64,000 bases of DNA, taken from the NCBI RefSeq assembly GCF_902859765.1, contig NZ_CADIJV010000004.1, positions 186,001 to 250,000 of the forward strand, read 5' to 3'. This document shows positions 1 through 64,000 of this stretch, in pieces (within the stretch, counting starts at the first letter, position 1; each line of letters begins with the position of its first letter). This stretch comes from Achromobacter pulmonis (GTDB lineage: Bacteria; Pseudomonadota; Gammaproteobacteria; Burkholderiales; Burkholderiaceae_B). The notes beneath the pieces were generated by a model, which was not told where the DNA came from, did no database searches, and was given only the letters and a program-made list of their open reading frames with translations. Both the position numbers and the translations under genes were made by a program.

Positions 1-109
1 GCTGATCCGGCACCCCGGCAAACCCCGACGGGGCCTGTCCGGCGGCAGGCGGCGATGCATGATCGCCCCCCCCCCCACCGCACGGCAGGCCCCGTCGTTC
101 TGGCTGCAG

Positions 110-508
110 TCAAGTGCCTTGCGGCAGTTTCGCGATCACCTTGATCTCGAAATCGAAGCCATACAGCCAGGTCACGCCCACCGCCGTCAGTGTCGGGTGC
201 GGCGCCTGGCCCCAGTATTGCGGCACCACCTTCCAGATGGCCTCGAATTTCGCGGCCGGGTCCACCATGAACACGGTCACGTCGACCACGTCCGCGAAGC
301 TGGCGCCGGCCGCCTCGAGGATCGCATTCAGGTTGTCGAACGCCTGCCGCACCTGGGCCTCCAGTTGCGGCTCGGGCGAGCCATCTTCGCGGCTGCCCAC
401 CTGGCCCGAGACGAACAGGAAACCGTTGGAACGGATCGCCGGCGAATAGCGGTTGCGCGCGTACAGCGCCTGGCGCCCGGCCGGGAAAACCACATCACGT
501 GTTGCCAT
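110..508 (-). CDS. Rid family (YjgF/YER057c/UK114) protein
   Basis: A 132-residue protein of the Rid fold, whose best-known members hydrolyse reactive enamine/imine intermediates released by PLP enzymes. The N-terminal part (SNGFLFVSGQVG) and the central AFDNLNAILEAAGAS stretch are typical of the family. The start is ATG at 508, 9 bases after AGGAG; an upstream in-frame start would add 11 Arg-rich residues without a ribosome site. The position that carries the substrate-carboxylate-binding arginine in true RidA (P-x-R-S/T) reads HPTLT here, so classical imine deaminase activity is doubtful and a Rid subgroup of unknown role is more likely. It is divergent from the LysR gene at 648, which may control it. 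Confidence 0.85.
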   Translation of the reverse strand: MATRDVVFPAGRQALYARNRYSPAIRSNGFLFVSGQVGSREDGSPEPQLEAQVRQAFDNLNAILEAAGASFADVVDVTVFMVDPAAKFEAIWKVVPQYWGQAPHPTLTAVGVTWLYGFDFEIKVIAKLPQGT

Positions 509-647
509 CTTCCTACTCCTGCGGCGGGCCCTGGCCCGCATTGATCATGCAGGCACTTTACGGACGCGGGCGACGGCGATAAACGGGCAAGCCTGTCCTT
601 CACTGTTTGTAGAATGCAAACAATCCCCAGATTCCCGGAGTGGCGCG

Positions 648-1586
648 ATGGACCGTTTCGATGCGATGCAGGCCTTTGCCCGCGTGGTGGAGACCGGCAG
701 TTTCACCAAGGCGGCCGAGACCCTGCACATGAGCAAGACCAGCGTCACCCAACTGGTGCAGCAGCTTGAGGCCCGGCTGCGGGTGCGGTTGCTCAACCGC
801 ACCACCCGCAAGGTCAATGTCACCGCCGACGGCGCGGTCTACTACGAACGCGTGCTGCGCCTGCTGGCCGACATGGATGACGCCGAGACCAGCCTGTCCG
901 GCGCCGCCGCCGCGCCGCGCGGCCGGCTGCGGGTCGACGTGCCCAGCCCGCTGGCGCGCATGATCCTGGTGCCCGCCCTGCCCGCCTTCCATGCGCGCTA
1001 CCCGGACATTCAGCTCGACATGGGCGTCAGCGACCGCATCGTCGATGTGATCGGCGAGACCGTCGATTGCGTGGTGCGCGGCGGCGAACTGACCGACCAG
1101 TCGCTGGTGGCGCGCCGCGTCGGCGACCTGCAATTGCGCGTCTACGCCGCGCCCGCCTATCTGCGGCGCGCCGGCGCGCCCGATCATCCGCGCGACCTGG
1201 AAGACAGCCACCACCGCATCGTCGGCTTTCTCTGGTCGCGCAGCGGCAAGCCGCTGCCCTACGCCATGCGGCGCGGCGACGAGAACCTGCACGTGCACGG
1301 CCGCTACGTGGTGGCAATGGATGACGGCAACGCCTATCTGGCCGCGGGGCTGGCCGGCATGGGGGTGCTGTGGCTGCCGGACTACATGGCGCGTGAACAC
1401 GCCGAGCGCGGCGAACTGGTGCCGCTGTTCGAGGACTGGCAGCTCGATGCCATGCCCCTGTACCTCGCCTACCCGCCCAACCGTCACGTCAGCGCCAAGC
1501 TGCGGGTATTCATCGACTGGGTGGTGGAACTGATGGCGCGGCATGCGCCGGTAGCCATGCCGCCCCCTGGCGGCGTCCCGGCCTGA
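648..1586 (+). CDS. LysR-type transcriptional regulator
   Basis: A 312-residue LysR regulator. Residues 1-60 form the winged helix-turn-helix (FARVVETGSFTKAAETLHMS) and residues 90-300 the periplasmic-binding-like effector domain. The N-terminal helix MDRFDAMQAFARV and the later SPLARMILVPALPAF motif are typical of the CrgA/DsdC-like subgroup. The ATG at 648 follows GGAG by 7 bases; the longer open frame starting at 453 has no LysR-like extension. It is divergent from the Rid protein gene, the usual arrangement for a LysR regulator and its target. The effector is unknown. Confidence 0.9.
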   Translation: MDRFDAMQAFARVVETGSFTKAAETLHMSKTSVTQLVQQLEARLRVRLLNRTTRKVNVTADGAVYYERVLRLLADMDDAETSLSGAAAAPRGRLRVDVPSPLARMILVPALPAFHARYPDIQLDMGVSDRIVDVIGETVDCVVRGGELTDQSLVARRVGDLQLRVYAAPAYLRRAGAPDHPRDLEDSHHRIVGFLWSRSGKPLPYAMRRGDENLHVHGRYVVAMDDGNAYLAAGLAGMGVLWLPDYMAREHAERGELVPLFEDWQLDAMPLYLAYPPNRHVSAKLRVFIDWVVELMARHAPVAMPPPGGVPA

Positions 1587-1719
1587 CCCCCGGGGCCGGC
1601 GGCGGCCGTGCGCCACGCGCCCCGGACACGAAAAATTAAAGCGGATATTAAGGCCGCGCCCCTACAATCGACCCCGCCTTCGTGGCATTTCCCTGCCCCC
1701 CCGCGCAGACCCGGCAGGG

Positions 1720-1810
1720 AAACCGTTGTCCATGTCCGCTTGCGGCCGAAAGGCCCTCTCCCGGCTGGCAACCCTCGTAATCGGGTCCGCCGCTTTCCGG
1801 TTCGCCTCCC
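1720..1810 (+). other. Structured leader candidate upstream of the Tgl-like gene
   Basis: Between the LysR stop at 1586 and the gene at 1811 lie 224 bases. They include a TACAAT hexamer at 1663-1668 that could be a -10 element. A GGCC-GAAA-GGCC tetraloop hairpin sits at 1744-1755, and shortly after it ACCC and GGGT can pair around TCGTAATC. No known riboswitch consensus was recognised. It could equally be untranslated spacer. Confidence 0.25.
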
Positions 1811-2986
1811 ATGCCGTCTACCCTGCAATCGCCGCCGCATCCCGACCCAGGCGGGGTCCTCATCGCTAGCCCCGATCCGGCCGGGACGGCCGTCGCGCTG
1901 GAGGCCGCGCAGCGCCTGCTGGCCGACCTGGGCTTGCGCACCGCCGCCCATTGCGAGGTTCGCGGCGAGGCCGCGCCGTTCATCCACGCCGCCCTCACCC
2001 CCGGTTTCGCCGCCAGCTACCTGCCCGAGCACGACACCACCGGCGTGGCGCGGGCGCTGAGCCTGCGCACCGACGCGGACGACGCCGACCTCGATCGCGA
2101 AATCATGCTGGCGATGCTGGCCAGCCCGGTGGCGTTCGACTTTCCCTCGGTCGCGGAGCTGGAATCGGCCGTGCGCATCCGCCGCTATATCGTGCGCGCG
2201 GCCGGCAAGACGGCGCTGGCCTTCGACACCGAGCATGCCGAACGCCCCGAGGACTACTGGACCTACGACGAGGCGCGCGGCTTCACCATACTGCCGGGAC
2301 GCTCGCTGATCGACGGCCTGCGCAAGGCCACGCAACCCGAGGCGTCCGGCCAGCTGTATGCGTTTTCCTGCTACCGCGCCACCGAATACGTCACCGTGCT
2401 CGGCATTGCCCAGGAGCTGCGCGAGGCCAATCCCGAGCTGGGCGAGCGGCTGCAACGCCAGTGGGAAACGCGCGCGGTCATGTCCGGCAGCTTCCACGAC
2501 ACGTTCCTGCGGGAGTACGGCACGCTGGCGGCGCCGCTGCCGCAACGCTTCTACGTGCCGGGCGACCGGCTCTGGTTCCGCAACCCCGATGCCGCGTCTT
2601 CGGATGTGGAAGGTTACGAGGGCTCATGGGTGTTCTACCTGGGCGGCGGCCTGTTCAACAATTTCTGGGAACGCGGCGCGCCCTACACGCTGACCGCCAA
2701 GTGCGTCGAGATCTACCACTGGCGCCACGGCCTGCGCACCGACGCCGCCGGCAAGCGCTACATCGACGAAGCCATCGTCAAGGACCGCATGCAGCAGACC
2801 CTGGCCGACCCGGCGGCCTGCGCCGACATCCTGGCGCGCATGATGCGGATCCGCGACCCCCAGGGCGTCTACGCCGAAGGGGGCTGCATCGATGCCACGC
2901 GCGAGCGGGTGCGCTGGGTCCGGGCCGGCCATAGCGATATCGCGTTGCCCGATTTCCCCGCCGCCGCGGGCGCCCGCGCCGCCTAG
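1811..2986 (+). CDS. Bacillus Tgl-like protein-glutamine gamma-glutamyltransferase homologue
   Basis: A 391-residue protein whose middle resembles spore transglutaminase Tgl. Residues 104-138 (SPVAFDFPSVAELES) match the Tgl N-terminal helix region. QLYAFSC at 181-187 matches FYAFEC, which holds the catalytic cysteine, so Cys187 is the predicted nucleophile. FYVPGDRLWFRNPD at 247-260 and YEGSWVFYLGGG at 269-280 match the later strands. Bacillus Tgl is about 245 residues, so this protein has about 100 extra N-terminal and 50 extra C-terminal residues. The two glutamates that assist the cysteine in Bacillus Tgl align with Ser186 and Ser272. No ribosome site precedes the ATG at 1811. It stands alone between LysR genes. 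Family assignment is from motif recall; activity is uncertain. Confidence 0.6.
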   Translation: MPSTLQSPPHPDPGGVLIASPDPAGTAVALEAAQRLLADLGLRTAAHCEVRGEAAPFIHAALTPGFAASYLPEHDTTGVARALSLRTDADDADLDREIMLAMLASPVAFDFPSVAELESAVRIRRYIVRAAGKTALAFDTEHAERPEDYWTYDEARGFTILPGRSLIDGLRKATQPEASGQLYAFSCYRATEYVTVLGIAQELREANPELGERLQRQWETRAVMSGSFHDTFLREYGTLAAPLPQRFYVPGDRLWFRNPDAASSDVEGYEGSWVFYLGGGLFNNFWERGAPYTLTAKCVEIYHWRHGLRTDAAGKRYIDEAIVKDRMQQTLADPAACADILARMMRIRDPQGVYAEGGCIDATRERVRWVRAGHSDIALPDFPAAAGARAA

Positions 2987-3062
2987 GCATCCCGGCGCGA
3001 GCCGGCGGCGCGTCGACACGACCGGCAGCGTGCGGCGCGCGATCGCGCGCGTCCATACCTGG

Positions 3063-3947
3063 TCATGCCTGCGCCAGGCGCGCCGCCAGGGCCAGCGCCC
3101 GCGCCAGAAAGGGCGAGCCATCGTCCTTGCGATAGCTGGCGATCACCGGCGACACGAACGTGGCCGCGTCGATCCGCACGTGGACCACGTCGCGCCGCTG
3201 CAAGCGCTGTACCGAGGCCGGCACCACCGTCACCCCCAGTCCGGCCGCGACCAGACCGATCGCGGTCTGCAATTCGTTGGCTTCCTGGACCACCTTCGGC
3301 GCGTGGCCGGCGGCGCGGAACAGGTCCAGCACGTGATCGGCGAAATTGGGCCGCGGCCGCGCCGGATACAGTAGGAACGGCTCGCGCGCCAGCCGGTCGA
3401 CCGAGACGCTGGCGCAAGCGGCCAGCGGATGATGCCGCGGCACCGCCGCCATCAGCGGCTCGGTCATCAGCACGCGGCGCTCGATCGCGGGATCGTCCAG
3501 CAGGATGCGGCCGATGCCCAGGTCGATGCGGCCGGCCTTGAGCGCCTCCAGTTGCGGCAACGTGGTCATCTCGGCCAGGCCGACCTCGACCTTTTCGTCC
3601 GCGCCCCGCAGTTGCCGGATCAGTTCGGGCACGAAACCGTACAGGGTCGACGGCACGAAGCCGATACCGAACCAGCGGCGCCGCGCCTGTCCCAGGCGCC
3701 GGGTGCCTGCCAGCACTTCGTCCAGGCGCGCCGTCAGCGACAGCGATTGCTCCAGCAGAAAGCGCCCCGCTTCGGTCAGGCGCAGGGCCCGGGTCGTGCG
3801 CTCGAATAGCGCCACGCCCAGTTCTTCTTCCATCTGGCGGATCTGGCGGCTCAGCGGCGGCTGGGCCATGTGCAGCGCCTCGGCTGCGCGGGTGAAACTG
3901 CCTTCGCGCGCCACCGCCTGGAAATATCGCAGATGCCGCAATTCCAT
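3063..3947 (-). CDS. LysR-type regulator, CatR/BenM-like
   Basis: A 294-residue LysR regulator with the CatR/CbnR-style N-terminus MELRHLRYFQAVAREGSFTR and the recognition helix AQPPLSRQIRQMEEELG. Residues 90-290 are the effector domain. It is divergent from the muconate cycloisomerase-like gene at 4055, with 107 bases between them. This is the arrangement of catR and catB, where the regulator activates the divergent gene when cis,cis-muconate binds. The start ATG at 3947 gives the canonical family N-terminus. The ligand here is inferred only from the neighbour. Confidence 0.85.
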   Translation of the reverse strand: MELRHLRYFQAVAREGSFTRAAEALHMAQPPLSRQIRQMEEELGVALFERTTRALRLTEAGRFLLEQSLSLTARLDEVLAGTRRLGQARRRWFGIGFVPSTLYGFVPELIRQLRGADEKVEVGLAEMTTLPQLEALKAGRIDLGIGRILLDDPAIERRVLMTEPLMAAVPRHHPLAACASVSVDRLAREPFLLYPARPRPNFADHVLDLFRAAGHAPKVVQEANELQTAIGLVAAGLGVTVVPASVQRLQRRDVVHVRIDAATFVSPVIASYRKDDGSPFLARALALAARLAQA

Positions 3948-3977
3948 GATCTATTCGGACCCAAAAGGTATCAATAT

Positions 3978-3992
3978 AGACTCATATAGTCT
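3978..3992. promoter_or_regulatory. Candidate LysR operator between catR-like and catB-like genes
   Basis: A perfect inverted repeat, AGACT-CATAT-AGTCT, lies midway between the divergent starts at 3947 and 4055. It sits in a locally AT-rich patch. LysR regulators bind short interrupted dyads at such sites. Confidence 0.5.
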
Positions 3993-4054
3993 TGGACTTA
4001 AGGACTTTTAGCAAGCGATACTGCGCCTTATCTGATCAACCTGCCTTGGAAAGT

Positions 4055-5179
4055 ATGAATCCGGTAACGATAAACGCGGTCGAAGCGATCCTGGTGGATC
4101 TGCCGACCATCCGCGCCCACCAGTTGGCCATGGCGGTGATGCAGCGCCAGACGCTGGTGATCGTGCGCCTGCGCTGCAGCGACGGCATCGAAGGCATCGG
4201 CGAAGCCACCACCATCGGCGGCCTGTCGTATGGCGAGGAAAGTCCGGAAGGCATCAAGCTGGCCATCGACACCTATCTGGCGCCGGCCCTGGCCGGCCTG
4301 GACGCCAGCAACATTCACGCCGCGATGCGGCGCCTGGAAAGCGTGGCGCGCGGCAACCGGTTCGCCAAGTCGGCGCTGGAGAGCGCGCTGCTCGATGCCC
4401 AGGGCAAGCGCCTGGGCGTGTCGGTTTCGACCCTGCTGGGCGGCGCCGTGCGCGATCGCCTGCCGGTGCTGTGGACCCTGGCCAGCGGCGACACCGCGCG
4501 CGATATCGAGGAAGCCGAAGCGCTGCTCGCGAGCCGCCGCCACAACACCTTCAAGCTCAAGGTCGGCCGCCGCGCGGTGGCCGACGATGTGGCCCACGTG
4601 TCGCGCATCAAGCAGGCGCTGGGTGACCGCGCCCGCGTCACGGTGGACGTGAACCAGGCCTGGAACGAGGCCGATGCGGCCGGCGCCATCGCGCGCCTGG
4701 AAGCGGCCGGCGTCGACCTGATCGAACAGCCGATCCCGCGCGCCAACCTGGCCGGCATGGCGCGGCTGGCGGCGCGCTTCGTGGTGCCCATCATGGCCGA
4801 CGAAGCCGTCAACGGCCCCGAGGACGCGCTTGCCATCGCGCGCCAGGGCGCGGCCGACGTGCTGGCGCTGAAGATCGCCAAGTCCGGCGGCATCCATGAA
4901 ATGCTGCGCACCGCGGCGGTGGGCGATGCCGCCGGCCTGTCGCTGTATGGCGGCACCATGCTGGAAGGCTCGATCGGCTCGATCGCCTCGGCCCACGGGT
5001 TTGCCTGCCTGCCGCGGCTGTCGTGGGGCACCGAGCTGTTCGGCCCGCTGCTGCTCAAGGACGACATCGTCGCCAGCGCGCCGCGCTACCGCGATTTCGA
5101 AATGGAGATCCCCACCGGCCCCGGCCTGGGCCTGGTGCTGGACGAAGACAAACTGGCTTTCTACCGCAGGGACCGCTGA
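4055..5179 (+). CDS. catB: Muconate cycloisomerase-family enzyme (CatB-like)
   Basis: A 374-residue enolase-superfamily enzyme. The N-terminal capping domain (1-125) includes the IGEATTIGGLSYGEES loop. The barrel carries the usual catalytic lysine pair in KLKVG and the metal ligands in VDVNQAW, IEQP and MADEAV. It also has the later lysine in LKIAKSGG and the GGTMLEGSIGS segment. CatB converts cis,cis-muconate to muconolactone in the beta-ketoadipate pathway. The start ATG at 4055 follows GGAAAG. No catA, catC or pca genes are in the window; the next gene is a Bug receptor, so the substrate could be another dicarboxylate lactonised by this subgroup. Confidence 0.82.
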   Translation: MNPVTINAVEAILVDLPTIRAHQLAMAVMQRQTLVIVRLRCSDGIEGIGEATTIGGLSYGEESPEGIKLAIDTYLAPALAGLDASNIHAAMRRLESVARGNRFAKSALESALLDAQGKRLGVSVSTLLGGAVRDRLPVLWTLASGDTARDIEEAEALLASRRHNTFKLKVGRRAVADDVAHVSRIKQALGDRARVTVDVNQAWNEADAAGAIARLEAAGVDLIEQPIPRANLAGMARLAARFVVPIMADEAVNGPEDALAIARQGAADVLALKIAKSGGIHEMLRTAAVGDAAGLSLYGGTMLEGSIGSIASAHGFACLPRLSWGTELFGPLLLKDDIVASAPRYRDFEMEIPTGPGLGLVLDEDKLAFYRRDR

Positions 5180-5260
5180 CGCGCCCTGCCCCACGTTGGT
5201 CCCGCGCGCCGCCCCGCACCGGCGCGCGGACAGAATAATTCAAGCACACGGAGACACGCT

Positions 5261-6247
5261 ATGGCTTTGCGCTACGCCTTCAAACACCTCGCCCGGGCCT
5301 GCATGGGCCTGGCCCTGCTCGGCGCCGCCGGCACCGCCCTGGCCGAGGGCTACCCCGACCGCCCGGTCAAATGGATCGTGCCGTTCCCGCCGGGCGGCGC
5401 CATGGACAGCATCGCCCGCACCCTGGGCGAATCCATGGGCAAGCAGCTCAATACGTCGTTCATCATCGAGAACCGCGCCGGCGCGGGCGGCAATATCGGC
5501 GCGGCCAGCGTGGCGCGCGCCAAGCCCGACGGCTACACGATCCTGATCGTGGCCAACGGCATGGCGGTCAACCCGGCGTTGTACGCCGACCTGAACTACG
5601 ATCCGATCAAGGATTTCGCGCCCATCTCGCTGCTGGCGGTGGTGCCGAACGTGCTGGTCACCAACCCGGCGCGCAATGATGTCAAGAGCGTCAACGAGGT
5701 GATCGCCAAGGCCAAGGCGCAGCCCAATCACTACACCTATGCCTCGGCCGGCGTCGGCACTTCGATCCACCTGGCCGGCGAGCTGTTCGTGTCGATGGCC
5801 AAGATCGACATGCTGCACGTGCCGTACAAGGGCAGCGGCCCGGCCATCGCCGATCTGCTGGGCGGACAAGTGGACTACATGTTCGACAGCATCACCTCGG
5901 CCAAGCCGCACATCGAAGCCGGCAAGCTGCGCGCGCTGGCGGTGACCACCGCCAAGCGCTCGGCCGCGCTGCCCGACGTGCCCACCGTGGCGGAAAGCGG
6001 CCTGCCCGGCTACGAACTGATGCCCTGGTTCGCCGCTTTCGCGCCGGCCGGCACGCCGCCCGAGGTGGTGGCCAAGCTCAACACCGCCATGCGCGAGGCC
6101 TTGAACGAACCCAAGGTCAAGGCGACGCTGGCGTCGATCGGCGCCGAATCCATCGGCGGCACGCCCGACGAGCTGCGTGACTACCTGGCCAAGGAAACCG
6201 CGCAGTGGAAGGTGTTGGTGAAGGAACGCAACATCAAGATCAACTGA
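5261..6247 (+). CDS. Bug/TctC-family periplasmic solute receptor
   Basis: A 328-residue exported receptor. Residues 1-28 form a Sec signal peptide ending GTALA. The mature part has the Bug signatures YPDRPVKWIVPFPPGG, IENRAGAGGNIGA and PDGYT. Later come LNYDPIKDFAPIS and VPYKGSGPAIADLLGG. Such receptors bind carboxylates, often for TctAB-type transporters or signalling. It lies 81 bases after catB on the same strand, so it probably belongs to that operon and binds a related aromatic-acid or dicarboxylate compound. GGAG precedes the ATG by 7 bases. Confidence 0.92.
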   Translation: MALRYAFKHLARACMGLALLGAAGTALAEGYPDRPVKWIVPFPPGGAMDSIARTLGESMGKQLNTSFIIENRAGAGGNIGAASVARAKPDGYTILIVANGMAVNPALYADLNYDPIKDFAPISLLAVVPNVLVTNPARNDVKSVNEVIAKAKAQPNHYTYASAGVGTSIHLAGELFVSMAKIDMLHVPYKGSGPAIADLLGGQVDYMFDSITSAKPHIEAGKLRALAVTTAKRSAALPDVPTVAESGLPGYELMPWFAAFAPAGTPPEVVAKLNTAMREALNEPKVKATLASIGAESIGGTPDELRDYLAKETAQWKVLVKERNIKIN

Positions 6248-6285
6248 GTCCGTGGCGGGTCCGGTCGGACCCGCACAATCGGAAA

Positions 6286-6304
6286 CCCCGGCCCAGGGCC
6301 GGGG
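6286..6304. terminator. Bidirectional terminator-like hairpin between convergent Bug genes
   Basis: A perfect GC-rich dyad, CCCCGGCCC-A-GGGCCGGGG, lies between two convergent genes ending at 6247 and 6357. A second dyad, GCGGGTCCG and CGGACCCGC, lies at 6255-6274. Neither has a clear T-tract, so efficiency is uncertain. Confidence 0.45.
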
Positions 6305-6356
6305 TGGCAATCAGGTCTTGCATGATGCGCCGCGGGCTTGCGCCCATGCGCGGCCA

Positions 6357-7346
6357 TCACTCCACCGTCGCCCCCGACTTCTTCACCACCTCGGCCCAGC
6401 GCGGGATCTCGGTGGCCATCAGGGCGCGCAGTTGGTCCGGCGTGCTGCCGACCAGTTCCATGCCCATGGTCTTGCCGAGCTTTTCCCGCACATCGGGTTC
6501 CTTCAGGATCACCGCGATCTCGGCGGCAAGCTTGTCCAGGATCGGCCGGGGCGTGCCCTTAGGCGCGTACACCGCCTGCCACGACGCCATCTGAAAGCCC
6601 GGCACGCCGGCCTCCTGCATGGTCGGCACGTCCGGCGCCAGCGCGATGCGGTCCTTGGTGGTGACGGCCAGCAGCTTGAGCTTGCCGCTCTGCAACAGCG
6701 GCAAGGCGGCGGTCATCTGGTCGAACATGAACGTCACCGCGCCCGAGGACACATCCACCATGGCCGGCGGCGTGCCCTTGTACGGCACGTGCGTCAGCGG
6801 CACCCCGATCATGCTGGAAAACAACTCGCCGGCCAGGTGCGTGGACGTGCCGGCGCCGGACGAGGCAAAGGTGCGCTTGGACGGGTCCTTCTTGAGCAGC
6901 GCAATCAGGTCGGCCACCGAGTTCACGCCCAGGTTCGGATCGACCAGCAGCACATTGGGCAGGTAGGCGATCAGCGACACCGGCTCGAAGTCCTTGACCG
7001 GGTCGTACTTCAGGTTCTTGTAGAGGCTGGCGTTGATGGCGTGGGTGCTGATGGTGCCGCCGAACAGCGTGTAGCCGTCGGGCGCGGCCTTGGCCACGTA
7101 GGTCGCGCCGATGCCGCCGGCCGCGCCCGGCTTGTTCTCGACGATGACGTTCTGGTGCAGCCGCTCGCCCAGTTTCTGCGCCAGCATGCGGCCGACCACG
7201 TCGGTCGAGCCGCCGACGGTGAACGGCACCACGTAGGAAATCGGCTTTTGCGCGGGCCAATCGGCGGCCGTGGCCGCCATTGCCCAGGTGCCCAGCAGCG
7301 GTCCTGCCAGCAGCGCGGCCAGCGCGCTGCGACGTTGTGTGTTCAT
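6357..7346 (-). CDS. Bug/TctC-family periplasmic solute receptor
   Basis: A 329-residue Bug receptor with an Arg-containing signal peptide (MNTQRRSALAALLAGPLLG) cleaved near ATA-ADW. It carries the family motifs PISYVVPFTVGGSTDVVGR, VENKPGAAGGIGA, LKYDPVKDFEPVS and VPYKGTPPAMVD. The ATG at 7346 follows GGAG by 6 bases; the longer frame has no ribosome site. It is the last gene of the minus-strand operon dehydratase-RraA-Bug (9905 to 6357), so it probably captures the sugar acid or hydroxy acid that this operon degrades. Confidence 0.92.
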   Translation of the reverse strand: MNTQRRSALAALLAGPLLGTWAMAATAADWPAQKPISYVVPFTVGGSTDVVGRMLAQKLGERLHQNVIVENKPGAAGGIGATYVAKAAPDGYTLFGGTISTHAINASLYKNLKYDPVKDFEPVSLIAYLPNVLLVDPNLGVNSVADLIALLKKDPSKRTFASSGAGTSTHLAGELFSSMIGVPLTHVPYKGTPPAMVDVSSGAVTFMFDQMTAALPLLQSGKLKLLAVTTKDRIALAPDVPTMQEAGVPGFQMASWQAVYAPKGTPRPILDKLAAEIAVILKEPDVREKLGKTMGMELVGSTPDQLRALMATEIPRWAEVVKKSGATVE

Positions 7347-7410
7347 GCTTGTCTCCTGCCCTCTTTGTTTTATCGGCATGGGTCGCCGGCCGGATGGCCG
7401 GCGCCAGGGC

Positions 7411-8130
7411 TCAACGGCCCTGTTCTTTGCGCCAGGCGGCGAACTTGTCCTTGCTGGCCGGGTCGGTGGGCGGATACAGGCCCAGGATCGACGCGCCCTG
7501 CCGCACCTGGCTGGTGACGAAGTCCTCGAAGGCGGTCATCTCGACCGCTTCGTCCGCGATCTCGTCGGCCAGGTGCGCCGGGATCACCACCACGCCCTCG
7601 CGGTCGCCCACGATGATGTCGCCGGGGAACACGGCCACGTCGCCGCAGCCGATCGGCGCGTTGATGTCCAGCGCCTGGTGCAGCGTCAGGTTGGTCGGCG
7701 CCGACGGCCGGTTGTGGTAGGCGGGATAGCCGAGTTCGGCGATCTCGGGCGAATCGCGGAAACCGCCGTCGGTGACCACGCCGGCCACGCCGCGCTGCAT
7801 CAGGCTGGTCACCAGGATCGAGCCGGCCGAGGCGGCGCGCGGGTCCTTGCGGCTGTCCATCACCAGCACCGCGCCCGGCGGGCAGGTCTCGACCGCGGCG
7901 CGCTGCGGGTGGGCGCGGTCCTCGAATACCTTGATGGTGTTCAGGTCATCGCGCGCCGGGATGTAGCGCAGCGTGAAGGCCGGACCCACCATGTTGGGCA
8001 GCGTGGCGTTCAGCGGCCGCACGTCCTGGATGAACTGGTTGCGCAGGCCGCGCTTGAACAAGGCGGTGCACAGCGTGGCGGTACTGATGTCGGCCAGCTT
8101 GGCGCGGGTGGCGGGATTCATGTCGGACAC
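7411..8130 (-). CDS. RraA/HMG-aldolase-family protein
   Basis: A 239-residue protein of the RraA fold, shared by RNase E inhibitor RraA and by 4-hydroxy-4-methyl-2-oxoglutarate/oxaloacetate aldolases. The signature GVAGVVTDGGFRDSPEIAEL holds the conserved Arg-Asp of the aldolase site. Another conserved block is CPPGAVLVMDSRKD. The likely start is GTG at 8130, with GGAG six bases upstream; the ATG at 8121 is too far from that site. It lies between a sugar-acid dehydratase and a Bug receptor. An aldolase or decarboxylase acting on the dehydratase product therefore fits better than RNase regulation. Confidence 0.82.
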   Translation of the reverse strand: MSDMNPATRAKLADISTATLCTALFKRGLRNQFIQDVRPLNATLPNMVGPAFTLRYIPARDDLNTIKVFEDRAHPQRAAVETCPPGAVLVMDSRKDPRAASAGSILVTSLMQRGVAGVVTDGGFRDSPEIAELGYPAYHNRPSAPTNLTLHQALDINAPIGCGDVAVFPGDIIVGDREGVVVIPAHLADEIADEAVEMTAFEDFVTSQVRQGASILGLYPPTDPASKDKFAAWRKEQGR

Positions 8131-8174
8131 GGAAAGCTCCAGGGGTCGTCAGGATAGGGACGCAAGCGTCGGGT

Positions 8175-9905
8175 TCAGAAGATTTCCGGTTCCGGCACCG
8201 GCGCGCCGAAGCCGGTTTCGAGGAAGTCGAAGTCGCAACCGTCATTGGCCTGCAGGATGTGCTGCGAGTACATCCAGCCGTAGCCGCGCTCGTAGCGCTT
8301 GGGCGGCGGCGTCCAGGCGGCGCGGCGCGCGGCCAGTTCCTCATCGCTGACGTTCAGGTGGATGGTGCGGGCCGGCACGTCGACGGTGATCAGGTCGCCG
8401 GTCTTGACCAGCGCCAGCGGGCCGCCGATATAGGCCTCGGGCGCGGCGTGCAGAATGCAGGCGCCGTAGCTGGTGCCGCTCATGCGGGCGTCGGACAGGC
8501 GCAGCATGTCGCGCACGCCCTGCTTGACCAGCTTGGTGGGGATCGGCAGCATGCCCCATTCCGGCATGCCGGGGCCGCCCTGCGGGCCGGCGTTGCGCAG
8601 GATCATGATGTGATCGGCGGTGACGTCCAGGTTCTCGTCGTCGACCGCGGCCTTCATGCTGGGATAGTCGTCGAACACCAGCGCCGGGCCGGTGTGCCTC
8701 AGGAATTGCGGCGCGCAGGCGCTGGGCTTGATGACACAGCCGTCCGGCGCGATGTTGCCGCGCAGCACCGCCAGCGCGCCCTCGTCGTAGATGGCGGTTT
8801 CCACCTTGCGGATGACGTCGTCGTTGTAGACCTCGGCGCCGGCGATGTTCTCGCCCAGCGTCTTGCCGGTGACGGTCATGGCCGACAGGTCCAGATGGCC
8901 TTCCAGGCGCGACATCAGCGCCGGCAGGCCGCCGGCGTAGAAGAAGTCTTCCATCAGGTACTTGTCGCCGCTGGGCCGGATGTTGGCGATGACCGGCACC
9001 TTGCGGCTGGCGGCGTCGAAGTCGTCCAGGCCGACCGGGTGGCCGGCGCGACGCGACATAGCCACCAGATGGATGATGGCGTTCGTGGAGCAGCCCATGG
9101 CCATGGCCACGTTGATGGCGTTGTGGAACGAGGCCGGGCTCAGGATGCGCTGCGGCGTCAGGTCGTCCCAGACCATCTCGACCACGCGGCGGCCGCAGTC
9201 GGCCGACATGCGCATGTGGTTGACGTCGGCCGCCGGAATCGACGAGGCGCCCGGCAGCGTCATGCCGATGGCCTCGGCGATGGCGGTCATGGTGCTGGCC
9301 GTGCCCATGGTCATGCAGGTGCCGTAGCTGCGGGCGATGCCGCCTTCGACCTCGGTCCATTGTTCCTGCGTGATCTTGCCGGCGCGGCGCTCGTCCCACA
9401 GCTTCCAGGCGTCCGAGCCGGAGCCGAGGATCTTGCCCTTCCAGTTGCCGCGCAGCATCGGGCCGGCGGGCACGTAGACACAGGGCAGCCCGGCGCTGAT
9501 GGCGCCCATCAGCAGACCCGGCGTGGTCTTGTCGCAGCCGCCCAGCAGCACCGCGCCGTCCACCGGGTGGCTGCGCAGCAGTTCCTCGGCCTCCATCGCC
9601 AGCATGTTCCGGTACAGCATGGTGGTGGGCTTGACGAACGATTCCGACACCGAAATGGCCGGCAGCTCCACCGGAAAGCCGCCGGCCTGGAACACACCGC
9701 GCTTGACGTCCTCGACGCGCTGCTTGAAGTGGCTGTGACAGGGGTTCAGGTCGGACCAGGTGTTGATGATGGCGATGATGGGGCGGCCGGCCCAATCGTC
9801 GGGGCCGTAGCCCATCTGCATCATGCGGGAACGATGGCCGAACGAGCGCAGGTCGTCCTTGGCCATCCAGGCGGCGCTGCGCAGGCTTTCGTAGGTGCGT
9901 TTCAT
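8175..9905 (-). CDS. IlvD/Edd-family sugar-acid dehydratase
   Basis: A 576-residue dehydratase. The three Fe-S cysteines are Cys56 (NPCHSHF), Cys124 (GGCDKTTPG) and Cys197 (GTCMTMGTASTM). This spacing fits the [2Fe-2S] L-arabinonate/pentonate dehydratase branch. The reaction would be aldonate to 2-keto-3-deoxy-aldonate. The ATG at 9905 begins the conserved N-terminus; the ribosome site is weak. It leads the operon with the RraA-like gene (45-base gap) and the Bug receptor. A divergent GntR regulator starts at 10083. The exact substrate cannot be read from the sequence. Confidence 0.88.
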   Translation of the reverse strand: MKRTYESLRSAAWMAKDDLRSFGHRSRMMQMGYGPDDWAGRPIIAIINTWSDLNPCHSHFKQRVEDVKRGVFQAGGFPVELPAISVSESFVKPTTMLYRNMLAMEAEELLRSHPVDGAVLLGGCDKTTPGLLMGAISAGLPCVYVPAGPMLRGNWKGKILGSGSDAWKLWDERRAGKITQEQWTEVEGGIARSYGTCMTMGTASTMTAIAEAIGMTLPGASSIPAADVNHMRMSADCGRRVVEMVWDDLTPQRILSPASFHNAINVAMAMGCSTNAIIHLVAMSRRAGHPVGLDDFDAASRKVPVIANIRPSGDKYLMEDFFYAGGLPALMSRLEGHLDLSAMTVTGKTLGENIAGAEVYNDDVIRKVETAIYDEGALAVLRGNIAPDGCVIKPSACAPQFLRHTGPALVFDDYPSMKAAVDDENLDVTADHIMILRNAGPQGGPGMPEWGMLPIPTKLVKQGVRDMLRLSDARMSGTSYGACILHAAPEAYIGGPLALVKTGDLITVDVPARTIHLNVSDEELAARRAAWTPPPKRYERGYGWMYSQHILQANDGCDFDFLETGFGAPVPEPEIF

Positions 9906-9972
9906 AGGCGGGTGCGGGTCCTGGGTGCGGTGCAATGTGAAAGAGACGAATGCGTTGACGGGATCATTTAAA

Positions 9973-9988
9973 CACTAATACATTAGTG
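9973..9988. promoter_or_regulatory. Palindromic operator candidate for the GntR regulator
   Basis: A perfect 16-base palindrome, CACTAAT-AC-ATTAGTG, lies between the divergent dehydratase (9905) and GntR (10083) genes. FCD-type GntR regulators bind short perfect dyads of this size in their own divergent promoters. Confidence 0.6.
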
Positions 9989-10082
9989 CGTCAGCTAGGT
10001 GGAAACCCGCTACACTCCGCTTCCAGGATCGCTCCGTACCGGGGCGTTCCGCCACCACCAGCCCTTACCGAACCACGCCCCG

Positions 10083-10772
10083 ATGCCCAGCCCCAAGCTC
10101 AGACTGGACCGTTCGCGCCACGCGGCGCCGCAGGTCTTCGAACATCTGCGCGACCAGATCATGTCCCTGGATCTGGCGCCGGGCACGCCGCTGTCGCGGG
10201 TGACGCTGGCCGAGACCTATGGCGTAAGCCAGACGCCGATCCGCGACGCGCTCATGAAACTGGCCGAAGAAGCGCTGGTCGAGATCTATCCGCAGCACAC
10301 CACCGTGGTCAGCCGCATCGACATCGCCGCGGCGCGCCAGGCGCATTTCCTGCGCCGCTCGATCGAGCTGGAAATCGTGCACCTGCTCGCGCAGAAGCCT
10401 GACGCCCTATTGATCCAGCGGCTGCAGGCCAGCATCGAGCGCCAGCGCGTCTGCCTCGCCGCCGGCGAATACCCGCAGTTCATGGCGGCCGACCAGGCCT
10501 TCCACCGCGACATGCACGTGGCCGCTGGCGTCAGCGCGCTGTGGGACATGGAGCAACGCTACAGCGGCCACGTCGACCGCCTGCGCCGCCTGCACCTGCC
10601 CGAGGCGGGCAAGGCCGCGCGCATCATGGACGACCACCAGCGGGTGCTGGATGCCATCGCGGCCGGCGACGCCGCCCGCGCGCAGCAGGCCCTGCGCGAG
10701 CACCTGTCGGGCACCCTCAACCAGGTGGCCGACATCTGCAAACGCTATCCGGACTACGTGCTGGCCGATTGA
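10083..10772 (+). CDS. GntR-family regulator with FCD domain
   Basis: A 229-residue FadR-type GntR regulator. Residues 10-75 form the winged helix (APGTPLSRVTLAETYGVSQT, PIRDALMKLAEEALV). Residues 85-220 are the all-helical FCD ligand domain, with DQAFHRDMHVAAG and late RIMDDHQRVLDAIAAGD motifs that supply metal-binding Asp and His residues. It is divergent from the dehydratase operon and probably represses it until a sugar-acid ligand binds. The start is uncertain: the ATG at 10083 has no clear ribosome site. A GTG at 9999 would add 28 residues. Confidence 0.88.
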   Translation: MPSPKLRLDRSRHAAPQVFEHLRDQIMSLDLAPGTPLSRVTLAETYGVSQTPIRDALMKLAEEALVEIYPQHTTVVSRIDIAAARQAHFLRRSIELEIVHLLAQKPDALLIQRLQASIERQRVCLAAGEYPQFMAADQAFHRDMHVAAGVSALWDMEQRYSGHVDRLRRLHLPEAGKAARIMDDHQRVLDAIAAGDAARAQQALREHLSGTLNQVADICKRYPDYVLAD

Positions 10773-10783
10773 GCCGGCGACAC

Positions 10784-12169
10784 TCAGTCCAACCCGTAGC
10801 GCAGGATCACGGTCCTGCCGTCGCGCTCGGCGTGCACCAGCACGCCCTCGCCAGCCGCGTCCAGTCCCAGCAGGCCGCGCTCCTGGTCCGGCGACAGCTG
10901 GAAGGGCCGCCAGGTGCGGCCCTGGTCATGCGTATGGAAATAGGTCCGGGTCCGTTCGCCAAAATCGAACAGGCGATCGGCATAGGTCTGCACCATCCAG
11001 CCCTTGCGGCCAAACCAGGCCTGGCCGATCGACGACGGCTGGCCCCGCACCTTGGGCGTGGCGGCCAGTTCGTGCCAATTGCCCTGGTCCGTATCGAGGC
11101 GAAAAATGCGATTGCCTTGCGTGGCGTATACCGGCATGCCCAGCACCGGCCGCGACATCGGGTCCTGTTGCGGTACCGGCGCCACGCCATGGGTAATACG
11201 GAACGCCGGCGATGCGCCCGCCTGGAACCGCACCTCGAAACGCCGGGTCTCGATACGCCGCGCGGCGCCGTCGGCCCCGACCCGGTCGCGCCAACTCCAG
11301 CCCACCGCCCGGTCGGCCGCCACCGGATACAGCGACCAGCCATAAGCCAGGCGCGCGTCCGCGGCGCCGCGCTGCGGGCCCGCCTGATCGGCAAGCGCCT
11401 TGCCGTAGCTGCCGGCATCGGGCCAGACCTGCTCGTCCAGCCGCAGCGCCGACCAATGCCGGGCGCCGTCTTCGCTCACCAGCAGGCGCGCGCCATCGGC
11501 CGCCTCTTCGAGCGCCACGACGCGCGCCTCGGTCAGGAACATGGCGTGGCGCTGGGCCGGGCCCAGCGTCACTTCGGGCGCGTAGCGCCAACTGGCGCCC
11601 TGGTCATCCGAGCGCCATGCCCCGCCCACGGCCGGCGCGCCACGCTGGCGCGCCTGGCGCAAGGGGCCGGCGACCAGGTACAGGGTCTGGCCCGGGGTAC
11701 TCAGGAGCGTCACGCCGGCATCGCCAGCGACAGAACCGAGCAGCGCGTAGCGCCCGTTGTCGCGGCCGCCGTAGACCAAATTGCGCACCTCGCGCGCGGC
11801 CGCGGCCGCCCGCAGCAGGTCTTGGGCCAGGGCGGCCTGGCGGATGGCCGCCTCGTCCTGCGGCATGGGCGGCATGGGCCCGAACTCGCCCGGCTCATGC
11901 TGCGCCGGCACCAGCGCCTCCAGCACCGGCGCCTGCTCCAGCCCGCCCTGGACCCGCCCTGCCACGATCAATTGGCCGGTCAGGTATTGGTAGTCGCCAA
12001 AGCGGTACAGGAGCGTGCGCGAATAGCCCGCCAGCGGCGGCCCGTCGAGCTGGCCGATCACCTCGCTGCGCACCAGCGGCTGGCCTTGCGGCGCCAACTG
12101 ATACAGGCCATAGGCCAATAGCCCGGCCACGGCAATCGCGGCCGCGCTGGCGTACCCCCTGATATCCAT
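10784..12169 (-). CDS. Membrane-anchored protein with Asp-box (BNR-like) repeats, function unknown
   Basis: A 461-residue protein that I do not recognise as a named family. Residues 6-25 form one hydrophobic N-terminal segment, so it is probably anchored with its bulk outside. The rest is beta-rich. It has three Asp-box-like motifs: SDDQGASW near 187-194, SEDGARHW near 232-239 and THDQGRTW near 413-420. Such motifs mark beta-propeller blades in sialidases and YCF48-like proteins, but sialidase catalytic residues were not seen. The region at 85-130 is Ala/Pro/Glu-rich. It converges on the GntR gene with 11 bases between stops and is divergent from a small secreted protein. Confidence 0.6.
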   Translation of the reverse strand: MDIRGYASAAAIAVAGLLAYGLYQLAPQGQPLVRSEVIGQLDGPPLAGYSRTLLYRFGDYQYLTGQLIVAGRVQGGLEQAPVLEALVPAQHEPGEFGPMPPMPQDEAAIRQAALAQDLLRAAAAAREVRNLVYGGRDNGRYALLGSVAGDAGVTLLSTPGQTLYLVAGPLRQARQRGAPAVGGAWRSDDQGASWRYAPEVTLGPAQRHAMFLTEARVVALEEAADGARLLVSEDGARHWSALRLDEQVWPDAGSYGKALADQAGPQRGAADARLAYGWSLYPVAADRAVGWSWRDRVGADGAARRIETRRFEVRFQAGASPAFRITHGVAPVPQQDPMSRPVLGMPVYATQGNRIFRLDTDQGNWHELAATPKVRGQPSSIGQAWFGRKGWMVQTYADRLFDFGERTRTYFHTHDQGRTWRPFQLSPDQERGLLGLDAAGEGVLVHAERDGRTVILRYGLD

Positions 12170-12333
12170 TCCTGCGTTTCCCCTCGAAACCTGCCGCTGC
12201 CGCCCTGCATTGTGGCGGCATCCGGACCGACGAGACTATACCCTTGCGCCGGGCCGGCCGGCGGGATGCGGCCATGACCGGATCTTTCTCTATACTGGGT
12301 GACTTACCTTGATGCCGCTCTGGAAACGCCCTC

Positions 12334-12900
12334 ATGATTGCAAGGCAAGCGCTACCTACCCTGATCCTGGCCACGCTGGCGGGCACGGCCTGGGGCCAGC
12401 CGGCCCCCACGCCGGCCGACGCCTGCGCGGCCCAGGCCGCGCGCCAGGACAAGCCGGCGCCGGGCGGCGCCTGCGCCAGCGAAGTCGCGGCGCGTCAGGA
12501 CGACAGCGCCGCAACGGTGTCGGGCAACGGGTCTGACTGGCAGCCGCTGGCGCCGCAGAGCATGCCGGGCGTGTTCTATGACGGCGCCTCGATCACGCAG
12601 CTGTCCGAACGGCCCGTGGTGATGCTGGCCACGGTGGCATGGTTCTACGCCCAGCCTCGGGTTTCCGAGACCAACGGCCAGCCCTATGGCTCGGTGACGC
12701 AGGCCGTGATCATGGACTGCAGCGCCAATACCTATACGGTCACCGAGACGCAGCACTATACGGGTCCCAATGCCACCGGCAGCCTGGTGGAATCGCTGCC
12801 GGTGGCCGGCGTGAACAACGCGCCGGTGGTGCGCGATCCGGTCCAGCGTTCGCTGCGCACGGTGATCTGCCCGGCCGACGGCGGCCGCGCCCGGCGCTGA
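12334..12900 (+). CDS. Small exported protein, surface-adhesin-E-like
   Basis: A 188-residue protein with a Sec signal peptide ending TAWGQ-PAP. A low-complexity Ala/Asp/Cys-containing segment follows at 23-65. The C-terminal 120 residues (NGSDWQPLAP, GVFYDGASITQL, VVMLATVAWFY, VIMDCSANTYTV) resemble the surface-adhesin protein E domain found in small beta-proteobacterial exported proteins. Cysteines in MDCS and VICP could form a disulfide. The ATG at 12334 follows GGAAA. A TATACT at 12291-12296 may be the -10 element. The domain call is from pattern memory only. Confidence 0.55.
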   Translation: MIARQALPTLILATLAGTAWGQPAPTPADACAAQAARQDKPAPGGACASEVAARQDDSAATVSGNGSDWQPLAPQSMPGVFYDGASITQLSERPVVMLATVAWFYAQPRVSETNGQPYGSVTQAVIMDCSANTYTVTETQHYTGPNATGSLVESLPVAGVNNAPVVRDPVQRSLRTVICPADGGRARR

Positions 12901-12919
12901 GGCGCAGCGGTCCTGCGCC
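12901..12919. terminator. Hairpin between convergent genes
   Basis: GGCGCAG and CTGCGCC form a perfect 7-bp stem with a 5-base loop, immediately after the stop at 12900 and before the convergent metY stop at 12950. There is no T-tract. Confidence 0.4.
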
Positions 12920-12949
12920 GATCCGCCCCGCGCGCCGCCGGCGCGCCGG

Positions 12950-14245
12950 TCACACCTGGGCCAGGGCCTGGTCCAGGTCGGCCAGCAGATCGTCGATGTG
13001 CTCGATGCCAATCGACAGGCGCACGGTTTCCTCGCGCACGCCGGCCTTTTGCAGCTCTTCGGGATTGAGCTGGCGGTGGGTGGTGGATGCGGGATGGGTG
13101 GCCAGCGACTTGGCATCGCCGATATTGACCAGGCGGGTGAACAGTTGCAGCGCGTCCTGGAAGCGCGCGCCGGCCTCGCGGCCGCCCTTGACGCCAAAGG
13201 TGAACAGGCCGGGCGCCTTGCCGCCCAGGTACTTGCGCACCAGTGCGTGGTCGGGATGGTCCGGCAGGCCGGCGTAATTGACCCAATCGACCTTGGGATG
13301 CTCGCGCAGGTAGTTGGCCACCTTGACCGCGTTCTCCACGATGCGGTCGACCCGCAGCGCCAGCGTCTCGATGCCTTGCAGGATCTGGAACGAATTGAAC
13401 GGCGAGATCGCCGCGCCGGTGTTGCGCAGCGGCACTACGCGGGCGCGGCCGATGTAGGCGGCCGCGCCGAAGGCTTCGGTATAGACCACGCCGTGGTAAC
13501 TGACGTCGGGCTCGTTCAGGCGCTTGAAGCGGGTCTTGTGCTCGGCCCACGGGAACTTGCCCGAGTCGATGATGGCGCCGCCCAGGCTGGTGCCGTGGCC
13601 GCCCAGGTACTTGGTCAGCGATTGCACCACGATGTCGGCGCCGTGCTCGATCGGACGCAGCAGGTACGGCGACGGCACGGTGTTATCGACGATCAGCGGC
13701 AGGCCGTGGCGGTGGGCCAGCTCGGCCAGCGCGGCGATGTCGGTGATGTTGCCCAGCGGGTTGCCGACCGATTCGGCGAAGATGGCCTTGGTGCGCTCGT
13801 CGATCTGCGCCTCGAAAGCCGCCAGGTCGCCCGGATGGGCAAAGCGCGTGGTGATGCCGTATTGCGGCAGCGTGTGGGCGAACAGGTTGTACGTGCCGCC
13901 GTACAGCGTGCTGGACGAGACGATGTTGTCGCCCGCCTCGGCAATGGTCAGGATGGCATAGGTCACCGCCGCCTGGCCCGAGGCCAGCGCCAGCGCGGCG
14001 ATGCCGCCTTCCAGCGCCGCCACGCGCTGTTCCAGCACGTCGGTGGTCGGGTTCATGATGCGGGTGTAGATGTTGCCCGCCACCTTCAGGTCGAACAGGT
14101 CGGCGCCGTGCTGGGTATCGTCAAAGGCATACGCCACAGTCTGGTAGATCGGCACGGCCACCGCGCGCGTGGTCGGGTCCGGCTTGTAGCCGCCGTGCAC
14201 GGCGATAGTCTCCAGCCGCCATTCGGGTTTCTTCGCTTCGGTCAT
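12950..14245 (-). CDS. metY: O-acetylhomoserine sulfhydrylase (MetY-type PLP enzyme)
   Basis: A 431-residue Cys/Met-metabolism PLP enzyme. The Schiff-base lysine is Lys212 in SLTKYLGGHG. The cofactor region NPTTDVLEQRVAALEGG and LASGQAAVTYA is typical of O-acetylhomoserine aminocarboxypropyltransferase, which makes homocysteine from O-acetylhomoserine and sulfide. The long insert around 245-260 (FKRLNEPDVSYHG) and the length of about 430 separate MetY from the shorter MetZ and MetB. It is monocistronic, convergent with the gene at 12334, and 78 bases upstream of the ubiT stop on the same strand. Confidence 0.92.
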   Translation of the reverse strand: MTEAKKPEWRLETIAVHGGYKPDPTTRAVAVPIYQTVAYAFDDTQHGADLFDLKVAGNIYTRIMNPTTDVLEQRVAALEGGIAALALASGQAAVTYAILTIAEAGDNIVSSSTLYGGTYNLFAHTLPQYGITTRFAHPGDLAAFEAQIDERTKAIFAESVGNPLGNITDIAALAELAHRHGLPLIVDNTVPSPYLLRPIEHGADIVVQSLTKYLGGHGTSLGGAIIDSGKFPWAEHKTRFKRLNEPDVSYHGVVYTEAFGAAAYIGRARVVPLRNTGAAISPFNSFQILQGIETLALRVDRIVENAVKVANYLREHPKVDWVNYAGLPDHPDHALVRKYLGGKAPGLFTFGVKGGREAGARFQDALQLFTRLVNIGDAKSLATHPASTTHRQLNPEELQKAGVREETVRLSIGIEHIDDLLADLDQALAQV

Positions 14246-14323
14246 CGCTGTCTCCTTGTGGGTACTGGGAGGCGATACTACCCGCAGCTCATGCCCGCGT
14301 AAACCGCCGTGGCGCGGCGGTTT

Positions 14324-14761
14324 TCACAGGCTGCCGCGCGCCTCCCAGCGCCGCAACCATGCCGGCCGCGGCGCCGCGTCCAGCCAGTTCTTGACGATCA
14401 GGCCCAGTTCGGTGTCGCCGGAAATGCGCAGCCGGCGCTGAAAGAACAAGGTGTCGGCGTCGGTTTCGCCCCGCATCAGGGCCAGCAATTCGGCCACACC
14501 CGCGCCCAGTTCGAGTTCGCAGGCCTGGCGGCGCCACAACGGCCGAAAGACGCCGTCCCGCACCGTGAAGCGGCTGCACAGACCCAGGTCCTCGACGGTA
14601 ATGGCGAAGCTGCGGCCCTCCAGTTCGGGCGGCGGGCTGAGCCAGTTCAGGCGCCGCGCCAGCTCCAGTCCCGCGACGAAATGCAGCGACACCAGCGGCG
14701 CCGGCAGGCGGCGGCCCAGGCGCGCGACCACGCCGGGCGCGGCGAATCCCGTGCCGCTCAT
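14324..14761 (-). CDS. ubiT: UbiT, SCP2-domain accessory factor for anaerobic ubiquinone synthesis
   Basis: A 145-residue protein with an SCP2 sterol-carrier-like domain. The block SFAITVEDLGLCSRFTVRDG and the late RRLRISGDTELGLIVKN are family features. UbiT binds isoprenoid quinone intermediates and supports O2-independent hydroxylation by UbiU-UbiV. Its ATG overlaps the ubiV stop as ATGA, so the three genes are translationally coupled in the order ubiU-ubiV-ubiT. The next operon is nitrate respiration, which fits a need for ubiquinone without oxygen. Confidence 0.87.
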   Translation of the reverse strand: MSGTGFAAPGVVARLGRRLPAPLVSLHFVAGLELARRLNWLSPPPELEGRSFAITVEDLGLCSRFTVRDGVFRPLWRRQACELELGAGVAELLALMRGETDADTLFFQRRLRISGDTELGLIVKNWLDAAPRPAWLRRWEARGSL

Positions 14762-15654
14762 GGCCGCTCCTGCCAGGCGATGCCGGACTGGCCATGGAAA
14801 TAGCCATTGCAGCGGCCGATGCCGGCCGGCGGACTCACCGCGCCCTGCGCGCGGCCGCCGCGCACCGCGTCGAGCGCGCCAATCGCCGCCAGCGTGCCGC
14901 TGGACTGCGGGCTGACGCGCAGCACCTCGGCGCCCATGTCCGCCAGACGCGCCGCCTGGTCCAGCAAGTCGAGACAGGCGGCCGACTGCACCTGGATGCC
15001 GTTGATCGCCAGGAATTCGCGCGATTCCCGCGTGCGCATGTCCAGGCCATCGGGGTGTTCGATGCAGCGAAAGCCGCAGTCGTCCTTCTTCAAGCGGAAA
15101 TGGCGCGCGGTGAAACAGCGCGCCGAGAACGCCAGGGCCATGCGGCCCCACACCATGACCTCGGCCTGCAATCCGGCCGGCCGCTCGTCCAGCAGCCGCG
15201 CCAGCGTATTGACGTGCATTTCCAGCGGCGCCACGAAGCGGACGGCTCCGCGCGCGGCCAGCCATTCCAGCGTGCCGCCGTGATAGGCGTTCATGTGCGG
15301 ACCGGCCACGAACGGCCGCCCGTCCAGGTGGCGCAGGGCGCCGGCCTCGCCGGCCTCGACCATGAAGTCCGTCTGCTCGCACAGGCGCCGCAGGGCCGAC
15401 GCCTCGGCGCCGGTTTCGATCAGGGTGCGGCCGGACAGCACCACGTCCTTGCCGCTGGCGGCAAGGTCGCGCGCCAGGTCGAGCCAGTCGTCGGCGCGCA
15501 GCTCGTGGCGCCGGCTGCAGACGGTCTCGCCGATATAAAGAATGTCGGCCGCGCTGTCGGCCAGTTCCGCGTAGAACGCCAGCGTGCGCTGGCGCGGCCA
15601 GTAATACAGAAGCGGGCCGACCGAGATGCGGAAAGGCTGGGGATTCATTTCCAT
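14758..15654 (-). CDS. ubiV: UbiV, U32-family O2-independent ubiquinone hydroxylase subunit
   Basis: A 298-residue peptidase-U32-family protein. UbiV works with UbiU as an Fe-S heterodimer that hydroxylates the ubiquinone ring without O2. The four cluster cysteines are visible: one in ETVCSRR, then a set spaced C-x12-C-x3-C in the RC...DDCGFRC region, as in Escherichia coli UbiV. The start is either ATG 15654 or ATG 15648; the latter overlaps the ubiU stop as ATGA. It is followed directly by ubiT. Confidence 0.9.
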   Translation of the reverse strand: MEMNPQPFRISVGPLLYYWPRQRTLAFYAELADSAADILYIGETVCSRRHELRADDWLDLARDLAASGKDVVLSGRTLIETGAEASALRRLCEQTDFMVEAGEAGALRHLDGRPFVAGPHMNAYHGGTLEWLAARGAVRFVAPLEMHVNTLARLLDERPAGLQAEVMVWGRMALAFSARCFTARHFRLKKDDCGFRCIEHPDGLDMRTRESREFLAINGIQVQSAACLDLLDQAARLADMGAEVLRVSPQSSGTLAAIGALDAVRGGRAQGAVSPPAGIGRCNGYFHGQSGIAWQERP

Positions 15655-16661
15655 GGACGTTCGAATGCGCCTTGCGTGACTTGGGAACCCTCGGCATGGC
15701 GCGCCAGCATGGCGTTCCATTCGGGGCGGGGGGAATAGCGGTTGGCATCGGCGTGGGCGCTGTCGAGCGCGGCGCGCAGCGTGGACACCACCTGGGTGAC
15801 ATAGGCCGGGCTGCGCTGGCGTCCTTCGATCTTGATGGCCGCCACACCCATCTCGGCCAGCCTGGGCAGCAGGCCGATGGCGTTCAGGCTGGTGGGTTCC
15901 TCCAACGCGTGGTCGGCGTGGCCCTCGACCTCGAAGCGGCCCTTGCACAGGGTCGGATAGGCCGCGGCCTCGCCCGGCCCGTAGCGGTCGATCAGGATGC
16001 CGTTCAAGCGCGCGTCCAGGTGGCCGTCCGCCTCGACCCAGCGCACCGCGCTGGCGGGCGAACAGACGCCCTTGTTGTTGGGCGAGTCGCCGGTGGCGTA
16101 CGACGACAGCAGGCAGCGGCCCTCGGCCATGACGCACAGGCTGCCGAAGCCGAACACTTCGACTTCGACGCTGACGTTGGCGCAGATGCGGGCGATCTCG
16201 GTCAGGGTCAGCACGCGCGGCAGCACCACGCGCTGAATGCCGAACTGTTCCTTCATCAGTTCGATGGCATCGCTGTGGGTGGCCGAGCCCTGCACCGACA
16301 GGTGCAGCCGCAGATCGGGATAGCGGTCGCGGGCATAGGCCAGCAGGCCGGCGTCGGCCATGATGACCGCGTCCGCGCCCAGCCCATGCGCGGCGTCGAC
16401 CGCCGCGCGCCATTCCTGGCCGCGGCCCGCCTGCACGAAGGTGTTGATGGCGAACAGCACCTTGCGCTGCCGGCTGTGCGCCAGTTCGACGCCGGCGCGG
16501 ATGTCGCTTTCGGTGAAGTTGAGCCCGGCGAAGTTGCGGGCGTTGGTGGCGTTCTTCAGGCCTAGGTAGATGGTGTCGGCGCCTGCCTCGATCGCCGCCT
16601 TCAGCGCGGCCAGGCTGCCGGCCGGCGCCACGAGTTCCAGGGGGGAGGTTCGGGTTTGCAT
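15645..16661 (-). CDS. ubiU: UbiU, U32-family O2-independent ubiquinone hydroxylase subunit
   Basis: A 338-residue U32-family protein, partner of UbiV. It begins LELVAPAGSLAALKAAIEAG and has the NARNFAGLNFTESD motif typical of UbiU. Cluster cysteines occur as C-x6-C-x16-C (LCVMAEGRC and GVCSPAS), with a fourth in PTLCKGRF, matching the E. coli pattern. It leads the ubiUVT operon. A half-conserved FNR-type site lies 36-49 bases upstream, which fits anaerobic control. Confidence 0.92.
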   Translation of the reverse strand: MQTRTSPLELVAPAGSLAALKAAIEAGADTIYLGLKNATNARNFAGLNFTESDIRAGVELAHSRQRKVLFAINTFVQAGRGQEWRAAVDAAHGLGADAVIMADAGLLAYARDRYPDLRLHLSVQGSATHSDAIELMKEQFGIQRVVLPRVLTLTEIARICANVSVEVEVFGFGSLCVMAEGRCLLSSYATGDSPNNKGVCSPASAVRWVEADGHLDARLNGILIDRYGPGEAAAYPTLCKGRFEVEGHADHALEEPTSLNAIGLLPRLAEMGVAAIKIEGRQRSPAYVTQVVSTLRAALDSAHADANRYSPRPEWNAMLARHAEGSQVTQGAFERPWK

Positions 16662-16696
16662 GCCGGCCAGTCTAGGGGCCGGCGCCGCGCGGGGCC

Positions 16697-16710
16697 TTGT
16701 CGCAGATCAA
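16697..16710 (-). promoter_or_regulatory. FNR/ANR-like box upstream of ubiU
   Basis: Read on the minus strand the sequence is TTGAT-CTGC-GACAA. The first half is perfect for the FNR/ANR consensus TTGAT-N4-ATCAA; the second keeps only CAA. It is centred about 42 bases before the ubiU ATG. If it acts from the usual -41.5 position, the transcript would be almost leaderless. Confidence 0.4.
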
Positions 16711-16743
16711 ACCGCGCGGCGGCCGCGCGCCCGGGCGGTCAAG

Positions 16744-17415
16744 TCAGACCGGATCGTCGCCGTGCAGCCCGTGTTCGACCGCGTAGACCGCCACTTGCAC
16801 GCGGCTGGTCAGGTTGAGTTTCTTGAGCACGTTCTGCACGTGGATCTTGACCGTGCTTTCGCTGACGTCGAGCTCGCGCGCGATCACCTTGTTGCTGGCG
16901 CCACGCGCCAGGCACTGCACGATCTGGCGCTCGCGCGCGGTCAGGCGATGGCGTTCGGCCTGCCCGGCCGGGGCCTGCGCCGCCAGGTTGGCCTGGTCGC
17001 GGAATTGCGCCACCAGCTTGGCCGTCATGCCGTCGGCGATCACCGGCTCGCCGCCGGCGGCGCGACGGATGGCGGTGGTCAGCGCTTCGGCGTCGATGTT
17101 CTTGAGCAGATACCCGCGGGCGCCATCGCGCAGCGCCTGGCCGAGTTCGTCGGCCTCTTCCGAGACGGTCAGGATGATGACCGCACAGGACGGCAGGTCC
17201 TGCGTCAGCAGTTGCAGCGTTTCCAGGCCGGACAGGCCCGGCATGTTCAGGTCCAGCAGCACCACGTCCGGCTTGAGTTCCTTGGCGCGCTTGAGGCCTT
17301 CGACACCGTCGCCGGCCTCGGCCACCACCTCGAAATCCGGCTGGCGCTGCAGCAGCAGGCGCATGCCCGAACGGAACAGGGTGTGGTCGTCGACAAGCAG
17401 GATACGGATGGGCAT
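16744..17415 (-). CDS. narL: Nitrate/nitrite response regulator NarL
   Basis: A 223-residue NarL/FixJ response regulator. The receiver domain (1-120) has the acidic pair Asp9-Asp10 and the phospho-acceptor Asp55 in LLDLNMPG. The C-terminal LuxR-type helix-turn-helix (155-215) includes LTARERQIVQCLARGASNKV and SESTVKIHVQNVLKKL. It follows narX with a 12-base gap on the same strand. NarL would activate nar transcription when nitrate is present. Confidence 0.93.
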   Translation of the reverse strand: MPIRILLVDDHTLFRSGMRLLLQRQPDFEVVAEAGDGVEGLKRAKELKPDVVLLDLNMPGLSGLETLQLLTQDLPSCAVIILTVSEEADELGQALRDGARGYLLKNIDAEALTTAIRRAAGGEPVIADGMTAKLVAQFRDQANLAAQAPAGQAERHRLTARERQIVQCLARGASNKVIARELDVSESTVKIHVQNVLKKLNLTSRVQVAVYAVEHGLHGDDPV

Positions 17416-17427
17416 GGTCTGGAAGAA

Positions 17428-19365
17428 TCAGGCGGCCTGGCGCTCAGCCCCGGGCAGTGTCAGCGCGATGCGCGTGCCGGCGCCGGGCCGGGATTTCATT
17501 GTAATCGTGGCATGCATGCGAGCGGCGCGTTCGCGCATGATGTGCAGGCCGACGTGGGCCTCGCCGCGCTGCGACACCTCATCCGGATCGTAGCCCTGGC
17601 CGTTGTCGGCGATCAGCAGGCTGAAATCGCGCTCGTTGCGCACCACCACGTCGACCCGGTCCGCCTCGGAATGCTTGCGCACGTTGGACAGCGCTTCCTG
17701 CAGGATGAACAACACCTGCAGTTGCTGTTCCGGCGCCAGCGGCGCGCCCAGGCCCTGGCTGAAGGCCAGCTCGGTGCGCACACCGGTCTGGCGGCGGAAA
17801 CGCTCGACTGTATCGTGGATGGCGGTCTTCAGGTCGCCCTGCCCCAGCTTGTCGCGAAAGTTGGTGAGCAGCTCGCGCACGTCCTGGTAGCTTTCGTCCA
17901 CGCCGGTGCGCAGCAGCGGCAGGATTTCCTGGATCTCGGCCTGGTCGCCGCGCCTGACCGCCGCGTCCAGCAATTGCAATTGCAGATTCAGGAAGTTCAG
18001 GCCCTGCGCCAGGCTGTCGTGCAGGCCCTGCGCCACCAGGCCGCGTTCCTGCACCACCGCCAGCTGGCGCGCCTGAGCGCCGAGACGGCGGTTGTCCAGC
18101 GCCACGCCCAGGTGCTGCCCCAGGGTTTCCAGCAGCTGCGATTCGGACGCGGTCAGCTTGCGCGGCTCGCGGAAATGCAGCGAATACGAGCCCAGCACCT
18201 CGTCGCGCGTGACGATGCGGAATACCGCCACGCTGGCGAAGCCGTCGCGCTGGCAGTTCAGGTCGGGCTGCGCCGGCGCCTGGCGCAGGTCCTGGATCAC
18301 GATGACGCCGGCCTGACGCGTGGCCACGCCGCAATAGCAGTCATCGACCTGCATGCAGTGTTCGGACTCGACCAATTCCTCCGACAGCCCCACCGACACC
18401 ACCAGGTTGAGCTTGTCGTTGTCCGGGTCGAGGGCGCGGATGCTGCCCCCCTCGGCGTCGAACTGCAACATGACGCGGCGCAGGAAGCCCTGGCACATCG
18501 CCTCGATGTCGTTGGGCTGGTTCAGGAACGCCGCCATGTCGTAGAGCGCGCCGATGTCGCGGTTCTGCGCCGCCAGTTGCGCGGTCTTCTCGCCCACGCG
18601 CTGTTCCAGGCCGGTATACAGGCTTTGCAGTTCGTCGGCCATGCGGTTGAAGCCGCGCGCCAGCACGCCGAATTCGTCCTGGCTCTCGACCGGCAGGCGG
18701 GTGCTGAATTCGCGTGCCGCCATGCGCTGCAGGCCGTCGCGCAGGCGCAGCACCGGCGCGATGATCCACAGGTACAGCAGGTAGATCATGGCCAGCGTGC
18801 CGGCGCTGGCGATGGCCGCCAGCACGCCTTGCGACAGCCGCAGCGAGGTGGTCTTGCCGGCGTTGTCCTGTTCGATCATGCGCACCAGTTCGTCGGCGCG
18901 GGCGACGAAATCGGGCAGCGTGTCCAGGTACTCGGCCGCGTCATGGCGGGCGATCGCGCGCATGGCGGCCGGCCGCATGATGTCGCGCCAGCAGTCGGCC
19001 ACGCCGCGCCAGTGCTGGCGGATGAGCGGGTCGTTGGGAATGAACAGCGGCCGCGCCGGGTTGCCGCGCGCCAGTCGCGCGATGGTGTCATCCATCAGCC
19101 GCACCTGTTCCTCGGTGCGCGCCTGGCTGCCGGCCTGGGGCCGCATCAGCTCGACCGCGACCCGGTTGGCGCGCATGCGCAGGCTGCCGGTATCGTTGAT
19201 GGCTGCGCCCGCCCCTTCCAGTTGCCACGACAGCCACAGCGTCAGGCCGATCATGCCCAGCACCACGATCAGCGCCACCAGCGAACTGGCGACGATGCGC
19301 GTGGACAGCCGGTGGCGTGGCGAGGGCAGCGCCTGGGCAGCGGTGCAGGGATCGGGCGGCGTCAT
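17428..19365 (-). CDS. narX: Nitrate/nitrite sensor histidine kinase NarX
   Basis: A 645-residue sensor kinase. The first transmembrane segment is at about 24-45. Just after it lies the nitrate-sensing P-box, INDTGSLRMRANR, at 56-68. A second membrane span lies at about 180-205, then HAMP. The central GAF-like region has the Cys cluster HCMQVDDCYCG. The HisKA_3 phospho-acceptor is in LVAQGLHDSLAQGLNF, and the HATPase ends with LIADNGQGYDPDEV. The ATG at 19365 is preferred over the TTG at 19371. It sits after mobB with a 91-base gap, so narXL may have its own promoter. Confidence 0.93.
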   Translation of the reverse strand: MTPPDPCTAAQALPSPRHRLSTRIVASSLVALIVVLGMIGLTLWLSWQLEGAGAAINDTGSLRMRANRVAVELMRPQAGSQARTEEQVRLMDDTIARLARGNPARPLFIPNDPLIRQHWRGVADCWRDIMRPAAMRAIARHDAAEYLDTLPDFVARADELVRMIEQDNAGKTTSLRLSQGVLAAIASAGTLAMIYLLYLWIIAPVLRLRDGLQRMAAREFSTRLPVESQDEFGVLARGFNRMADELQSLYTGLEQRVGEKTAQLAAQNRDIGALYDMAAFLNQPNDIEAMCQGFLRRVMLQFDAEGGSIRALDPDNDKLNLVVSVGLSEELVESEHCMQVDDCYCGVATRQAGVIVIQDLRQAPAQPDLNCQRDGFASVAVFRIVTRDEVLGSYSLHFREPRKLTASESQLLETLGQHLGVALDNRRLGAQARQLAVVQERGLVAQGLHDSLAQGLNFLNLQLQLLDAAVRRGDQAEIQEILPLLRTGVDESYQDVRELLTNFRDKLGQGDLKTAIHDTVERFRRQTGVRTELAFSQGLGAPLAPEQQLQVLFILQEALSNVRKHSEADRVDVVVRNERDFSLLIADNGQGYDPDEVSQRGEAHVGLHIMRERAARMHATITMKSRPGAGTRIALTLPGAERQAA

Positions 19366-19456
19366 CAGCAAAGGTTTGCGGTGGGACAGGCGTGCGGGCG
19401 GGGCGGGGATTGTCGTGCGCGGCGCGGCTTGGGCCGGGATTGCCGCGCGCGGCGCG

Positions 19457-19981
19457 TTATCCGGTCGAGTGTAGTCCTTTCGCCCAGCCCCGCACCACCG
19501 CGTGGACGATGAAATCCGCCACCGCCGCCGGGTTGTTCAGCGGCAGGCAGGGTAGGTCCGTGTCCAGAACGGCGTCGCTGACGATCGCCAGGAAACTGGC
19601 GTCCTCGGCATGCAGCGGCGGCTTGCCCAGCGCCGGACGGTACACCTCGATGCGAGGGATGGCGACCTGCTTGAAACCTTCGACCAGCACCAGGTCGGCC
19701 GGCGCCAGGCGCGCCACCTGATCCTGCAGCGACGGTTCCGGCGCGCCGCGCAGCTCACGCACGATGGCATAGCGGAACGGCGAGGCCACCATCACTTCCT
19801 GCGCCCCGGCCTGCCGAAAGCGCGCGCTGTCCTTGCCGGGCGGCTCCATCTCGAAGTCGTGATGGCTGTGCTTGATGACGCTGACCTTCAGGCCATGCGC
19901 GCCCAGCAGTGGCAGCATGGCCTCGATCAGGGTGGTCTTGCCGCTGCCCGAGCGGCCAGCGATACCGAAAACAGGGGTCAT
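19457..19981 (-). CDS. mobB: Molybdopterin-guanine dinucleotide biosynthesis protein MobB
   Basis: A 174-residue P-loop GTPase-like protein. Residues 5-17 (FGIAGRSGSGKTT) form the Walker A loop. KVSVIKHSHHDFEMEPPGKD is the conserved MobB block. MobB helps convert Mo-MPT to the bis-MGD cofactor needed by NarG. The ATG at 19981 overlaps the carbonic anhydrase stop as ATGA; the longer upstream frame lies inside that gene. It is co-transcribed with moaA, so the operon brings its own cofactor genes. Confidence 0.9.
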   Translation of the reverse strand: MTPVFGIAGRSGSGKTTLIEAMLPLLGAHGLKVSVIKHSHHDFEMEPPGKDSARFRQAGAQEVMVASPFRYAIVRELRGAPEPSLQDQVARLAPADLVLVEGFKQVAIPRIEVYRPALGKPPLHAEDASFLAIVSDAVLDTDLPCLPLNNPAAVADFIVHAVVRGWAKGLHSTG

Positions 19982-20637
19982 GCGGACTCCGTGAACAAAG
20001 GACAGACAATGGGCAGGAACGCATCCGCCCGCGCCGAGTATGCCAGCAAAGCGCCGGCCACCAGGTCGAAATACCAGCCGTGCAAAGTGAGGTCGCCGGC
20101 CCGCAGGCGCCGCTGCACGCAAGGCAGCGCCTCCAGGTTGCGCAGCGAGATCAGGATCGACGCCTGCTCACAGGCCCGCCGGCGCTCGGCCGCCGACGCC
20201 GCCGGCATCTGGTTCAGCACCCGCTGGCGCGCCGGTTCGGCGATATCCATCCAGCGGTTCAGGTAATCCGGCTCGCCGTCGGCGCGCGCCGGCCGTTCCA
20301 TCAGCGCGCGGATGCCGCCGCACTGGGCATGGCCCAGCACGATGATGCGGCTGACCTTCAGTTGCTCGACCGCGAACTGGATCGCGGCCAGCACCCCATG
20401 GTGGCCCTGATCGCGGTCTGGCGGCGGCACCAGGTTGGCGACATTGCGCACGGTGAAGATGTCGCCCGGATCGCAGCCCAGCAGCATGGCCGGATCGACC
20501 CGCGAATCGCAGCAGCCCACCAGTAGCGTGCTGGGGTGCTGGCCATCGCGCAGGTTGCGGTAGAGGGACGGCGCCGCTTCGTAATACTGGTGCTGGAAGC
20601 GTTGAAAGCCGTCCACCAGCCGTTCCAGGTCGCGCAT
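19978..20637 (-). CDS. can: Beta-class carbonic anhydrase
   Basis: A 219-residue beta-carbonic anhydrase that interconverts CO2 and bicarbonate. Zinc ligands are Cys42 in CCDSR, and His103 and Cys106 in GHAQCGG; Asp44-Arg46 is the catalytic dyad. The protein is cytoplasmic, with no signal peptide. It starts 3 bases after moaA and overlaps mobB by 4, so it is embedded in the nitrate reductase cofactor operon. That location suggests production tied to anaerobic nitrate growth. Confidence 0.92.
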   Translation of the reverse strand: MRDLERLVDGFQRFQHQYYEAAPSLYRNLRDGQHPSTLLVGCCDSRVDPAMLLGCDPGDIFTVRNVANLVPPPDRDQGHHGVLAAIQFAVEQLKVSRIIVLGHAQCGGIRALMERPARADGEPDYLNRWMDIAEPARQRVLNQMPAASAAERRRACEQASILISLRNLEALPCVQRRLRAGDLTLHGWYFDLVAGALLAYSARADAFLPIVCPLFTESA

Positions 20638-20640
20638 GGT

Positions 20641-21684
20641 TCAGCCTCCGGTCTGCGACATGAAACGCACGATGCGCTCGGGCCGGGCGGTGAAATCGTG
20701 GCGTTCCGGCTTGGCGGCGATGCCGGCCCGGATGGCCTGTTCCAGTTCGGCGTCGCTGGCGCCGGCGCGCAGCAGCCGGCCCAGCGGCACCTGGTCCTCC
20801 TGGCCCAGGCACAGATACAAGGTGCCGTCCACGCCCAGCCGCACGCGGTTGCAGGCGGCGCAGAAATGGCGCGACATGGGCGTGATGACACCCAACACCG
20901 GCGCGCCGCCGCCGTCGCTCCAGTAACGCGCGGGTCCGCCGCCCTGCCCGGCCAGCGCCGGCACCAGCCCGGCGGCGGCCGCCAGCCGTGCGCCCAGGGC
21001 GCCAAGGTCGGCATGGGCATAGCGGCGGCCGCAATCGCCCACCGGCATCGGCTCGATCAGGCGCAGGATGAAACCCTGCGCCAGGGCGTAGTCCAGCAGC
21101 CGGCGCACGTCGGCCTCGGGCGTGGCGGCGTGTACCACGCTGTTGAGCTTGATCGGGGCGAAGCCGGCATCGCGCGCGGCGCGCAGCCCGGCCAGCACCG
21201 CGCCGAGGCAGTCGCGGCCGGTGATGCGGCCGAATTCGGCCGCGTCCAATGTGTCCAGGCTGATGTTCAAGCGGTCTACGCCCGCCGCGCGCAAGGACGC
21301 GGCATGGCGCGCCAGTTGGGTGCCGTTGGTCGACAGCGACAAGTCGTCCACGCCCGGCAGCGCGGCGATGGCGGCGGCCAGGCCGGCCACGCCCCGGCGC
21401 AGCAGCGGTTCGCCGCCCGTCAGCCGCAAGCGGCGCACGCCCAGGCCGGCGAACAGGCCCGCCAGGCGCGCCATTTCGTCGTGGCGCAACCAGTTGGCGG
21501 GCTCCTCGAAGCCCTTGAAGCCCTTGGGCATGCAATAGCCGCAACGCAGGTCGCAGCGGTCGGTGACCGAGACCCGCAGGTAGTCGATGCGGCGGCCGAA
21601 GCCGTCGACCAGGCCGCGCGGCGTGGCGGGTATGGCGGCTCCGCTGATCACCGGAGCCGCCGCCAGGGCCGGCGCGCGGCTCAT
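20641..21684 (-). CDS. moaA: GTP 3',8-cyclase MoaA
   Basis: A 347-residue radical SAM enzyme for the first step of molybdenum cofactor synthesis. The N-terminal [4Fe-4S] cluster is Cys44, Cys48 and Cys51 (CDLRCGYC). The C-terminal cluster is C-x2-C-x13-C in CAACNRV...LYLC. The protein ends SQTGG, and the C-terminal Gly-Gly is essential in MoaA. Its ATG overlaps the ppiC stop as ATGA. A second moaA elsewhere is likely, since nar operons often carry a dedicated copy. Confidence 0.94.
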   Translation of the reverse strand: MSRAPALAAAPVISGAAIPATPRGLVDGFGRRIDYLRVSVTDRCDLRCGYCMPKGFKGFEEPANWLRHDEMARLAGLFAGLGVRRLRLTGGEPLLRRGVAGLAAAIAALPGVDDLSLSTNGTQLARHAASLRAAGVDRLNISLDTLDAAEFGRITGRDCLGAVLAGLRAARDAGFAPIKLNSVVHAATPEADVRRLLDYALAQGFILRLIEPMPVGDCGRRYAHADLGALGARLAAAAGLVPALAGQGGGPARYWSDGGGAPVLGVITPMSRHFCAACNRVRLGVDGTLYLCLGQEDQVPLGRLLRAGASDAELEQAIRAGIAAKPERHDFTARPERIVRFMSQTGG

Positions 21685-22451
21685 GACGGGCTCCCGAACA
21701 CCCGGTCGGCCTCGGCCGCGCCCAGATCGATGCCGCGCACGTCGGCACGCTCCACCAATAGCCTGGCGTACTGGCGCCAGGCGGTGTCGCGGCTGGCGGC
21801 GCCCAGGGCCGTGGCGATCGACTCGCGCACCTGCTCGAACGGCAGCAGCCGTCCTTCGATGCGCCGCGTCACCCGCACGATATGCAGGCCGTGGCGGGTT
21901 TCCAACACGTGGGGCAGCAGGCCGCCGGCCGGCAAGGCGAACACCGCCTTCTCGAATTCCGGCACGGTGTCGCCGCGCCCCAGCTGCCCCAGGTTGCCGC
22001 CCACCGCCGCCGACGGGCAGTTGGACTGCCGCCGCGCCACCTCGGCGAAAGCGGAGGGATCGGCCAGCAGGTCGGCCAGCACGGCGCTGGCATGGGCCCG
22101 CAGCATGTCCAGGTTGACCCCGGGGGTGACCTGGAACAGGATGTGGTCGGCCTCGATCAGTTCGCCCACGATGAAGCGCTGCGAATTGGCCTGGTAATAG
22201 CGGCGGCAGGCCGCCTCATCGGCCTCGGGGGCCTGCGCCTGGCGGTCCAGCAAGGCGCCGATGGCATCGTCTTCGGACAAGGGGTCCGATTCCGACCCCA
22301 GCCCCAGCCGCGCCGCCTCGTCCAGCAGCACCCGGCGCAGCACCAGCGCGGTGGCGGCGGCGCGCATCGGGTTGGGTGCGTCCGCGTGCAGCGGCAGTTC
22401 TTGTTCCATATCCGCGTCGGTCAGTTCGACGCCATTGACGGTCACAGGCAT
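21681..22451 (-). CDS. Parvulin-type peptidyl-prolyl isomerase of the nar operon
   Basis: A 256-residue parvulin-like prolyl isomerase. The N-terminal helical part (1-100) is followed by a rotamase domain with EADHILFQVTPGV and GGNLGQLGRGDTVPEFEKAVF. The later ETRHGLHIVRV strand completes it. No signal peptide is seen, so it probably acts in the cytoplasm on NarGH. GGAG precedes the ATG at 22451. ppiC-like genes lie after narI in several denitrifiers. The spacing to narI is 17 bases. Confidence 0.9.
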   Translation of the reverse strand: MPVTVNGVELTDADMEQELPLHADAPNPMRAAATALVLRRVLLDEAARLGLGSESDPLSEDDAIGALLDRQAQAPEADEAACRRYYQANSQRFIVGELIEADHILFQVTPGVNLDMLRAHASAVLADLLADPSAFAEVARRQSNCPSAAVGGNLGQLGRGDTVPEFEKAVFALPAGGLLPHVLETRHGLHIVRVTRRIEGRLLPFEQVRESIATALGAASRDTAWRQYARLLVERADVRGIDLGAAEADRVFGSPS

Positions 22452-22468
22452 GTCGGTCTCCGGATCGT

Positions 22469-23152
22469 TCAGCGCGGGCGCACCAGTTGCCAGGCGCGGT
22501 CCAGGTAGCCGACCGAGGCGAAGCCGCTCCAGACGTGCACCAGGCGCGTGAACGGGAAGATCAGGAACAGGGTCAGGCCCATGAACAGGTGCGCCTTGAA
22601 CAGCGGCGGCACATCGGCCACGAAGTCGGCGGCGCCGCTGCGCAAGGTAATGATGTGCTGCGCCCAGTGCATCAGGCGCACCATCATCTCGCCGTCCATG
22701 TGGCCGGCCGACAGCGCGATGGTGGACAGGCCCAGCAGCAGCGTCACCAGGATCCACGCGAGCAACAGCTTGTCGCCGGGCCGCGTGGTCTTGCGGATGC
22801 GCGGGTCGCTCAGGCGGCGGTGGATCAGGATCAGCAGACCGATCAGGCATAGCCCGCCCATGACGCCGCCGGCCACCATGGCCACCATCTGCTTGAGCGT
22901 GTGCGACACGCCCAGCGTGTCCCACACCACCACCGGCGTCAACAGGCCCACCAGGTGGCCGAAGAACAGTCCCAGGATGCCGATGTGGAACAGGATGTTG
23001 CCCAGCCGCAGCTGGCCGCGATGCAGCAGCTGCGAGCTGTCGGATTTCCAGGTGTACTGCTCGCGCTCGAAACGCGCCAGGCTGCCCAGCAGGAACACCG
23101 TCAGGGCGATATAGGGATAGATGCCGAAGAAGAACTGGTTCAGGGAATTCAT
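22469..23152 (-). CDS. narI: Respiratory nitrate reductase gamma subunit NarI
   Basis: A 227-residue integral membrane cytochrome b with five predicted transmembrane helices. It takes electrons from quinol at the periplasmic face and passes them to NarH. Heme-ligand histidines lie in LFHIGILGLFFGH (helix 2) and in the last helices (MHWAQHI, KAHLFM, LVHVWSG). It follows narJ by 17 bases. Confidence 0.95.
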   Translation of the reverse strand: MNSLNQFFFGIYPYIALTVFLLGSLARFEREQYTWKSDSSQLLHRGQLRLGNILFHIGILGLFFGHLVGLLTPVVVWDTLGVSHTLKQMVAMVAGGVMGGLCLIGLLILIHRRLSDPRIRKTTRPGDKLLLAWILVTLLLGLSTIALSAGHMDGEMMVRLMHWAQHIITLRSGAADFVADVPPLFKAHLFMGLTLFLIFPFTRLVHVWSGFASVGYLDRAWQLVRPR

Positions 23153-23169
23153 GATGCGTGTCCTGGAAA

Positions 23170-23817
23170 TTAGCGGGCCGCGGGCGTGCGGGGGTAGAAG
23201 CGCACGGCCTGGGCGCCGTCGCCCGCAAAGGGGCGCAGCAGCGGCTCGACGCCGTCGGCGCCGGCGCCGAAGGTCTCCATGGCTTCGTCCATGTCGCGCA
23301 CCGGCGGCGCGGTCTGCTCGCGCGGGGTGACCCGCGACAGCCCGCGCAGCAACACGAAGACGCTGGCGTAGGGGCTGTTGCTGCGCGCCAGCCGCGCGCC
23401 GATGGCGGCCAGCACGTGAATGGCCTCGTCCAGCAGGTCCTGCGCCACGGCCGGGTCGATCACGCCCAGGAACTCCAGGAACAGCGGCACATGGTCCGGC
23501 AGTTCCGATACCACCGGCTCGAAGCCGTGCTGGCGGTAGGTTTCCAGCAGATCGACCATGGCCTGGCCCCGGTCGCGGCTTTCGCCGTGCACGTGTTCGA
23601 ACAGGTGCAGCGAATGGGCGCGGTTGCGGTCGAAGGTGGCGACGTAGGTCTCCTGCAGCGCGATCAGGTCCTGGCTGGCCAGATGGCCGATCAGCGGTTG
23701 CAGGGCTTCCTCGGCGTCGGGATGGGCGGCCAGCGCGGTCTCGACCTCGGTCAGGGCATCCAGCAGTTCCTGTTCGGGGTAGCAGAGCAGCGCGGAAAGC
23801 AGGCGATAAAGACTCAT
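23170..23817 (-). CDS. narJ: Nitrate reductase assembly chaperone NarJ
   Basis: A 215-residue TorD/NarJ-family chaperone needed to insert Mo-bisMGD into NarG. The N-terminus SLYRLLSALLCYPEQELL and the core YVATFDRNRAHSLHLFEHVH are characteristic. GGGAG lies 6 bases before the ATG at 23817. It lies between narH and narI and is not part of the final enzyme. Confidence 0.95.
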   Translation of the reverse strand: MSLYRLLSALLCYPEQELLDALTEVETALAAHPDAEEALQPLIGHLASQDLIALQETYVATFDRNRAHSLHLFEHVHGESRDRGQAMVDLLETYRQHGFEPVVSELPDHVPLFLEFLGVIDPAVAQDLLDEAIHVLAAIGARLARSNSPYASVFVLLRGLSRVTPREQTAPPVRDMDEAMETFGAGADGVEPLLRPFAGDGAQAVRFYPRTPAAR

Positions 23818-23831
23818 GATGTTCTCCCGTG

Positions 23832-25394
23832 TCAGGCCGCGGCCTTCTTGCGCGACTTCGGCATCTCGATGAAGATCTCGCTGCCCTGCGGCTTGCGGCC
23901 GAACAGCGTGCCTTCCGAGACGCCGCCCGAGCAGCCGTTGCCGAAGGTGAAGCCGCAGCTGCCCTTTTCGTTGAAGCTGTCCTCGACGATTTCCTTGTGG
24001 CTGCTGGGCACCACGAAGCGGTCCTCGTAGTTGGCGATGGCCATGATGCGGTACATGTCCTGCACGGTTTCCTCGGACAGGCCGACCTGTTCCAGCAGGG
24101 CCGTGTCCTGTTCGCCGTGCACGGTCTCGGCGCGCTTGTAGGCGCGCATCGCCAGCATGCGTTCCAGCGCCTGCAGCACCGGGGCTTCCTTGCCCGCCGT
24201 CAGCAGGTTGGCCAGGTAGCGCACCGGGATGCGCAGGCTGGCCACGTCCGGAATCATGGCGCGCTTGCCCAGCGTGCGCTGCGGCATCTTGCCGGCCTCG
24301 GCCGCGGTCTGGATCGGCGACAGCGGCGGGATGTACCAGACCATCGGCAGCGTGCGGTACTCCGGATGCAGTGGGAAGGCCACGCGCCACTGCACCGCCA
24401 TCTTGTAGACCGGCGACTGGCGCGCGGCTTCCAGCCACGATTCCGGGATGCCCTGCTCGCGCGCGGCGGCGATCACCTCGGGCGCATGCGGGTCCAGGAA
24501 CAGGTCCAGCTGCGATTCGTACAGGTCCTGCTCGTTGCCCACGGCGGCGGCGCGTTCGATCTGGTCGGCGTCGTACAGCATGACGCCCAGGTAGCGGATG
24601 CGGCCGACGCAAGTTTCCGAGCACACGGTCGGCTGGCCGGCCTCGATGCGCGGGTAGCAGAAGGTGCACTTCTCGGCCTTGCCGCTGTGCCAGTTGTAGT
24701 AGATCTTCTTGTACGGGCAGCCCGAGATGCACATGCGCCAGCCGCGGCACTTGTCCTGGTCGACCAGCACGATGCCGTCATCCTCGCGCTTGTAGATCGA
24801 GCCCGACGGGCAGCTGGCGACACAGGCCGGGTTCAGGCAGTGTTCGCACAGGCGCGGCAGGTACATCATGAAGGTGTTCTCGAAGGTCGAGTACATCTCC
24901 TTTTGCACGCCCTCGAACAGGGCGTCGCGGCTGCGCGCGGCGAATTCGCCGCCCAGGTCGTCTTCCCAGTTCGGGCCCCATTCGATCTTGTCCATCTTCT
25001 GGCCGGTCAGCACCGACACCGGGCGCGCGGTGGGCGGCGTCTGCGACAGCGGCGCGTTCTTCAGGTGTTCGTAGTCGAAGGTGAACGGCTCGTAGTAGTC
25101 GTCGATCTGCGGCAGGTTGGGGTTGGCGAACAGGTTGGCCAGGATGCGCAGCTTGCCGCCCTGGCGCGGTTCCAGCTTGCCCGCCGCCGTGCGGCGCCAG
25201 CCGCCCTGCCACTTCTGCTGGTTCTCCCATTCCTTGGGGTAGCCGATGCCGGGCTTGGTCTCGACGTTGTTGAACCAGGCGTATTCGACGCCGTCGCGGC
25301 TGGTCCAGACGTTCTTGCAGGTGACCGAACAAGTGTGGCAGCCGATGCACTTGTCCAGATTCAGCACCATGCCGATTTGGGCGCGTATCCTCAT
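23832..25394 (-). CDS. narH: Respiratory nitrate reductase beta subunit NarH
   Basis: A 520-residue Fe-S protein. The first cysteine group is Cys16, 19, 22 and 26 (CIGCHTCSVTC). Further groups are CEHCLNPACVASC, CRGWRMCISGC (with the Trp that makes one cluster [3Fe-4S]) and CTFCYPR. It relays electrons from NarI haem to NarG on the cytoplasmic side. The ATG at 25394 overlaps the narG stop as ATGA. Length is close to E. coli NarH. Confidence 0.96.
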   Translation of the reverse strand: MRIRAQIGMVLNLDKCIGCHTCSVTCKNVWTSRDGVEYAWFNNVETKPGIGYPKEWENQQKWQGGWRRTAAGKLEPRQGGKLRILANLFANPNLPQIDDYYEPFTFDYEHLKNAPLSQTPPTARPVSVLTGQKMDKIEWGPNWEDDLGGEFAARSRDALFEGVQKEMYSTFENTFMMYLPRLCEHCLNPACVASCPSGSIYKREDDGIVLVDQDKCRGWRMCISGCPYKKIYYNWHSGKAEKCTFCYPRIEAGQPTVCSETCVGRIRYLGVMLYDADQIERAAAVGNEQDLYESQLDLFLDPHAPEVIAAAREQGIPESWLEAARQSPVYKMAVQWRVAFPLHPEYRTLPMVWYIPPLSPIQTAAEAGKMPQRTLGKRAMIPDVASLRIPVRYLANLLTAGKEAPVLQALERMLAMRAYKRAETVHGEQDTALLEQVGLSEETVQDMYRIMAIANYEDRFVVPSSHKEIVEDSFNEKGSCGFTFGNGCSGGVSEGTLFGRKPQGSEIFIEMPKSRKKAAA

Positions 25395-28300
25395 GATTGC
25401 TTCTCTTCCTGTTGCGTTTGGACGGCGGGGTCTTCGACCAGCGGGCCTTCCAGCCAGTCCACCTTCTTCATCTTGCGCAGCACCACGAATTCGTCGCGGT
25501 TGGCGCCCACGGTGCCGTAGTAGTTGAAGCCGTAGGCCTGCTGGGCGTAGCCGCCGATCATGTGCGTGGGCTTGAGCACGGTGCGCGTGACCGAGTTGTG
25601 GATGCCGCCGCGCTTGCCGCTGGTTTCCGCGCCCGGCACGTTCACGATCTTTTCCTGGGCGTGGTACATCAGGCACATGCCGACCGGCACACGCTGGCTC
25701 ACCACCACCCGCGCGGTCAGCGTGCCGTTGACGTTGAAGACCTCGACCCAGTCGTTGTCGACCAGCCCGGCCTGCCTGGCCTCGGCCTCGGACACCCACA
25801 CGTGGGGGCCGCCGCGGCTCAGCGTCAGCATGCGCAGATTGTCGGAATAGGTGCTGTGGATGCCCCACTTCTGGTGCGGCGTGATCCAGTTCAGCACCAG
25901 TTCCTTTTCGCCGTTGGGATAGCGGCCCAGCATCGGCGCGACGGTCTTGGTGTCGATCGCAGGCTTGTACACGCACGAACCCTCGCCGAAATCCAGCATC
26001 CAGCGGTGGTCCTGGTAGAACTGCTGGCGGCCGGTCAGGGTGCGCCATGGGATCAGCTCGTGCACATTGGTGTAGCCGGCGTTGTAGCTGACCTCTTCGC
26101 TTTCCAGGCCCGACCAGGTCGGCGCCGAAATGATCTTGCGCGGCTGCGCCTGGATGTCGCGGAAGCGGATCTTGTCGTGCTCGCGGCCGACCGCCAGGTG
26201 GGTATGGTCGCGGCCGGTGACCTTGCCCAGCGCTTCCCAGGCCTTGACCGAGACGTGGCCGTTGGTCTCGGGCGCGAAGGTCAGGATCATCTCGGCGGCG
26301 TCGATGGCGCTGTCCAGCCGCGGCCGGCCCTGGCTCACGCCGGGCTCGGTCACCCGCTCGTTGATGCCGGCCAACTCGCCGACCTCGTGCTCGGTGTTCC
26401 AGTTGATGCCCTTGCCGCCGTTGCCCAGCTTGTCCAGCAGCGGACCGACCGAGGTGAACTTGCGATAGATGTCGTTGTAGTCGCGCTCGACCACGGTCAT
26501 GTTGGGCGCGGTCTTGCCCGGCACCAGCTCGCATTCGCCCAGCTTCCAGTCCTTGGGCTCGAAGGCCTGGCCCAGTTCCCCCGGGGTGTCGTGCATCAGC
26601 GGCGTCAGCACCAGGTCGCGGCGCTTGCCCAGGTAGGGGCCACCGATCTCGCTGAACTTCCTGGCGAGCAGCTTGTAGATCTCCCAGTCGGTCTTGCTTT
26701 CCCATAGCGGTTGCACGGCTTCGCTCAAGGGATGGATGAACGGGTGCATGTCGGACGTGTTGAGGTCGTCCTTCTCATACCAGGTGGCCGTCGGCAGCAC
26801 GATGTCACCGTACAGGCAGGTGGTGCTCATGCGGAAGTCCAGCACCGTCAGCAGGTCGAGCTTGCCCTCGGCCGCGTCTTCCTGGTAGGTGACCTCGACC
26901 GGCTTGATGGCGTCGCCCTCGTCGCCGAACACAGCATTCTGCGTGCCCAGCAGGTACTTCAGGAAGTACTCGTGGCCCTTGCCGCTGGAGCCCAGGATGT
27001 TCGAGCGCCAGACGAACATATTGCGCGGGAAGTTGGCCGGGTCGTCCGGATCTTCGCAGGACATGCGCAGTTCGCCGGACTTGAGTTGTTCGACCGCGTG
27101 CGCCACCGGGTCCTTGCCGGCGGCTTCGGCCTGCGCGGTCAGGTCCAGCGGGTTGGTGCGCAGCTGCGGCGCCGACGGCAGCCAGCCCATGCGCTCGGCG
27201 CGGGCGTTCAGGTCGATCATGCTGAGGTCGCCGTAGCGGGCGCGGTCGGCGGTCGGGCCCAGCACTTCCTGCACGTTCAACTTTTCATGGCGCCACTGGC
27301 TGGTGTGGGCGTAGAAGAACGAGGTGCCGTTCATCTGGCGCGGCGGACGGACCCAGTCGGCGGCGAACGCCAGCGGCGCCCAGCCGAACTGCGGACGCAG
27401 CTTTTCCTGGCCCACGTAGTGGGCCCAGCCGCCGCCGCTCTTGCCGACGCAGCCGCACATCATCAGCATGTTGATGATGCCGCGGTAGATCATGTCCATG
27501 TGATACCAGTGGTTCAGGCCGGCGCCGACGATCACCATCGACTTGCCTTCGGTATCGTGGGCGTTCTGGGCGAACTCGCGCGCCACCTGGATCACCTGCG
27601 CGCGCGGCACGCCGGTGTGTTTTTCCTGCCAGGCCGGGGTGTAGGGCACATCGTCGTCGTAGGTGCTGGCGACGTTGCCGCCCCCCAGGCCGCGATCCAG
27701 GCCGTAGTTGGCCATCTGCAGGTCGTACACCGTGGCGACCAGCGCCTCGCTGCCATCGGCCAGGCGGAGGCGGCGCGCCGGCACGTTGCGCACCAGGAGT
27801 TCGTCATGCTCGGCGCCGAAGTACGGGAAGCCCACGCCGACCACGGCGTCGGCGCCGTCCACCAGGCTCAGGCGCGGCGCGATGGCGCGACCGCTGCCGC
27901 CGTCGCGCGCTTCCAGGTTCCAGCGGCCGACCTTCTCGCCGCCGTTGACCGCGCCCTCGCCCCAGCGAAAGCCGATACTGCCATTGGGCGCCACCAGGTC
28001 GCCGCTGGCTTCGTCGAACACCAGCGTCTTCCAGTCGGGGTTGTTCTGCTCGCCCAGCGCGCCGTCCAGGTGCGAGGCGCGCAGGAAGTGGTCGGGCGCG
28101 TAAAAGCCGTCGCGCTCCTTGAGCAGCACCAGCATCGGCATGTCGGTGTAGCGCCGCACGTAGTCGCGGAAATAGGCCGAGGCGCCCGACAGGTGGAATT
28201 CCTTGAGGATGACGTGGCCCATGGCCATCGCCAGCGCGGCGTCGGTGCCCTGCTTGGGCGCCAGCCAGATGTCGCCGAACTTGACCATTTCGCCGAAGTC

Positions 28301-29146
28301 GCTGGACACGGCTACCGTCTTGGTGCCCTTGTAGCGGACCTCGGTGTAGAAGTGGGCGTCGGGGGTGCGGGTCTGCGGCACGTTCGAGCCCCACACCATC
28401 AGGTAGGTCGAGTTGTACCAGTCGGCCGATTCCGGCACGTCGGTCTGCTCGCCCCAGATCTGCGGGCTGGCCGGCGGCAAGTCGCAGTACCAGTCGTAGA
28501 AGCTCAGGCAGGCGCCGCCCAGCAGGCTCAGGTAGCGCGCGCCGGCGGCGTAACTGACCATCGACATGGCCGGAATCGGCGAGAAGCCGATCAGGCGGTC
28601 GGGGCCGAACTTCTTGATGGTGTAGGCGTTGGCGGCGGCGATCATCTCGGTCGCCGTGTCCCAGTCCGTGCGCACGAAGCCGCCCAGGCCGCGCACCGAC
28701 TTGTAGCGCTTGGCGCGCGCCGGGTCCTGGCTGATCCATTCCCAGGCCGCGATCGGGTCCATGGTCTTGCGCGCCTCGCGCCACATTTCCATCAGGCGGC
28801 CGCGCATCATCGGGTACTTCACGCGTTGCGCGGAATAGACGTACCAGCTGTAGGACGCGCCCCGCGGACAGCCGCGCGGCTCGTGGTTGGGCAGATCCGG
28901 CCGCGTGCGCGGGTAGTCGGTCTGCTGGGTTTCCCAGGTGATCAGGCCGTTCTTGACGTACACCTTCCACGAGCATGAGCCGGTGCAGTTGACCCCGTGG
29001 GTCGAGCGCACCACCTTGTCGTGCTGCCAGCGGGCGCGATAGGCGTTTTCCCACTTGCGGTCTTCATTGACCACTTCGCCGTGACCGTCCGCGTAGGTGG
29101 ATTTCACCCGCGACATGAACTTCAACCGGTCCAGAAAATGACTCAT
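25391..29146 (-). CDS. narG: Respiratory nitrate reductase alpha subunit NarG
   Basis: A 1251-residue Mo-bisMGD enzyme reducing nitrate to nitrite in the cytoplasm. The N-terminal FS0 cluster ligands are His50, Cys54, Cys58 and Cys93 (STHGVNCTGSCSW and RGCPRG). The Mo-ligating aspartate lies in SADWYNSTYL, followed by WGSNVPQTRTPDAHF. The N-terminus SHFLDRLKFM is typical, without a Tat signal. It starts 148 bases after narK2, and that gap carries an element shared with the narK1 upstream region, so narG may have its own promoter. Confidence 0.97.
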   Translation of the reverse strand: MSHFLDRLKFMSRVKSTYADGHGEVVNEDRKWENAYRARWQHDKVVRSTHGVNCTGSCSWKVYVKNGLITWETQQTDYPRTRPDLPNHEPRGCPRGASYSWYVYSAQRVKYPMMRGRLMEMWREARKTMDPIAAWEWISQDPARAKRYKSVRGLGGFVRTDWDTATEMIAAANAYTIKKFGPDRLIGFSPIPAMSMVSYAAGARYLSLLGGACLSFYDWYCDLPPASPQIWGEQTDVPESADWYNSTYLMVWGSNVPQTRTPDAHFYTEVRYKGTKTVAVSSDFGEMVKFGDIWLAPKQGTDAALAMAMGHVILKEFHLSGASAYFRDYVRRYTDMPMLVLLKERDGFYAPDHFLRASHLDGALGEQNNPDWKTLVFDEASGDLVAPNGSIGFRWGEGAVNGGEKVGRWNLEARDGGSGRAIAPRLSLVDGADAVVGVGFPYFGAEHDELLVRNVPARRLRLADGSEALVATVYDLQMANYGLDRGLGGGNVASTYDDDVPYTPAWQEKHTGVPRAQVIQVAREFAQNAHDTEGKSMVIVGAGLNHWYHMDMIYRGIINMLMMCGCVGKSGGGWAHYVGQEKLRPQFGWAPLAFAADWVRPPRQMNGTSFFYAHTSQWRHEKLNVQEVLGPTADRARYGDLSMIDLNARAERMGWLPSAPQLRTNPLDLTAQAEAAGKDPVAHAVEQLKSGELRMSCEDPDDPANFPRNMFVWRSNILGSSGKGHEYFLKYLLGTQNAVFGDEGDAIKPVEVTYQEDAAEGKLDLLTVLDFRMSTTCLYGDIVLPTATWYEKDDLNTSDMHPFIHPLSEAVQPLWESKTDWEIYKLLARKFSEIGGPYLGKRRDLVLTPLMHDTPGELGQAFEPKDWKLGECELVPGKTAPNMTVVERDYNDIYRKFTSVGPLLDKLGNGGKGINWNTEHEVGELAGINERVTEPGVSQGRPRLDSAIDAAEMILTFAPETNGHVSVKAWEALGKVTGRDHTHLAVGREHDKIRFRDIQAQPRKIISAPTWSGLESEEVSYNAGYTNVHELIPWRTLTGRQQFYQDHRWMLDFGEGSCVYKPAIDTKTVAPMLGRYPNGEKELVLNWITPHQKWGIHSTYSDNLRMLTLSRGGPHVWVSEAEARQAGLVDNDWVEVFNVNGTLTARVVVSQRVPVGMCLMYHAQEKIVNVPGAETSGKRGGIHNSVTRTVLKPTHMIGGYAQQAYGFNYYGTVGANRDEFVVLRKMKKVDWLEGPLVEDPAVQTQQEEKQS

Positions 29147-29232
29147 TGCGTTTCTCCAAGAGCGCCGGCCCGGCCGGCGCGTACTGCAATCTGTGCTGTC
29201 GAAATCACTTTAGTGGTCGCCCGCCCGGCCGG

Positions 29233-29280
29233 CCATTCGCCGGTGGCACAGGGCGGGCGCGGCAGAGTGACTAGTCACCC
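29233..29280 (-). promoter_or_regulatory. Two-part element upstream of narG, copy 1
   Basis: CCATTCGCCGG (29233-29243) and the palindrome GTGACTAGTCAC followed by CC (29267-29280) are separated by 23 bases. The same two blocks, 23 bases apart, lie upstream of narK1. Read toward narG the palindrome comes first, about 120-135 bases before the ATG. The protein that binds is unknown. Confidence 0.6.
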
Positions 29281-29294
29281 TGGCCGCTGCTGTC

Positions 29295-30680
29295 TCAGCA
29301 AGGCACGGGCGCGTTGCGGCGCGCGTAGTACCACCAGGTGACCAGCACGCAGGTGGCGTAGAAGCCGATGAAGCAATACAGGGCCGCCTGGGCGCTGCCG
29401 GTCAGTTCCAGCGAGGTGCCGAAGCTGCGCGGGATGAAGAAGCCGCCGTAGGCGCCGATGGCGCCGGAAAAACCCAGCACGGCGGCCGATTCGCGCGCGG
29501 CGTCGGTCAGCGCCTGCTTCTGCGCCGCCTCGCCCTTGCCTTGCGCGGCCTGGGTGCGCTCGCGCAGGAAGATCACCGGGATCATGCGGAAGGTCGAACC
29601 GTTGCCCACGCCGGTCAGCGCGAACAGCACGATGAACATGGCCAGGAAGCCGTTGAAATCGCCGCCCTGCCCGTTCAGCGGCAGGAACGCCATTACGCCC
29701 AGCACCGCGGCGATCATGCCGATGAAGGTGTAGAGCGTGACGCGGGCGCCGCCCAGCTTGTCCGAGACCCAGCCGCCCACCGGCCGCGTCAGCGATCCGA
29801 CCAGCGGGCCGAGGAAGGCGTAGGTGGTCGGGTCGACCTGCGGAAACAGCGTCTTGGTCAGCATGGCGAAGCCGGCCGAGAAGCCGATGAACGAGCCGAA
29901 CGTGCCCACGTACAGCCAGCACATCAGCCAGTTGTGCTTGCGCTTGAAGATCACCGCCTGGTCGGCGAACGAGGCGCGCGCGTCGGCGATGTCGTTCATG
30001 CCGAACCATGCCGCCAGCGAGGCCAGCGCAATGGGCACCACCCAGATGAAGCCGGCGTTCTGCAGCCACAGACTGCGCTGCGCGCCGCCGGCCGTGATGG
30101 TCTGCGGCTCGCCGCCCAGGGCGCCGAACACGCCCATCGAAATCACCACCGGCACCACGAACTGCACCAGCGACACCCCCAGATTGCCGATGCCGGCGTT
30201 CAGGCCGGTGGCCAGGCCCTTCTTTTCCTTCGGAAAGAAAAAGCTGATGTTGGCCATGCTGGAGCTGAAGTTGCCGCCGCCCAGGCCGCACAACAGCGCC
30301 AGCACCAGCAGCGTCGGGAACGACGTGGTCGGGTCGCGCAGCGCGAAGCCCATGCCCAGCGCCGGCAGCAGCAGCGAGGCGGTCGAGATCGCGGTCCATT
30401 TGCGGCCGCCGAACACCGGCACCAGGAACGAATAGAAGATGCGCAGCGTGGCGCCGGACAGCGCCGGCAGCGCCGTCAGCCAGAACATCTGGTTCTTGGA
30501 CAGCATGAAACCGGCGCGGTCGAGGTTGACCACCACCACGCTCCACAGCATCCAGATGCTGAACGCCAGCATCAGCGCGGGAATGGAAATCCACAAATTG
30601 CGGTTGGCGATGCGGGCGCCGGTCTGTTGCCAGAAGCCGGGGTTCTCCGGCTCCCAGCGCGCCAGGACATGGGAAGACAT
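29295..30680 (-). CDS. narK2: Nitrate/nitrite antiporter, NarK2-type MFS
   Basis: A 461-residue major facilitator with 12 predicted helices. It has the nitrate signatures GLGGGNFSSSMANISFFFPK in helix 5 and GAIGAYGGFFIPRSFG in helix 11, with the substrate arginines of NarK in TLRIFYSF and TFRMIPVIFL. NarK2-type proteins exchange nitrate for nitrite in respiration. It follows narK1 by 19 bases and precedes narG. The N-terminal segment with EPENPGFWQQTG is typical of the longer NarK2 group. Confidence 0.92.
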   Translation of the reverse strand: MSSHVLARWEPENPGFWQQTGARIANRNLWISIPALMLAFSIWMLWSVVVVNLDRAGFMLSKNQMFWLTALPALSGATLRIFYSFLVPVFGGRKWTAISTASLLLPALGMGFALRDPTTSFPTLLVLALLCGLGGGNFSSSMANISFFFPKEKKGLATGLNAGIGNLGVSLVQFVVPVVISMGVFGALGGEPQTITAGGAQRSLWLQNAGFIWVVPIALASLAAWFGMNDIADARASFADQAVIFKRKHNWLMCWLYVGTFGSFIGFSAGFAMLTKTLFPQVDPTTYAFLGPLVGSLTRPVGGWVSDKLGGARVTLYTFIGMIAAVLGVMAFLPLNGQGGDFNGFLAMFIVLFALTGVGNGSTFRMIPVIFLRERTQAAQGKGEAAQKQALTDAARESAAVLGFSGAIGAYGGFFIPRSFGTSLELTGSAQAALYCFIGFYATCVLVTWWYYARRNAPVPC

Positions 30681-30699
30681 AGCTTTTCTCCGATTGGAT

Positions 30700-31959
30700 T
30701 CAGGCGGCTTGGCGCCGCGCGATGGCGGCGCTTTCGGGCCGGAAACTGAAATGCATGAAGATGAGCGAAACGCAGACCGTGCCGTACAGCAGCATGAAGG
30801 CGCTCGAACGCACGCCGGTCAGGTCCAGCAGCACGCCGAACAGGATCGGCAGGATGAAGCCGCCCAGCCCGCCGGCCAGGCCGACAATGCCCGAGACTGC
30901 GCCGATGTTCTGGCCGAACTCATCCGAGATGAACTTGAAGACCGAGGCCTTGCCGATCGCCATGGCGATGCCGACGATGAACAGCAGGATGGTGAAGCTG
31001 GTCGGACCCAGGGCGATGTCGAACTGGCGCGGGCCGCCCGTGGTCATGACCGTGAAATGGGTCTGCGGATAGCTGAGAATGAAAAACGCCACCCAGCACA
31101 CCCACATCACCCACCAGGTGGTCTTGTAGGCGCCGTAACGGTCGGAAATCCAGCCGCCCATGGCGCGCAGCACGCCGCCCGGCAGCGAGAAGCACGCGGC
31201 CAGCAGCGCCGCCAGCTTCATGTCGAAGCCGTATTCGCCGATGTAGTGCTTGGTCATCCAGAGCGCCAGCGCCACGTAGCCGCCGAACACCACCGAGTAG
31301 TACTGGCAGTAGCGCCACACGCGCGGGTCCTTGAGCATTGCGAACTGGGCGCGCAGCGAGGCGCCGCCGGCCACGCGGTGCGACGGGTCGGAGGCCGAGA
31401 ACAGCCAGAACAGGATCGCCGTCACCAGCAGGGCCACCGCGTACACCTGCGGCACGATCACCCAGGCGCCGCCGGCGGCGGCGATCAGCGCGGGCGCCAC
31501 GAACTTGGTGATGGCCGAGCCCGAATTGCCGGCGCCGAACACGCCCATGGCCAGCCCTTGCTTGTTGCGCGGGAACCAGCGCGCCACGTAGGGCGTGCCG
31601 ACCGAGAACGAGCCGCCGGTCAGGCCCACGAACAGCGCCAGCACCAGGAACTGCCAGTACTCGGTGGCGTAGGACAGCAGCCAGATCGGCACCACCGCCA
31701 GCAGCATCAGCACGAAGAACACCGTGCGGCCGCCGTAGCGGTCGGTCCAGATGCCCAGCGGCACCCGCACCAGGGAGCCGGTCAGCACCGGCATGGCGGC
31801 CAACAGGCCGAATTCGGTTTCGGACAGGCCGAGCTGTGACTTGATGGGAATGCCCAGCACCGCGAAGATCATCCATACCGCGAAGCAGATGGTGAAGGCG
31901 AAGGTGCTGGATACCAGGACCCGCATGGGCGCGCTGGCCGAGGGGTGGGTTGATGCCAT
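30700..31959 (-). CDS. narK1: Nitrate transporter, NarK1-type MFS
   Basis: A 419-residue major facilitator with 12 predicted helices. Nitrate-porter motifs are GLTGGSFSVGTPYVARWFPR (helix 5) and GLAGGLGGFILPILFG (helix 11). NarK1-type proteins act as nitrate/proton symporters that start respiration before nitrite builds up. It is the first gene of the long minus-strand nar operon. The upstream region (31960-32201) carries the two-part element, an FNR-like box and, for the divergent nnrS, an NsrR-like site. Confidence 0.92.
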   Translation of the reverse strand: MASTHPSASAPMRVLVSSTFAFTICFAVWMIFAVLGIPIKSQLGLSETEFGLLAAMPVLTGSLVRVPLGIWTDRYGGRTVFFVLMLLAVVPIWLLSYATEYWQFLVLALFVGLTGGSFSVGTPYVARWFPRNKQGLAMGVFGAGNSGSAITKFVAPALIAAAGGAWVIVPQVYAVALLVTAILFWLFSASDPSHRVAGGASLRAQFAMLKDPRVWRYCQYYSVVFGGYVALALWMTKHYIGEYGFDMKLAALLAACFSLPGGVLRAMGGWISDRYGAYKTTWWVMWVCWVAFFILSYPQTHFTVMTTGGPRQFDIALGPTSFTILLFIVGIAMAIGKASVFKFISDEFGQNIGAVSGIVGLAGGLGGFILPILFGVLLDLTGVRSSAFMLLYGTVCVSLIFMHFSFRPESAAIARRQAA

Positions 31960-32027
31960 GGTGGTTCTCGCTTTTTTTGCACACGGAATTCGACAGCCCC
32001 AAGCCTAGGGACCGGCACTGCGCGCCA

Positions 32028-32075
32028 CCATTCGCCGGCCGACCATATCGGCGCTGCCGATGTGACTAGTCACCC
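32028..32075 (-). promoter_or_regulatory. Two-part element upstream of narK1, copy 2
   Basis: CCATTCGCCGG (32028-32038), 23 bases, then GTGACTAGTCACCC (32062-32075). Both blocks and their spacing match those upstream of narG, while the spacer differs. It begins 69 bases before the narK1 ATG. Confidence 0.6.
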
Positions 32076-32092
32076 CGGAAAAGCCGCCGCGT

Positions 32093-32106
32093 TTGCGCCG
32101 GATCAA
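32093..32106. promoter_or_regulatory. FNR/ANR-like box between narK1 and nnrS
   Basis: On the minus strand it reads TTGAT-CCGG-CGCAA: one perfect FNR half-site, the other keeping CAA. It lies 20 bases beyond the palindrome upstream of narK1 and could serve either divergent gene. Confidence 0.45.
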
Positions 32107-32142
32107 ACCCGCGCGATGGACCGAAAGCGTCCCGCGGCTTTA

Positions 32143-32163
32143 ATATGTATTTCAAATACACAT
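32143..32163. promoter_or_regulatory. NsrR-type operator before nnrS
   Basis: The dyad TGTATTT-C-AAATACA (32146-32160) sits in the context AT[dyad]CATT. This closely matches the NsrR motif described for beta-proteobacteria, ATGyATTT-N-AAATrCAT. NsrR is the nitric-oxide-sensing repressor. The site overlaps a TAATAT that could be the nnrS -10 element. Confidence 0.65.
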
Positions 32164-32201
32164 TCAAGGCCGCTCAGCCGGCCACCCGCGTAAAGGCCAA
32201 C

Positions 32202-33452
32202 ATGTCCACCCTGCTCACCCTGGAAGAACCCGCCGCCGACGGCGCCGCGCGGCCGAATTGGCGCGCCTTCACCGAAATGGGCTTTCGCCCGCTGTACCTG
32301 GCCGGCTGTTCCTGGGCACTGCTATCCGTGCTGCTGTGGGTGTTCGTGCCCGCCCGCCTGACAGGCGTGCTGAACGCCATGCCGTGGCACGCGCACGAGA
32401 TGCTGTGGGGCTTCGTGGCCACCATCGCGGTGGGTTTCCTGATGACGGCGGGCGCCAACTGGACCGGCCGCAATCCGCTGCGCGGCGGCCCCCTGGCGGC
32501 GCTGTGCGTGGTCTGGCTGGTGGCGCGCGGCGCCTACCTGGTGCCCGGCATGACGGCGTTCGCGATCGCCGCGGCCGCCGACCTGCTGTTCTTCGTTTGG
32601 GCTGCCGCCGCGCTGGCGCGCGCCGTCTGGATCACGCGCAACCGCCGCAACTACGGCGTGCCGCTGCTGCTGCTGGCGCTGGCCGTGGCCCATGCGCTGT
32701 ACCTGCACGCCGCCCTGGCCGGCGACTACCTGGCGCTGATGCGCTACTTCAATGCCGGCCTGCTGGCCATGGCGGTGCTGACGCTGCTGATCGCGCGCCG
32801 CGTGCTGCCGTTCTTCGCCAAGCGCGCCGTCGCCGGCCTGGAAATCCCGCCGCACACTCGCAGCGGCCATTGGCAGTTGGCCGCCGGGGTGCTGGCCATC
32901 GCCTGCCTGCTGGCCGGCGCGCCGCGCGCCGCCGCGCTGGCGCTGGCGATCACCGGCGCCCTGGCGCTGGCGCAGTGGCTGGCCTGGAAGCCCTGGGCCG
33001 CGCGCCGCGTGCCGCTGCTGTGGATCCTGTACGTGGGTTACCTCGGCCTGGGTCTGGGCCTGCTGGTGGGCGCGGCGCAGTTGGCCGGCTACGTGGCGCG
33101 GCCCGCCTGGCCCGCGCACGTCATCGGCGTGGCCGGCTTTTCCGTGCTGATCATCGGCATGGCCACGCGCACCGCCATGGGCCACCTGGGCCGGCCACTG
33201 CGCGCCGACCGCAGCATGGTGCTGAGCTACGCGCTGGTGATCCTGGCAGCGCTGCTGCGTCTGGCCGCCCTGCTGCCGACCGGCGCCACGTTGGGCCTGC
33301 TGCATGCCTCGGCCGGCGCCTGGGTCCTGGGATTCGGCTTGTATCTGTGGCGCTTTTTCCCGTGGATGATCCGGCCGCGCGCCGACGCCGCGGCCAAGGC
33401 GGCCGCGCCGATGATGAAGATCGTGCCGGCCGCGCCGCGCCGGGCGCCGTGA
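32202..33452 (+). CDS. nnrS: NnrS family haem/copper membrane protein
   Basis: A 416-residue polytopic membrane protein with about 12 helices. NnrS proteins are haem- and copper-containing and protect cells against nitrosative stress during denitrification. Conserved histidine motifs are PWHAHEMLWGFVATIAVGFL near the N-terminus, and RTAMGHLGRPL late in the protein. The start chosen is ATG 32202, with AAAGG upstream; an ATG-like start at 32145 would sit inside the NsrR-type operator. It is divergent from narK1. Confidence 0.9.
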   Translation: MSTLLTLEEPAADGAARPNWRAFTEMGFRPLYLAGCSWALLSVLLWVFVPARLTGVLNAMPWHAHEMLWGFVATIAVGFLMTAGANWTGRNPLRGGPLAALCVVWLVARGAYLVPGMTAFAIAAAADLLFFVWAAAALARAVWITRNRRNYGVPLLLLALAVAHALYLHAALAGDYLALMRYFNAGLLAMAVLTLLIARRVLPFFAKRAVAGLEIPPHTRSGHWQLAAGVLAIACLLAGAPRAAALALAITGALALAQWLAWKPWAARRVPLLWILYVGYLGLGLGLLVGAAQLAGYVARPAWPAHVIGVAGFSVLIIGMATRTAMGHLGRPLRADRSMVLSYALVILAALLRLAALLPTGATLGLLHASAGAWVLGFGLYLWRFFPWMIRPRADAAAKAAAPMMKIVPAAPRRAP

Positions 33453-33482
33453 GGCGGCGGCCCCGGGACCCGCGCCGCGGCG

Positions 33483-34244
33483 TCAGCCCCGCGTGCCGCG
33501 CCGGCGGTCGGCGTCCAACTGCTTTTTCATTGCCTTCAACCAGGCCTTGACCTGCTGCATGTCGACGAACTGGGACAGCTCGAACTCCAGCTCACCGATG
33601 TATTCCTTCACGTCGGCGATTTCCGCCTCGAGGTCGGCCATGAGCTCGGCCGGGTCGACCGTCTGCGCGGGATCGAACCCATAACGGGCCACGAAGGCGC
33701 GCTCGGTGGCGGCCAGCGCCTGGTCCAGCGCTTCGCGGTACGCCGCCAGGGCCTCGACATGCGGCGCCCCCTCGCCACCGCCCTCGCGCCCCAGCGCCTC
33801 GATCGCCGCCCACGCCGACGGCGTCGCCGGATCCGCCGGCGCCTCGGCCGGCCGCGTCTGGACCTGCGCCAGTTCGGCGGCAACCTCGGCGTCGAAATCG
33901 GCGCCGCCGTGCTTGCGGTAGATGGCCTTGACGCGCTCCAGGTCGAATTCGCCCGGTGTGCCATCCAAGACCGCCGCGTACAAGGTTTCCTGCGCCAATT
34001 CCCCCCCGATCTCGGCGGCCAATTGGCGTTCGGCCTTGGTCAGTTCCTTTTGCTTGCACGCATGGTCGAAGCAAAACACCAACCGGGCCTTGAGTTCGAG
34101 CGCTTCGGTTTCGAGCGGCGCCAGCGTCTGGGCATGCATGGCGTCGTACGTCGACCAGGTATCGCGCCACAAACGCAGGCGCGCGCGGCGGTCATGCACC
34201 TGTTGCAGAAGATCATCGAAAACAGCGCGGGAAGAGTCGGTCAT
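33483..34244 (-). CDS. Conserved coiled-coil protein of unknown function
   Basis: A 253-residue, charged, largely helical protein without signal or membrane segments. The N-terminal half (DDLLQQVHDRRARLRLWRDT, LAPLETEALELKARLVFCFD) resembles the N-terminal part of beta-proteobacterial proteins often labelled DnaJ-like, but no J-domain HPD motif is present here. The C-terminal 60 residues, rich in Glu and Lys, may form a coiled coil. It converges on nnrS with 30 bases between stops. I cannot assign a function. Confidence 0.65.
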   Translation of the reverse strand: MTDSSRAVFDDLLQQVHDRRARLRLWRDTWSTYDAMHAQTLAPLETEALELKARLVFCFDHACKQKELTKAERQLAAEIGGELAQETLYAAVLDGTPGEFDLERVKAIYRKHGGADFDAEVAAELAQVQTRPAEAPADPATPSAWAAIEALGREGGGEGAPHVEALAAYREALDQALAATERAFVARYGFDPAQTVDPAELMADLEAEIADVKEYIGELEFELSQFVDMQQVKAWLKAMKKQLDADRRRGTRG

Positions 34245-34383
34245 GAGGGCAAGCCAGGCAAAGGCACGGCGGCATCGCGTTGCGGGCCGTGGCAGGGATC
34301 GGGGCGCTATTTTATCGCCCCGGTTCCGCGCGGGCGCGGCAGTCCCCGGTGGCTGCCCGCGCCCGGCGCGCCGACCCGCGCCG

Positions 34384-35310
34384 TCATCCCGCCGTGCGTT
34401 CGCTCTCCGGCGCGCGCGGCGCCACGCTCAGGCGCGCGGCCAGCAGCGCCAGGAACTCGCGCGCCAGCGGCGGCAAGGTACGGCCGCGCAGGGTCACGAC
34501 CTGAATGCTGCGCTGGCGCATTTCCGGATGGCTGAACGGCACGGCCACCAGGCCGGCGCTATCGAGCAGCCCCGTCACCGTCAGGTAGCCCGTCAGGGCC
34601 ACGATCGGGCTGCCCGGCAACATCGGCAGGAACGCCGCCGAATGGTTCGACACGTAGGCCGGCTCGATATGCACGCCGGCGTTGGCGCAGGCGGTATCGA
34701 ACAAGTCGCGCACCGTGGTGCCCGAGTCGCCCAGCGATAGCGGCACCTGGGTCAGGTCGCGCACGCCGATGCTGCGGCGCGCCGCCAGCGGATGGCGGCG
34801 GCACATGACGGCATAGATCGGCGCGCGGCATTGCAGCTCGGTATTCAGGCGCTCGTCCGGCGCCACCGTGTAGCGCAGCGCCAATTGCGACAAGCCTTCC
34901 AGCAGCAGGCGGGTGACCTCGTCGGGCCGCTCCACCAGCAGGTGGAAGCGCGCCTCGGGACGGGTGCGCTTGAAATCGGCCATGCAGTGCGGCAGGAAGC
35001 GGTGGGCGAACCCCTCGGTGCAGGCCAGCCGGATGGTCACATCGCCCAGCGCGCTGCGCTGGCGGATACCGGTAGTGACGCGCTCGGCCTCCAGCGCCGC
35101 GGCGTTGGCATAGGCGGCCAATTGGCGGCCGGCCTCGCTCAGCGCCATACCGCGCGCCAGGCGTTCGAACAAGACGACGCCCAGCTCGTCCTCCAGCTTG
35201 GCGATCTGGCGGCTGACCGCCGAGGCCGCCACATGCTGCGCCGCCGCCGCGCTGGCGATGGAACCACAGCGCGCCACTTCCAGGAAATATCTCAGGCCCA
35301 GCGAAATCAC
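34384..35310 (-). CDS. LysR-type transcriptional regulator
   Basis: A 308-residue LysR regulator. The N-terminal helix-turn-helix is YFLEVARCGSIASAAAAQHV, then SAVSRQIAKLEDELG. Residues 90-300 form the effector domain. It is divergent from the M20 hydrolase and Bug receptor operon starting near 35409, with about 100 AT-richer bases between, and very likely controls it. The effector is unknown. Confidence 0.9.
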   Translation of the reverse strand: MISLGLRYFLEVARCGSIASAAAAQHVAASAVSRQIAKLEDELGVVLFERLARGMALSEAGRQLAAYANAAALEAERVTTGIRQRSALGDVTIRLACTEGFAHRFLPHCMADFKRTRPEARFHLLVERPDEVTRLLLEGLSQLALRYTVAPDERLNTELQCRAPIYAVMCRRHPLAARRSIGVRDLTQVPLSLGDSGTTVRDLFDTACANAGVHIEPAYVSNHSAAFLPMLPGSPIVALTGYLTVTGLLDSAGLVAVPFSHPEMRQRSIQVVTLRGRTLPPLAREFLALLAARLSVAPRAPESERTAG

Positions 35311-35408
35311 AATGCCCCCTTTGGCATGCCTGCGCGTGTCGTTGCCTTAATAGCAATGATCAAGTGCGAATTATCTAATTGTGGCATGTGAACAAGCGTA
35401 ATAACTTT

Positions 35409-36863
35409 GTGTCTTCCCAGCCCTGTCCCGAGACCGCAGTGATCCGCGAACAAGCCCTTCTTCACGCCACCAACGCCTATGACGACGGCACGCTGCAGGC
35501 CGAACTGGCGCGGCGCATCGCCTACCAGACCGAGAGCGAGGAGCCGGGCCAGGCCGCCTGCCAGCACGCCTATCTGCGCGATGAGCTGGAACCCCAGCTG
35601 CAACAGCTCGGTTTCACCTGCCGGGTGTACCCCAATCCGGCGGACGTGGACCTGCCGATCCTGGTGGCGCGGCGCATCGAGGACGCCGCGTTGCCGACGG
35701 TGCTGCTGTATGGCCATGGCGACGTGGTGCGCGGCAACGCCGCCAAATGGGATGCCGGCCGCGATCCGTGGCGCCTGCAAGTCGAGGGCGACCGCTGGTA
35801 TGGCCGCGGCACTGCCGACAACAAAGGCCAGCACAGCATCAACCTGGCGGCCCTGCGCGCGGTGTTGCGGGCCCGCGATGGCAAGCTGGGATTCAACGCC
35901 ACCTGGCTGATCGAGACCGGCGAGGAAGCCGGTTCGCCTGGCCTAGCCGCCTTCTGCGAGGCGCAGCGCGAGGCGCTGGCGGCGGATGTCTTCATCGCCA
36001 GCGACGGCCCGCGCCTGGCCGCCGCCCGCCCCACCCTGTTCATGGGCTCGCGCGGCGCGGTCAACTTCGAGCTGTCCTTGCGCGCCCGCGATCGCGGCTA
36101 CCACTCCGGCAACTGGGGCGGCCTGCTGGCCAACCCCGCCATCATCCTGTCGCACGCCATCGCCACGCTGGTCGATGCGCGTGGCCGCATCCTGGTGCCG
36201 GGCCTGCGCCCGCCCCCGATCCCGGCCGCCGTGGGCGCCGCGCTGGCCGACCTGGCGGTGGGCGGCGGCCCCGACGATCCCGCCATCGACACCGACTGGG
36301 GCGAACCGGGCCTGTCGCCCTCGGAACAGGTTTTCGGCTGGAACAGCCTGGACGTGCTGACCTTCGGCGCCGGCGATCCGGCCAAACCGGTCAACGCCAT
36401 TCCGCCGGCCGCCTCCGCCTGGTGCCAGTTGCGTTTCGTGGTCGGCACCGACTGGCGGGCGCTGGAACGCCACCTGCGCGCCCACCTCGATCAGGCCGGC
36501 TTTGGCCAGATCGCGGTGCGTGTCGGCATGCAGGCCGGCGCCACCCGGCTGTCCCCCGACAATGCCTGGGTGCGCTGGGCCGCCGCCTCGCTCGAACGCA
36601 GCACCGGCCAGCGACCGGCGCTATTGCCCAACCTGGGCGGCTCGCTGCCCAACGACATCTTCGCCGACCTGCTCGGCCTGCCCACGCTGTGGGTACCGCA
36701 TTCCTATCCCGCCTGTGCGCAACATGCCCCCAACGAACACTTGCTGGGCAGCGTGGCGCGCGAAGGCCTGGCCATCATGGCGGGCCTGTTCTGGGATCTG
36801 GGCGAGCAAGGCGCCGCCACGCGCCAGCGCGCCCAGGACACCGTCACCCCTGCCCAACCCTGA
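35409..36863 (+). CDS. M20-family metallohydrolase
   Basis: A 484-residue M20 peptidase/amidohydrolase. Zinc-site motifs appear in order: LLYGHGDVV, GRGTADNKGQHSI, the catalytic ETGEEAGSPG, ASDGPR and the C-terminal HAPNEH. The middle (residues 190-370) is the dimerisation lid domain. Substrates of this family are dipeptides, N-acyl or N-carbamoyl amino acids. It is followed after 13 bases by a Bug receptor, so the substrate is probably an imported carboxylate-bearing amide. The start is uncertain: GTG 35409 and GTG 35439 are both possible and neither has a strong ribosome site. Confidence 0.87.
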   Translation: MSSQPCPETAVIREQALLHATNAYDDGTLQAELARRIAYQTESEEPGQAACQHAYLRDELEPQLQQLGFTCRVYPNPADVDLPILVARRIEDAALPTVLLYGHGDVVRGNAAKWDAGRDPWRLQVEGDRWYGRGTADNKGQHSINLAALRAVLRARDGKLGFNATWLIETGEEAGSPGLAAFCEAQREALAADVFIASDGPRLAAARPTLFMGSRGAVNFELSLRARDRGYHSGNWGGLLANPAIILSHAIATLVDARGRILVPGLRPPPIPAAVGAALADLAVGGGPDDPAIDTDWGEPGLSPSEQVFGWNSLDVLTFGAGDPAKPVNAIPPAASAWCQLRFVVGTDWRALERHLRAHLDQAGFGQIAVRVGMQAGATRLSPDNAWVRWAAASLERSTGQRPALLPNLGGSLPNDIFADLLGLPTLWVPHSYPACAQHAPNEHLLGSVAREGLAIMAGLFWDLGEQGAATRQRAQDTVTPAQP

Positions 36864-36876
36864 CCGGACCCCCACC

Positions 36877-37869
36877 ATGATCGCCCGACTCCGCGCCGCC
36901 GCGCTGGCCAGCCTCTCGGCCCTTGCCCTGCAAGCCACCCTGGGCGCGCCCGCCGCCCATGCCGCCTACCCCGAACAAGCCATTAAGCTGGTGGTGCCGT
37001 TCACGCCCGGCGGCGCCACCGACGCCGTCGCCCGTCTGCTGGCCAACAAGCTGTCCGGCAAGCTGGGCCAGGCCGTGATCGTCGAGAACCGTCCCGGCGC
37101 CTCGACCGTGATCGGCGCCGAAGCCGTGGCGCGCGCCCAGCCCGATGGCTATACCCTGCTGCTGTCGGGCAGCACCACCTACACCGTGCTGCCGGCGCTC
37201 AAGTCGCGCCTGCCCTATGATCCGCGCACCAGCTTCGCGCAGATTGCCATCGTGGCGCTGGCGCCGGTGGTGCTGCTGGCGCAGAACGGCCTGCCGGTCG
37301 AGACCGTGCAACAGGCCGCCGCGCTGGCCCACGACAAAAGCGCCGGCGGCGGCCTGATGTACGGCACCTTTGGCCCAGGATCGGCGCCGCACCTGGTCGG
37401 CGAGATGTTCGCCTCGGCGGCCGGCGCCAGGATGACGCCGGTGCCGTACAAAGGCAGCGCACAGTTGGTCACGGCGCTGATCGGCGGCGAAATCGCGCTG
37501 GGCGTCGACACGGTGTCGTCGGCCGCGCCGCAGGCCCGGGCCGGCAAGGTGCGGGCGCTGGCCGTCACCGGCGAACACCGCGTGCCGCAACTGCCGGACG
37601 TGCCGACCTTCATCGAAAGCGGCCTGCCCGGCGTCTCGATGGTGGGCTGGTACGGCCTGGTGGCCCCGGCGCGCACACCGCAACCGGTGCTGGACACGCT
37701 GAACCGCGCGGTCGCGGACATCATGGCCGACCCGCAGGTGCGGCGCGCCGTGAGCGACCTGGCGCTGGAACCGGTCTACCTGGACGGCCCGGCCTTCACC
37801 GCGCGCATGGAACAGGAACTGAAGACCTTCGGCGAAGTCGGCCGGCGCGCCGACATCAAGCTGGACTGA
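36877..37869 (+). CDS. Bug/TctC-family periplasmic solute receptor
   Basis: A 330-residue receptor with a signal peptide ending AAHA-AYPEQ. Family motifs are IKLVVPFTPGGATDAVARLL, VENRPGASTVIGAEAVA, QPDGYTLLLSGS and VPYKGSAQLVTALIGG. It lies 13 bases after the M20 hydrolase and probably delivers or senses that enzyme's substrate. No TctA/TctB genes are adjacent, as is common for Bug receptors. Confidence 0.92.
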   Translation: MIARLRAAALASLSALALQATLGAPAAHAAYPEQAIKLVVPFTPGGATDAVARLLANKLSGKLGQAVIVENRPGASTVIGAEAVARAQPDGYTLLLSGSTTYTVLPALKSRLPYDPRTSFAQIAIVALAPVVLLAQNGLPVETVQQAAALAHDKSAGGGLMYGTFGPGSAPHLVGEMFASAAGARMTPVPYKGSAQLVTALIGGEIALGVDTVSSAAPQARAGKVRALAVTGEHRVPQLPDVPTFIESGLPGVSMVGWYGLVAPARTPQPVLDTLNRAVADIMADPQVRRAVSDLALEPVYLDGPAFTARMEQELKTFGEVGRRADIKLD

Positions 37870-37886
37870 GGCGCGCTGTGCAAGAC

Positions 37887-37916
37887 GGGCCGGCGGATTT
37901 GCGTCCGCGCCGGCCC
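37887..37916 (+). terminator. Terminator-like hairpin after the M20-Bug operon
   Basis: GGGCCGGCG and CGCCGGCCC form a perfect 9-bp stem with a 12-base loop, 18 bases after the Bug stop codon. A short CTTCC follows in place of a T-tract. Confidence 0.5.
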
Positions 37917-37978
37917 CTTCCGGGCCGTTTGACCGGCATCAAGCCGGGCTGACATACGCTTGGGCCGCCCGGCCTCGA

Positions 37979-37994
37979 GCACCATAGGTGGTGG
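37979..37994. promoter_or_regulatory. Distal NrdR-box candidate
   Basis: GCACCATAGGTGGTGG matches the 16-base NrdR consensus (ACACwATATaTwGTGT) at 10 of 16 positions. It is 31 bases, about three helical turns, from the better proximal box, as in tandem NrdR sites. Confidence 0.4.
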
Positions 37995-38009
37995 TAGAGT
38001 TTTTCCACT

Positions 38010-38025
38010 CCACAACATATGGTGT
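38010..38025. promoter_or_regulatory. Proximal NrdR-box candidate
   Basis: Read on the minus strand, ACACCATATGTTGTGG matches the NrdR consensus at 13 of 16 positions. NrdR represses ribonucleotide reductase genes. The box ends 5 bases before the likely nrdD start, so a bound repressor could also cover the initiation region. Confidence 0.55.
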
Positions 38026-38030
38026 CAGCG

Positions 38031-40031
38031 ATGCAACTCCAACACATCCTCAAGCGCGACGGCCGGGTCGTCGCATTCGACCGCGCCAAGATCGCGGCGG
38101 CCATCGCCGCCGCCGGCCGCGGCACCGGAGAACTGGACGCCGACCTCGCCCACGCCCTGACCGGCGCGGTGATCGAGGCGCTGGCCGCCGACGGCAACGT
38201 CTGCCCCGGGGTGGAGACCATCCAGAACCAGGTCGAGGAAACGCTGGTCAAGGCCGGCTACTGGCGCACCGCGCGCGCCTACATCGTCTACCGCGAACAG
38301 CACGCCCGCCTGCGCGCGCTGCGCCACACCCTGGTGGACGTCGAAAGCGCCATGGAGGAATACCTGGAACAGCGCGACTGGCGCGTCAACGCCAACGCCA
38401 ACCAGGGCTACAGCCTGGGCGGCCTGATCCTGAACGTGGCCGGCAAGGTCACCGCCAACTACTGGCTGTCCAACGTCTTCACGCCCGAGGCCGGCCAGGC
38501 CCACCGCGACGGCGACATCCACATCCACGACCTGGACATGCTCAGCGGCTATTGCGCCGGCTGGTCGCTGCGCCAACTGCTGACCGAAGGCTTCAACGGC
38601 ATCCCCGGCAAGATCGAGGCCACGCCGCCGCGCCACATGTCGGCGGCCATCGGCCAGATCGTCAATTTCCTGGGCACGCTGCAGAACGAATGGGCCGGCG
38701 CGCAGGCCTTCAGCTCGTTCGACACCTACATGGCGCCCTTCATCCGCCGCGACGCGATGACCTACACCGAGGTCAAGCAGTGCATGCAGGAACTGATCTA
38801 CAACCTCAACGTGCCCAGCCGCTGGGGCACGCAGACGCCGTTCACCAACCTGACCTTCGACTGGACCTGCCCGGCCGACCTGCGCGAACAGATTCCTTAC
38901 CTCGGCGGCGAGGAAATGCCGTTCGCCTATGGCGAGCTGCAGACCGAGATGGACATGATCAACCGCGCCTACATCGAGGTGATGATGGCCGGCGACGCCA
39001 AGGGGCGCGTGTTCACCTTCCCGATTCCGACCTACAACATCACGCCCGATTTCGACTGGGACCACCCCAACACCGAGCGCCTGTTCGAAATGACCGCGCG
39101 CTATGGCCTGCCGTACTTCCAGAACTTCCTCAATTCCGACCTGGAGCCGCACATGGTGCGCTCCATGTGCTGCCGCCTGCAGCTGGACCTGCGCGAGCTG
39201 CTCAAGCGCGGCAATGGCCTGTTCGGCTCGGCCGAGCAGACCGGCTCGGTGGGCGTGGTGACGGTCAACTGCGCGCGGCTGGGCCATACCTGCCGCGGCG
39301 ACGAGGCCGCCCTGATGGCGCGCCTGGACCATTTGCTGGCGCTGGGCCGCGACGTACTCGAAACCAAGCGCAAGGTGGTGCAGCGCTATATCGACCAGGG
39401 CCTGTACCCCTACACCCGGCGTTACCTGGGCACGCTGCGCAACCACTTCAGCACGCTGGGCGTGAACGGCATCAACGAGATGATCCGCAATTTCAGCGAG
39501 GACGCCGACGACGTCACCACACCCGCCGGCCACGCGCTGGCGGTGCGCCTGCTGGACCGGGTGCGTGCGCGCATGACCGAGTTCCAGGAACAGACCGGCC
39601 ACCTCTACAACCTGGAGGCCACGCCGGCCGAAGGCACCACCTACCGCTTCGCCCGCGAGGACCGCAAGCGCTACCCCGGCATCCTGCAGGCGGGCACCGA
39701 GGCCCAGCCCTACTACACCAACTCCAGCCAGTTGCCGGTGGGCCACACCGACGATCCGTTCGAAGCCCTGACGCTGCAGGAAGCGCTGCAGGGCAAGTAC
39801 ACCGGGGGTACCGTGCTGCACCTGTACATGAACGAAGCCGTGTCGTCGGCCAGCGCCTGCAAGGCGCTGGTGCGGCGCGCGCTGTCGAATTTCCGGCTGC
39901 CGTACATCACCGTCACGCCGACGTTCTCGATCTGCCCGAACCACGGCTATCTGGCCGGACACCACGAGTTCTGCCCCAAGTGCGACGCCGAACTGCTGGC
40001 CAAGCAGGCCTCGTGCTGCGCGCCGGCCTGA
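38031..40031 (+). CDS. nrdD: Anaerobic (class III) ribonucleotide reductase catalytic protein NrdD, lacking its glycyl-radical tail
   Basis: A 666-residue class III reductase making dNTPs from NTPs without oxygen. Residues 1-90 are an ATP-cone regulatory domain (ILKRDGRVVAFDRAKIAAAI). The barrel includes NQGYSLGGLILNVAGK, HDLDMLSGYCAGWSL and GSVGVVTVNCARLG. The C-terminal zinc-ribbon part is ICPNHGYLAGHHEFCPKCD. The protein then ends KQASCCAPA. The R-V-x-G-Y glycyl-radical motif needed for catalysis is absent from this chain; it is encoded by the gene at 40097. ATG 38031 has GGTG upstream; ATG 38019 would add four residues. Confidence 0.93.
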   Translation: MQLQHILKRDGRVVAFDRAKIAAAIAAAGRGTGELDADLAHALTGAVIEALAADGNVCPGVETIQNQVEETLVKAGYWRTARAYIVYREQHARLRALRHTLVDVESAMEEYLEQRDWRVNANANQGYSLGGLILNVAGKVTANYWLSNVFTPEAGQAHRDGDIHIHDLDMLSGYCAGWSLRQLLTEGFNGIPGKIEATPPRHMSAAIGQIVNFLGTLQNEWAGAQAFSSFDTYMAPFIRRDAMTYTEVKQCMQELIYNLNVPSRWGTQTPFTNLTFDWTCPADLREQIPYLGGEEMPFAYGELQTEMDMINRAYIEVMMAGDAKGRVFTFPIPTYNITPDFDWDHPNTERLFEMTARYGLPYFQNFLNSDLEPHMVRSMCCRLQLDLRELLKRGNGLFGSAEQTGSVGVVTVNCARLGHTCRGDEAALMARLDHLLALGRDVLETKRKVVQRYIDQGLYPYTRRYLGTLRNHFSTLGVNGINEMIRNFSEDADDVTTPAGHALAVRLLDRVRARMTEFQEQTGHLYNLEATPAEGTTYRFAREDRKRYPGILQAGTEAQPYYTNSSQLPVGHTDDPFEALTLQEALQGKYTGGTVLHLYMNEAVSSASACKALVRRALSNFRLPYITVTPTFSICPNHGYLAGHHEFCPKCDAELLAKQASCCAPA

Positions 40032-40048
40032 TCTCGCCGCCCACCGCG

Positions 40049-40076
40049 TTTTTTTCCCCGGGCGATCCCCGCCCGG
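40049..40076 (+). other. T-tract and hairpin between nrdD and its detached tail gene
   Basis: A run of seven T (40049-40055) is followed by a hairpin, CCGGGCG-ATCCC-CGCCCGG (40058-40076), then the ribosome site of the next gene. The T-run lies on the wrong side of this stem for a normal terminator, so it may stabilise mRNA or set the ratio of the two proteins. Confidence 0.4.
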
Positions 40077-40096
40077 CCTTTCCCCCCGGAGCCATT

Positions 40097-40279
40097 ATGC
40101 AAACCGTGATCTCCCCCGAAGCCGCCGCCCCGCAGGCGCTGCGCCTGGACGACAGCCAGCGCGTGCGCTGCGAAGTCTGGACCCGCGTCATGGGCTACCA
40201 CCGCCCTGTGTCTTCCTTCAATACCGGCAAACAAGGCGAATTCAATGAACGCCGCTTCTTCGTCGAACAACGTGCCTGA
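40097..40279 (+). CDS. Detached glycyl-radical domain of class III ribonucleotide reductase
   Basis: A 60-residue protein that matches the C-terminal end of full-length NrdD: CEVWTRVMGYHRPVSSFN, then GKQGEFNERRFF. Gly33 in TRVMGY is the predicted radical-bearing residue. The gene is in a different frame from nrdD and 65 bases after its stop. It has its own GGAG six bases before ATG 40097, so it looks like a real separate cistron, not a sequencing frameshift. NrdG, the activase that installs the radical, overlaps it by 35 bases. It probably docks on the 666-residue NrdD, comparable with how GrcA/YfiD repairs pyruvate formate-lyase. Confidence 0.85.
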   Translation: MQTVISPEAAAPQALRLDDSQRVRCEVWTRVMGYHRPVSSFNTGKQGEFNERRFFVEQRA

Positions 40280-41033
40280 AGCGGCCGGCGGCCGCAAGGC
40301 CGTCGCCCGCCCCCAAGCCCGCATGATCCACGCCGCGCCGCCGCGGCCGGCGCCGCAGCCGCTGCCGCGCCACGCCCCCGCCGTGGGCGGCCTGACGCCC
40401 TTTTCCACCGTCGACTGGCCAGGCACGCTGGCCGCCGTGGTCTTCATCGCCGGCTGTCCGTGGCGTTGCCACTACTGCCACAACGCCGAATTGCAGACGC
40501 GCAACGCGCGCTACGACTGGCGCGAGGTGCGCGCCTTCCTGGAAAGCCGCCAGGGCCTGCTGGACGGCGTGGTGTTCTCCGGCGGCGAGCCGCTGAGCGA
40601 ACCGCGCCTGCCGTCGATGATCCGCGAGGCGCGGCGCATGGGCTATCGCATCGGCCTGCACACCGCCGGCATCTATCCGCTGCGCCTGGCCGACGTGCTG
40701 CGCTACCTGGACTGGGTCGGCCTGGACATCAAGGCCGATGCGCAGGGCTATGACGACATCACCGGCCGGCGCGATTCGCACCGGCCCGCGCAGGCCTGCC
40801 TGACCCAGATGCTGACGGCGGGCGTGGATTTCGAATGCCGCATCACCTGGCATCCCGACTGGCTCGACGAGACCCGGCTGCTGGGCCTGGCGCGTGAATT
40901 GGCGCGGCGCGGCGTCAAGCGCTTCGCGGTACAGGGCGCGCGCAGCTGCCCCAGCACCCCGCCGGCGCGCCTGCTCGGCGATCAGGCGCAAGCCCTGCTG
41001 CGCGCCTGGTTCGAGGCATTCACCTATCGCTGA
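40245..41033 (+). CDS. nrdG: Anaerobic ribonucleotide reductase activase NrdG
   Basis: A 262-residue radical SAM protein. The [4Fe-4S] motif is CPWRCHYC at about residues 71-78, followed by VVFSGGEPLSEP, the SAM-binding GGE segment. It generates the glycyl radical on the NrdD tail using SAM and a reductant. The first about 45 residues are an Ala/Pro-rich extension overlapping the upstream tail gene, so translation may be coupled. AAGG precedes ATG 40245. Its 3' end overlaps the convergent MocR gene by 10 bases. Confidence 0.92.
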   Translation: MNAASSSNNVPEAAGGRKAVARPQARMIHAAPPRPAPQPLPRHAPAVGGLTPFSTVDWPGTLAAVVFIAGCPWRCHYCHNAELQTRNARYDWREVRAFLESRQGLLDGVVFSGGEPLSEPRLPSMIREARRMGYRIGLHTAGIYPLRLADVLRYLDWVGLDIKADAQGYDDITGRRDSHRPAQACLTQMLTAGVDFECRITWHPDWLDETRLLGLARELARRGVKRFAVQGARSCPSTPPARLLGDQAQALLRAWFEAFTYR

Positions 41034-42454
41034 GCGCCGCCGCGGCCCAGGCGCGCCGCCAGCGCGGCGTGAAAGCGCGGCGACGCCACCGCGCCCACAT
41101 TGCAGCGCGACCACGGCGAGGCCGCGGTCGGGTCGACGCTGAACACGCGCCCCGGCGCCATGATGACCTTCTGCGGCATCAGGTCCTCGGCCAGCGCCAG
41201 CGAGTTGTCGATGCCCGGAAACGCCGCCCAGAGATACAGCGAACGGGTGGGCCGCGTGTAGACCGCGGCGCCCAGCGAATCCAGCACGCGCAGCGCATCG
41301 CCGGTAGCGGCCTCCAGCCGCTGGCGCAGGCGCACCAGGTGGCGCTCGTAGTGACCGTCGCGCAGCATCACGTCGACCATGCGTTCGCAATACTCCGAGC
41401 TGCTGACGTGTACCAGCGCCTTCAGGTCCGCCAGGTCGCTGGCCAGTCCCGCGCCACAGGCGATGAAGCCGACCCGCAGCGCCGCCGAGAACGACTTGGA
41501 AAAACTGCCGATGTAGAGGGTGCGCTCCAACTGGTCCAGCGCCGACAGGCGCACGGACGAGGTCGGCTTGAAGTCGGCCAGCGGATCGTTTTCCACCACG
41601 ATCAGGTTGTGGCGCGCCGACAGTTGCAGCAGCCTGTAGGCCTTGGCCGGCGAAATGTCCGAACCGGTGGGATTGTGCGCCAGCGACTGCGTGAAAAAGA
41701 GGCGCGGCTTCTCGCGCTGCAACAAGGCCTCCAGCGCCACCAGGTCGGGGCCGTCCGCCAGGCGCGGCACGCCCAGCATGCGCACCCCCGCCAGCTTGAG
41801 CTTGCCGAACAGCGGGTAGTAGCCCGGATCGTCCACCAGCGCGGCCGCGCCCGGCGGCAGGAAATAGCGGATCACCAGGTCCATGGCCTCGTTGGCGCCG
41901 TGCGTCAGCACCAGTTGCGACGGCGCCGCGCTGATGCCCACGTCGCCCAGCTTGCGCACCAGGCTCTCGCGCAGCGGCGCATAGCCGAAGCGGCTGCCAT
42001 AGCGGAACAAGGTGCCCAGGCCGGTGCGCACCACCTTCTGGTGATAACGGTCCATACGCATGTCGGCCAGCCATTCCACCGGCGGAAAGCCGTCGCCCGC
42101 GGCGATCGCGTCGGGCTGGGTCTTGAGCTGTTCGCGCATCAGCCAGACGATGTCCATGGCGCGGCTCAACTGGCCCGGTTCCTCATCGGCGGCGCGCCGC
42201 GCCCGGCCGGTGTCCAGCACGTAGAAGCCGGAGCCGCGGCGCGGCTCGACCAGCCCGCGCGCCACCAGCATCTCGAACGCCACCACCACGGTGTTCTTGG
42301 CGTAACGGTGCAATTGCGCCAGCTCGCGCAGCGAGGGCAGCTTGTCGCCCGGGCGGTACACGCCTTCGGCGATCTGGCGGCCGATCAGGCGCGCCAGGCT
42401 TTCGGCGATGGGCGCGGCGCGTGGCGCGCGGCCCGGGGAATTGTCGGCGTCCAC
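41024..42454 (-). CDS. MocR-type regulator (GntR helix-turn-helix fused to aminotransferase fold)
   Basis: A 476-residue MocR/PdxR-class regulator. Residues 15-80 form a GntR winged helix (GVYRPGDKLPSLRELAQLHR, VEPRRGSGFYV). Residues 110-470 are a fold-type-I aminotransferase-like domain, with the PLP lysine in GSFSKSFSAALRVGF and the NPTGSDIS loop. Such proteins bind PLP and act as regulators. It is divergent from the HMG-CoA reductase operon. Three copies of GGTACwGTTT in the 132-base gap are likely operators. Confidence 0.9.
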   Translation of the reverse strand: MDADNSPGRAPRAAPIAESLARLIGRQIAEGVYRPGDKLPSLRELAQLHRYAKNTVVVAFEMLVARGLVEPRRGSGFYVLDTGRARRAADEEPGQLSRAMDIVWLMREQLKTQPDAIAAGDGFPPVEWLADMRMDRYHQKVVRTGLGTLFRYGSRFGYAPLRESLVRKLGDVGISAAPSQLVLTHGANEAMDLVIRYFLPPGAAALVDDPGYYPLFGKLKLAGVRMLGVPRLADGPDLVALEALLQREKPRLFFTQSLAHNPTGSDISPAKAYRLLQLSARHNLIVVENDPLADFKPTSSVRLSALDQLERTLYIGSFSKSFSAALRVGFIACGAGLASDLADLKALVHVSSSEYCERMVDVMLRDGHYERHLVRLRQRLEAATGDALRVLDSLGAAVYTRPTRSLYLWAAFPGIDNSLALAEDLMPQKVIMAPGRVFSVDPTAASPWSRCNVGAVASPRFHAALAARLGRGGAQR

Positions 42455-42500
42455 GGCGCGGTTTCCAGCAGGAAAAAGTCGAAAATTGGTGCAGTGCGAT

Positions 42501-42544
42501 GGTACTGTTTGCCCAAACTGTACCTCTGAAGGCCGGTACAGTTT
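42501..42544. promoter_or_regulatory. Triple GGTACwGTTT operator cluster for the MocR regulator
   Basis: GGTACTGTTT (42501-42510), its inverse AAACTGTACC (42515-42524) and a third copy GGTACAGTTT (42535-42544) lie between the divergent genes. A TAGAAT (42548-42553) just after copy three may be the -10 element of the HMG-CoA reductase promoter. Confidence 0.65.
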
Positions 42545-42586
42545 ACCTAGAATCCGGTCACCCGATTCTTAGATGGAGACAATGCC

Positions 42587-43876
42587 ATGGTGGCCGATTC
42601 ACGCCTGCCGAACTTCCGCGCCCTCACCCCTGCCCAACGTCTCGCCGCCATCGCCGACGCGGCCGGCCTGACGCCCGAGGAACGCCGGCAACTGGCCGAG
42701 CCCGGCGCGCTCGGCCTGGAACGCGCCGACGGCATGATCGAGAACGTCATCGGCGCCTTCGAACTGCCGCTGGGCGTGGCCGGCAACTTCCAGGTCAACG
42801 GCCGCGACGTGCTGGTGCCGATGGCGGTGGAAGAACCGTCGGTGGTGGCCGCGGCCTCCTTCATGGCCAAGCTGGCGCGCGGGAATGGCGGCTTCGAGAC
42901 CTCCAGCACCCGGCCGCTGATGCGCGCCCAGGTGCAGGTGCTGGGCCTGTCCGACCCGCACGGCGCCCGCGTGGCGCTGCTGCGCGAGCGCGAGCGCATC
43001 GTCACGCGGGCCAACAGCCGCGATCAGGTGCTGATCGGCCTGGGCGGCGGCTGCCAGGACATCGAGGCGCACGTATTCGCCGACACGCCGCGCGGCCCGA
43101 TGCTGGTGCTGCACCTGATCGTCGACGTGCGCGACGCCATGGGCGCGAACACCGTCAACACCATGGCCGAGGCCGTGGCGCCGCTGGTCGAGGAGATCAC
43201 CGGCGGCACGGTGCGGCTGCGCATCCTGTCGAACCTGGCCGACCTGCGCCTGTCGCGGGCCCGCGTGCGCCTGACGCCGCAGACCCTCGACACCCGGGAG
43301 CGCAGCGGCGCCGAGATCATCGAGGGCGTGCTGGACGCCTACGTGTTCGCCGCCACCGACCCGTACCGCGCCGCCACCCACAACAAGGGCATCATGAACG
43401 GCATCGACCCGGTCATTGTCGCCACCGGCAATGACTGGCGCGCGGTCGAGGCCGGCGCCCACGCCTATGCCTGCCGCGACGGCCGCTACACCTCGCTGAC
43501 CCATTGGGAAAAGGACGCCAGCGGCGCCCTGGTCGGCACACTGGAAATGCCGATGCCGGTGGGCCTGGTGGGCGGCGCCACCAAGACCCATCCGCTGGCG
43601 CGGCTGGCGCTCAAGATCATGGACGTGCGCTCGGCCCAGGAGCTGGGCGAAATCGCCGTGGCCGTGGGCCTGGCACAGAACCTGGGCGCGCTGCGGGCGC
43701 TGGCCACCGAAGGCATCCAGCGCGGCCACATGGCGCTGCACGCGCGCAACATCGCGCTGACGGTGGGCGCCGTGGGCGCCGAGATCGACCAGTTGGCGCG
43801 CCGCATGGCCGAGGAGAAGGACGTGCGCGCCGACCGCGCGCTGGCGCTGCTGGAGGAACTGCGGAAACCGGCCTGA
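42587..43876 (+). CDS. mvaA: Class II (degradative) hydroxymethylglutaryl-CoA reductase
   Basis: A 429-residue class II HMG-CoA reductase, like Pseudomonas mevalonii MvaA, which oxidises mevalonate to HMG-CoA with NAD+. The catalytic glutamate lies in [17 protein letters not shown]. The Lys and Asp lie in [13 protein letters not shown], and the catalytic His in [12 protein letters not shown]. The N-terminus [20 protein letters not shown] is typical. GGAG precedes ATG 42587. Two membrane-protein genes follow on the same strand, suggesting mevalonate use. No HMG-CoA lyase gene is in the window. Confidence 0.93.
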
Positions 43877-43970
43877 CGGCACGGCACGGCCGGCGCACGC
43901 ACGCCGGCCGCACAAAAACAGAGGCGGCGCCGGGAATCACCCGCGCCGCCGATCCATCAAGGAGACAGAC

Positions 43971-44435
43971 ATGGAAAGAGACAGCAAGGCGTCGGCCGCA
44001 CGCCTGGCCGAAGTATGGAACGACACGGTCGACCTGCGCCACCTGGCGTGGGCCATCGCCATCGGCATCCTCATCAGCGTGGCGGGCTTCTACGCCGCCA
44101 GCGCCTGGCTGCGCGACAAAGTCGCCTCGCCGGAACTGGCGCATGCCTACGCCATGCTGGCCGGCTGCGTGCTGTCGGGCGTGATCTGCGCCCGCCTGTT
44201 CCCGCCCAAGCGCGAGGTGGTCGAGCACAGCGCCGCGCACGATCCGGCCTGGCGCGCCGAGGTGCTGGCCGAACTGGCCGCGCAACCCGGCGGCCTGGGC
44301 ACGCTGGCGGACCTGCCGCCGGAGGTGGTCAAGGAACTGCAGGAACTGGGCCTGTACGAACTGTTCGCCGCGCCCGCCGCGGCGCCGGCGCCGCAGGGCC
44401 GGGCGCGCAACGTGCATGAAGAGGTGCCGGCATGA
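43971..44435 (+). CDS. Small two-helix membrane protein, possible TctB-like partner
   Basis: A 154-residue protein with two hydrophobic segments (HLAWAIAIGILISVAGFYAA, then AYAMLAGCVLSGVICA). A cytoplasmic helical tail rich in Ala, Glu and Leu follows. I do not recognise the family. Its stop overlaps the ATG of the next gene (TctA-like) by 4 bases, so the two are translated together. A small-subunit role comparable to TctB is an inference from this coupling. A good GGAG precedes ATG 43971. Confidence 0.65.
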   Translation: MERDSKASAARLAEVWNDTVDLRHLAWAIAIGILISVAGFYAASAWLRDKVASPELAHAYAMLAGCVLSGVICARLFPPKREVVEHSAAHDPAWRAEVLAELAAQPGGLGTLADLPPEVVKELQELGLYELFAAPAAAPAPQGRARNVHEEVPA

Positions 44436-45820
44436 GCGATCCCGTGCTGCTTGAACAGATCATGGTGGCCGCCGGCATGGGCCTGCTGGGCGCGGTGGTG
44501 TTTGCCGCCATCGGCCTGGTGTCCGGCACCGACGAGACCACCACGCTGGCGCCATTGACGCTGCTGGTGGTGCTGCTGGGGGTGCCGCCGGCCGGCGTCT
44601 TCACCTTCTTCCTGGCCGGCGCGGTGGCCAAGCACATGACCCACGCGGTGCCGACGGCGCTGCTCGGCATTCCCGGCGACACCATGGCCACGCCGTTGCT
44701 GCAGGACGCCAACATGCTGCGCAAGCTGGGCGTGCCGCACATCGCCCTGCGCAAGATGGTCTCGGGCGCCATCGTCGCCGCCTTCGTGGCGGTGCCGCTG
44801 GCGGTGCTGTTTGCCGTGCTGCTGGCGCCATTCGGCGCCGCCATCACCAAGTGGGCGCCGTGGATATTCCTGGCCGCGGCGGTGCTGATCGCCTATTTCT
44901 CGGCTGGCCGCTGGGCCTCGGTGGCGCTGCTGGTGCCGTTCGTGGTGGTGATCGTGGCCTTGCAGAGCCTGACCGCCAAATACGGCGTCAAGCTCAGCAT
45001 CAGCTACTTCCTGGGCATCGCCATCGGCCCGCTGATCGCCGACCTGTTCACCGTGATCGCGCCGCAGGGCCGGGCGCAGATGATGCGCGACAAGGTGCGC
45101 ACGTTCTCGCTGGCGCCGGACGTCAAGGGCTGGTCGGGCTACTTCCCCAACCCGCTCAAGGTGATGGACCGCATCCAGACCCGCTGGACCCTGGCCACGG
45201 CCACTATCTCCAGCGCCACCTTCGTGTTCAGCCCGGTGGCGATGACGGTGGTGCTGGGCGAACTGGTGGGATCGCGCGTCAAGCATGCTTATCATCGCCT
45301 GACCACGGTGCTGAGCGCGCGCAACGGCGTCACCGAGGCCACCTATATCGCCGAGGCCCTGATTCCGCTGATCGCCTTCGGCCTGCCGCTCAGCCCGGTG
45401 GCGGCGGGCCCGGCCGCGCCGCTGTTCAACGCGCCGCCGCGCTTCACGGTGGACGCGGCCAGCGGCCAGACCCACAACCTGCACAACCTGCTGAACCACT
45501 GGGAATTCCTGGGCTATGGCATGCTGGCGGTGCTGCTGGCGGCCCTCGTCTCGTATCCCTTCGCCATGAACTTCGCGCGCCGCGCGGCATTGTTCGTGTC
45601 GCGCAAGGTCAGCCACGAGGCCATCATCGCCACCTTCGTGGGCCTGATCATCGTGATCAGCGTGTGGGAAGGCCAGTTCCTGGGCCTGCTGGTGATCCTG
45701 ACCATGGGCCTGTTCGGCGGCCTGTTGTCACGCCGCTTCGGCTTCAACACCGGCGTGCAGTTCATGGGCTATTACACCGCCGTGCTGACCGTGCCGGCGC
45801 TGGTCAAGCTGGTGGCGTAA
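44432..45820 (+). CDS. TctA-like large membrane permease subunit
   Basis: A 462-residue membrane protein with about 11 helices. The region TTTLAPLTLLVVLLGVPPAG, then GAVAKHMTHAVPTALLGIPGD, resembles the conserved first repeat of TctA permeases, including the Gly-Ile-Pro-Gly-Asp turn. A weaker second copy is in EATYIAEALIPLIAFGLPLS. It is shorter than usual TctA (about 500). It overlaps the small membrane gene upstream and lies in the mvaA operon, so mevalonate or a related hydroxy acid is the likely substrate. No Bug receptor gene is adjacent. Confidence 0.72.
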   Translation: MSDPVLLEQIMVAAGMGLLGAVVFAAIGLVSGTDETTTLAPLTLLVVLLGVPPAGVFTFFLAGAVAKHMTHAVPTALLGIPGDTMATPLLQDANMLRKLGVPHIALRKMVSGAIVAAFVAVPLAVLFAVLLAPFGAAITKWAPWIFLAAAVLIAYFSAGRWASVALLVPFVVVIVALQSLTAKYGVKLSISYFLGIAIGPLIADLFTVIAPQGRAQMMRDKVRTFSLAPDVKGWSGYFPNPLKVMDRIQTRWTLATATISSATFVFSPVAMTVVLGELVGSRVKHAYHRLTTVLSARNGVTEATYIAEALIPLIAFGLPLSPVAAGPAAPLFNAPPRFTVDAASGQTHNLHNLLNHWEFLGYGMLAVLLAALVSYPFAMNFARRAALFVSRKVSHEAIIATFVGLIIVISVWEGQFLGLLVILTMGLFGGLLSRRFGFNTGVQFMGYYTAVLTVPALVKLVA

Positions 45821-45834
45821 CGCGCCGGCGGCAC

Positions 45835-45860
45835 GGGGCGGAGCCGTCCGGCTCCGCCCC
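45835..45860 (+). terminator. Terminator hairpin after the mvaA operon
   Basis: GGGGCGGAGCCG and CGGCTCCGCCCC form a perfect 12-bp stem with a 2-base loop, 15 bases after the stop at 45820, followed by TATTAG. Confidence 0.65.
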
Positions 45861-45988
45861 TATTAGTCCGCGGGCCAGGCGCCCGGCCGCTCTTGCGCCG
45901 CTTTCCCCAGCCCGCTTGATCCCGCGCAAGGCGGCCCGCCCTGCCTTGCTCTAGCCTCGGAACCACTGTTCCTACCTAAGGCTATTTC

Positions 45989-47149
45989 ATGACGTGGTTC
46001 AAATCCCTCACGCTCGCCGGACGCGAATTGCTGCCCATCATCCAGGGCGGCATGGGCGTCGGCGTTTCCGCCCATCGCCTGGCCGGCGCGGTCGCCAGCC
46101 AGAACGCCGTGGGCACCATCGCCAGTGTGGACTTGCGCCATCACCACCCCGACCTGGTCGAGCAGACCGAGGACTGCCGCGACCGCGAGCAGATCGACAG
46201 CGCCAACCGCGTGGCCCTGGACCGCGAGGTGCGCGCCGCGCTAGACACCGCGCAGGGCCGTGGCGTGGTCGCGGTCAATGTCATGAAGGCGGTGCGCGAC
46301 CACCCCGCCCTGGTGCGCCAGGCCTGCGAAAGCGGCGCCCAGGCCATCGTCATGGGCGCCGGCCTGCCGCTGGACCTGCCTGACATGACCGCCGACTACC
46401 CCAAGGTAGCGCTGGTGCCGATCCTGTCGGAGGCGCGCGGCGTGGCCGCCGTGCTGAAGAAATGGATGAAGAAAGGCCGCATGGCCGATGCCGTGGTCAT
46501 CGAACACCCCGGCTATGCCGGCGGCCACCTGGGCGCGGCGCGCCTGGATGACATCCACGACGAGCGCTTCGATTTCAAGCGCGTGCTGGCCGAATGCCGC
46601 CAGTTGTTCCAGGATCTGCAACTGGGCCGCGACGCGCCGCGCCTGATCGTGGCCGGCGGCGTCGGCAGCCACGACCAGGTGCGCCATTGGCTCGGCAACG
46701 GCGCCGACGGCGTGCAGGTGGGCACCGCCTTCGCGGTCACCCATGAAGGCGACGCGCACGAGAACTTCAAGCGTGTGCTGATGGCGGCCGATCCGGACAA
46801 GCTGGCCGAATTCACCAGCGTGGCCGGCCTCCCGGCCCGCGCCGTGCCGACGCCATGGCTGACGCGCTACCTGCGCCAGGAAAAGACCTTGCAGGACAAT
46901 ACCCGCTGCGATGCGCGCCGTTGCAGCCAGCGCATGGACTGCCTGACGCAATGCGGCCTGCGCGACGGCATCGCGCGCTTCGGCCAGTTCTGCATCGACC
47001 TGAAGCTGGCCGCCGCCCTGCGCGGCGAAGTCAGCCGCGGCCTGTTCTTCCGTGGCGCGTCCAAGCTGCCGTTCGGCGATGCCATGCGCAGCGTGCGCGA
47101 GCTGATGGACTACCTGCTCAACGGCCGGATGCCGGCCGCGGCCCAATGA
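45989..47149 (+). CDS. Nitronate monooxygenase / NPD-family flavoprotein
   Basis: A 386-residue FMN TIM-barrel protein of the 2-nitropropane dioxygenase family. It has PIIQGGMGVGVSAHRLAGAV at the N-terminus, EHPGYAGGHLGA in the middle and IVAGGVGSHDQVRHWLGNGA, then VQVGTAF, near the FMN phosphate site. A C-terminal extension has a Cys-rich patch (TRCDARRCSQRMDCLTQC), seen in a subset of these proteins. It may oxidise nitronates such as propionate-3-nitronate. It stands alone before the methionine-sulfoxide cluster. Confidence 0.83.
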   Translation: MTWFKSLTLAGRELLPIIQGGMGVGVSAHRLAGAVASQNAVGTIASVDLRHHHPDLVEQTEDCRDREQIDSANRVALDREVRAALDTAQGRGVVAVNVMKAVRDHPALVRQACESGAQAIVMGAGLPLDLPDMTADYPKVALVPILSEARGVAAVLKKWMKKGRMADAVVIEHPGYAGGHLGAARLDDIHDERFDFKRVLAECRQLFQDLQLGRDAPRLIVAGGVGSHDQVRHWLGNGADGVQVGTAFAVTHEGDAHENFKRVLMAADPDKLAEFTSVAGLPARAVPTPWLTRYLRQEKTLQDNTRCDARRCSQRMDCLTQCGLRDGIARFGQFCIDLKLAAALRGEVSRGLFFRGASKLPFGDAMRSVRELMDYLLNGRMPAAAQ

Positions 47150-47168
47150 CGGTGGCGCGCGGCAGGCG

Positions 47169-47216
47169 CTAGCGCGCCGCCGGCAAGTCGAATTCGAACA
47201 CCGCCCCGGGCTCCGG
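47169..47216 (-). pseudogene. Relic of a sensor histidine kinase C-terminus
   Basis: The minus strand reads PEPGAVFEFDLPAAR followed by a TAG stop. This matches the very end of HATPase domains (G-A-x-F-x-F-x-L-P). Nothing kinase-like precedes it; instead the sequence runs into codons of the cytochrome b gene on the other strand. It looks like the remainder of a kinase gene removed by deletion. Confidence 0.5.
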
Positions 47217-47245
47217 CCGCCCCGGCGCCCGCCGGCCACGGCCCC

Positions 47246-47821
47246 GTGCACCCCGGCTGGCTGCGCATCGTGCACTGGCTGAACGCGCTGGCCGTGGTGA
47301 TCATGGTCATGAGCGGCTGGCGCGTCTACAACGCCGCGCCGTTCTTCGACTTCACCTTTCCCAACGGTATCACCCTGGGCGGCTGGCTGGGCGGCGCGCT
47401 GCAATGGCATTTTGCCGGCATGTGGCTGCTGCTGGTCAACGGCCTGCTGTATCTGGGGCTGAACCTGACCACCGGCCGCCTGTGGCGCAAGTTCTTCCCG
47501 GTCGGCCCGCGCGGCGTCGCCCGCGACCTGGCCGCGGCCCTGCACGGCAAGCTGTCGCACGCCGACCCGCGCCACTACAACCAGGTGCAGCGGCTGGCCT
47601 ACCTGTTCGTCATCGCCGACATCACGGTGCTGGTGCTGTCGGGCCTGGTGCTGTGGAAGTCCGTGCAGTTCGACACGCTGCGCGTGCTGCTGGGCGGCTA
47701 TGAATTCGCGCGCCGCATCCATTTCTTCGCCATGGCATTGCTGGTGGCTTTCGTGGCGCTGCACCTGATCATGGTGGCGCTGGTGCCGCGCAGCCTGATC
47801 GCGATGATCCGCGGTAAATAA
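47246..47821 (+). CDS. Cytochrome b561-type membrane subunit (MsrQ/YedZ1-like), start lost or unusual
   Basis: A 191-residue haem b membrane protein with four predicted helices. Candidate haem histidines are in IVHWLNAL, QWHFAGM, RIHFFAM and ALHLIMV. It probably passes quinol electrons to the periplasmic molybdoenzyme encoded 10 bases downstream. The only start codon in frame is GTG 47246, with no ribosome site. Family-like sequence (APGAPAGHGP) continues upstream without a start until a stop at 47147. The 5' end seems to have been lost next to the kinase relic, so expression is uncertain. Confidence 0.75.
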   Translation: MHPGWLRIVHWLNALAVVIMVMSGWRVYNAAPFFDFTFPNGITLGGWLGGALQWHFAGMWLLLVNGLLYLGLNLTTGRLWRKFFPVGPRGVARDLAAALHGKLSHADPRHYNQVQRLAYLFVIADITVLVLSGLVLWKSVQFDTLRVLLGGYEFARRIHFFAMALLVAFVALHLIMVALVPRSLIAMIRGK

Positions 47822-47831
47822 GGAGCCCTAC

Positions 47832-48623
47832 GTGAGCGCAAAACGACGCCTGTCGCTGCTGGGCCTGGACGGCCCGGCCATCCTGAAGGAAGCCGTGAAG
47901 ATCCTGGACAAGCGGGTCGAGGCGCCCTCGCGCCGCGCCTTCCTGCGCCGCGGCCTGACGCTGGGCGGGCTGGCGATGCTGTCCGGCTGCACGCTGTCCG
48001 ACGATGAAAACGTCGAGAAAGCGCTGACCGCCGTGTCGCGCTTCAATGACCGCGTGCAGGGCTGGATCTTCGACCCGGACAAGCTGGCCCCGACCTATCC
48101 GGAATCCATGATCACCCGCCCGTTCCCCTTCAATGCCTACTACGGCATCGACGAGGTGCGGCAGGTCGAGGAAGAAAGCTTCCGGCTGGAAGTCACCGGC
48201 CTGGTGGCCGACAAGCGCCGCTGGCGGCTGGACGAGCTGCGCGCCATGGCGCAGATCGACCAGGTCACGCGCCATATCTGCGTCGAGGGCTGGAGCGCCA
48301 TCGGCAAATGGGGCGGCGTGCCGTTCTCGGCCTTCCTGAAGCGCGTGGGCGCCGACCTGAGCGCGAAATACGTGGGCTTCAAATGCGCCGATGACTACTA
48401 CACCAGCATCGACATGCCCACCGCACTGCATCCGCAGACCATTCTGGCGCTGACCTACGACGGCAAGACGCTGCCGCCGGAGTACGGCTTCCCGATGAAG
48501 CTGCGGATGCCCACCAAGCTTGGCTACAAGAACCCCAAGCACATCCAGGCGATTTTCGTCACCAACACCTACCCGGGCGGTTACTGGGAGGACCAGGGCT
48601 ACAACTGGTTCGGCGGCAGCTAG
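47832..48623 (+). CDS. Periplasmic molybdopterin oxidoreductase, MsrP/YedY1-like
   Basis: A 263-residue sulfite-oxidase-fold protein. Residues 34-53 hold an SRRAFLRR twin-arginine motif and a hydrophobic stretch ending LSGC, so it may be a Tat-exported lipoprotein. The molybdenum-ligating cysteine is Cys150 in HICVEGWSAIGKWGG. YedY1/MsrP proteins reduce methionine sulfoxide in the periplasm with electrons from a cytochrome b partner, here the upstream gene. AAGGAG precedes the GTG start at 47832 by 6 bases. Confidence 0.87.
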   Translation: MSAKRRLSLLGLDGPAILKEAVKILDKRVEAPSRRAFLRRGLTLGGLAMLSGCTLSDDENVEKALTAVSRFNDRVQGWIFDPDKLAPTYPESMITRPFPFNAYYGIDEVRQVEEESFRLEVTGLVADKRRWRLDELRAMAQIDQVTRHICVEGWSAIGKWGGVPFSAFLKRVGADLSAKYVGFKCADDYYTSIDMPTALHPQTILALTYDGKTLPPEYGFPMKLRMPTKLGYKNPKHIQAIFVTNTYPGGYWEDQGYNWFGGS

Positions 48624-48666
48624 GTGTTTTTTCTTTTTTTCCCACGACCCACCAGAGGAACGCATC

Positions 48667-48993
48667 ATGAAGACACTCACCACCGCCGCTTTCTCCCTGT
48701 GCCTGGCCTTTGGCGCCGTCGCCGCGCACGCGGCCGACAACATGTCCAAGGACGGCATGGCCAAGAGCGGCATGTCGAAGGATGGCATGGCGAAAGACGG
48801 CATGGCCAAGGACGGCATGTCGAAGAATTCCATGTCCAAGGACGCGATGTCGAAGGATGGCATGGCGAAAGACGGCATGGCCAAGGATGGCATGGCCAAG
48901 GATGGCATGTCGAAGAACTCCATGTCCAAGGATGCCATGTCGCCCGACGGCATGAAAAAGGGTGGCACGTCCAAGGACAGCATGGGCAAATAG
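48667..48993 (+). CDS. Methionine-rich pentapeptide MXKDX repeat protein (MrpX-like)
   Basis: A 108-residue exported protein. Residues 1-22 form a signal peptide ending AAHA. Residues 26-105 are 16 tandem pentapeptides of the form M-[SAK]-K-D-G with variants such as MSKNS and MSPDG; 15 of 16 start with Met. The protein is very Met- and Lys-rich and has no Cys after the signal. In Azospira, a Met-rich periplasmic protein (MrpX) is oxidised by hypochlorite and recycled by YedY1. Here the YedY1-like gene lies just upstream and msrB and msrA just downstream, so the same sink role is likely. Confidence 0.9.
   Translation: MKTLTTAAFSLCLAFGAVAAHAADNMSKDGMAKSGMSKDGMAKDGMAKDGMSKNSMSKDAMSKDGMAKDGMAKDGMAKDGMSKNSMSKDAMSPDGMKKGGTSKDSMGK
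48742..48981 (+). repeat. 16 tandem 15-base coding repeats
   Basis: The 240 bases encode 16 pentapeptides. A higher-order unit is visible: a run of M[SA]KDG copies ending in MSKNS-MSKDA occurs twice. The first run has one fewer MAKDG than the second. Such arrays change length by slippage or unequal exchange. Confidence 0.9.
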
Positions 48994-49070
48994 GCCCGCG
49001 CCCATTCCCCCACGCCGCAGGCGCCGCTCCGACCGCGCCGCCTGCGGCCCGCATCCACAAGGAGCTTCCC

Positions 49071-49571
49071 ATGCGACTGACACGCAGGCACTTCCTGGGC
49101 GCGGGCGGCGCCTTCGCGGCCGCCGCCGGCCTGGCGCCCTTGCTGGCCGGGCGCGGCGCGCGCGCCGCCCAGCCCCGCGCCTATCCCTACACCCTGAGCG
49201 ACGCACAATGGCGCGCCAAACTCACCCCCGCGCAATACGAGGTGCTGCGCCGCGCGGGCACCGAGCGGCCCTACACCAGCCCGCTCAACGACGAACATCG
49301 CGCCGGCACATTCGCCTGCGCCGGCTGCGCCCAGAACCTGTTTTCGTCGACCACCAAGTTCGACAGCGGCACCGGCTGGCCCAGCTTCTGGCAGCCGCTG
49401 GACCATGCCGTCGACACGCTGGAGGACCGCAGCTTCGGCATGCGCCGCACCGCCGTCAATTGCAGCAACTGCGGCGGCCACTTGGGCCACGTCTTCGACG
49501 ACGGACCGCGCCCGACCGGTCTACGCTACTGCATGAACGGCGTGGCCATGCGCTTCACCCCGCAGGCCTGA
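49071..49571 (+). CDS. msrB: Exported methionine-R-sulfoxide reductase MsrB
   Basis: A 166-residue MsrB with a twin-arginine signal (TRRHFLGAGGAFAAAAG) ending about residue 33. Zinc-binding CxxC pairs are Cys83/86 (CAGC) and Cys131/134 (CSNC). The catalytic cysteine is Cys154 in RYCMNG. FDSGTGWPSFWQP is the family signature. It reduces Met-R-sulfoxide, here outside the cytoplasm. GGAG precedes ATG 49071. It lies between the MXKDX gene and exported msrA, so R and S isomers can both be repaired. Confidence 0.93.
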   Translation: MRLTRRHFLGAGGAFAAAAGLAPLLAGRGARAAQPRAYPYTLSDAQWRAKLTPAQYEVLRRAGTERPYTSPLNDEHRAGTFACAGCAQNLFSSTTKFDSGTGWPSFWQPLDHAVDTLEDRSFGMRRTAVNCSNCGGHLGHVFDDGPRPTGLRYCMNGVAMRFTPQA

Positions 49572-49606
49572 CCACGGCCCGCGCATCTTTCCAAGGATTC
49601 CGCATC

Positions 49607-50299
<693 letters not shown>

Positions 50300-50757
50300 C
50301 CGGCCAGTGCACAGGCCGGGCGGCGGCCCGGCGTGCCAGGGCCGCGTGCGCCGGTCCGCATTCGTCGCGCCGGGCGGCGCGGCCATAATGCCGCGCGGCC
50401 ATTTCCAGGCACCGGCCAATAATAAAAACCGCGCCATTTCCAAAATCGGAAAGCCGTATTTTCAATCGCCTGGAAAATAATATCGAATGTATCAATTCCC
50501 GCCATTTTGATAATCTGGCCGGTATCCAAATCCCCAATGAAATCAATGTGGTTGGTATCCATACCGGCAAAATTCGTCGATTTGGATGGTATCTTTTCGA
50601 TGATTTTTTTGTTTGCAAAAAAGCGGGTATAAATTGCGTCCTTTTTCCACCGCCCCCTCCATTCCATACAAAGTATTTCAACGCACGGCGGCACGGTCTG
50701 CGCCGTTCGCGCCGTATGGAAGCCGGATGGCGGGCCGAGACAAAAAGGACCCCAGTC
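50300..50757 (+). promoter_or_regulatory. AT-rich leader with overlapping inverted repeats before the autotransporter
   Basis: This 458-base gap holds no convincing gene. From about 50410 to 50650 it is far more AT-rich than the rest of the window. GCCGGTAT (50518-50525) pairs with ATACCGGC (50561-50568), and ATCCAAATC (50524-50532) pairs with GATTTGGAT (50579-50587). The two pairings share bases and exclude each other. GGTAT-CC-ATACC (50554-50565) is a third dyad. TATAAA at 50628-50633 is a possible -10 element. Confidence 0.5.
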
Positions 50758-53502
50758 TTGATTTATCGCACCAACCCGTGGCTGACGGCCACGGTCGCAC
50801 TGAGTACCTCCTGCTGCGGCGCCGCCATGGCCGCCGACCTGACCGTCGGCCCCGGCAACACGCAGGTGATCGACGGCTCGGCCGCCTTTCCCGGCGGCGT
50901 TGACGTCAACGGCGGCACCCTGGTGGTGGGCGGCAACGGCGGCGGCGCCGGCGTCACTCTCGGCGGCAATGTCAACGCGACCGCGAACGGCACCGTCTCG
51001 GGCTTCGGCACCATCGACGGCAATCTCGACGTGACCGGCGCGCGCGTCGCCCCCGGCTATCCTGTCGGCACGCCGACCGGCGTGTCCAACGGCAATATCG
51101 TCGTCAAGGGCGACCTGTCCCTGAACAACGCCGTGTTCGACTTCGAGACCGGCTACGCCGGCCTGCCGATCACCCAGCCGGGCACCGGCGACAACCTCAC
51201 CGTGGCCGGCAACGTCGCCCTGAACAACACGACGCTGAACGTATCGGTCAACACGCTGGGAGTGAACGCGGGCTATTACCGCATCCTGTCGTACGGCGGC
51301 ACGCTGAGCGGCAACGGTTTGACACTGGGCACGGTCAGCGGCGACTCGGTGCCCGCGGCCACGATCCAGTCGCTGACCGGCGACAAACAGATCAACGTGA
51401 TCCTGGGCCCGGCCACCACCAACCTGTGGAACGGCAATGGCGCCGCCTCGGCGACGCGCGCCGGCGGCGGCGACGGCACCTGGAGCGCCGCCAGCGGCAA
51501 CTGGAACAGCCCGGCCAACGCCAGTGGCGCCCTGCCCGATGGCGGCTACGCCATTTTCACGGGCGCGGCCGGCACCGTCACGGTCGATGGCGGCGCCGGT
51601 GCGGTGCGGGTCTCGGGCATCCAGTTCGCCACCGACCGCTACACCCTGCAAGGCGCGCCCATCACGCTGGTGGGCAGCGGCGGCAATCCGCCGGCCCTGG
51701 TGGTCGGTGACGGCACTTACGCCTCGGGCCAGTTCGTCGACACCATCCACAACCCGTTGCAAGGCACCCAGGGCTTCGTCAAGACCGGCCCCGGCTCGTT
51801 GATCCTGACCGCCGACAGCAGCGGCCTGAGCGGCCCCATCCTGATCGCCGACGGCGCCCTGGAAATCGACGGCAAGTTGAACGGCCCCCTGGACATCGGC
51901 CGCGAAGTCGTGCTGGCGGGCGTGGGCCAGGTCGGCGCCACCACCCTCTACCCCACCGCCGTCATCTCGCCGGGCAACGACGGCTCGCCCATCGGCACGC
52001 TGACGGTGAACGGCAACCTCGCCTTCGGCGCCGACACCGTCTATCGCGTGCACGCCGATCCGGCCAGCAGCGCCAGCGACCGCATCCACGTCACCGGTAT
52101 CGCCACCCTGGACGGCACCGTGGCGCACGTGGGCCCGGCCGGCAACTATGCGCCGCGCGCCACCTACAACATCCTGACGGCCGACGGCGGCATTCAGGGC
52201 CACTTCGCCGGCGCCTCCAGCGCCTATGCCTTCCTGACGCCCACGCTCAGCTACGACGCCAACAACGCCTTCATGACCCTGACGCGCAACGACGTGCCGA
52301 TCGGCAGCATCGGCAGCGGCGGCAACGAGAGCAGCGTGGGCGATGCGCTGGACAAGGAAGACCCGCCCGCCAGCGGCAGCGGCTCGCCGGTGCTCGACAG
52401 CGGCAGCGGCTCGGCCCGCGACAGCGGCGCCCGCCAGGTGACCACGGCGGTGCTCGCCATGACGGCCGACCAGGCCCGCTCGGCCCTGAAGTTGCTGGCC
52501 GGCGAAGCCCACGCCAGCACCGCCACGGTACTGCAGGGCCAGGCCGACACCGTGCGCGCGCTGCCGCTGGAACATCTGCGCGGCAACCTCGACGCGCCCC
52601 TGCGCGCGGGCCAGCCCACGGCCCAGTTGGGCTCGCCCTCGGCCGACGCCTTGCCGCAAAGCGGCGCCGCGCCGGTCTGGGCGCAGGCGTTCGGCAACTG
52701 GAGCACGTTCGACGGCGACGGCAACGCCTCCCGCATCAAGCAATCGGCCGGCGGCCTCTTCGTCGGCGGCGACGGCGCGGTCGGCGGCGGCTGGCGCCTG
52801 GGCGGCGCGCTCGGCTACACCGGCAGCCACAACAGCATCGCCGAGGCTGCGTCGCGCAGCGATGTCGACAGCTATACCGCGACCCTGTTCGGCGGCCGCA
52901 ACATCGCGGCCGGTCCCGGCCACGTGCGCTTCATGGCCGGCGCCGCGTACACCTGGCACAACATCGACACCCGGCGCGACGTCGCCGCCGGCGGCCTGAA
53001 CCAGCAGCTCAAGTCGTCGTATCACGCGGCGTCGACGCAGGTGTTCTCCGAACTCGGCTACCACCTGCCGCTGGGCGAGGCCTATGCCATCGAACCCTTT
53101 GCCGGCGTGGCCTGGAACCAACTGCGCACGCACGGCTTCGAGGAATCGGGCGGCAGCGCGGCCCTGCGCGGCAAGGGCCGCACCGACGACGTCACCAGCA
53201 CCACGCTGGGACTGCGCGGTTCGTGGCAATTCGACTCCCACGGCGCGCCGGGCCGCCTGACCGCCTCGCTCGGCTGGCGCCACGCCATGGGCGACGTCAC
53301 GCCCAGCCAGGAACTGGCCTTCGACGGCGGCAGCACGTTCTCGGTGCGGGGCGTGCCGATCGCGCGAAACGCCGCCGTGGCCGGGCTCGGCGCCGAGATG
53401 GCGATCACGCGCAACACCACCGTGGGCGTGGCCTATGACGCCCAGTTCGGCGGCGGCAACCGCCAGCAGTCGGGCCAGCTCAAGCTGGCGCTGCGCTTCT
53501 AG
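50758..53502 (+). CDS. Type V autotransporter (AT-1) with beta-helical passenger
   Basis: A 914-residue autotransporter. The signal peptide ends GAAMA-ADL at about residue 25. The passenger (26-600) is Gly/Asn/Thr-rich with imperfect beta-helix repeats and autotransporter-associated strands (KTGPGSLILTADSSGLSGP, VLAGVGQVG). Residues about 635-914 form the outer-membrane barrel, starting near PVWAQAFGNWSTFDGDGNAS and ending LKLALRF with terminal Phe. The start taken is TTG 50758 with AAGGA 8 bases upstream; ATG 50716 is an alternative. No protease triad or RGD motif was seen; an adhesin or surface role is an inference. Confidence 0.88.
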   Translation: MIYRTNPWLTATVALSTSCCGAAMAADLTVGPGNTQVIDGSAAFPGGVDVNGGTLVVGGNGGGAGVTLGGNVNATANGTVSGFGTIDGNLDVTGARVAPGYPVGTPTGVSNGNIVVKGDLSLNNAVFDFETGYAGLPITQPGTGDNLTVAGNVALNNTTLNVSVNTLGVNAGYYRILSYGGTLSGNGLTLGTVSGDSVPAATIQSLTGDKQINVILGPATTNLWNGNGAASATRAGGGDGTWSAASGNWNSPANASGALPDGGYAIFTGAAGTVTVDGGAGAVRVSGIQFATDRYTLQGAPITLVGSGGNPPALVVGDGTYASGQFVDTIHNPLQGTQGFVKTGPGSLILTADSSGLSGPILIADGALEIDGKLNGPLDIGREVVLAGVGQVGATTLYPTAVISPGNDGSPIGTLTVNGNLAFGADTVYRVHADPASSASDRIHVTGIATLDGTVAHVGPAGNYAPRATYNILTADGGIQGHFAGASSAYAFLTPTLSYDANNAFMTLTRNDVPIGSIGSGGNESSVGDALDKEDPPASGSGSPVLDSGSGSARDSGARQVTTAVLAMTADQARSALKLLAGEAHASTATVLQGQADTVRALPLEHLRGNLDAPLRAGQPTAQLGSPSADALPQSGAAPVWAQAFGNWSTFDGDGNASRIKQSAGGLFVGGDGAVGGGWRLGGALGYTGSHNSIAEAASRSDVDSYTATLFGGRNIAAGPGHVRFMAGAAYTWHNIDTRRDVAAGGLNQQLKSSYHAASTQVFSELGYHLPLGEAYAIEPFAGVAWNQLRTHGFEESGGSAALRGKGRTDDVTSTTLGLRGSWQFDSHGAPGRLTASLGWRHAMGDVTPSQELAFDGGSTFSVRGVPIARNAAVAGLGAEMAITRNTTVGVAYDAQFGGGNRQQSGQLKLALRF

Positions 53503-53510
53503 TTGCGCAG

Positions 53511-53547
53511 CGGGGCCGCGGGCGCCAAGGCGGCGCGCGCGGCCCCG
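53511..53547 (+). terminator. Hairpin after the autotransporter gene
   Basis: CGGGGCCGCG and CGCGGCCCCG form a perfect 10-bp stem beginning 9 bases after the stop codon. There is no T-tract. Confidence 0.45.
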
Positions 53548-53675
53548 CCGGCGGCGGGCGCGCCATGAAGCCTCGCCCGCAGTGCGCTACAGTGCGGGGG
53601 ACTGGCGGCAACCGCCGCCATAGAGGTCCGCGGCCCATGCCGCCGCGGACGAACGCATCCAGGAAAAGCACCGCA

Positions 53676-54170
53676 GTGAATGACACCCACACGCCGGACA
53701 CCGACGCCGCCGGACACCGCAAGGAAGCCACGCTCTGGCGTGACGATGGCTGGACCGCCCGCATCATCAAGAACGAAGACGACGACGGCTGGGCCGTCGA
53801 AATGACGCTGGATGGACAGTCCGAACCGGCCCTGGTGGGCCCGTGGACCATGGGCCGCGACAAGAAGAACCCCAAGCCGCTGGACGGGCCCGCCTTTTCC
53901 ACGCTGGTCAAGACGGCCAACGAAGTCCTGCGCCGCCACGAACAGCAATTGCACGCCACGCTGCACAAGAGCGTGAAGATCGACGGCGCCGACGGCCGCC
54001 TGACCGTCAAGCTGGATATCGTGCCCGACGATGACGAGCCCTATGCCGTGCTGAGCGCCTACGATGACGCGGGCGAACAACTGGCCCGCATCCACGTGGC
54101 GCCGACCTACAAGCTGAACGTGCAACGCGCCCAGGAATGGGCCAGCGGCGGGTTCGGACGCGACGGCTGA
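53676..54170 (+). CDS. Conserved hypothetical cytoplasmic protein
   Basis: A 164-residue acidic protein without signal or membrane segments. The core (EATLWRDDGWTARIIKNEDD, DGWAVEMTLDGQSEPALVGP, RDKKNPKPLDGPAFSTLVKT) looks like a compact alpha/beta domain. I do not recognise the family. The likely start is GTG 53676 with AGGAAA upstream; the ATG at 53565 would add an Arg-rich stretch. It converges on dps with a small hairpin between the two genes. Confidence 0.7.
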   Translation: MNDTHTPDTDAAGHRKEATLWRDDGWTARIIKNEDDDGWAVEMTLDGQSEPALVGPWTMGRDKKNPKPLDGPAFSTLVKTANEVLRRHEQQLHATLHKSVKIDGADGRLTVKLDIVPDDDEPYAVLSAYDDAGEQLARIHVAPTYKLNVQRAQEWASGGFGRDG

Positions 54171-54185
54171 GGCCGCGTCCGCCCA

Positions 54186-54200
54186 CGGCGCATGGCGCCG
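54186..54200. terminator. Short hairpin between convergent genes
   Basis: CGGCGC-ATG-GCGCCG, a 6-bp stem with a 3-base loop, lies between the stops at 54170 and 54232. Confidence 0.3.
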
Positions 54201-54231
54201 CCCAGGCCCCGGCCGGCGCGCCCGGCGCCGC

Positions 54232-54783
54232 TCAATGGCCGGTGCCGTCGCCCTGCCGGCTGGCCTCGAACAGGAACCAGGTGCGCCGCTCGGTCTCGTC
54301 GATCCAGTTCTCGATCAGGCTGGAGCTGGCGATGTCGCGGTGTTCGTCGGTGACGTTATGGGCTTCGCGCAGCGTCGCCGCCAGGGTCTTGTTGTCTTCG
54401 CGCAGCTCGGCCAGCATGTCCAGCGGCTGCACGTAGTCGGCGTCATTGTCACTGATGCGCTGGGTGCGCGAAATATGGCCGATGGAACGCATCGTGGTGC
54501 CGCCGATCTTGCGAATGCGCTCGGCGATGGGATCGGTCATGGCGAACAACTGATCGCCCTGCTCATCCAGCAGCAGGTGGTAGTCGCGAAAATGCGGCCC
54601 GCTGACATGCCAATGAAAGTTCTTGGTCTTCAGGTACAGCGCGAACACGTCGGCCAGCACCTGGTTCAACACCGCGGAGATATCGCGGGTGGCGGCGGCA
54701 GCCAGGTCGGTGGGGGTCGCCAATGGGCGCTTGCGCAGCGTCTTTGCCACCTTGACGGTCTTCGCATTCAGTTTCTTGGCCAT
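54232..54783 (-). CDS. dps: Dps-type ferritin-like DNA-protection protein
   Basis: A 183-residue Dps. The inter-subunit ferroxidase ligands are His57, His69, Asp73, Asp84 and Glu88, in KNFHWHVSGPHFRDYH and then LLDEQ and MTDPIAERI, with the spacing of E. coli Dps. The Lys-rich N-terminus (MAKKLNAKTVKVAKTLRKR) is a likely DNA-binding tail. It oxidises iron with H2O2 and compacts DNA in stress. The ATG at 54783 follows AGGAG by 9 bases. Confidence 0.94.
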   Translation of the reverse strand: MAKKLNAKTVKVAKTLRKRPLATPTDLAAAATRDISAVLNQVLADVFALYLKTKNFHWHVSGPHFRDYHLLLDEQGDQLFAMTDPIAERIRKIGGTTMRSIGHISRTQRISDNDADYVQPLDMLAELREDNKTLAATLREAHNVTDEHRDIASSSLIENWIDETERRTWFLFEASRQGDGTGH

Positions 54784-54939
54784 GAATCGCAGCTCCTGGA
54801 AATGATTCGGAAAACACGCACGCGGCGCGATCGGTCGCGCCGCGAGATCCCAGGGTAATTCCGTCTCCACGCTTTGCCAATGGCCGCGTGCGGCTGGCGC
54901 CAGGCTGAACGCCGCCGTCGCCCCGGAGGAATGGCGGCA

Positions 54940-55596
54940 CTAGTGCGGCCGTATCCCGAAGACCGCTTCCTGCCCGGAGAACAGCGCCACGCAAGCCTGG
55001 ATGCGATCGGCGATGGAGCTTTGCGGCAGCGGCGCGGCCAGGCCCAGCGCCATCTGCCGCAGCGGTTCGGCGATGGTCATGGCCAGCAGCAGGCCGGCGG
55101 TCTGACGCGGTTGCTTGATGTAAATCAACCCGCGCGCGGCCAGGGTCTCGAACCACGCGGCCAGCATCGCGGTGCCGCGCTCGATGCCGTTTTCCTGGTA
55201 AAGCGCCAGCAGCGCCGCGCGCGCCGGAAAGTCGGCGGTCAGCAGCCGGAACATGCCGACGGCCTCGGCCGACAGGGCGCGGTCGGCGATCGCCTGCAAG
55301 ACCCGCGCCAGGGCCGGCAGCACCTCGGCCGCGCTGCCGACCTCCTGCGCCATCACCGGCTCGAAGCTGTCGGTCCAGCCGCGCACCACCTGCGCCACCA
55401 GGTCTTCGCGGTTGGCGGCGAAGCGGTAGACGGTCTTCTTGGCCATACCGGCGCGCCGGGCCACCGCCTCCAGCGTGGCGGCGGCATAACCCTCGTTCAA
55501 CAGCAGCCAGGTGGCGGCCTCCAGGATTCCGGCGCGCAATTCGGCGTCAGGCCGGGCGGGACGGCCGCGCGGACGCGGCGGGGGCGACGATGCCAT
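54940..55596 (-). CDS. TetR-family regulator of the PhlG-like locus
   Basis: A 218-residue TetR regulator. The helix-turn-helix is at 35-65 (AAATLEAVARRAGMAKKTVY, RFAANREDLVAQVV). The C-terminal ligand domain ends ACVALFSGQEAVFGIRPH. The basic PPPRPRGRPARPDAE leader resembles AcrR/PhlF-type regulators. It is divergent from the PhlG-like hydrolase and the MFS gene, and an AGAAACG dyad lies in the shared promoter. Confidence 0.9.
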   Translation of the reverse strand: MASSPPPRPRGRPARPDAELRAGILEAATWLLLNEGYAAATLEAVARRAGMAKKTVYRFAANREDLVAQVVRGWTDSFEPVMAQEVGSAAEVLPALARVLQAIADRALSAEAVGMFRLLTADFPARAALLALYQENGIERGTAMLAAWFETLAARGLIYIKQPRQTAGLLLAMTIAEPLRQMALGLAAPLPQSSIADRIQACVALFSGQEAVFGIRPH

Positions 55597-55650
55597 GGTC
55601 GGGCAATGCTCCTGTGGTTGAGGTGCGATCTTACACGCAGCCCATATTTT

Positions 55651-55669
55651 AGAAACGGACATCGTTTCT
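55651..55669. promoter_or_regulatory. TetR operator candidate
   Basis: AGAAACG-GACAT-CGTTTCT, a perfect 7-bp dyad with a 5-base spacer, lies midway between the divergent TetR and hydrolase genes. A TAGAAT at 55676-55681 follows and may be the hydrolase -10 element. Confidence 0.65.
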
Positions 55670-55713
55670 TTATTGTAGAATCCGCTTCTCCCCCCTTTTC
55701 CCGGAGCCACGCC

Positions 55714-56415
55714 TTGACCTCCCCTCATCCCGATGCGGCGCACATCGCCGCCGACATGGACAGCCTGCTCGACCCCGCGCCGCTGCCGCTGGAAACCGGC
55801 ATCAAGCGGCTGCCCGGCGGCGGCCTGGTGGTGGCCGCGCGCACCGACCTGCACGGCTGCAAGGGCCGCATGGTCGATTGGTGGTTCAAGTTCTTCCAGA
55901 CCACGCAGCACATCCGCTGGTGGCATCCGCGCGACCACGTCGAGCATCGCGGCTGGGACGGCGCCTGGCGCCGCGGCGAAAGCTATATCGGCGCTTCGAT
56001 CCATGCGGTGGAATCGCTGGCCGACCTGCCGCCGGTGGCCGCGAAGCTGAAATTCCACGCCCCCGACGAAGCCTTCGATGCCATCCGCCTGCGCGCGGCG
56101 CAGGGCAGCCAGGACGTGTCCGCCGCCGTCTACGCCCGCATCGGCTTTGGCGACCGCATCCGGCTCGATGCCGCCGGCGACCCGCTGGACGGCCAGATGA
56201 TCCACCTGGCGCGCGACACGCCTTTCGGCTGCGTGCTGCGCAGCCGCTTCTACCTGGGCCTGTCGAGCGAGCAGCCGGAGCAGGACGTTCCCGACGTGCT
56301 GGGGCTGAACCTGCTGCGCCACTGCTATACCGAGTTCACCTACCTGTCGCGCTTCCTGCCGTCGATCTACTACGGCGAACACGCCAACGGCGAAGCCGCG
56401 CCCCTGCCCTGGTGA
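55714..56415 (+). CDS. PhlG-like (2,4-diacetylphloroglucinol hydrolase family) protein
   Basis: A 233-residue protein resembling PhlG, the zinc hydrolase that removes an acetyl group from 2,4-diacetylphloroglucinol by C-C cleavage. Likely zinc residues are in WWHPRDHVEH, near IHAVES, and in the late HCYTEF motif (His203-x3-Glu207). VDWWFKFFQTT is also typical. It is shorter than PhlG (about 290). The start taken is TTG 55714 with GGAG 7 bases upstream. An MFS gene follows after 77 bases, so the pair may detoxify and export a phenolic. The substrate is not proven. Confidence 0.75.
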   Translation: MTSPHPDAAHIAADMDSLLDPAPLPLETGIKRLPGGGLVVAARTDLHGCKGRMVDWWFKFFQTTQHIRWWHPRDHVEHRGWDGAWRRGESYIGASIHAVESLADLPPVAAKLKFHAPDEAFDAIRLRAAQGSQDVSAAVYARIGFGDRIRLDAAGDPLDGQMIHLARDTPFGCVLRSRFYLGLSSEQPEQDVPDVLGLNLLRHCYTEFTYLSRFLPSIYYGEHANGEAAPLPW

Positions 56416-56492
56416 CGGCCGCCGCGCGGCGCGGTCCGGCCGAAGGAGTATGCTACGGCGCTTTCCCACCGCCCCCCTTCCGTCACATCGTT

Positions 56493-57668
56493 ATGCGCGG
56501 CAACCCCGACGCCCGGCAAGGCGCCATCGCCCTGCATGGGTTCTACTTCCTGTACTACGGCTTGCAGGGCGTCAGCATCCCCTTTCTTCCCTTGTGGTTC
56601 GCCGGCCGCGGCCTCGATCCGGCGCTGATCGGCCTGATCGTGGCGACCTCGTTCCTGCCCAAGATCCTGTCCACGCCGGTGGTAGCGCACGTGGCCGACC
56701 AGCGCGGCGGCGCGCACGGCCTGATCTTCGCCGCACTGGCCGCCTCGCTGCTGCTGTTCCTGTGCTATCCCTTCAGCCAGGCGCCGGCCTGGCTGTTCGG
56801 CATCACGCTGCTGCTGAACGCGGTGTTCCCGGCGGTGCTGCCGCTGCTCGATCGCATGGCGATCGCCAGCGGGCGCGGCCAGGGCCACTCGTACACCCTC
56901 ATCCGCGCCTGCGGATCGCTTGGCTTCGCGCTGGTGACCGTGGCCGGCGGCTACCTGATCAAGACCTTCGACACCGACTGGGTGATGTGGCTGTCGATGC
57001 TGCTCATCGTGGCCTGCCTGGCCTGCGTGCGCCTGCTGCCGCGGGCGGCCCGTCCCGCGCCCGGCGAGGCCCCGGCCGCGCGCGTGCGGCTGCCGATGCG
57101 CGAGATCCTGCGCGACCGGCCGCTATTGCTGTGCATCGGCGCCGCCTCGCTGGTGCAGGCCAGCAACGGCTTCCTGTATTCGTACTCCACGCTCTACTGG
57201 ACCGATCGCGGCCTGTCCCCGGCCCTGATCTCGATGCTGTGGGCGGTGGGCGTGGCCAGCGAGGTGCTGTTCTTCTTCCTGGCGCCGAAAGTGCTGGCGC
57301 GGGTCGGCGCGCAATGGCTGATCCTGGTTTCGGCCGCCATGACGGCGCTGCGCTGGACCGGCCTGGCGGCCACCACCGACCCGGCCTGGATCGCCGCGCT
57401 GCAACTGCTGCAGTGCTTCACGCTGGCGGGCAACAACGCCGCCATCATGTGGTACATCGCCCGGCGCGTGCCGGCGGCCTGCAAGACCTCGGCGATCGCG
57501 CTGTATGCGCTGCTCTCGGGCGGTGTGTTCATGTTCGGCAGCATCCAGCTCGGCGGCGCGCTGTATCGCAGCCATGCGCCGGGCGGCTTCCTGGCGATGG
57601 CGCTGTGCGCGGCCTGCGCCGTGCCGCTGGTGCTGGCCGCCGACAAGCGCGCGCGGTCGGCCCGTTAG
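56493..57668 (+). CDS. MFS transporter, LacY/HcaT-like
   Basis: A 391-residue major facilitator with 12 predicted helices, of the MFS_1-like group that includes HcaT. Signatures are FLYYGLQGVSIPFLPLWFAG in helix 1 and ATSFLPKILSTPVVAHVADQ around helix 2. It sits downstream of the PhlG-like gene and is probably co-transcribed under TetR control. No strong ribosome site precedes ATG 56493. Its stop overlaps that of the convergent TetR gene by 4 bases. Confidence 0.85.
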   Translation: MRGNPDARQGAIALHGFYFLYYGLQGVSIPFLPLWFAGRGLDPALIGLIVATSFLPKILSTPVVAHVADQRGGAHGLIFAALAASLLLFLCYPFSQAPAWLFGITLLLNAVFPAVLPLLDRMAIASGRGQGHSYTLIRACGSLGFALVTVAGGYLIKTFDTDWVMWLSMLLIVACLACVRLLPRAARPAPGEAPAARVRLPMREILRDRPLLLCIGAASLVQASNGFLYSYSTLYWTDRGLSPALISMLWAVGVASEVLFFFLAPKVLARVGAQWLILVSAAMTALRWTGLAATTDPAWIAALQLLQCFTLAGNNAAIMWYIARRVPAACKTSAIALYALLSGGVFMFGSIQLGGALYRSHAPGGFLAMALCAACAVPLVLAADKRARSAR

Positions 57669-58312
57669 TCGCGCGCCGCCGCCAGGGCGGTTGCGCCCAC
57701 CATCTCGGCGATCTCCGCGACCGTGTCCGGCGTCAGGCGCCTGGTGTCCAGGCGCCGCAGCAGGGCTTCGCGCGCCACCGCAAAAACGATGGCCTGCCCC
57801 AGGATTGCATGCGCGCGCAGGATGCTGTCGCGCCCGCCGGGCGGTTCGCGCCGCAGGGCCGCGACCCGGCAGGTGACCGCTTCGTGCAGCGGCATGAACA
57901 GGGCGGCATGGATGGCTTCGAATCGGGGCGTGGGTTGCAGTTGTTCGCGCGCCAGCAGCAGGCTGCGGGCGGCGGACGCGTCGGAATCCAGCAAGGCCGT
58001 GGCGAAGTCCCGCATGAGCGCCCGCAATTGCGTGGCGGCCTCCCTGGGCGTGGCCGGCGGCGTTTCGGGCCAGGCCAGGCGCGCGGCGATGTCGTGCGCC
58101 GTCTGTTCCAGCACGGCGGCGTAGACCCCTTCCTTGCCACCGAAGTGGTAGGGAATGGCGGATTGGTTGACGCCGGCGGCGTCGGCCAGCTGGCGTGTGC
58201 GCACGCCGTCCAGGCCGAGCTGGCTGAACAGCGCCAATCCGGCGCGCAGCAGCCGCTCGCGCGTGTCCAGGCCGCGTTCGGCAGCGGGGGATTCAGTGGA
58301 CGTTGTCTGCAT
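57665..58312 (-). CDS. TetR-family regulator (CerR-like)
   Basis: A 215-residue TetR regulator with the helix-turn-helix GVRTRQLADAAGVNQSAIPY (about 38-57), then HFGGKEGVYAAVL. The C-terminal part resembles the CerR-type domain. The ATG at 58312 begins a family-like N-terminus; the open frame to 58528 is an Arg-rich extension without support. It lies 83 bases downstream of the M24-like gene on the same strand, so it may belong to that unit. Its target is unknown. Confidence 0.85.
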   Translation of the reverse strand: MQTTSTESPAAERGLDTRERLLRAGLALFSQLGLDGVRTRQLADAAGVNQSAIPYHFGGKEGVYAAVLEQTAHDIAARLAWPETPPATPREAATQLRALMRDFATALLDSDASAARSLLLAREQLQPTPRFEAIHAALFMPLHEAVTCRVAALRREPPGGRDSILRAHAILGQAIVFAVAREALLRRLDTRRLTPDTVAEIAEMVGATALAAARD

Positions 58313-58395
58313 GGGAGGTCTTGCTTCCTGTATCGTCGGCGCGGCCGGGGCAGTGCCCGGCCGCGCGCCAGGATAGCAGGGCTGGCGCCGGCACA

Positions 58396-59652
58396 CTAGC
58401 CGTCCGCGCGCATCAGCCGGGTCGAGTTTTCGTTCAGCGCGATGCCGCCTGTTTCGCCCACGATCACGGTGCCGCCGATATTCGCCAAATGGCGGCCGAA
58501 ACCGCAATTGGGCTCGAATGCGAAGCACATGCCGGCTTGCAGGGGCAGGTCCCGCCCCACGGTGGGCAAGGGCCGCAGTTGCGGATAGCGGACCGCCTCC
58601 GGCAGCAATTCTATGCCTGGCGCGCTGCCGAAACCCACCGGCCCGTACGGGTTGATGCTGTGGACCAGGGGGTGCACATGCCAGCCGCCGGCGGCCAGCA
58701 GGGGCGCTTCCATGGCGTCGACCAGATCGCCGAAGGTATTGCCGGCGCGCAGCGCCGCCAGCCCGGCGTCGTAGCCGGCGCGGGCCACTGCGGCGGCGCG
58801 CTCGAAGTCCGGATGGACTTCGCCGATGGCAACGGCGGCCTGGTGCTGGGTTTCCATCAGGCCATACAGCGCGAACAGTTCCGACAGCACGATGTCGCCC
58901 TCGCGCAGCACTCGGGGCTGCTGCGAACGGTATTGCCAGGCGGGCGGCCCCCAGCCGACATACTCCGGCCCGGTGCCCAGCAGCACTTCGGCGGTGTAGC
59001 CGCCAAGCGCGAAGCAGGTGGCGGTGACGGCGGCCACCAGGTCGGCTTCGCTGACGCCCGGCCTGGCCGTGGCGCGCAGGGCCTCGCTCATGGCCTCGCC
59101 GATATCAGCGGCGCGGCGGATCAGGCCCAGCTCCTCTTCGCTCTTGACCGAGGCCAGGCGGAAGAACGCCTTGTAGACGGGGACGAATTCGGCCTTGGGC
59201 AGCGCCTGCGCCATGCCTTGCAGGGTGCGGGCCGGCAGCGCGCCATCGAAATAGAACGGCGGATAGGGCTCCAGGCCGATCACACCGACGCGCCGGCCAT
59301 CCAGCCCGCGTTCGGCCAGCCAGCCGCCGACATCCCGGCCGGTCTTGCCGACATAGAGCTGTTCCGGCGCGATCCATTGGAGATCGCCGCGCAACGCCGC
59401 CTGGATGTGGTCGGCGATCATCAGCGAGGCAAAGGTGTAGACCCGCGGGGGCTCGTCGCCGATGAACACGACCAGCGATCCGGGACGGTCGTTACTGAAA
59501 TAGCAATCGGGTGAAAAGCCGGCGGGCGCGGCCGCTTCGCGGTCGCCATAGACCACCAGGGCATCCAGGCCCTCGGCCCGCATGATGGCGCGGGCCAGGG
59601 TCCAGCGCCGGTCGCGTTCCGCCAGCGACAGAGGGGCGGGGGGCAGGGTCAT
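58396..59652 (-). CDS. M24 (pita-bread fold) hydrolase lacking metal ligands
   Basis: A 418-residue creatinase/Xaa-Pro-peptidase-fold protein. Residues 1-165 are the creatinase N-domain (FSNDRPGSLVVFIGDEPPRV); residues 180-415 are the M24 domain. At the two metal-binding aspartates the sequence reads VLSELF and METQHQ, and the late glutamate of RxEDT reads HLANIGG. Only HPLVHS and FEPN keep family residues. This fits non-metal members such as creatinase or ectoine-hydrolase-like enzymes. AAGGAG precedes ATG 59652. An inverted repeat lies 37 bases upstream. Confidence 0.8.
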   Translation of the reverse strand: MTLPPAPLSLAERDRRWTLARAIMRAEGLDALVVYGDREAAAPAGFSPDCYFSNDRPGSLVVFIGDEPPRVYTFASLMIADHIQAALRGDLQWIAPEQLYVGKTGRDVGGWLAERGLDGRRVGVIGLEPYPPFYFDGALPARTLQGMAQALPKAEFVPVYKAFFRLASVKSEEELGLIRRAADIGEAMSEALRATARPGVSEADLVAAVTATCFALGGYTAEVLLGTGPEYVGWGPPAWQYRSQQPRVLREGDIVLSELFALYGLMETQHQAAVAIGEVHPDFERAAAVARAGYDAGLAALRAGNTFGDLVDAMEAPLLAAGGWHVHPLVHSINPYGPVGFGSAPGIELLPEAVRYPQLRPLPTVGRDLPLQAGMCFAFEPNCGFGRHLANIGGTVIVGETGGIALNENSTRLMRADG

Positions 59653-59688
59653 GAGCGGTGCTCCTTCAGAGCAATAGAGGAGCGCGCA

Positions 59689-59714
59689 GATTAATTCAAT
59701 CAAATGAATTAATC
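59689..59714. promoter_or_regulatory. Perfect 10-bp inverted repeat upstream of the M24-like gene
   Basis: GATTAATTCA-ATCAAA-TGAATTAATC is a perfect dyad, AT-rich in a GC-rich setting. It is suited to a MarR- or IclR-type dimer. It overlaps the expected promoter of the gene starting at 59652. Confidence 0.65.
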
Positions 59715-59775
59715 AAACGATCATGTCGGGCCAGGCCTGGCGTGGCCGGTCCGTGACGGCGCGGCGCCGGTCAGG

Positions 59776-59807
59776 CCGCGCGGCTTGCCCGATGGCAAAG
59801 CGCGCGG
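59776..59807 (-). terminator. Terminator-like hairpin after cstA-ybdD
   Basis: Arms CCGCGCGGCTTGCC and GGCAAAGCGCGCGG pair with one 2-base mismatch around a CGAT loop, 27 bases beyond the ybdD stop. Confidence 0.5.
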
Positions 59808-59833
59808 CCGGATTGATTCCTCGCCCTTCCCCG

Positions 59834-60046
59834 TCAGCAGCAGCCGATGCGCTTCTTGCCGCCGTAGCGGGCATCCTGGCGCTCGCGGAAGAACGCCTCG
59901 TAGCTCATCGGCTCCTGGTCCGGATGGGTGCGCCGCATGTGCTCGACGTAGGTCTCGTAGTCTGGCACCCCGACCATCAACCGCAGCGTCTGGCCGAGAT
60001 AGCGGCCGGCGGCGCCGGCCGCCGAGGTCATGTTGGAAAACAGCAT
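59834..60046 (-). CDS. YbdD/YjiX-family small protein
   Basis: A 70-residue protein of the YbdD/YjiX family, almost always encoded right after cstA/btsT-type carriers. Motifs are LGQTLRLMVGVPDYETYVEH and HPDQEPMSYEAFFRERQ, ending GGKKRIGCC. It is thought to be an accessory part of the transporter. GGAGG precedes ATG 60046. The gap to cstA is 17 bases. Confidence 0.9.
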   Translation of the reverse strand: MLFSNMTSAAGAAGRYLGQTLRLMVGVPDYETYVEHMRRTHPDQEPMSYEAFFRERQDARYGGKKRIGCC

Positions 60047-60063
60047 GGCGGCGCCTCCCGGCC

Positions 60064-62151
60064 TCAGTCCGCGCCGGCGGCCGCGGCGGCCGGCAGGGTT
60101 TCGTAGGGCGTTTCGCGCGCGCTCGGCTGGTTCTCGGCGCGGGCGCGCTGCACCGAACGGATGCCGAACACCACGATGCTGACCACCACGAACATGAAGA
60201 TCGCGCACAGGCCGGCGTTGATGTAGTCGTTCAGCACCACGCGCGACATTTCCGCCAGCGACTTGGCCGGAGCCAGCACCTTGCCTTCGGCGATCGCGGC
60301 GGTGTACTTGGCCGCGTGCGACAGGAAGCTGACCTTGGGGTCGGCGTGGAACAGCTTCTGCCAGCCGGCGGTCAGGGTGCACGCCAGCAGCCACAGCGTG
60401 GGCAGCACGGTGACCCAGGCGTAGCGATCGCGCTTCATCTTGAACAGCACCACGGTGCCCAGGGTCAGCGCGATCGCGGCCAGCATCTGGTTGGCGATGC
60501 CGAACAGCGGCCACAGTGTGTTGATGCCGCCCAGCGGATCGACCACGCCCTGGTACAGGAAGTAGCCCCAGGCCGCCACGCACAGGCCGGTGGCGATCAG
60601 GTTGGCCGGCAGCGACTCGGTGCGCTTGAGCGACGGCGCGAAGGTGCCCAGCAGGTCCTGCAGCATGAAGCGGCCGGCGCGGGTGCCGGCATCCACCGCC
60701 GTCAGGATGAACAGCGCCTCGAACAGGATGGCGAAGTGGTACCAGAACGCCATCATGCTGGGGCCGCCGATGGCCTGGTGCAAGATGTGCGCCATACCCA
60801 CGGCCAGGGTCGGCGCGCCGCCGGCGCGCGAGATGATGGTGCTTTCGCCCACGTCCTTGGCGGTCTGCACCAGGTCGGCCGGCGTCACCACGAAGCCCCA
60901 GCTGGACACCACCTGGGCCACCTGGTCAGGCGTGGTGCCGATGACGGCCGCCGGGCTGTTCATGGCGTAATAGATGCCCGGCTCGATCACGCAAGCGGCC
61001 ACCAGCGCCATGATGGCGACGAACGATTCCATCAGCATGCCGCCGTAACCGATGTAGCGGGCCTGGGTTTCGTTCTCGATCAGCTTGGGCGTGGTGCCCG
61101 ACGAGATCAGGGCATGGAAGCCCGACACCGCGCCGCAGGCGATGGTGATGAACAGGAACGGGAACAGGTTGCCCGACCACACCGGGCCGGTGCCGTCCAC
61201 GAATTGGGTCAGCGCCGGCATTTTCAGCTCGGGCGCGACCACCACGATGCCGATGGCCAGGCCGACGATGGTGCCGATCTTCAGGAAGGTCGACAGATAG
61301 TCGCGCGGCGCCAGCAGCAGCCACACCGGCAGCACCGAGGCGATGAAGCCGTAGATGATCAGGATCCAGGTCAGGCCCTTGCCGTCGAAGTCGAACATCG
61401 GGCCGATGACCGGATGCGCAGCCACGTCCTGGCCGAACACGATGGCGGCCATCAGGCCGACGAAGCCGATGACCGACACTTCGCCGATCTTGCCCGGGCG
61501 GATGTAGCGCAGGTATACGCCCATGAAGAGCGCGATGGGAATGGTCACGGCCACCGTGAACGTGCCCCACGGCGAGTGCGTCAGGGCCTTGACCACGATC
61601 AGCGCCAGCACCGCCAGGATGATGACCATGATCATGAAGGCGCCGAACAGCGCGATCACGCCCGGGATCTTGCCCAGCTCGGACTTGACCAGGTCGCCCA
61701 GCGAACGGCCGTCGCGGCGCGTCGAGATGAACAGGATGGTGAAGTCCTGCACCGCGCCGGCAAACACCACGCCGGCCAGGATCCACAGCATGCCGGGCAG
61801 GTAGCCCATCTGCGCGGCCAGCACGGGGCCGACCAGCGGGCCGGCGCCGGCGATGGCGGCGAAGTGGTGGCCGAACAGCACGTGCTTGTTGGTCGGCACG
61901 TAGTCCAGGCCGTCGTTGTACTTCCAGGCCGGCGTCATGCGCGTCGGGTCAAGGCGGAACACCTTGTTGGCGATGAAGCGGCTGTAATACCGGTATGCGA
62001 TCAAGTACACGCAGACGGCGGCGATCACCACCCATAGCGCGTTGACGGTCTCCCCTCTGGCCAGCGCCACGGTGCCGAGCGCGAACGCGCCCAATACCGC
62101 AACCGCCAGCCAGACCAGGTGCTGACCCAGTCCCTTACTGCTGGTTTGCAT
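60064..62151 (-). CDS. cstA: Carbon starvation protein CstA/BtsT-type carrier
   Basis: A 695-residue inner-membrane carrier with many predicted helices. Motifs are YVPTNKHVLFGHHFAAIAGA, GPVLAAQMGYLPGMLWILAG and SGTTPKLIENETQARYIGYG. Family members import pyruvate or peptides in carbon-limited cells. AGGAG lies 6 bases before ATG 62151. A two-component system starts divergently at 62469, as with BtsSR/MctSR control of related carriers. Confidence 0.94.
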   Translation of the reverse strand: MQTSSKGLGQHLVWLAVAVLGAFALGTVALARGETVNALWVVIAAVCVYLIAYRYYSRFIANKVFRLDPTRMTPAWKYNDGLDYVPTNKHVLFGHHFAAIAGAGPLVGPVLAAQMGYLPGMLWILAGVVFAGAVQDFTILFISTRRDGRSLGDLVKSELGKIPGVIALFGAFMIMVIILAVLALIVVKALTHSPWGTFTVAVTIPIALFMGVYLRYIRPGKIGEVSVIGFVGLMAAIVFGQDVAAHPVIGPMFDFDGKGLTWILIIYGFIASVLPVWLLLAPRDYLSTFLKIGTIVGLAIGIVVVAPELKMPALTQFVDGTGPVWSGNLFPFLFITIACGAVSGFHALISSGTTPKLIENETQARYIGYGGMLMESFVAIMALVAACVIEPGIYYAMNSPAAVIGTTPDQVAQVVSSWGFVVTPADLVQTAKDVGESTIISRAGGAPTLAVGMAHILHQAIGGPSMMAFWYHFAILFEALFILTAVDAGTRAGRFMLQDLLGTFAPSLKRTESLPANLIATGLCVAAWGYFLYQGVVDPLGGINTLWPLFGIANQMLAAIALTLGTVVLFKMKRDRYAWVTVLPTLWLLACTLTAGWQKLFHADPKVSFLSHAAKYTAAIAEGKVLAPAKSLAEMSRVVLNDYINAGLCAIFMFVVVSIVVFGIRSVQRARAENQPSARETPYETLPAAAAAGAD

Positions 62152-62468
62152 AAGTGCTCCTCTAGCCTCCCGCCCTGCTTTTGGCGTGAAACGTTTTTTT
62201 CGTCCCGCGGGTAGGCAGACTCATTGTTGTAGGGTGGCGGACGCAGGCGTCCGCACGGCGTCCGGTCGACGCGGGCGTTAGTATTTCGGTTTGCCCCAGG
62301 CGCAACAAGCGCGGAACTACGCAAGTCCCCTACGTGGTACTACGGAATGCGCCGCAGCATATTCAAGGCCGGGATCGTAAAATCGATCGCGCGCCCGCTT
62401 GCAGGGCGGCGGCCTTTCTTCCTTGATGCATCGCAACACGCGCGCCTCGCGCTGATACAAATCCCCTG
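62152..62468. promoter_or_regulatory. 317-base intergenic region between cstA and the sensor kinase
   Basis: No gene is seen. The region has a perfect dyad, GCGGACGC-AG-GCGTCCGC, at 62237-62254. CTACG occurs three times at 62317, 62330 and 62340, spaced 13 and 10 bases apart. These are candidate binding sites for the neighbouring NarL-family regulator. T-runs lie near 62194-62201. Confidence 0.45.
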
Positions 62469-63890
62469 ATGAAGCTGCGCCTCAAAATCCTCTTGCTGGC
62501 CGCCGTCCCCCTGCTGGTGGCGCTGGCGGCCATCGCCGTGGCGGTGTACGTGCAGGGCCTGCAATTGGCCCAGCGCGAGAAAGAAGTAGTGGAAAACGCC
62601 TGGCTCGGCAGCAAGGAAAGCGAACTGCGCCACTACGTCAGCCTGGCCTACAGCGCCATCGCCCCGCTGCAGGACGCCAGCGATGGCGACGCCGCGCGCG
62701 AGCGCGCGCTGGCGCTGCTGGCGCAGATGGAATTCGGCCACGACGGCTATTTCTTCGTCTACGACCTGCGCGGCAAGAATCTGATGCATCCGCGCCAGCC
62801 CGAACTGGTCGGCCAGGAGCTCTGGAACCTGCGCGACACCCGGGGACAGCCGGTGATCCAGAACCTGCTGGCCGCCGCCCGCCACGGCGGCAGCCAGGGC
62901 CAGGCGGTTCACTATCTCTGGGAAAAGCCCTCGACCCACCAGACCGTCGAAAAGCTCGGCTACGTGGTGGTGCTGGAACGCTGGGGCTGGATGCTCGGCA
63001 CCGGCATCTACCTGGACGACGTCGAGCAGGCGCTGGCGCACATCGACGCCGCCGCCCAGGCCAACATCCGCAACATGTTCGCCTGGGTCGCCGGTATCGC
63101 GGCGGTCTCGATCCTGGGCGTGGCGGCCTGCGGGCTGGCGCTCAATATCAGCGACCATCGCCAATCCGACGCCAAGCTGCGGCTGATGGCCCAGCAACTG
63201 GTGCGCTCGCAGGAAGACGAACGCGCGCGCCTGTCGCGCGAGCTGCACGACGGCATCAGCCAGGTGCTGGTGTCGGGCAAGCTGGCTCTCGAAGCCGCCC
63301 GCGACCGCCTGCGCCAGGCCCTGGGGGCCGAGCCGCGCGCGCTGGCGCACATCGACACCCCGTTGGGCGGCGCGCTCGACCGCCTCAATAGCGCCGTGGG
63401 CGAGGTACGCCGCATCTCGCACAACCTGCGCCCCGCGCTGCTGGACGACCTGGGCCTGCCGGCCGCGCTGGAACACCTGGGCCGCGAATTCGCCAGCGCC
63501 AGCCAGCACGGCGCCGCGCCGCTGGCCGTGCGCCTGTCCACCCAGGGCCGGCCGGTGAAACTGCCCGAGGCCTACGCCACCGCCCTGTTCCGCGTCACCC
63601 AGGAGGCGCTCACCAACGTGGTGCGCCACGCCGGCGCCCGCCACGCCGACCTGACGCTGACCTACGCCGAGCGCGAACTGCGCCTGACCATTCACGACGA
63701 CGGCCGCGGCTTCGACTACGCCGCGGTGCAGCAGGACCCGCGCGGCGGCATCGGCCTGCGCAACATGCGCGAACGCATGACGGCGCTGTCCGGCAGCCTC
63801 AGCTTCCACACCTCCAACCAGGGCACCACCCTGCAGGCCTGGCTGCCCTTGCCGCCAGCCCCCTCTTCCGACGCTTCCCCCTCCGTATGA
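62469..63890 (+). CDS. Cache-domain sensor histidine kinase (MctS-like)
   Basis: A 473-residue kinase. Transmembrane segments lie at about 6-30 and 203-226. Between them is a single Cache domain with GHDGYFFVYDLRGKNLMHP, typical for sensing small carboxylates. The HisKA_3 phospho-acceptor is His260 in LSRELHDGISQVL. The HATPase has TQEALTNVVRHAGA and GGIGLRNMRERM. It is divergent from cstA and overlaps the next regulator gene as ATGA. A role in sensing pyruvate or a similar acid to induce cstA is inferred. Confidence 0.9.
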   Translation: MKLRLKILLLAAVPLLVALAAIAVAVYVQGLQLAQREKEVVENAWLGSKESELRHYVSLAYSAIAPLQDASDGDAARERALALLAQMEFGHDGYFFVYDLRGKNLMHPRQPELVGQELWNLRDTRGQPVIQNLLAAARHGGSQGQAVHYLWEKPSTHQTVEKLGYVVVLERWGWMLGTGIYLDDVEQALAHIDAAAQANIRNMFAWVAGIAAVSILGVAACGLALNISDHRQSDAKLRLMAQQLVRSQEDERARLSRELHDGISQVLVSGKLALEAARDRLRQALGAEPRALAHIDTPLGGALDRLNSAVGEVRRISHNLRPALLDDLGLPAALEHLGREFASASQHGAAPLAVRLSTQGRPVKLPEAYATALFRVTQEALTNVVRHAGARHADLTLTYAERELRLTIHDDGRGFDYAAVQQDPRGGIGLRNMRERMTALSGSLSFHTSNQGTTLQAWLPLPPAPSSDASPSV

Positions 63891-64000
63891 CCGACCCTGG
63901 CTCCCCCATCCGATTGCTGCTGATCGACGACCACCCGCTGGTGCGCGACGGCCTGCGCCTGCGCCTGGAAACCGTGCCGCACCTGCAGGTGGTGGGCGAG
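63887..64000 (+). CDS. NarL/FixJ-type response regulator, 5' part only
   Basis: The first 38 codons of a receiver domain: PIRLLLIDDHPLVRDGLRLR with the acidic pair Asp-Asp-His. The gene continues beyond the window. Its ATG overlaps the kinase stop, so the pair is co-translated. Confidence 0.88.
   Translation, partial: MTDPGSPIRLLLIDDHPLVRDGLRLRLETVPHLQVVGE

What the first reader, a model, noticed from the sequence alone, without database searches (positions are those of the whole stretch)
38031..41033. NrdD split into a radical-less catalytic chain and a separate 60-residue glycyl-radical protein
The 666-residue NrdD ends right after its zinc-ribbon region and has no R-V-x-G-Y motif. That motif (TRVMGYHRPVSSFN) lies in a different frame, 65 bases downstream, in an ORF with its own GGAG site and ATG, overlapping nrdG. 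A frameshift would not create a stop, a spacer with a hairpin and a ribosome site. A detachable radical domain would let cells replace an oxygen-damaged radical part cheaply, as GrcA does for pyruvate formate-lyase. I do not know whether this has been studied biochemically.
Basis: partly seen in the sequence, partly recalled or inferred. Interest (0 to 1): 0.85.

Follow-up and report, generated by a model that had tools for sequence, protein, structure and literature searches.

The report
Ribonucleotide reductase with separate radical subunit
In this bacterium, and in many others, the oxygen-sensitive radical-bearing piece of the enzyme that makes DNA building blocks without oxygen appears to be a separate tiny protein, which some viruses of bacteria also carry on its own.

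Summary
nrdD (38031-40031, 666 aa) keeps its ATP-cone, catalytic cysteines and Zn ribbon but ends before the radical loop. RVMGY lies in a 60-aa ORF (40097-40279) in another frame, with its own ribosome site, overlapping nrdG.

It is a conserved operon. Of 37 same-genus genomes, 33 are split, 2 continuous, 2 without a match. Of 25 class-sample genomes found by the large chain, 22 are split, 3 continuous. The small ORF is under purifying selection (dN/dS 0.20); 154 of 158 have a Shine-Dalgarno motif. On the tree the fission is old; the window genus's continuous forms look like re-fusions.

Two extensions:
- Cupriavidus necator H16 is also split. G650, which I recall as the published radical site, lies in the Zn ribbon.
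- 186 IMG/VR stretches encode the small protein; of 80 loci kept, 79 show no nrdD in the locus, and 36 of 37 long records none at all.

Best reading: an obligate two-chain class III reductase with an exchangeable radical subunit that some phages supply. The coding split is shown; exchange, repair and phage use are inferred. The AlphaFold model did not place the small chain.

The parts
37929..37942 (+). FNR/Anr/Dnr-like box TTGACCGGCATCAA upstream of nrdD (anaerobic induction, inferred)
   Evidence: one of two sites of TTGAYNNNNATCAA in the window (3 matches printed, one palindromic site counted on both strands); mean 0.03 matches in shuffles. TTGA[CT]N4[AG]TCAA within 400 bp upstream in 59 of 147 nrdD loci, 0 of 147 in same-length stretches inside the gene
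38031..40031 (+). nrdD catalytic chain, 666 aa: ATP-cone (5-92), NRDD barrel, finger loop MCCR (C380/C381), C175, Zn ribbon C635/H638/C648/C651; no radical loop
   Evidence: invariant columns in A4, 27 rows. Cysteine roles by comparison with published NrdDs, not tested
39933..39983 (+). codons of the Zn ribbon C-x2-H ... C-x2-C; the chain ends 15 residues after it
   Evidence: ligand role inferred from published NrdD Zn sites
40032..40096 (+). 65-nt spacer with a predicted 7-bp stem (40058-40076) and GGAG (40088-40091)
   Evidence: not more structured than shuffles
40097..40279 (+). stand-alone glycyl-radical protein, 60 aa; predicted radical Gly33 is the GGC at 40193-40195
   Evidence: Gly33 aligns with Gly621 of T. 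maritima NrdD 4coi (weak, E 0.9; Gly621 named in PMC4493059, passages)
40245..41033 (+). nrdG, radical-SAM activase (TIGR02495), starts inside the small ORF

Best explanation
This is a two-chain class III (anaerobic) ribonucleotide reductase. The 666-aa NrdD supplies the ATP-cone, the barrel with its catalytic cysteines, and the zinc ribbon. A separate 60-aa subunit supplies the loop that carries the glycyl radical. NrdG should install the radical on Gly33 when the small subunit is docked against the zinc ribbon, and the radical should then pass to the finger-loop cysteine, as in one-chain NrdD. Because the large chain has no radical loop, the small protein should be obligatory. Since it is a separate 7-kDa part, a copy cleaved by oxygen could be replaced without remaking the large chain, and phages could feed their own copy to a host enzyme. 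Shown: the split, its conservation, selection on the small ORF, stand-alone copies on viral contigs. Inferred: docking, radical transfer, exchange, benefit.
For: Both parts belong to one family, split at profile 528/532. Order sample: 95 of 300 genomes match PF13597; 76 have a large chain that ends at a stop before the radical motif, 5 the same chain continuous, 12 only other NrdD types, 1 a contig-cut chain, 1 the small match alone (my tally; the stop was checked in fetched DNA). Class sample found by the large chain: 22 of 25 split. Small ORF: own start in 158 of 159, Shine-Dalgarno motif in 154 of 158 against 21% for random positions; dN/dS 0.20 in frame, 1.4 and 2.8 in the other frames; Gly, Arg-3 and Tyr+1 in 154 of 154. 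13 continuous relatives. Gene order nrdD, small gene, nrdG in Alpha-, Beta-, Gammaproteobacteria and Campylobacterota. The modelled large chain has the class III fold.
Against: No biochemistry. The AlphaFold model of a read-through pair left the small part unresolved (pLDDT 29-33 over residues 701-727), so docking is not shown. The recalled 1999 claim that G650A in C. necator NrdD is null was read as proof that the radical is on the long chain; I explain it by damage to the Zn ribbon, untested. A profile of the small protein matches solved NrdD only weakly (E 0.9). Continuous relatives exist, two in the window's genus. Some small ORFs have no ATG between stop and motif (L366 and L371) and 4 of 158 no Shine-Dalgarno motif.
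Confidence: 0.88

Rival explanations
1. Neutral fission: the gene broke, both pieces stayed essential, and the split brings no advantage; re-fusions are equally neutral.
For: Continuous forms persist in the window's genus and in family f37, so a continuous chain works; the pieces nearly always stay in one operon, giving the cell little independent control.
Against: The split state dominates the tree (101 of 114 rows with a known state; many rows were found through the small protein). Stand-alone small genes sit on viral contigs without nrdD in view and beside phage genes and AcaB in bacteria, which suggests that the detached part is useful in itself.
Confidence: 0.3
2. Translational recoding (frameshift or stop read-through) still makes a continuous chain from the two ORFs.
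For: 34 of 131 pairs lie in one frame; in 17 of the named loci the two ORFs are separated by a single stop.
Against: All three relative frames occur (58/39/34), gaps run from -41 to 2322 nt, the in-frame stops are of all three kinds (11 TGA, 4 TAA, 2 TAG), and nearly all small ORFs have their own start and Shine-Dalgarno motif. In G043 the small gene and nrdG lie about 9 kb from nrdD.
Confidence: 0.03
3. Assembly or sequencing error in the window.
For: None found.
Against: The same arrangement in independent genomes, including finished plasmids and single-contig genomes.
Confidence: 0.005
4. The small protein regulates or inhibits NrdD, or serves another glycyl-radical enzyme, rather than carrying the radical for NrdD.
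For: Small size and a variable N-terminus.
Against: The radical glycine and its surroundings are invariant; the large chain has no other radical loop; continuous relatives join it to NrdD; position beside nrdD and nrdG.
Confidence: 0.04

Closest known systems
GrcA/YfiD (E. coli) and Y06I (phage T4), spare glycyl-radical proteins for pyruvate formate-lyase (PMC8683613, passages)
   Same: Small stand-alone protein that carries the radical loop of a glycyl-radical enzyme and is activated by that enzyme's activase; a phage-borne version exists.
   Different: Here the partner is ribonucleotide reductase; the partner has no radical loop of its own, so the part should be obligatory; no repair has been shown. 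PMC8683613 says only the two PFL spare parts were validated and that spare parts for other such enzymes are possible.
Split class II ribonucleotide reductase NrdJa + NrdJb (P. aeruginosa; PMC4520616 seen in a search listing, PMC5704485 passages)
   Same: C-terminal module of a ribonucleotide reductase encoded as a second gene.
   Different: The NrdJb module is the cysteine-rich Zn domain used for reduction, not the radical carrier; another class.
Continuous class III NrdD, T. maritima (4coi; PMC4493059, passages)
   Same: Same fold and order of parts; two-cysteine finger-loop motif; small-protein Gly33 aligns with Gly621.
   Different: One chain.
Class III enzyme of Cupriavidus necator H16, pHG1 (Siedow 1999; not held, abstract recalled)
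   Same: It is the same split system: 676-aa NrdD of 76.2 kDa, 66-aa small protein, NrdG.
   Different: As I recall, the paper assigned the radical to G650 of NrdD; G650 is in C-P-T-H-G-Y of the Zn ribbon, and RVMGY is in the next gene.

Membership tests
Class III ribonucleotide reductase (NrdD, PF13597) | catalytic barrel with conserved cysteines | tested here: met
   (profile 2-528, E 1e-172); C175, C380, C381 invariant in A4
Class III ribonucleotide reductase (NrdD, PF13597) | Zn-binding ribbon before the radical loop | tested here: met
   C635, H638, C648, C651 present and invariant; metal itself not testable
Class III ribonucleotide reductase (NrdD, PF13597) | RVxGY radical loop on the same chain | tested here: not met
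   absent from the chain; on a separate ORF
Class III ribonucleotide reductase (NrdD, PF13597) | radical-SAM activase NrdG in the operon | tested here: met
   TIGR02495, 181.9 bits against cut-off 131.15
Autonomous glycyl-radical cofactor (GrcA/YfiD) | stand-alone small protein with a glycyl-radical loop | tested here: met
Autonomous glycyl-radical cofactor (GrcA/YfiD) | loop of the pyruvate formate-lyase type | tested here: not met
   at E <= 1, P0002 matches only the NRDD family in Pfam and only NrdD models in NCBIfam
Autonomous glycyl-radical cofactor (GrcA/YfiD) | spare for an enzyme that has its own radical loop | tested here: not met
   the large chain has none
Autonomous glycyl-radical cofactor (GrcA/YfiD) | restores activity after oxygen damage | not testable with these tools
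   needs biochemistry

The most novel reading that the evidence does not exclude
The radical-carrying piece of class III ribonucleotide reductase is a free-standing, exchangeable cofactor protein. Cells keep it separate from the catalytic chain, and phages and other mobile elements carry it alone, without the reductase, to power or revive the host's enzyme during infection: the ribonucleotide reductase counterpart of phage T4 Y06I.
Probability: 0.55. Interest if true: 0.92.

Novelty: new variant of a known kind. Interest (0 to 1): 0.84.

Why it matters
If right, class III reductases of many denitrifying and facultative proteobacteria, including C. necator H16 and probably Pseudomonas aeruginosa, are three-gene systems whose radical subunit has been overlooked or filed under the name 'nrdD'. 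Purifications or transfers of the large chain and nrdG alone would be inactive, and a published radical-site assignment would need correction. It would also bear on the question raised in PMC8683613, whether spare-part proteins exist for glycyl-radical enzymes other than PFL, and give a likely function to the unannotated phage family phrog_4132.

Tried and rejected
Recoding, error and pseudogene readings were tested and rejected.

Structure: AlphaFold on L070 read through its natural in-frame stop, with 36 rows, gave the catalytic fold but no placement of the small part (pLDDT 29-33 over residues 701-727). A first alignment that included small proteins alone misplaced them and was not folded. 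The second structure job was not used.

Contig-edge cases: G024 and G192 have the small gene on another contig than the large chain, but the pieces lie at contig ends, so they are not counted as dispersed. G189, the only genome with the small match alone, has it with nrdG on a 6.9-kb contig, so it is not evidence either.

INPHARED phages: three small-protein queries found only places annotated as NrdD or unannotated (ANMV-1, PQ006092, MT835493), and no close stand-alone copy. This is a negative result: the viral evidence rests on IMG/VR contigs.

Viral promoters: 0 of 80 viral small genes have the FNR-like box within 250 bp upstream.

Rows dropped: one search kept only large-chain ORFs that begin by query 110 and reach 640 (167 ORFs, 154 distinct: 135 split, 13 continuous, 6 undecided). 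The tree left out L005, L036 and L172 (distant NrdD type) and thinned near-copies (152 to 118). FastTree warned of long branches (L201, L176, L055, L198) and 40 of 115 inner branches are open, so the number of fissions and re-fusions is not fixed; starred branches force only 2 changes.

Literature: searches (open-access PMC only) listed no paper that I recognised as describing a split NrdD; only passages of 15 papers were read. RNRdb and most subscription journals were not searchable.
Full report
OBSERVATION. The two ORFs are as described. The 666-aa chain has an ATP-cone (5-92) and matches PF13597 positions 2-528; the 60-aa ORF matches 532-562 of the same 562-position profile, above the gathering score. 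The large chain keeps the conserved cysteines C175 and C380/C381 and the Zn ligands C635, H638, C648, C651, all invariant in 27 split chains (their roles come from published NrdDs, not from a test here). Nothing else in the 5.67-Mb genome matches PF13597 at E <= 0.001. An FNR-like box TTGACCGGCATCAA ends 88 bases before the nrdD start.

CONSERVATION. In the window's genus, 37 genomes were searched: 33 are split, 2 (G009, G021) have a continuous chain, 2 have no match. In 300 genomes of the order, 95 match PF13597. By my tally of the printed rows, 76 have a chain match that ends before the radical module or crosses one stop (5 of the 76); 5 are continuous chains of the same family, 12 have only other NrdD types, 1 chain is cut by its contig and 1 genome shows the small part alone on a short contig. 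Because rows of the table can share an open frame across a stop, I checked the DNA: in 62 further regions of these genus and order genomes a stop codon ends the large chain before the motif in all 62 (61 by script, L374 by eye); the rest were already. In G043, G093, G192 and G024 the small gene is not directly behind the chain. A sample of 321 class genomes searched with the large-chain model NF006126 gave 25 genomes: 22 split, 3 continuous. In a phylum sample of 398 genomes, 17 match the small-protein profile, including continuous chains. Of these 80, 78 have large-chain sequence on a separate ORF in the locus (broken in L102 and L110) and 2 (L083, L113) have none. Complete plasmids show nrdD, small gene and nrdG in that order in Cupriavidus, Azospira, Shinella, Sulfuricurvum and Bradyrhizobium; their records call the small gene 'nrdD, anaerobic ribonucleoside-triphosphate reductase', so annotation pipelines see it though I found no paper on it.

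THE SMALL ORF IS A GENE. Of 159 small ORFs, 158 have their own start (L113, at a contig end, has none) and 154 of 158 a Shine-Dalgarno motif of 4 or more bases 3-12 bases upstream; random positions give one in 21% with the same best-of-n choice. Of the regions fetched last, L366 and L371 have no ATG between stop and motif; L366 has GTG behind AAGGAA, the start of L371 is unclear. Large and small gene stand in all three relative frames (58, 39, 34 of 131), 18 overlap, and the widest gap in that set is 2322 nt. Across 20 loci of the window's group, dN/dS is 0.20 in frame (large chain 0.10) and 1.4 and 2.8 in the other two frames. Glycine, Arg-3 and Tyr+1 are present in 154 of 154; the scan patterns covered that motif and FNxGK, but other positions (R-11, R+19, F+22) are also 154 of 154. 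In G043 the small gene and nrdG lie together about 9 kb from nrdD on one contig; in G093 they lie on another contig although nrdD is well inside its own.

HISTORY. A FastTree tree of 118 large chains, without the radical part, needs 5 changes between split (101 rows) and continuous (13; 4 rows undecided); starred branches force at least 2. The outgroup rows (L176, L198, L201) and Actinomyces (L174) are continuous; G009 and G021 sit among split relatives of the window. I read this as an old fission with later re-fusions. Many inner branches are weak. The re-fused chains are natural evidence that the small protein is NrdD's own radical loop.

A PUBLISHED ASSIGNMENT. In C. necator H16 pHG1 the chain is 676 aa and 76.2 kDa; residue 650 is the Gly of C646-P-T-H649-G650-Y in the Zn ribbon, and the RVMGY glycine is in the next gene, 66 aa. 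From memory of its abstract, Siedow 1999 reported a 76.2-kDa NrdD in which G650A abolished anaerobic growth and inferred that G650 carries the radical. The paper is not held; PMC2864759 cites it and places CH34 nrdD and nrdG at Rmet_5137 and Rmet_5139, leaving Rmet_5138 between (passages). The mass and residue number agree with my recall. G650 next to a Zn ligand would explain the null without a radical.

PSEUDOMONAS. In one genus of family f55, 14 of 25 genomes carry the small gene between large chain and activase. One, G1056, has the box TTGACGCAGATCAA upstream of a 675-aa, 75.8-kDa chain and a 48-aa small ORF; PMC5645315 gives the PAO1 nrdD box as CTGACGCAGATCAA with T in the first place elsewhere (passage). 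P. aeruginosa NrdD PA1920 is listed as 76 kDa (PMC12284477, passages), with PA1919 as nrdG (PMC13086522, passages).

PHAGES AND MOBILE ELEMENTS. The same profile against IMG/VR gave 194 stretches, 186 confirmed, 80 kept. In 79 of 80 there is no large chain and no activase within the fetched locus (up to 6 kb each side; many contigs are shorter); 1 has a large chain. Over the whole of the 37 records of 27 kb or more, 36 match PF13597 only at its last ~33 positions and 1 also has the chain; records may be fragments, so absence is not proof. A scan for the large chain found 20 stretches, 4 confirmed; the pattern sets differ, so the contrast of 186 to 4 is only indicative. The 80 hold 61 distinct small proteins; 78 of 80 loci have a start, 60 of the 78 with a Shine-Dalgarno motif. 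dN/dS is 0.16 in frame and 1.8 and 2.0 in the other frames, 0.19 outside the search patterns (216 pairs, 65 loci). I scanned 18 neighbour proteins from 11 of the 80 loci: portal and head-maturation protease (L236), DNA polymerase and clamp loader (L217), tape measure (L230), tail proteins (L257), helicase (L290); metallophosphoesterase (L242) and reverse transcriptase (L259) are less specific; L228, L246, L252 and L286 gave nothing of known function. The small protein matches phrog_4132, of unknown function. In bacterial genome G282 a second copy sits beside phage lysozyme, tail-chaperone and integrase genes while the genome has its own split operon; in G293 one of two extra copies is near AcaB, topoisomerase and DnaB genes, the other near an NlpA lipoprotein gene. 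No stand-alone copy was found in INPHARED records.

MECHANISM. Shown: two genes, both under selection, co-conserved; no radical loop on the large chain. Inferred: the small protein docks where the loop of one-chain NrdD lies (Gly33 aligns with Gly621 of T. maritima 4coi, E 0.9), NrdG acts on it there, and it can be exchanged. The fold model supports only the class III fold of the large chain.

KNOWN OR NEW. It works like class III reductase with a GrcA-like part, but meets neither definition in full (see the table). I call it a new variant of a known kind. My statement that it is undescribed rests in open-access PMC only. PMC8683613 (passages) says spare parts for other glycyl-radical enzymes are possible but only the two for PFL were validated.

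Noticed in passing
L217-L296 (IMG/VR contigs): 79 of 80 viral loci carry the small glycyl-radical gene without nrdD or nrdG in the locus.
   Followed up: partly
phrog_4132: Phage protein family of unknown function that matches the NrdD radical loop within positions 114-162 of 179.
   Followed up: partly
L050:2962-5335 (C. necator H16 pHG1): G650 of NrdD, recalled as the published radical site, lies in the Zn ribbon; RVMGY is in the next gene.
   Followed up: yes
L335 (G1056): Split operon with a box matching the published P. aeruginosa nrdD promoter box and a 48-aa radical subunit.
   Followed up: partly
L177:3480-3689 (Allochromatium vinosum pALVIN01): Stand-alone small gene beside a CHAP-domain gene, no nrdD annotated in the locus.
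   Followed up: no
L312: Viral contig with order large chain, activase, small gene.
   Followed up: no
L167 and L168 (G015): One genome of the window's genus holds two split operons, one divergent.
   Followed up: no
L053 (Thiothrix fructosivorans plasmid): The large chain is broken into two ORFs and unannotated while small gene and nrdG are annotated.
   Followed up: no
window 55115-55128: A second perfect FNR-like site, TTGATGTAAATCAA; ORFs around it were listed but its target gene was not worked out.
   Followed up: no
window 42587-43876 (+): ORF that by eye looks like a degradative HMG-CoA reductase next to a MocR-like regulator gene; not tested.
   Followed up: no
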